Assembly: GCA_000697055.1 (NCBI GenBank)
Contig: JNDT01000533.1
Location: 1 to 18,057, forward strand
Source: Saksenaea vasiformis B4078
Taxonomy: Eukaryota; Mucoromycota; Mucoromycetes; Mucorales; Saksenaeaceae
DNA: 18,057 bases
Direction: 5' to 3'
The notes under the pieces are model-generated. The model saw nothing but the letters and a program-made list of their open reading frames with translations. It ran no database searches and was not told the DNA's origin. The position numbers were made by a program, and so were the translations under genes. Below are positions 1 to 18,057 of the stretch, piece by piece. Within the stretch, counting starts at the first letter, position 1; every line of letters begins with the position of its first letter.

Positions 1-131
1 AGTTTTGAGATTGTGTTTTGGTCATTGCGAAATGTTGAAGCATTGAGAGCATGCTTATGCTCCACATCGTCGTCTGGGTCTGAATCTTGAGCTGAAGCAG
101 CTTGGCACCTTACAACGGTTGCAGTATTCAT
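1..131 (-). CDS. Possible 3'-running exon of an unidentified gene, cut by the left edge
   Basis: On the minus strand a frame without stops runs from an ATG at 131 to the window edge (about 43 codons). It contains an acidic stretch around the motif QDSDPDDDVEHKH. A different minus-strand frame just upstream (about 270 down to 128) reads continuously and includes CSNIEKLTVNGN and LPVMEHISIG before a TGA. It loosely resembles the leucine-rich-repeat part of F-box proteins, but this is only an impression. The two frames may be pieces of one gene broken by a frameshift or joined by an intron I could not place. No product can be named, and the stretch could be chance or a relic. Confidence 0.2.
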   Translation of the reverse strand, partial: MNTATVVRCQAASAQDSDPDDDVEHKHALNASTFRNDQNTISK

Positions 132-419
132 CCTATTGAAATATGTTCCATAACAGGAAGATCGGGATTTAACGTATTTCCATTTACAGTGAGCTTCTCT
201 ATATTGGAACACCGATTATGCCTCATCTTTAAATCATAGACATCGCCGAGGTCGTTAACAAGGTGGCACTGCTACCGCAGTAATTACCATCATAAACACC
301 TATCACCGAGAAGGACATTCACTTAAATCTAAATTCCAAAAAGACTGAACAAATATAAATAGGCAGACAAATTGAATGAAATAAAGATATCCAACAGTCT
401 CAAAGGATTTTATCTGTTT

Positions 420-560
420 TCCTTTTGTTAAACTTATTCAAATATCATAACAGTTACTCTACTTTATCTTTTCTTTTCTTTCCTTCAAGCCTTACTGCTT
501 ATCCAAGTCTTGGTGTTTGACTCAAATCTACACCTGGTGCTCACACAAACCGAACTCTTT
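420..560 (-). repeat. Repeat unit copy R1 (inverted, partial)
   Basis: Read on the minus strand, this stretch carries the same ordered landmarks as the copy near 1985-2110: CACCAGGTGTAGATTTGAGTC, then a few bases, then ACTTGGATAAGCAGTAAGG, then an AAAGAAAAG-type purine run and GATAGAGTAACTG. Homology appears to decay further to the right (to about 670), where short blocks such as CTGTCATC are still shared. It is one of at least four diverged copies of the same unit in the first 3.3 kb. Confidence 0.65.
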
Positions 561-1002
561 TTATCTGCCGAAGCTACCTTTTTCTATATTTTACCAGCTA
601 TTTCTGTCATCAAGTTTACTCTTAGACACTACCTGGAAACATCTCTACTTATACCGACAAGTCAAAAATACAGATTAACAACGCCATGATTTTTATGAGA
701 ATAGTTCTTATGTGAGTTTTCAGCATATGATAGAGTGCAATAAAGTGATTTAAAAGTTCAAGAAGTTAATGGAGATGTTCAAGCATTGATTTTAGAAAGT
801 GCAATATTTATTGTTGAATTGAAGTGGTTCGGATTGTTTTGAAGTAAGCACTGGTGTTACGCTGGAAATTTTGGGTGAGTAAGTTCTTAAGTAGACTTCA
901 GCAATATGACAAAAGCAGTGATAAGAAAATAAGAAAGAATAAAAGACCGGTTCAGATAAGAGTTTAGTTTTGTAGAAATTTAGTTCATTGTTAGTGAGTA
1001 CC

Positions 1003-1547
1003 AGGTGTAGATTTGAGTCAGAGACCAAGACTTGGAGTATTTATCGATGAAGATAAATAAAAGAAAAGAAAAAGAAAAGAGATTGTCAATAAAGACAAGA
1101 TCGGGAGAGTTCCTATTTGATAAAAGAATCTGATTGTTAGTTAAATCGTTTGTATGATTACCTATGATCTCGTATTGGATCTGTCAAACGTAGGTATCAA
1201 ATAGAGATAAAAACTGTATTCTTCAAGTGATCAGCGAGTTGGATCAGAAGAAATAAAAGAGATTCGGCAAGAAAAGAAATAAAAGAAAAGATAAAATAAT
1301 AAGGGAAGACAGCGGAATTGTCGTCGCTTGTCAGGAAAAAGAGTAAAATAATCAATGGATTTTAGTTAACGATAGTTTCTTTAGAATAACCAACGGAGGG
1401 AGAGCAAATAAAAACGCGGCTTGAAAAATAAAAGAAAACCTTTGGAAAAGACCTTTTTGAGTACTTAAGAAAAACCAAGAGAAAGATGCTCTTTTTACCT
1501 GATGTTTTATTGAACAAAAAGATGGGATATTTATACAAAAATTGGTT
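1003..1547 (+). repeat. Left arm of large imperfect inverted repeat (copy R2)
   Basis: This arm is the reverse complement, with mismatches and small indels, of 2822-3337. Shared blocks, in order, include the oligopurine tract after ACTTGG, a TTTGATAAAAGAA block near 1120, GATTACCTATGATCTCGT near 1155-1175, CTTGTCAGGAAAAAGAGTAAA near 1328, the AACCAACGGAGGGAGAGCAAA block near 1389, and the block ending TTTTTACCTGATG near 1500. The outer end, CCAGGTGTAGATTTGAGTCA, is shared with the other direct copies but not with the right arm. No transposase gene lies between the arms, so this would be a non-autonomous or degraded element. Confidence 0.8.
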
Positions 1548-1599
1548 GGTACAGAAAAAGAAATCTATCTTGAAACTGAATTTTCCCGGGTTGCCTTGT

Positions 1600-1655
1600 T
1601 ACTGATTCTCCCGTGTTGCTACGTTGTGAACCTTCCTGTGTTGCTACGCAGCACA
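1600..1655 (+). repeat. Short direct repeat inside the inverted-repeat element
   Basis: The block C(C/T)GTGTTGCTACG occurs twice about 29 bp apart, with similar flanks (TCTCC before the first and CTTCC before the second). It is a small tandem duplication in the spacer between the large inverted-repeat arms. No function is evident. Confidence 0.4.
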
Positions 1656-1717
1656 AATGTGAGGATGTAAACCATGTAATTTTGGAGATTGATCTAAAGC
1701 GGCAATTGCTGTTTTTG

Positions 1718-1790
1718 GATATGTTTCGTCCTTTCTTCCTTTCCTTTTCTTCATTCCCATTTGTTAAACTCGGCTGTTCCAAAATAACAA
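1718..1790 (+). repeat. Inner inverted-repeat arm, left
   Basis: The reverse complement of this stretch (GGAACAGCCGAGTTTAACAA and onward through a GAAGAAAAGGAAAGG-type purine run) matches 2427-2495 on the plus strand (GGAACAGCCGGATTTAACAA and onward). The two stretches translate to similar short peptides starting MEQP.LT, but they are open only briefly and look like incidental ORFs inside a repeat rather than genes. Confidence 0.6.
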
Positions 1791-1984
1791 TAAAACAGAG
1801 AAAAAACTAAGATAAATTGAAAAATAAAAAGTGGGACCTCACAACAGATAAATTGAAAATGAAGCGTTGTTACGCTGTATTTTTCAGTTGCTGTATATGG
1901 ATAGTATTGTTTCAAGCGTTTTCATAGCGTAACCTGGATGACAGTAATTGTTGGTAAAAGTATTGATTGAGTAATGTTCGTTGA

Positions 1985-2375
1985 TAGAAAGGTTCAGAAT
2001 TGAGTGAGCATCAGGTGTAAATTTAAGTCAAACTCATAAGACTTGGTTAAGCAGTAAAGCTTGAAGAAAGAAAAAGAAAATGGTGGATAGAGTGACTGTC
2101 ATCGGCATTGACAATATTCAAAGCGATGTGAAAAAAATAGAATATGATCGTTAGTAAAATCGTTAATATGGTTACCTTAGAATCGGTAAAGAGTTTCGTC
2201 AAAGATAAAAGAGAAATAAAAAGAGAACAGTAAAATTATTGTCGCTTGTCAGGCAGAGAGTAAAATAGAAATAAAAGAAAAGAAAAGAAAAGGAATCAAT
2301 GGATTTGGGTTAACAGTAGTTTCTTGAAATAACCAATGGAGGCAGAGCAATAAAAGGCAGTGTAGGATACTACTT
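1985..2375 (+). repeat. Repeat unit copy R3 (direct)
   Basis: This is a direct copy of the unit at 1003-1430. Landmarks in order are CATCAGGTGTAAATTTAAGTC, GACTTGG, a purine run, GTTAGTAAAATCGTTAATATGG followed by TTACC, ATTGTCGCTTGTCAGG, AATCAATGGATTTGGGTTAAC, and ATAACCAATGGAGGCAGAGC. It is more diverged from the arm at 1003 than the two outer arms are from each other. It shares TAAGCAGTAAAGCTTGAAG with the inverted copy at 420-560, so those two may be the ends of an older element. Confidence 0.7.
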
Positions 2376-2426
2376 TTTATTTTTCACCTTAGTTTAGTTT
2401 TCTTTCTATTTTATTTTATTATTTTT

Positions 2427-2495
2427 ACTGTCTTGGAACAGCCGGATTTAACAAAGGAAACTGAAGAAAAACATGAAAGAAAAGAGTACATGGTG
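2427..2495 (+). repeat. Inner inverted-repeat arm, right
   Basis: This is the partner of 1718-1790 in inverted orientation, starting at TTGGAACAGCCGGATTTAAC. The spacing from each inner arm to the adjacent outer arm is unequal, so the whole structure is not a simple palindrome. It looks like a nested or rearranged set of related elements. Confidence 0.6.
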
Positions 2496-2739
2496 GTTGC
2501 TATGCCACTACCACTTTACATACAAACACCGCCAATCACATGTCATTCAGTTACCAAAGCAACAGGAAACGTGTGTTGTTTGCTTAGGTCAGGCGATACG
2601 AGAGTACGTGAGACTGAGCTTTATTCTTCAGAAGAACAATTCAAAACATTACCTTGGCTTCTGCCCTTTAGTTATCAGAAGCGGGATCTTAATTATTAAC
2701 TCAGTTCTAGTTATATAGTCTCTCGTTTACAACAAAACG

Positions 2740-2792
2740 TAGACAATCGAAGCACATGCGGTTTACAACAATCAAAGCACATGCGGTTTATT
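2740..2792 (+). repeat. Two-copy tandem repeat of about 26 bp
   Basis: The unit CAATC(G/A)AAGCACATGCGGTTTA is present twice in a row (about 2744-2765 and 2769-2790), separated by a few bases (CAA). It sits just inside the right arm of the large inverted repeat. No function is evident. Confidence 0.7.
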
Positions 2793-2821
2793 TTACTGTT
2801 TCAGATTATTCCTGGTCATTT

Positions 2822-3337
2822 CCATTTTTGTATCGTTATATAAACACCTCATCTTTTCGACGAGTAAAGCGTCAGGTAAAAAGAGCATCTTTCTCTTGGT
2901 TTTTCTTAAGTATTCAAAAAGGTCTTTTCCAAAGGTTTTCTTTTATTTTTCAAGCCGCCCTTTTATTTGCTCTCCCTCCGTTGGTTATTTTCAAGGAACC
3001 ACCGTTAACCAGAATCCGTTGATTATTTTTCTTTTTACTTTACTCTTTTTCCTGACAAGTAACGACAATTCCGCTGTCTTCTCTTTTTCTTTTTTTAACG
3101 ACTGCTCTTTCTGCCACAATTCAAAGCTTTGTTTTTCCTTATTTTCATTTTCTTTTCTTTTCACTGGGATTTCTAACTGAAGATCCAACACGAGATCATA
3201 GGTAATCGTAAAAACGATCTAACTAATGATCAGATTTCTTTTATCAGATAGAAACTTTCCAAAACTTGTCTTTATCGACATTTCTCTTTTTATCTTTTCT
3301 GATAAATACCCTCAAGTCTTGGTATCTGACTAAAAAC
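2822..3337 (-). repeat. Right arm of large imperfect inverted repeat (copy R4)
   Basis: On the minus strand this arm reproduces 1003-1547 block by block, from the terminal CAGATACCAAGACTTGAGGG through the purine tract, the AAAAGAAATCTGATCATTAG block, the GATTACCTATGATCTCGT block and the AACCAACGGAGGGAGAGCAAA block to the GGTATAAAC-like inner end. Similarity to the other copies stops at about 3337, directly against the broken coding region at 3338-4262. That junction is probably the insertion boundary. Pyrimidine-rich ORFs read on the plus strand here are products of the low-complexity arm and are not genes. Confidence 0.8.
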
Positions 3338-4262
3338 TAAGGCGGATGTCCAGAAGTTTTGTAGGTATGAAATCGTTTTCTGGATCAAAAGATGATGAAT
3401 AAATATGCAATGTCTGAGCGGCCGTTGATATTCTAAGAAATACGGCTGATTGAAATGATCGCTGCCGTACGATAGTACAAACGCTTCCAAAGAGGGCGCA
3501 TTCATTTTATTTAGAAAGGATCGTTTGAAAGAGATGAGGTGTGATGCGCGAACACGCAGCATCCACTCAACTTCATTCATATGTATACTATCTTTCATGT
3601 CTTCTTGAATCCTCGACGTACGGCTTCCAACATCGAGGCGCGGGTTATGGCTGCCATATCCGCAGAAATGTCTGTAAGTATAATTGCAGTCTCATGAATG
3701 CGGTTCATGAGTGTTCCCCGGTGATCTTCCGGTAAATCTGCGCGTAATATGTTTTTAAAGTGAGTATTGCACACACATAAACGTTCCGGTACGATAAACA
3801 AGTGAGTCCTTTTTTTCGTCAGGGACGTGTAATACTTGCGTTTTGCACCCGGTATAAGGCAAGTTTGATATGATTTTGCCACTCGGTTACAAGGTTATGT
3901 CCAGCACCGATCGTTTTCTGTACTAACTTAGGTGGATATCCTCCAAGTCTCTCCGCCTGGTCTAAAACACCCCGTGGTAGTCTCTTTTTTTCCACTAAGT
4001 TCCTCCTTAAAACCGCCGAACTCGCCCTCGAGTTCTTGTTCGGAAAATTTGGATTTTTTTCGGCCAAGTATTTTGCATGCGCTTGTACCGCAGCTTCAAG
4101 TTTTTCATTAAACGCTAGATGGATGCTGCGTTTGGCAGCTTCGGAATCGATTTTTGCTATTTTGCACACGGGCGCTTGTTCCTCATTCGAACACTTCAAT
4201 GGTACAGGCACAGGATTATTTGACGTTGGTTGACTCTGTTTTCTTCTGCTGTGTCTTGCCAT
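3337..4262 (-). pseudogene. Broken coding relic of an unrecognised protein, truncated by the repeat
   Basis: Three minus-strand reading frames lie end to end. The first (4262 to 3819) starts with ATG and a basic N-terminus (MARHSRRKQSQ), followed by a stretch with AAVQAHAKYLAEK and LGGYPPKLVQKTIGAG. The second (3882 to 3595, another frame) overlaps the first by about 60 bp and contains NILRADLPEDHRGT and DISADMAAITRASMLEAVRR. The third (3598 to about 3337, a third frame) contains SDHFNQPYFLEYQRPLRHC and runs straight into the repeat, where it ends by chance at 3290. Their order and protein-like composition suggest one ancestral gene disrupted by two frameshifts and a 3' truncation. I found no GT-AG introns that join the frames convincingly. 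The family is not recognised. A mobile-element-borne gene is possible but unproven. Confidence 0.45.
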
Positions 4263-4995
4263 GACTAAGGACCATATTTTCAGTTAAATTTATGTTAAGA
4301 CAAAAACTACCCATACACTACAGAAAAAAATTTCTCCAGATCTTCGTAAAGTCTAAACGCAGAGTAGTCAGAAAGTTTCTGATTTTTATACATCGCAGGA
4401 AGGTTTTTTGGGACGATTCAGCTGATGTTATGTAGAGTTTGCGTGGATTTTACGTAGATTTTATGTAGCTCACAAAATCTGTAGAGGTTACTAATCTGAA
4501 AAATTGTTGACGCAAGTGGTAGCGGCAAAGAAAGATCAGAAATGCAGACGGCTTGAAGTCTTGCAGATAGAAAAGGCGCACCGGTATTTTGGAGGTACGG
4601 TGAAAATTTAATATTTATCTAAAGACGTTGAACACGCGCTTATCGAAGCTTCGCTGCTTTGGCCCGATCCACCAAGAAAAAGAAAATAAAAGCCCATTTA
4701 CTGAAACAGGGAAAAATGAAGAAGAGAAAGAATGAATAAGATGTGGCTGAAAAATGAAGATGAGGAGAAATAGAAAGAAGAAATAAAAAGAAAAAGATGA
4801 AAAGAAGACACACTAGAGAGGAGGATAACAGATCTATTAGCTATTTTTTCTCAAGCTTTTTCTGTTTTCTTATTTTCCGTTTTTTACTTCTTTTTATTAT
4901 CACTACTAGTTATATACCAAGTGAGGATGCAATACGTCGGTCTTCACCTAAACAAGTCGAGAGACTCTAGGCTGCGCTTCGAAATTGCTCGGGTA
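4263..4995. other. Gene-free stretch with purine/pyrimidine strand asymmetry
   Basis: No convincing gene is seen. Around 4430-4480 a short motif like GTAGATTTTATGTAG recurs imperfectly two or three times. From about 4670 to 4815 the plus strand is almost pure A/G (runs such as GAAGAAGAGAAAGAATG). From about 4838 to 4905 it switches to T/C-rich. The two halves are imperfectly complementary, so a weak hairpin or a degenerate inverted repeat is conceivable. The style resembles the purine tracts of the repeat arms at 1003-3337, but no specific block is shared. Confidence 0.4.
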
Positions 4996-4997
4996 GA

Positions 4998-5204
4998 ATG
5001 GCGGTAATGATCGAGCTCAACAAGTATGAAACAGAGCAGAAACCATATGCGGATCCAATCGGGGTAGCGATCCAGTATGGATACTTCCAATTACTCCATC
5101 CGTCCTTTGCACCAGACAATGAAACCCTGTCTCTGGCACGTCTTTTGGCTGAGGTAATGGAAGGGTATGACACGCAAACCATAGCGTCAAATAAGCGTAA
5201 ATAA
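4998..5204 (+). CDS. Small ORF, 68 residues, unknown
   Basis: The plus-strand frame starts at ATG 4998 (a second Met lies at codon 4) and ends with TAA. The product is hydrophilic and plausible in composition, with segments such as KYETEQKPYADPIGVAIQYG and APDNETLSLARLLAEVMEG and a basic end SNKRK. An in-frame TAG precedes it by about 30 bp, inside CTCTAG, which could also serve as a splice acceptor, so this may be the last exon of something longer. Minus-strand ORFs over the same bases are rich in Cys, Ser and Arg and look like shadows. No domain is recognised. It may be a real small gene, a relic exon or chance. Confidence 0.35.
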   Translation: MAVMIELNKYETEQKPYADPIGVAIQYGYFQLLHPSFAPDNETLSLARLLAEVMEGYDTQTIASNKRK

Positions 5205-5383
5205 GTGCACACTTCATCTGGAAGTAACGCCGAATAATCTCAAGCAGACTTAAAATCATAGGAAAAATTCTGTAAGTTTAAATTTGAAGGCAATACACAG
5301 TGTTTATATGGAGAGTTAATGGATCAAGAGATCAGATATTTATTTTGTATAGGTCCGAAAAGGGAAAGAGCGAAAGGTATGGG

Positions 5384-6286
5384 TCAACGTCGTCTAGCGA
5401 TCAAGACCGAGTTTACGATATCATTATGCGGGTGAACTTCTGCCAGAGTTTCGAACCCGCATGTATTCACGTTGAAAGGTTCAACGGAAGGATATAGTAA
5501 TTTGCGGAGGGAATGCGCGCTTCGTAGCATGATGACCGCGCCGGGCTTCATCTTCTGTCCAATGCGCCTCAACAATTCCATTTTTTGAGTTTCATCACCC
5601 ACAAGAGCCCCCATGATAACGACATCCGCTTGATCGTAGGCGGTAAAATTTGCCGCGTCGACTTCGTGGAATTTTAAGCGGTCTGCCATGCCCAGAGCTT
5701 CTACTAGTTCGGAGGAAATAGCGATCGCTTGGCGGTTGTTGTCGATATTATCAATGTGGCAGATTTTGTCACACTGCTGCGCCATAAGAATAGAGGAGAG
5801 CGGTAAAGGGCCACTACCAAGAAATGCCACGCGTGTAAGTGTTGCTCCCACACCTTCTAATGCATGGAGTTCCAAACGTGAAAGACCGACGTAATTTTCA
5901 TAGTAGACAAAGTGGGAGAGGGGATGTGAAACATCATCTTTACAAAACGAGATCAATTTTCTGGCCCAGTGCCATTCGAGAAGATATTCGCCTAGTGAAC
6001 ATAGAGCACGTAGAGGATTGGTCAGTGCTTGAATGCTGGGATGGTGAAGAACACGGTCTGTTACATCTTGACTGCATTGGAGTATGGCTATTTGTACCAG
6101 TCTTGTGAATAGGGTATTGATATGGCTACCAGGTTCCAAAGAGGTAGATGTAGCCAGTGCAAGGTATATTTGTTCGATTTCGTTAACAAGTCGTTGAGCT
6201 CGCGTAATAGAAGTATCTTCTTTCACGAGCGGACAATGGTTACAGTGACGGTGACCAGCGTCGTCTTGGATCAAATGGTGAAGCAT
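5384..6286 (-). CDS. Nicotianamine synthase-like protein
   Basis: A 300-residue single-exon protein of the nicotianamine synthase family, whose plant members condense S-adenosylmethionine aminocarboxypropyl groups into the metal chelator nicotianamine. The sequence shows the family landmarks: the FVYYENYVGLSRLE block (about 126-139), the SAM-binding strand-loop VAFLGSGPLPLSSI (153-166), an acidic HIDNID turn with NNRQAIAISS (178-192), DVVIMGALVGDE (221-232), and the C-terminal MLRSAHSLRKLLYPSV block (253-268). The length fits fungal and plant members (about 300). The start at 6286 is the first Met, and a TATA box lies 75 bp upstream. The likely role is chelation and trafficking of Fe, Zn, Ni or Cu in the cytosol. 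It has no introns, whereas the conserved host genes beside it have 6-13, so horizontal acquisition is possible. The exact product (nicotianamine or a related opine-type precursor) cannot be told from sequence. Confidence 0.9.
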   Translation of the reverse strand: MLHHLIQDDAGHRHCNHCPLVKEDTSITRAQRLVNEIEQIYLALATSTSLEPGSHINTLFTRLVQIAILQCSQDVTDRVLHHPSIQALTNPLRALCSLGEYLLEWHWARKLISFCKDDVSHPLSHFVYYENYVGLSRLELHALEGVGATLTRVAFLGSGPLPLSSILMAQQCDKICHIDNIDNNRQAIAISSELVEALGMADRLKFHEVDAANFTAYDQADVVIMGALVGDETQKMELLRRIGQKMKPGAVIMLRSAHSLRKLLYPSVEPFNVNTCGFETLAEVHPHNDIVNSVLIARRR

Positions 6287-6360
6287 AATGTAAGAATAAA
6301 GAGTGGGGGTTTTGACGAAAAAAGAGAACGTGAAGCTGAATAGTGCTTTATTGAGGTATG

Positions 6361-6369
6361 CCTTTTATA
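6361..6369 (-). promoter_or_regulatory. TATA box of the nicotianamine synthase-like gene
   Basis: On the minus strand the sequence reads TATAAAAGG, an exact TATA-box consensus, 75 bp upstream of the ATG at 6286. That spacing would place transcription start in the stretch around 6330-6340. None of the neighbouring genes shows so clean a TATA element, which would fit regulated rather than housekeeping expression; this last point is inference. Confidence 0.6.
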
Positions 6370-6891
6370 CTAGTGTCCCTCTCCGCTAAAAGATTCTCCG
6401 TCATTTTTATTTTATTTTATTTTATTTCTTTTTTCATGATATTCCGCATGATACAGCATCATCTTGGGTTCAAGCTCGTGATCACAATAGCGCACTTCTT
6501 TATAGAATGTGTGATACGATAGTATAATATCTCAGATGAAAATCCGAACAAAAGCTTGTCTTTTTTTTTTTTTACTTTACCTATTGTTTAGCTTTCTATA
6601 TATAAAAAAAGAGCGGACATTTATGCATCCTTTTCTCCGATACCTGTTTAATGGCCGCCATGTGTTTATATAAGAAAAACGAGAAGAAGAAGAGCAAGAA
6701 GAAGGATAAACATTGACATACATTTTCGTTTGGAAGAGAAATAAACAAATACAAAAAAAAAGAAGTAAGAGGAAAGATTAGGAAATCAATCAAATAAAGA
6801 GGAAAAGGAATAGACTTGGAACATAGTTAGGGTATCACAACGCTCACGAAAATACGGAAAGGGTGGGTCAAGCCATCGATTGCTGATGGTT
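6370..6891. other. Intergenic spacer between the kinase 3' end and the NAS promoter
   Basis: No gene is supported. The stretch holds a (TTTTA)n-type microsatellite near 6405-6430, a 13-base T run near 6560, and a purine-rich segment at 6675-6810. It should contain the 3' UTR of the kinase gene (minus strand) and upstream sequence of the NAS-like gene. The minus-strand ORF through 6596-6793 is low-complexity Phe/Leu/Ser sequence and was discounted. Confidence 0.5.
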
Positions 6892-8930
<2,039 letters not shown>

Positions 8931-9786
8931 CTGAGAGAAACCGAATTTTGAACGAACGGAAGAATAAGGAAAAAGGAGAGCTTGGATCAAAAATATAACC
9001 AAGGAAAACAAAACAGTAGAAGTAAAGCAGTAAAGAGAAAAAGGGACAGTAAAGCTATTCCATTTTTTTAATTCTTGCTGGACAAATAAAAACTCAGATT
9101 GAAAGGGATATTCCATCGCATTTAGACGAAAGATAGATGTATCCATCTTCAAGGGCAAGTATCTGGCAAGATGGCTATGTTTATTCATTGACAAATCATT
9201 GCTTATGTTTATTATTGGTTGCAGTAAAGACTTCCTCTCTTCTTTCCACTTCCACAGAGGAAAAAGGTAGAAAACCAAGTGAATCCCGACACAGACTTCA
9301 CGCCCGTAGAGGGGTAAGTGGATTGAGAAAGCTTTTACTCATCTCGACTTTCGTCTTGTCTGCTATCTTTACTTCGAACTTTCATAAACAGCACTGCTTG
9401 TGTCAAAGTGGGCTACTGGATTTTGAACAAGCATTTGCGTTAAGTTATATATCCTCAGACGTTCATGTGTAACAACTTCGCGTTTGGAAGTGGTGACCTT
9501 TTGCGCAGGGAAGTAGTTCATTTTTTTTTTAATCCAAGGGATACTTTGCGCCTCGGTAACCTGACCTTTGCGTTAAGGTAGTCCAGTGATGAGTTCCCAG
9601 TATCCCATCGGAGGGTCCAAGTTCACATAAGTCATTTGATACTCTGACAAAAAGTTGATGAAGTAATAACGCAAGTCCAATCATTCCTTAGCGCGAACTG
9701 GACCCTGGATGGACGCAAAATTTATTTAAAGTAGTAGTGTAAATAGTGACTTCAGCCACCCATCCTGAACACTTATTCGTTTTGAC
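8931..9786. other. Divergent intergenic region between the YANK kinase and ATP10
   Basis: This region must contain the missing first exon or exons of the kinase (minus strand), the promoters of both divergent genes, and their 5' UTRs. A plus-strand ORF (9137-9472) and a minus-strand ORF (9278-8688) cross the region but have no protein-like signature; the latter runs through a kinase intron in the wrong frame. An AT-rich TTATTTAAA element at about 9721-9729, some 60 bp before the ATP10 ATG, is a weak TATA-like candidate. Nothing else is identifiable. Confidence 0.5.
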
Positions 9787-10962
9787 ATGTTCTCCACGCT
9801 CGTCCTAACTACTCGCCAGACGCTTCGTCAGTCTGCCCAACGACGCATTCCAACTACGTATCAATGCAGACGCTTGGCTTCCAATACACCTCCCGTAAAA
9901 CCCAAATGGGAACGCGAACCCCCATCAGTACTCGGAACCCGCGAGCCTCCCATGGTGGACAGAGAAAACTGGTTCCAACGAAAAAAGCAGAAACTCAGAG
10001 ATCTGACCGATTATGAAAAAGCATTTGCTGCTCATGCTGCTGAAAGACGCCATTTGTAAGTTTGCCTGAAGAAACAAGGAAAATAGACTCACTTCTTTTT
10101 ATTTTTCAGGGTCGAGGAAGCCACGAAATCCTATTTTGCCGATGTTCATGGTAAGCTACGCTCTTACCCTCCGAGTGATAGTAACAGAATATAGAAATGC
10201 GTCAGCACGGCGGAAAAATGTACCATGCGTCCAACAAACTGATTAAAGAGGATGTAAGAATGAAGTAACCTTTCTCCCGCTATATTGATCGACCTTCCGC
10301 TGTAGAAAGCTTGCTATATGCCGGATTTTGAAGGTTCCAATCTGCTTAAGCAAAAAGTCCATACTACCGATTTACTCTATGGAAAGGTCTCCCTCATGTC
10401 TTTTGTGTATTCCAAATCTGGAGAAGTAAGTGTGCTCTTACCGTCATACCAATGACGATTGACAATCTCCCTTGAAATAGCCACATGTCAGCAGCTTCGC
10501 AGAGCCATTTTTAAAACGGTTCTCACAAAAAGAAAGTGTCCAGTTAGTGGAGGTAAAGTGGGGATTGTTGCTCGAATGATAGCTGAGATGATTCTAGTTG
10601 AACGTCCAAGAAAATTACCTTAAGCAATTATTGTTGAAGGCTTTTGTACCAGCCATCCGCAAAGGTGTCCCTGAGGAACGCCATGTAAGTAAATAGCAAC
10701 TTATGTCATTCGATTCATCTCATCACCTTTTTAGAGCAATTATGTTCTTTTGTTGAAAGACATCTCAAAGACACGTAAGATGCTGGACATGACAAACCAG
10801 TACATTGGCTATGTGTATCTGGTAGATGAAAATTGCAAGATTCGTTGGACAGCTCACGGAAATGCAACGGAGGAAGAGAAGGCCAATATGTTAGCCATGA
10901 CGGATTATCTTTTGACAAAGACATCGACCCCTGGTGGGAGTAATGCAGTAGACAATAAATAG
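9787..10962 (+). CDS. ATP10: Mitochondrial ATP synthase assembly factor ATP10
   Basis: Seven exons: 9787-10055, 10110-10150, 10195-10253, 10306-10425, 10481-10552, 10598-10684 and 10735-10962, giving 291 residues. ATP10 is an inner-membrane factor needed to assemble the Fo part of the F1Fo ATP synthase, acting with newly made subunit 6 in yeast. The N-terminus (MFSTLVLTTRQTLRQSAQRR) is Arg/Ser/Thr-rich without acidic residues, a typical mitochondrial presequence. Family landmarks follow: the PPMVDRENWFQRKKQKLRD region, MPDFEGSNLLKQKVHTTDLL, the VSLMSFVYSKSGE strand, FAEPFLKRF, and the C-terminal GYVYLVDENCKIRWTAHGNA then EEEKANMLAMTDYLL. All six introns are short (44-55 bp) with GTAAG/GTAAA donors and a TAG or CAG acceptor, and every junction keeps the frame. 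The length and the presence of both ends suggest an intact gene. Confidence 0.93.
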
Positions 10963-11020
10963 AATAGAATTTGTTACATGTATGGGTATTATGGTTTGTT
11001 ATGTACACCGTTTTACTATT

Positions 11021-14000
11021 CTACTTTTTGCTGAGTTGGTCGATCTTTTGGACCAGTTCAACAATCTGATTTCTGTACATTTCCTTGACGTCGTTCACGT
11101 CCGCCTTCAACTCTTCCACTTGCTCTGTTCGTTCTCCAAGCAATTCTAGCGACGCTTGATATCTAAGAAGAAGAAAACTAAGTATACAGACGAATTGTCA
11201 ATATATCGGGAGGTTACCTTTTGTTAAGTTCTTGATGCTGTCGTTTCAATTCATTCATTTCTTTGCATTCATTTCGACTATTCATCATCTGCTTCAGTAA
11301 AATGAATTGGAAATTTGGCAGAACTTACACTTTTTCCATTTCAAGTGTCATATGAAGCATCTCTTCCGAAAGTTCATCTATTACGAACATTAATCATACA
11401 AAAACACTGCCTTCCTTTTTTTTTCCTTACCTCTTGACTGAGATGTACTCTGCAACTGCGTTTGATAGAAACTCAGTTGATTCTCTAGCTGGCGCATATT
11501 GGCTTGCAGTCGTTCAATGATAACGCTTGGCATTGCCGCGCTATTGCCCGTCATGCTACCATAACTGCCATCGATGCTAGATCTTGAACTCGGTGCTGGG
11601 CTGCTGGTCTAATGATAGAAAATAAGCAAAACTTCCTTTACGTATCCCATGAACAGCCTACATTATTTAATGCAAAGGGTGATCCTCCATTGCTTGTCAC
11701 TTCTTCATGACCCGCTGCGGTTGCTGCAATCACAGGCGAATCTTCCGATTGCCTTCTACCTTTCGCTCTTTCTGATTTGAGTTTGAGCTCCCATTGTTTC
11801 TTCTCTTCCTGTAGACGTTCCTTCAGCAATAGTCTGTAGTTTGTCTTGACAGCCTCAATGGCTTTTCCTTCCTGCGCTGCACGTTCTTCTTTTTCCTTTT
11901 CCAATTGTCGGTTTTTCTCTTCTACTTCAGCCCTTGCTAACTTTTCGGTTTCCATTTGTGCTTGCAAATCAGATTTTTCCTGCTGCTCGCGCGAGAGCGC
12001 AACTTCAAGTGCTTTCAGCCGATCTGTCTAAGCTTGGCTTAGTCATCTCCATTGAAAAACGTTAACAGAGCAAACGTACTACTTCGATTAATTTCTCACG
12101 AGCTGTATCCGATTTTTGAATCGCTTTATCACGTTCAAGCTCTGCTTCCTGTAATCTCACGATCATGCTAGAACACAAGACAATCCGTGTTATTTTCTCG
12201 TGTATAAAAAGTTGATAACAAACCTTTGTTCAGCACGGTCACGATTCTTGATAGCTGCTGCGTGTTGATTTTGTAATTCTTGTATTTGACGCAAAAGAGG
12301 CGCTGTTGCCTCCTCTATACCGTTGTTCAGATCTTCCACTTGAACGTCAGACATTCGAACGCGTCTTTGTAACTCCTACACTCAACGATCAGGGATTATC
12401 TCTTAGAATATAGCTTCAACTTACCAAGATTTCGTTCTGCAGAAAATCCTCCCGTGCTCCAGCTCGTTCCTCCATCGTCTGCAGGGCTATCTGCAGGTCA
12501 CGGATCTGATGAATCACAAGCATTCAGCTAACCATCTTTCAAACATGTTTCTGTACCTCTTTCCGCAGCTTTGTCTCCATGGACTGCGCGTCCTCCTTTG
12601 CCTTTGTCAGCTCTTTGTGCAGTCGGTCATTGGCTTTCACCTAACCAGAAAGCTTGGTACCCAAGTAACACATGGTTATGCACCTTACCTCCTTTTCCAA
12701 AACCGCAGCGTAAGCTTCCTCCGATTCAACTTTCGCCTTGTTTCGTTCGTCCTCCAAACTTTCCAGAGCAGCTTTCAATGCCGTCTACCAAATCACCGCT
12801 CTTAATCCAAACTATTGTACGTTGCGTTGTTCGATGTACCTGTGCCTGACTTTCCTTCTCCTTCAACGTAATCACTTCTGTTTCCAGCTTGTTGATATGC
12901 TTTGTTTGCTGCTCCGTCGTATCCGACAACACTTTGATAGATTCTGATCCGTTGGATGTCAGCTTTACTCCGGCTATTCATAACGAGAGGACTCTTTCTC
13001 ACAAACCTTGTGATCGTTTATCCACTTCTGTGTTTTTCAGTACCTTAGCGTTTGCTTCCACTAGTTCAGATGTTGCTTTTTCCAATTTCTTTTGTAGCTC
13101 GTTCATGCTTTTTTCTTGATCAAGTTTTTCGCTCCGCAGTTTCTTTATCGTTGTATTGTACCGAAGTTCATTCTTCGACAATTTCTCACCTTCGAGCAAA
13201 CATGAATGAGAAAAAGAAACTGACGATAGTTTGCTCCAAGCTACCTTCTTTCATTAGTCCCTGAACCTGCTCTTCCTTGGTTGCAAGTTGTTGCTTGAGT
13301 TCCTCAATCGCATTTTCCAGTTTCCTAATGTTTCTCTGGTCGCTATTTGTTGAGCTGTTCTTGTTTGTTTGTTGTTGCGCTTTGGCCAGTTGATTTTCTA
13401 ATTCCTCAACTTTCATTTTGACTTCCTGATTCTCCACGGCATATTTTTCTACATCTTGTTGTGCCGAATGCAGCTGGTCATGTAATTTGGTAATAGTCTC
13501 CATAGCCTGCAAGAGTTGATTCTCTCGCTGCTGCAATATACGACTACTTTCATCTGGATCCACTTTCGACGACCTTTTTGATTTCGATTCAGCAGGCGGT
13601 TCCTGGACTTCACTTGCTGAATCTCCGACCTCGCTCTTAACACACTCCTCCTTCTCCTCCTTCTCCTCTTCTACAGGTAATGTATTTTGCACCTCGTTCT
13701 GCGTGCTTGCCTGATCTGTTATAGAGGATGTCGCTGGCAGTGTTTCCTCGTTTTCCTCTGTGCTATTGAGATCCTTGGTATTTTCTTCATCATCCCTGCC
13801 CTCCTTCTGGGTTCTCAAATCGGTCGCTTTCTCCGCGGCTTCATCCACTGATGGATCACTCTTGATATCGTTCTCTTTTGGACGATCGTCCAAGTCACCG
13901 TCTAACGCCACTTTCTCTTCGGGTCCGCTACATTGATCAGCATCTGTACCAGTTTCGGAAGGCTCGCTTTGTTTCTCTTGTGCGGATGCTACTCCTGTTG

Positions 14001-14486
14001 CTGCTGCTGTCTGTTGCGTTACGGATCGATCTGTGGAAAGGGAAGATACGGAAGATGTTCGAGACGGTGTTTTACGGGATTTCTCAGCCATCACGGCTGC
14101 CAAGCGTGCAGAAAGGTCGGTATTTTGACGGCTGAGTTTGGGGGTGCTTGGCAGCGAGGTTTGTGGTGGTGGGGTTGCTTTGGTGCTATATGGTATGCTT
14201 CGTGGTTTCTTTGGTTTCTGGATAGTCGTAACCATACCGCTGATCGGATCCATATATGTTTCCGTTTCTGTATTGGCATCTATTTCGTTCCTGTGAGTCA
14301 TGTTTTCCTTTTCCTTTCTTGATAAAACGTACCGTCGCCAGATGATCCTTGCGATCGAGAATATTCATTGGAGGCGGTTGTATTCTGTTCAAGTAATGTA
14401 TCAAATGTCGTTTCGACATTAGAAATGGCTTGCTTCAGCAGGCCTCCCCAACGCGTTGCATCACCCGATCCAAAGAATCCGCTCAT
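11021..14486 (-). CDS. TMF1/Sgm1-like Golgi coiled-coil protein
   Basis: Fourteen exons give 933 residues: 14486-14333, 14279-13245, 13189-13007, 12973-12840, 12784-12689, 12640-12557, 12505-12425, 12375-12224, 12167-12080, 12027-11662, 11608-11431, 11377-11329, 11277-11218 and 11162-11021. TMF/Sgm1 proteins are Golgi tethers that bind Rab6/Ypt6-type GTPases. The N-terminus MSGFFGSGDATRWGGLLKQA resembles the short helix that opens TMF proteins. A Pro/Ser-rich and very acidic region (about 70-250) precedes long coiled coils. GLMKEGEKLSKNELRYNTT followed by IKKLR (about 392-416) is the conserved TMF DNA-binding-like domain. EEATAPLLRQIQELQ matches a conserved TMF block, and YQASLELLGERTEQVEELKA then DVNDVKEMYRNQI ends the Rab6-binding C-terminus. 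The gene is convergent with ATP10, with only 58 bp between the stop codons. The intron after exon 3 is uncertain (33 bp as modelled; an 81-bp alternative, 13043-12963, also keeps frame). Confidence 0.88.
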
Positions 14487-14874
14487 CAGTACAGTGGTCG
14501 ATATCGGAGGCTGGTATGAACGTGCAATGCGTCCTGTCCAAAATGGTGATAGAAGAAAGGTTCGGTTCTGAATACTGAGCAGACAACTGAATTCCCAGTC
14601 CAATTCGACCAGGCAAAACGCTATTTCAGCCAATAAAAAGCGGCCTGAAGACCCGACGTTATGCCCAGCCCGCTCTCGCCCGTCTGTGGTGTTCTGCGCC
14701 AATGGGAATGCAGAGTTAATGTTCGGAAACGAAAGTAAACGAATGAAAATCTCAAGTTAATCTGCGGAAGTTAGTATCAGCAAATAAAATGGCTCAGTTA
14801 ATCTTCGGACGTTTTATGGCAACGAAATTCGCCATCAGCCATGAACACTTGGCAAGAGCAAATACAACGACCAC
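14487..14874. other. Upstream region of TMF1-like gene
   Basis: No coding signal is convincing. The plus strand contains CAGCCAATAAAAAG near 14623 and CCAATGGGAATG near 14699, that is, two CCAAT pentamers about 140 and 215 bp upstream of the TMF1-like ATG, in inverted orientation relative to that gene. These are plausible CCAAT-box promoter elements but unproven. A minus-strand frame open upstream of the TMF1-like ATG lacks conservation signals and was not used to extend the gene. Confidence 0.35.
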
Positions 14875-15556
14875 ATGCATCATGAAGAGCTATTAGCTTC
14901 CGTTAATGCCAACGCTTCAGAGGAGATTTTTAAAAAAGACGAGCTAGTAGAGAATCCTTTTGAGTCCTATTTTCAACGGTTGCAGCAAAAAATGAGTGGC
15001 GAAATGAGGAGATCTGCCATAACCGTGGTGTAACCGTAACTAGTGATGGTGTACAAGAATCTGACAGGCAGAGAAGTTCTCATCACTGTTAAATATTTTC
15101 AAGACAGTAAAATGGAGGTAGGCTGATATATGTGTTGCACAAATCAACTGCGTTTTTCAAAAACGCGTAATCAGTATCCTCTTGATTCAACGTTGTCATA
15201 TTACCCATGCCTAACCTGCCTTCTGGAACCTGAGCCTATCTATTCGAAATATTCAAAAAGAAAAAAGGCCTTATGGCCTGGATGACTGGTCCCTGGCCAG
15301 TGGAACCAATGACAAAGAGAATGACCGACTTTTGCCATTTTCCATTGATACCAATATGAAAGTTGTAGAAAGATATTTCTCGACCGCCGTCGCAGAATTT
15401 TGGACAGGTTGCCCTTGCGCTTCTCCCAACAGTTACCTATATGTATATTTGAATGTAGCTGTCTGTCAATACGGCGTCATTTACAAAAAAAATGCCTGTT
15501 CGCACTGGCCATACCTTGCTGAAAGGCTCAACAGACACGGAGACACAAAGTGTTAG
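14875..15556 (+). pseudogene. Unrecognised coding segment, possibly spliced and frameshifted
   Basis: A frame begins at ATG 14875 (MHHEELLASVNANASEEIFK, then NPFESYFQRLQQKMSGEMRR) and can be spliced in frame as 14875-15029, 15072-15117 (EVLITVKYFQDSKME) and 15175 onward (YPLDSTLSYYPCLTCLLEPE). This last exon stops at TGA 15280-15282, shortly after an A-rich run near 15250-15266. In another frame across that run the sequence stays open and protein-like: QKEKRPYGLDDWSLASGT, NDRLLPFSIDTNMKVVERYF, STAVAEFW, ending at TAG 15554-15556. A frameshift in the A-run would explain this. The two proposed introns (42 and 57 bp) match local intron size. No family is recognised. It lies just upstream of and in the same orientation as the Fanzor-like gene, so it could be an element-associated gene or an unrelated relic. 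Confidence 0.35.
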
Positions 15557-15662
15557 TCTAAGCAGCGTCCCATCACGCAAAACAAAGAACAGTCCTACGA
15601 ATTCACATATATTCCATCTAACTATTTGACAACAAATCTCCCTTCCTTTTTATCCCCAAAAG

Positions 15663-18057
15663 ATGGACAGACAACGCAGCGAAGTTGAAGAGCCCCCGCC
15701 CCGCAGGAGACGGTACGGGTATCAGGAAACACCCCTCTCGCAATTGCCTGGTCGCGACCAATCGTTTGTTCGAAAATTGAAGCTTTGTAATTTTCTGCAG
15801 GAGGACTACAAACAACTAAGGGTATTATTGTACCATGGAATTCTCATATAAACTATTTCAAATATTTTAAACACAAGATGATATAGGGAGTTCTCCGTTC
15901 AGTGGCAGAAGAATACGCCACTGCCTGCCAGTGTGCGATGCTTCTGGTCAATTTACATGTCCATCGTTGGATCAATGGCGACTTCGAGGTTTTCCCTCCT
16001 CTCCATGATGAATTCTTCTTCATCTCCGCGTTCAAGATGATTCTGACTCGAGACCCCAGCACAAACATTCGCGTTGCGTTTGTATGTAGCGGCGTTAGGA
16101 AGCTATCAAGATAAACTAAATCTGCTTTCATGATCAATAGTCTAACTACCGCTGGTGTTATGACTTACGGCAGACTTTCGAGAACTTTTTCGATAGTTGC
16201 AGAATGAACCCAGCGACTGGAGAAGGTATACATATAAACTAGTAGAGCTAACTAAACTTACAACTTCTGCAGCAAACTACCGATTTCCCACATTGACATA
16301 CATGTTGAGAGCGCTGGCCCCGTCATTTGCGGGGAAAATAGTCAGCAGTGAGTGAAACCATCCGAAAGAAAAATGAACACAAGTTTTTGCGTGTTTGTAG
16401 ACACCTACATGCATATCACATCGAACCTTCATATATATATGAAGCGAACGTTCCTTGCTTTTTTTGATGAACTATTTGCGAACCATCCGCAAAATCAGCA
16501 ACACGATGCGAAAAGCTTAGGTATTACTCGACTACATAATGTATTTACCTCAGATTGCTTACGGTGTATTGTCTTGCTTCCAATTTGTAGCATCCAGATG
16601 TGTTCGGGGAATAACGGTGCAAGAACTTTTTGACCGTAGTGCATGGACAACTTTGGACGACGACTCAATCACCGACCTCGAAGTCTTTTATGAGTATGAC
16701 AAGACAAGATATCAACTTATTTTCTTCCCCAAGATTACTTACCGTTGGGAACTTCCTAGAGAGTTTCAGAATGTTTATCAGGAAAACCTTGGCAATGTCG
16801 ATATAACCGCAGACCTCAGTGATGATGAAAACCAGCGGTTGCTTCCCTGTATGCTTCGTCTCTCAGCATTGATGCTTAAGCAAACAAATGAGCTCAATGG
16901 AAAAGGCTGGACTCTCGTCCCAATGTCTAAAAACCAGATAGGCAAGCTGAAACCTGGTGACCTTGTTTGAACCATAATATGAGCTAAGCAATAATACTAC
17001 ACTAGGTTACTTCCCCGTAACCGGTAAAACACTTTACTGGGCGCTTAAAGACGTTACCACCGAACTCCCGGAAAATCTAGCAGTAGGTGTCTCGTAAAAA
17101 AAAAGCATAAATTGACCGAAGGAAAATTGACTCTTACGTTAGGGTCCTTTGCAAGGCTTTCATAGCTTCAATAATGCGCTCAAGGACATGATATACCGCG
17201 AACAACTTTGGGAAGCGATTTTCTGTCTTGATAGAGTCATGCCTCGCCGCCGCCGGGCACAAGGTTTGGTCATATACTTAAACTTGTTCATATAAGGGAT
17301 AAATAACGATGAGCTACCAGAAGTAGAGTTTGATTATGGCTTTGAGACGGATGGTGTTATGGTGGCAGTCAGATTTAAATCTCGCAAACCAAACCAAGGT
17401 CAGCCCAGTTTTTGTTATGCCGTGGAGCACGCTAACAGAAAGGTTGCATTTCAGCATCTTATCCGTCCTCCCAAAGAGAGTTTCAGTTCCTTCCTCGTAA
17501 CAGGGATTTCTCTGATTTGCATAATGGCATCTATCATTTAAAGAAGGAACCTAGGGGTTTAACAGCCGCGCGCGACTTAGATCCTGAGATAACTCGAATA
17601 GTGGGAATCGATCCTGGTATTTTTTTTTTCTATAAGGAACTCAACAGAAGCTATATATATATCTTAGGGATCCGTTCTCTTGTAACTGCTGTGGATACTG
17701 CAGATGACCTTCATGATCAAGAGGCGAGAGAAAACCACACATTTGGCGTTACAAATAATTATTATCAGTAAGATATCAATAACCTGTACATATCCAGCAC
17801 AATAACTGCGTATTTTTTTAGATCCAGCTCCAAGTTTAACTGGAGTCTTCAGCTAGAAAAGAAGAATCGTGAAATTGCCAACATGCAGGAAGTCTACGAT
17901 CGTCTTTCGGAACATCCTAAGACGGCCTCATCTGTTCCGGAATTCCAGCGCTTTCTCACGGCACAATTTAGCGAAAAACAGAGGTAGCTACAGAATGTTC
18001 TTGTCAATATGTGGTCATATTGAATGGATTATTTCCAGGACGGATGAGTTCAACCGT
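15663..18057 (+). CDS. Fanzor-like protein (eukaryotic TnpB homologue), 3' end beyond the window
   Basis: Thirteen exons join without a stop: 15663-15821, 15887-16081, 16141-16225, 16273-16347, 16401-16520, 16591-16956, 17006-17082, 17143-17263, 17327-17398, 17455-17616, 17668-17767, 17822-17983, 18039-18057 (571 codons so far). Fanzors are eukaryotic relatives of the IS200/IS605 TnpB nucleases; characterised members are RNA-guided DNA endonucleases. Here the RuvC-I motif is explicit: RIVGIDPGIRSLVTAVDT, with candidate catalytic Asp at about residue 476, rebuilt across the intron 17617-17667. Before it come FDYGFETDGV (about 401-410) and NRDFSDLHNGIYHLKK, which resemble the region preceding RuvC-I in fungal Fanzors. 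The N-terminus is basic (PPPRRRRYGYQ). After RuvC-I comes SKFNWSLQLEKKNREIANM, as expected for the post-RuvC-I insert. RuvC-II, the zinc finger and RuvC-III would lie downstream, outside the window. All 12 introns (47-70 bp) keep the frame, so the visible part looks intact. Confidence 0.85.

Follow-up and report, generated by a model that had tools for sequence, protein, structure and literature searches.

A Fanzor1 gene of Saksenaea vasiformis travels as a passenger of a multi-copy element of about 4.5 kb, which has imperfect inverted ends and is flanked by 8-bp target duplications. The gene was found in the window, i.e., the whole stretch of DNA that was analyzed, which covers 18,057 of the 18,057 bases of contig JNDT01000533.1 (C8). 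Judged by its sequence, it is a real Fanzor1 gene. We consider it quite probable that the gene and its transposon represent an RNA-guided nuclease with a guide RNA predicted from the right end of the element, operating by the steps proposed below. The observations behind this reading are the gene structure, the low dN/dS, the Fanzor1 motifs of the relatives, the element ends, the duplications, the one-sided CCG motif and a conserved block at the right end. Since the window is the entire contig, it could not be extended, and relatives elsewhere in the genome (38.7 Mb, 666 contigs) were used for the rest of the gene.

The gene starts with the ATG at 15663 and runs to 18057, where exon 13 is cut by the contig end. 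The exons in the window are the following:

15663..15821, forward strand, Fanzor1 exon 1 (start codon 15663)
15887..16081, forward strand, Fanzor1 exon 2
16141..16225, forward strand, Fanzor1 exon 3
16273..16347, forward strand, Fanzor1 exon 4
16401..16520, forward strand, Fanzor1 exon 5
16591..16956, forward strand, Fanzor1 exon 6
17006..17082, forward strand, Fanzor1 exon 7
17143..17263, forward strand, Fanzor1 exon 8
17321..17398, forward strand, Fanzor1 exon 9, with the WED-domain TDG motif at 17347-17355
17455..17616, forward strand, Fanzor1 exon 10, with the RuvC-I Asp codon of GIDPG at 17610-17612
17668..17767, forward strand, Fanzor1 exon 11, with IRSLVTAVD
17822..17983, forward strand, Fanzor1 exon 12
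18039..18057, forward strand, Fanzor1 exon 13, truncated by the contig end

The 12 introns (47-70 bp) are all of the GT-AG type. The preliminary description, made from the letters of the window alone, had joined 13 exons by GT-AG splicing; this structure stands, while its count of 571 codons is corrected to 573, all without a stop. The TnpB/Fanzor RuvC-I signature that it pointed out is present as GIDPG/IRSLVTAVD, split by intron 10. A frameshift suspected near 17495 was ruled out, as the intron at 17399-17454 accounts for the apparent break in frame; copies aligned over 17420-17560 are of equal length, save for a 2-base gap inside this intron in three distant copies. Around 70% of the gene is visible in the window, and the last five exons are absent from the contig. 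An ORF-based scan had been expected to miss such a gene, and a six-frame search for the Fanzor/TnpB-type zinc site (PF07282) had no match on this contig among the matches listed (150 of 388 candidates scored), the zinc-finger part lying beyond the contig end in any case. Genome-wide, the same search gave at least 137 matches. The contig also carries, at 5384-6286 on the reverse strand, a nicotianamine synthase gene that is 79% identical to that of Apophysomyces sp. BC1034 and 73% to that of A. ossiformis.

Matches to the DNA of the gene occur at 42 genomic places, counting the window copy. Of the 41 others, 17 relatives extend across the gene and were analyzed here (L010-L023, L025-L027); the remaining 24 are partial or unfetched. 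They define a complete gene of 18 exons encoding 816 amino acids. All 18 exon lengths are identical in eight of the 17 relatives and one to six exons differ in the other nine. Since exon lengths are kept in this way while intron lengths vary, the exon structure of the window gene is not due to chance. Four relatives are free of internal stops and frameshifts (L010, L013, L019, L025), one of them with all 17 introns GT-AG and the other three with one or two non-GT donors each; the reading frame is broken in the remaining 13. The motifs GIDPG, TDG, DEYKTSKVC, CSIC...CPQC and NRDVNA were recognized in the proteins encoded by the relatives.

These motifs are those of Fanzor1. The RuvC-I aspartate lies in a DPG motif, named as a feature of the Fanzor1 clade (PMC10711439), which is encoded as GIDPG in the spliced segment 17604-17669 and is invariant in a six-sequence alignment. 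The WED-domain TDG motif, also named as a Fanzor1 feature in that paper, occurs as FETDG (17347-17355) and aligns with the TDG of SpuFz1 and GtFz1. Beyond the window end, the relatives encode DEYKTSKVC, which corresponds to the alternative RuvC-II glutamate pattern DE-x-x-TS-x-x-C. Its D, E, T, S and C are invariant across the alignment and it aligns with LDEYKTSSVC of SpuFz1; we read its glutamate as the probable Ealt (alternative glutamate) of Fanzor1, a term introduced in PMC10711439. For the motif D-X(125,275)-[TS][TS]-X-X-C4 zinc finger-X(5,50)-RD given by Bao and Jurka (PMC3627910), the 816-aa protein has D478, TS at 685-686, CSIC...CPQC, and RD 14 residues further on, with a long insertion in the zinc site. 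RuvC-III is present as NRD in the relatives. The RuvC-II Glu, CxxC zinc finger and RuvC-III Asp that the preliminary description proposed to look for downstream thus all turned up on the relatives, the RuvC-II residue being the alternative Glu.

Residues 250-816, compared with 5.8 billion proteins, matched only five of them, all hypothetical or uncharacterized, from Fennellomyces, Rhizomucor and Phytophthora; the best, from Fennellomyces, was 33% identical. With a profile of the query and these five proteins, the solved structures of SpuFz1 (E 2.6e-10) and GtFz1 (E 0.001) were retrieved, and the third and last listed chain had an E value of 0.83. The Fanzor1 proteins of Spizellomyces and Guillardia are therefore the only credible profile matches among solved structures. 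Neither a single-sequence phmmer search against PDB chains nor an NCBIfam search gave a match. Pfam PF07282, which is not a defining Fanzor1 feature, scored 22.6 bits on the protein alone, below its cut-off of 26.3, and matched four of the six alignment members at E<=0.1 (best 6.5e-05). Hence, in the profile comparisons that had been suggested for the gene, the Fanzor structures were matched and PF07282 stayed under its cut-off, so the family call rests on the motifs together with the profile. The protein is likely to cut DNA as an RNA-guided nuclease.

Pairwise dN/dS between the window copy and each of the 17 relatives ranged from 0.11 to 0.18 (dS 0.23-0.72). Changes unique to the window copy comprise four nonsynonymous and nine synonymous substitutions, giving an omega of around 0.08 from small counts and a binomial P of 1.3e-5 against neutrality. 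In a neutral simulation at half the intron divergence, the mean number of stops was 3.7 and 2.4% of the runs were stop-free. The same ratio for changes unique to other copies was at least 0.5 in eight of the 13 broken copies (L015-L018, L021-L023, L026) and undefined in broken copy L020, which has 12 nonsynonymous changes and no synonymous ones. It was low in the other broken copies (L011 0.13, L012 0.22, L027 0.24, L014 0.37), and was 0.64, from small counts, in open copy L010. The values for the window copy support the original view that it is under constraint or recently active rather than decayed. The copy looks constrained, and the data fit constraint acting on the window copy or its near lineage.

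One could instead regard the window copy as a relic, i.e., a recently dead Fanzor1 element that by chance is stop-free in its visible 70%. Most of the relatives are indeed broken (13 of 17), the left terminal repeat of the window copy is degenerate, its left-end ORF is a mere remnant and the last five exons lie outside the contig. We find this improbable in view of the low omega against all 17 relatives, the 12 intact splice pairs (12 of 12), and a pattern of window-only changes that differs from that of the nine broken copies with a ratio of at least 0.5 or with nonsynonymous changes only, although the other four broken copies are at 0.13-0.37.

The gene is embedded in an element of which the window shows the left part and, in front of it, the target site:

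14653..14655, forward strand, CCG target motif, 19 bp before the left end and outside the element, seen in the sequence and near the same place in other copies
14672..18057, forward strand, Fanzor1-carrying transposon copy with the right end missing; from about this position to the contig end it is homologous to the relatives
14714..14727, forward strand, left-end repeat AGTTAATGTTCGGA, seen in the sequence, with three copies at 41-bp spacing in L019 and L010
14854..15027, forward strand, remnant of the 78-aa left-end ORF (67% identity, E 3e-21), whose homologues include the first part of the DUF6729 genes of L083/L084

The left boundary at 14672 is approximate, the left terminal repeat being degenerate in this copy. 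Among the copies the element ends are sharp, with GGCTCGCC... on the left and ...CACGGAGCC or ...CACATAGCC on the right. Terminal repeats, which had been proposed as something to look for around the gene, are thus present at the element ends: the imperfect terminal pattern GGCTC-N8-TGTCTGT occurs 47 times, against three occurrences of the reversed control pattern. Perfect 8-bp duplications flank six of the 11 copies for which a script located both ends, and seven of eight bases agree in one more; mismatched end pairs, used as a control, gave no perfect duplication in 110 and two with seven bases. By eye, duplications were present in L012 and in L011, which is outside these 11, and absent in L010, L020 and L023. 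No transposase gene was found in the element, and the window segment from the left end to the start of Fanzor contains no complete ORF of at least 80 aa. The preliminary description had seen neither the transposon around the gene nor the one-sided target motif.

The MuDR-associated Fanzor1 elements known from Mucorales (ROr-4, PBl-3, MCi-4) come from the same fungal order, and the genome has 48 MULE matches, two of which lie beside other Fanzor-type loci (C599, C531). Membership of the present element in that group is nevertheless extremely unlikely. Those elements have 9-bp duplications and MuDR-like ends (PMC3627910), whereas the duplications found here are 8 bp long (six of 11 perfect) and the ends match elements of another kind, which encode a DUF6729 protein.

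This relation is seen at both ends. The 78-aa left-end ORF has 44 matches in the genome, often broken. Two matches outside the Fanzor family (C300, C383; 41-43% identity) run on into a long multi-exon DUF6729 gene, and the ORF is 40-41% identical to the start of the DUF6729 loci L083 and L084. The left-end repeat is also present in L084, with 63% DNA identity to the Fanzor element over 187 bp, and the right terminal repeat recurs in L083 (14 of 15 bases), L091 (15 of 15) and C330 (14 of 15), the last being a DUF6729-type locus represented by its ends alone (0.95 kb fetched). Unlike the Fanzor element, L083, L084, L091 and C330 encode parts of a DUF6729 protein that is long and split over many exons. 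One L084 piece scores over the Pfam cut-off for the domain, L083 and the other pieces stay under it, and L084 further has a weak Pfam match to a 3'-5' exonuclease. Fanzor was not detected in any of L083, L084 and L091, and the left ends of L083, L091 and C330 were sought without success. A homologue search with the DUF6729 protein gave none at E<=0.001, and a literature search found no mention of DUF6729. By eye only, DDE-like residues can be seen in this protein.

A second Fanzor family, with left end GGCTGGCAGTA, comprises loci C422, C475, C532, C437, C416 and C578. Its Fanzor is 37-82% identical to that of the first family in the matched stretches, and a DUF6729 piece is retained in four of the six copies among the matches listed. 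Of five right ends fetched, four reach the end: C422 and C475 have perfect 8-bp duplications, C416 has none, and the repeat is lost in C532. The notion that this family (L085-L090, L109-L121) consists of Fanzor-free DUF6729 elements was rejected, as tblastn finds Fanzor in six copies. No Fanzor was present in a single 0.9-kb piece each of C657 and C398, taken from the expected Fanzor position. We read these loci as suggesting that the transposase body was replaced stepwise by Fanzor, with movement in trans.

The insertion sites have a motif on one side only. Among 30 distinct left flanks, that of the window included, 14 have a CCG whose first base lies precisely 21 bp upstream of GCTC, where 0.7 would be expected (P 1.7e-15, uncorrected for the choice of offset). 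It lies about 12 bp upstream of the insertions, outside the duplication, in a wider consensus TT.AA.CTCCGC. The right flanks are conserved only at the first base of the duplication, a C in 31 of 35. For the second family, 23 places were fetched, giving 11 intact left ends (at most two mismatches), with CCG at -19 in seven (P 1.2e-9), at -20 to -23 in three and absent in one. Since Fanzor was found in six copies of that family, its target motif is no longer proof of an origin from the transposase.

The CCG was considered as a TAM for a guide at the right end and rejected on account of wrong geometry, lack of an adjacent motif and lack of similarity between guide and target. Beside the duplication, at the start of a right-end guide, no TAM-like motif was detected (at most 0.17 bits, at -17..-10), and the right flanks of copies show no likeness to other insertion sites (mean longest match 4.30, and 4.23 for shuffled sequences). 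In another version of this idea, CCG would be the TAM of Fanzor and a staggered break made by the nuclease around 12 and 20 nt downstream would take up the insertion, so that Fanzor picks the landing sites. The exact offset in 14 of 30 sites, uncorrected as its P value is, speaks for this, as do the CCG in seven of the 11 left ends that are intact in the second family and a one-sided motif at cutting distance, like that of Cas12-like enzymes. Moreover, CCG is the TAM of NlovFz2, and cleavage by SpuFz1 occurs at 16/17 and 20/21 (PMC10432273). On the other hand, the CCG-adjacent sequences resemble neither each other nor the would-be guide flanks, a right-end guide would begin 12 nt too far from CCG, and the extended motif exceeds in length the four TAMs reported in the available part of PMC10432273. 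This makes the selection of landing sites by Fanzor very unlikely. With no common protospacer and no similarity between guide and target, reading of the CCG by the transposition machinery is favored; it is something that we infer, attempts to locate the targets of DUF6729 elements that lack Fanzor having given none.

A guide RNA had been expected near the 3' end of the gene, outside the window, and the relatives have a conserved candidate there. The most conserved of 3607 stretches of 66 nt in the 3.67 kb common to 15 copies is L019:4936-5001, at the right end. It has five variable columns against a median of 24 and 10 for the next non-overlapping stretch, counted on L019 positions and hence blind to a 4-nt gap inside the block in L019 and L015. 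The block covers the last codons, the stop and 3'-UTR, and it can form three hairpins. Comparing 13 of the 15 family-1 copies with three family-2 copies, we found all three hairpins kept in the second family with changed loops; from the first family to the second, hairpin 1 shows a compensatory change of A-U to G-C, and in hairpin 2 a G-U pair has become A-U. With the structure supplied, which had been drawn from the same sequences, 99.5% of cells are paired, compared with 22-42% when it is slid. Covariation is limited to one pair, probably one event, with a score reached by 46 of 500 shuffles.

Between the block and the terminal repeat lies a possible intron. The block is followed by GTAAG...CTAAC or TTAAC...AG, ending exactly at the terminal repeat, over 51 nt in family 1 and 61 nt in C422; copy C416 has lost the GTAAG donor, and another potential donor coincides in part with the stop codon (GCA/GTAAGG). 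In an alignment with one sequence per family, conservation was high in the block (z 8.6) and the terminal repeat (z 6.0) as opposed to the intervening stretch (z 1.6, falling to -0.2 with the splice sites left out). The terminal repeat folds as GGCU...AGCC with an inner stem GAC/GUC or CAGAC/GUCUG. Folding energies were no better than those of shuffled sequences (z -0.02; -0.25 and -0.2), and for the RNA from block to repeat z was -0.06 and -1.1 when spliced and 0.6 and -0.58 when unspliced. In the best-energy fold of the spliced family-1 RNA, hairpins 1 and 3 are lost, though both form for L010. An Rfam search gave one sub-threshold match.

The right-end block is the best candidate for a guide RNA. 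A block that merely reflects constraint from coding, splicing and the transposon end would explain its overlap with the last codons, the stop and a possible splice donor, its position adjoining the terminal repeat, the folding z-scores near zero and the single compensatory pair. We consider this explanation somewhat unlikely, as the block is better conserved than every other 66-nt stretch, catalytic exons included, there is hardly any variation at its synonymous sites and in its 3'-UTR, and the hairpins persist between families while the loops change. The guide RNA proposed here may be made by splicing. In the form we envisage, a 3'-UTR intron would be removed, joining the three-hairpin scaffold around the stop codon to the terminal-repeat hairpin, with the host flank as guide; this is a tentative proposal, against which we would sooner bet than for it. 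If true, one transcript would yield both the protein message and the guide, and the spliceosome would decide when a working guide exists. In the available text of PMC10711439 the word intron is absent, as it is in that of PMC11423790, where two passages contain 'splic', neither concerning guide RNA. A scaffold ending at the repeat fits the Fanzor1 of an insect virus (SfAV), for which the RNA scaffold is predicted to include the terminal repeat and the duplication (PMC10711439). In the present element the duplication is a variable 8 bp, and thus neither a TAM nor a fixed part of a scaffold.

Taken together, a transposon without its own transposase gene carries an apparently constrained Fanzor1, for which nuclease activity, a guide RNA and its splicing are predicted. 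The RuvC/zinc-finger protein would be catalytically active. Its RNA scaffold would consist of the right-end block, with three hairpins across the stop codon, and the terminal-repeat hairpin, with the 3'-UTR intron between them spliced out and the downstream flank serving as guide. The element would be moved in trans by DUF6729-protein elements with common ends, whose machinery, rather than Fanzor, would read the CCG at a near-fixed distance. TnpB has been proposed to help its element persist by cutting element-free sites, and the Fanzor nuclease would probably aid persistence in the same way.

The system resembles characterized Fanzor1 proteins (SpuFz1, GtFz1, PpFz1) in its RuvC-I, -II and -III and zinc-site motifs, its TDG and alternative glutamate, its DNA transposon carrier, and a candidate RNA that extends from the gene's 3' end to the right terminal repeat. 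It differs from them by its 816 amino acids spread over 18 exons, a PF07282 score below the cut-off, the small number of database matches (five, uncharacterized), and a putative intron that would separate the scaffold block from the terminal repeat. Like the Fanzor1 elements of Bao and Jurka (2013), associated with MuDR, IS4-like, Sola2, Helitron and Mariner transposons, it is a transposase-less or chimeric element that keeps an end of a donor and carries Fanzor1; for an IS4-type element, 8-bp duplications are on record. It differs in its one-sided CCG target motif and in that the ends, the left-end ORF and the domain in the second family tie it to DUF6729 elements, which the available part of that paper does not mention. 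The SfAV element is likewise non-autonomous and encodes Fanzor1 only, but has a 4-bp TTAN duplication (PMC3627910) instead of a variable one of 8 bp, and an intron in its RNA is not mentioned in the available text of PMC10711439.

These results add a divergent, intron-rich Fanzor1 clade under apparent selection, of a kind that ORF scans miss, in a fungus of the Mucorales. DUF6729, listed in Pfam with unknown function, is suggested to belong to a protein that serves the transposition of elements whose insertions fall near a fixed distance from CCG. Two related Fanzor families in one genome offer a natural comparison for the location of guide RNAs, and the comparison bears on how Fanzor may find its targets when the target duplication varies, and on which proteins may move Fanzor elements that have no transposase.

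The genome of S. vasiformis B4078 is, to judge from its sequence, Fanzor-rich: the TnpB/Fanzor zinc domain PF07282 was found at no fewer than 137 places, with 150 of the 388 candidates scored. At two Fanzor-type loci (C599:2383-3099 and C531:67875-68591), MULE transposase matches lie a few hundred bases or less away, a closeness that resembles the MuDR-Fanzor elements reported in Mucorales (PMC3627910).

Two copies with left ends of the second family of Fanzor elements were found, in contigs C657 (L085, L109) and C398 (L098, L115), with the CCG target motif at -19 and -21; no Fanzor was seen in the single 0.9-kb downstream piece fetched for these copies. In contig C133, two elements meet:

C133:35388-35431 (L077), one element's right end abutting another's left end, gap of only about 6 bp

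This gap is shorter than one 8-bp target duplication, and the site is possibly a tandem or circle-type junction. A nested insertion was found at C383:18184, where a Fanzor-element left-end fragment (L055) sits within the left-end repeat of the DUF6729 element L084, at TCCGAAG. The insertion thus lies at the target motif typical of the family, here inside the end of a related element.

The DUF6729 genes of L083, L084 and L091 look like genes for a transposition protein at the sequence level. They have a zinc-ribbon-like start and, as judged by eye alone, DDE-like residues; the gene of L084 also contains an exonuclease-like stretch, and the right terminal repeat is present at L083 and L091. No paper in the literature searched mentions DUF6729 by name.

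Outside the transposon, the window also carries a gene and a group of ORFs:

5384-6286, (-), nicotianamine synthase gene in a single exon (match to PF03059 with E 5e-64)
3290-4262, (-), three adjoining ORFs of 102, 95 and 147 aa

The nicotianamine synthase shares 79% identity with an Apophysomyces protein, which its source labels a proteasome subunit. The three ORFs may be a single spliced gene; a Pfam search of the 147-aa ORF gave no match.

When the Fanzor1 gene at window 15663-18057 is compared with its relatives, divergence is higher at synonymous sites than in introns (dS 0.23 against 0.11 for introns between the window and relative L010), perhaps through mutation bias or intron selection. 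The 3' end of the gene, seen in relative L019, has one further feature:

L019:4970-4980, possible splice donor GCA|GTAAGG overlapping the stop codon

The second family has GTGAGG at this position. If this donor is used, the reading frame would run into the terminal repeat and further.
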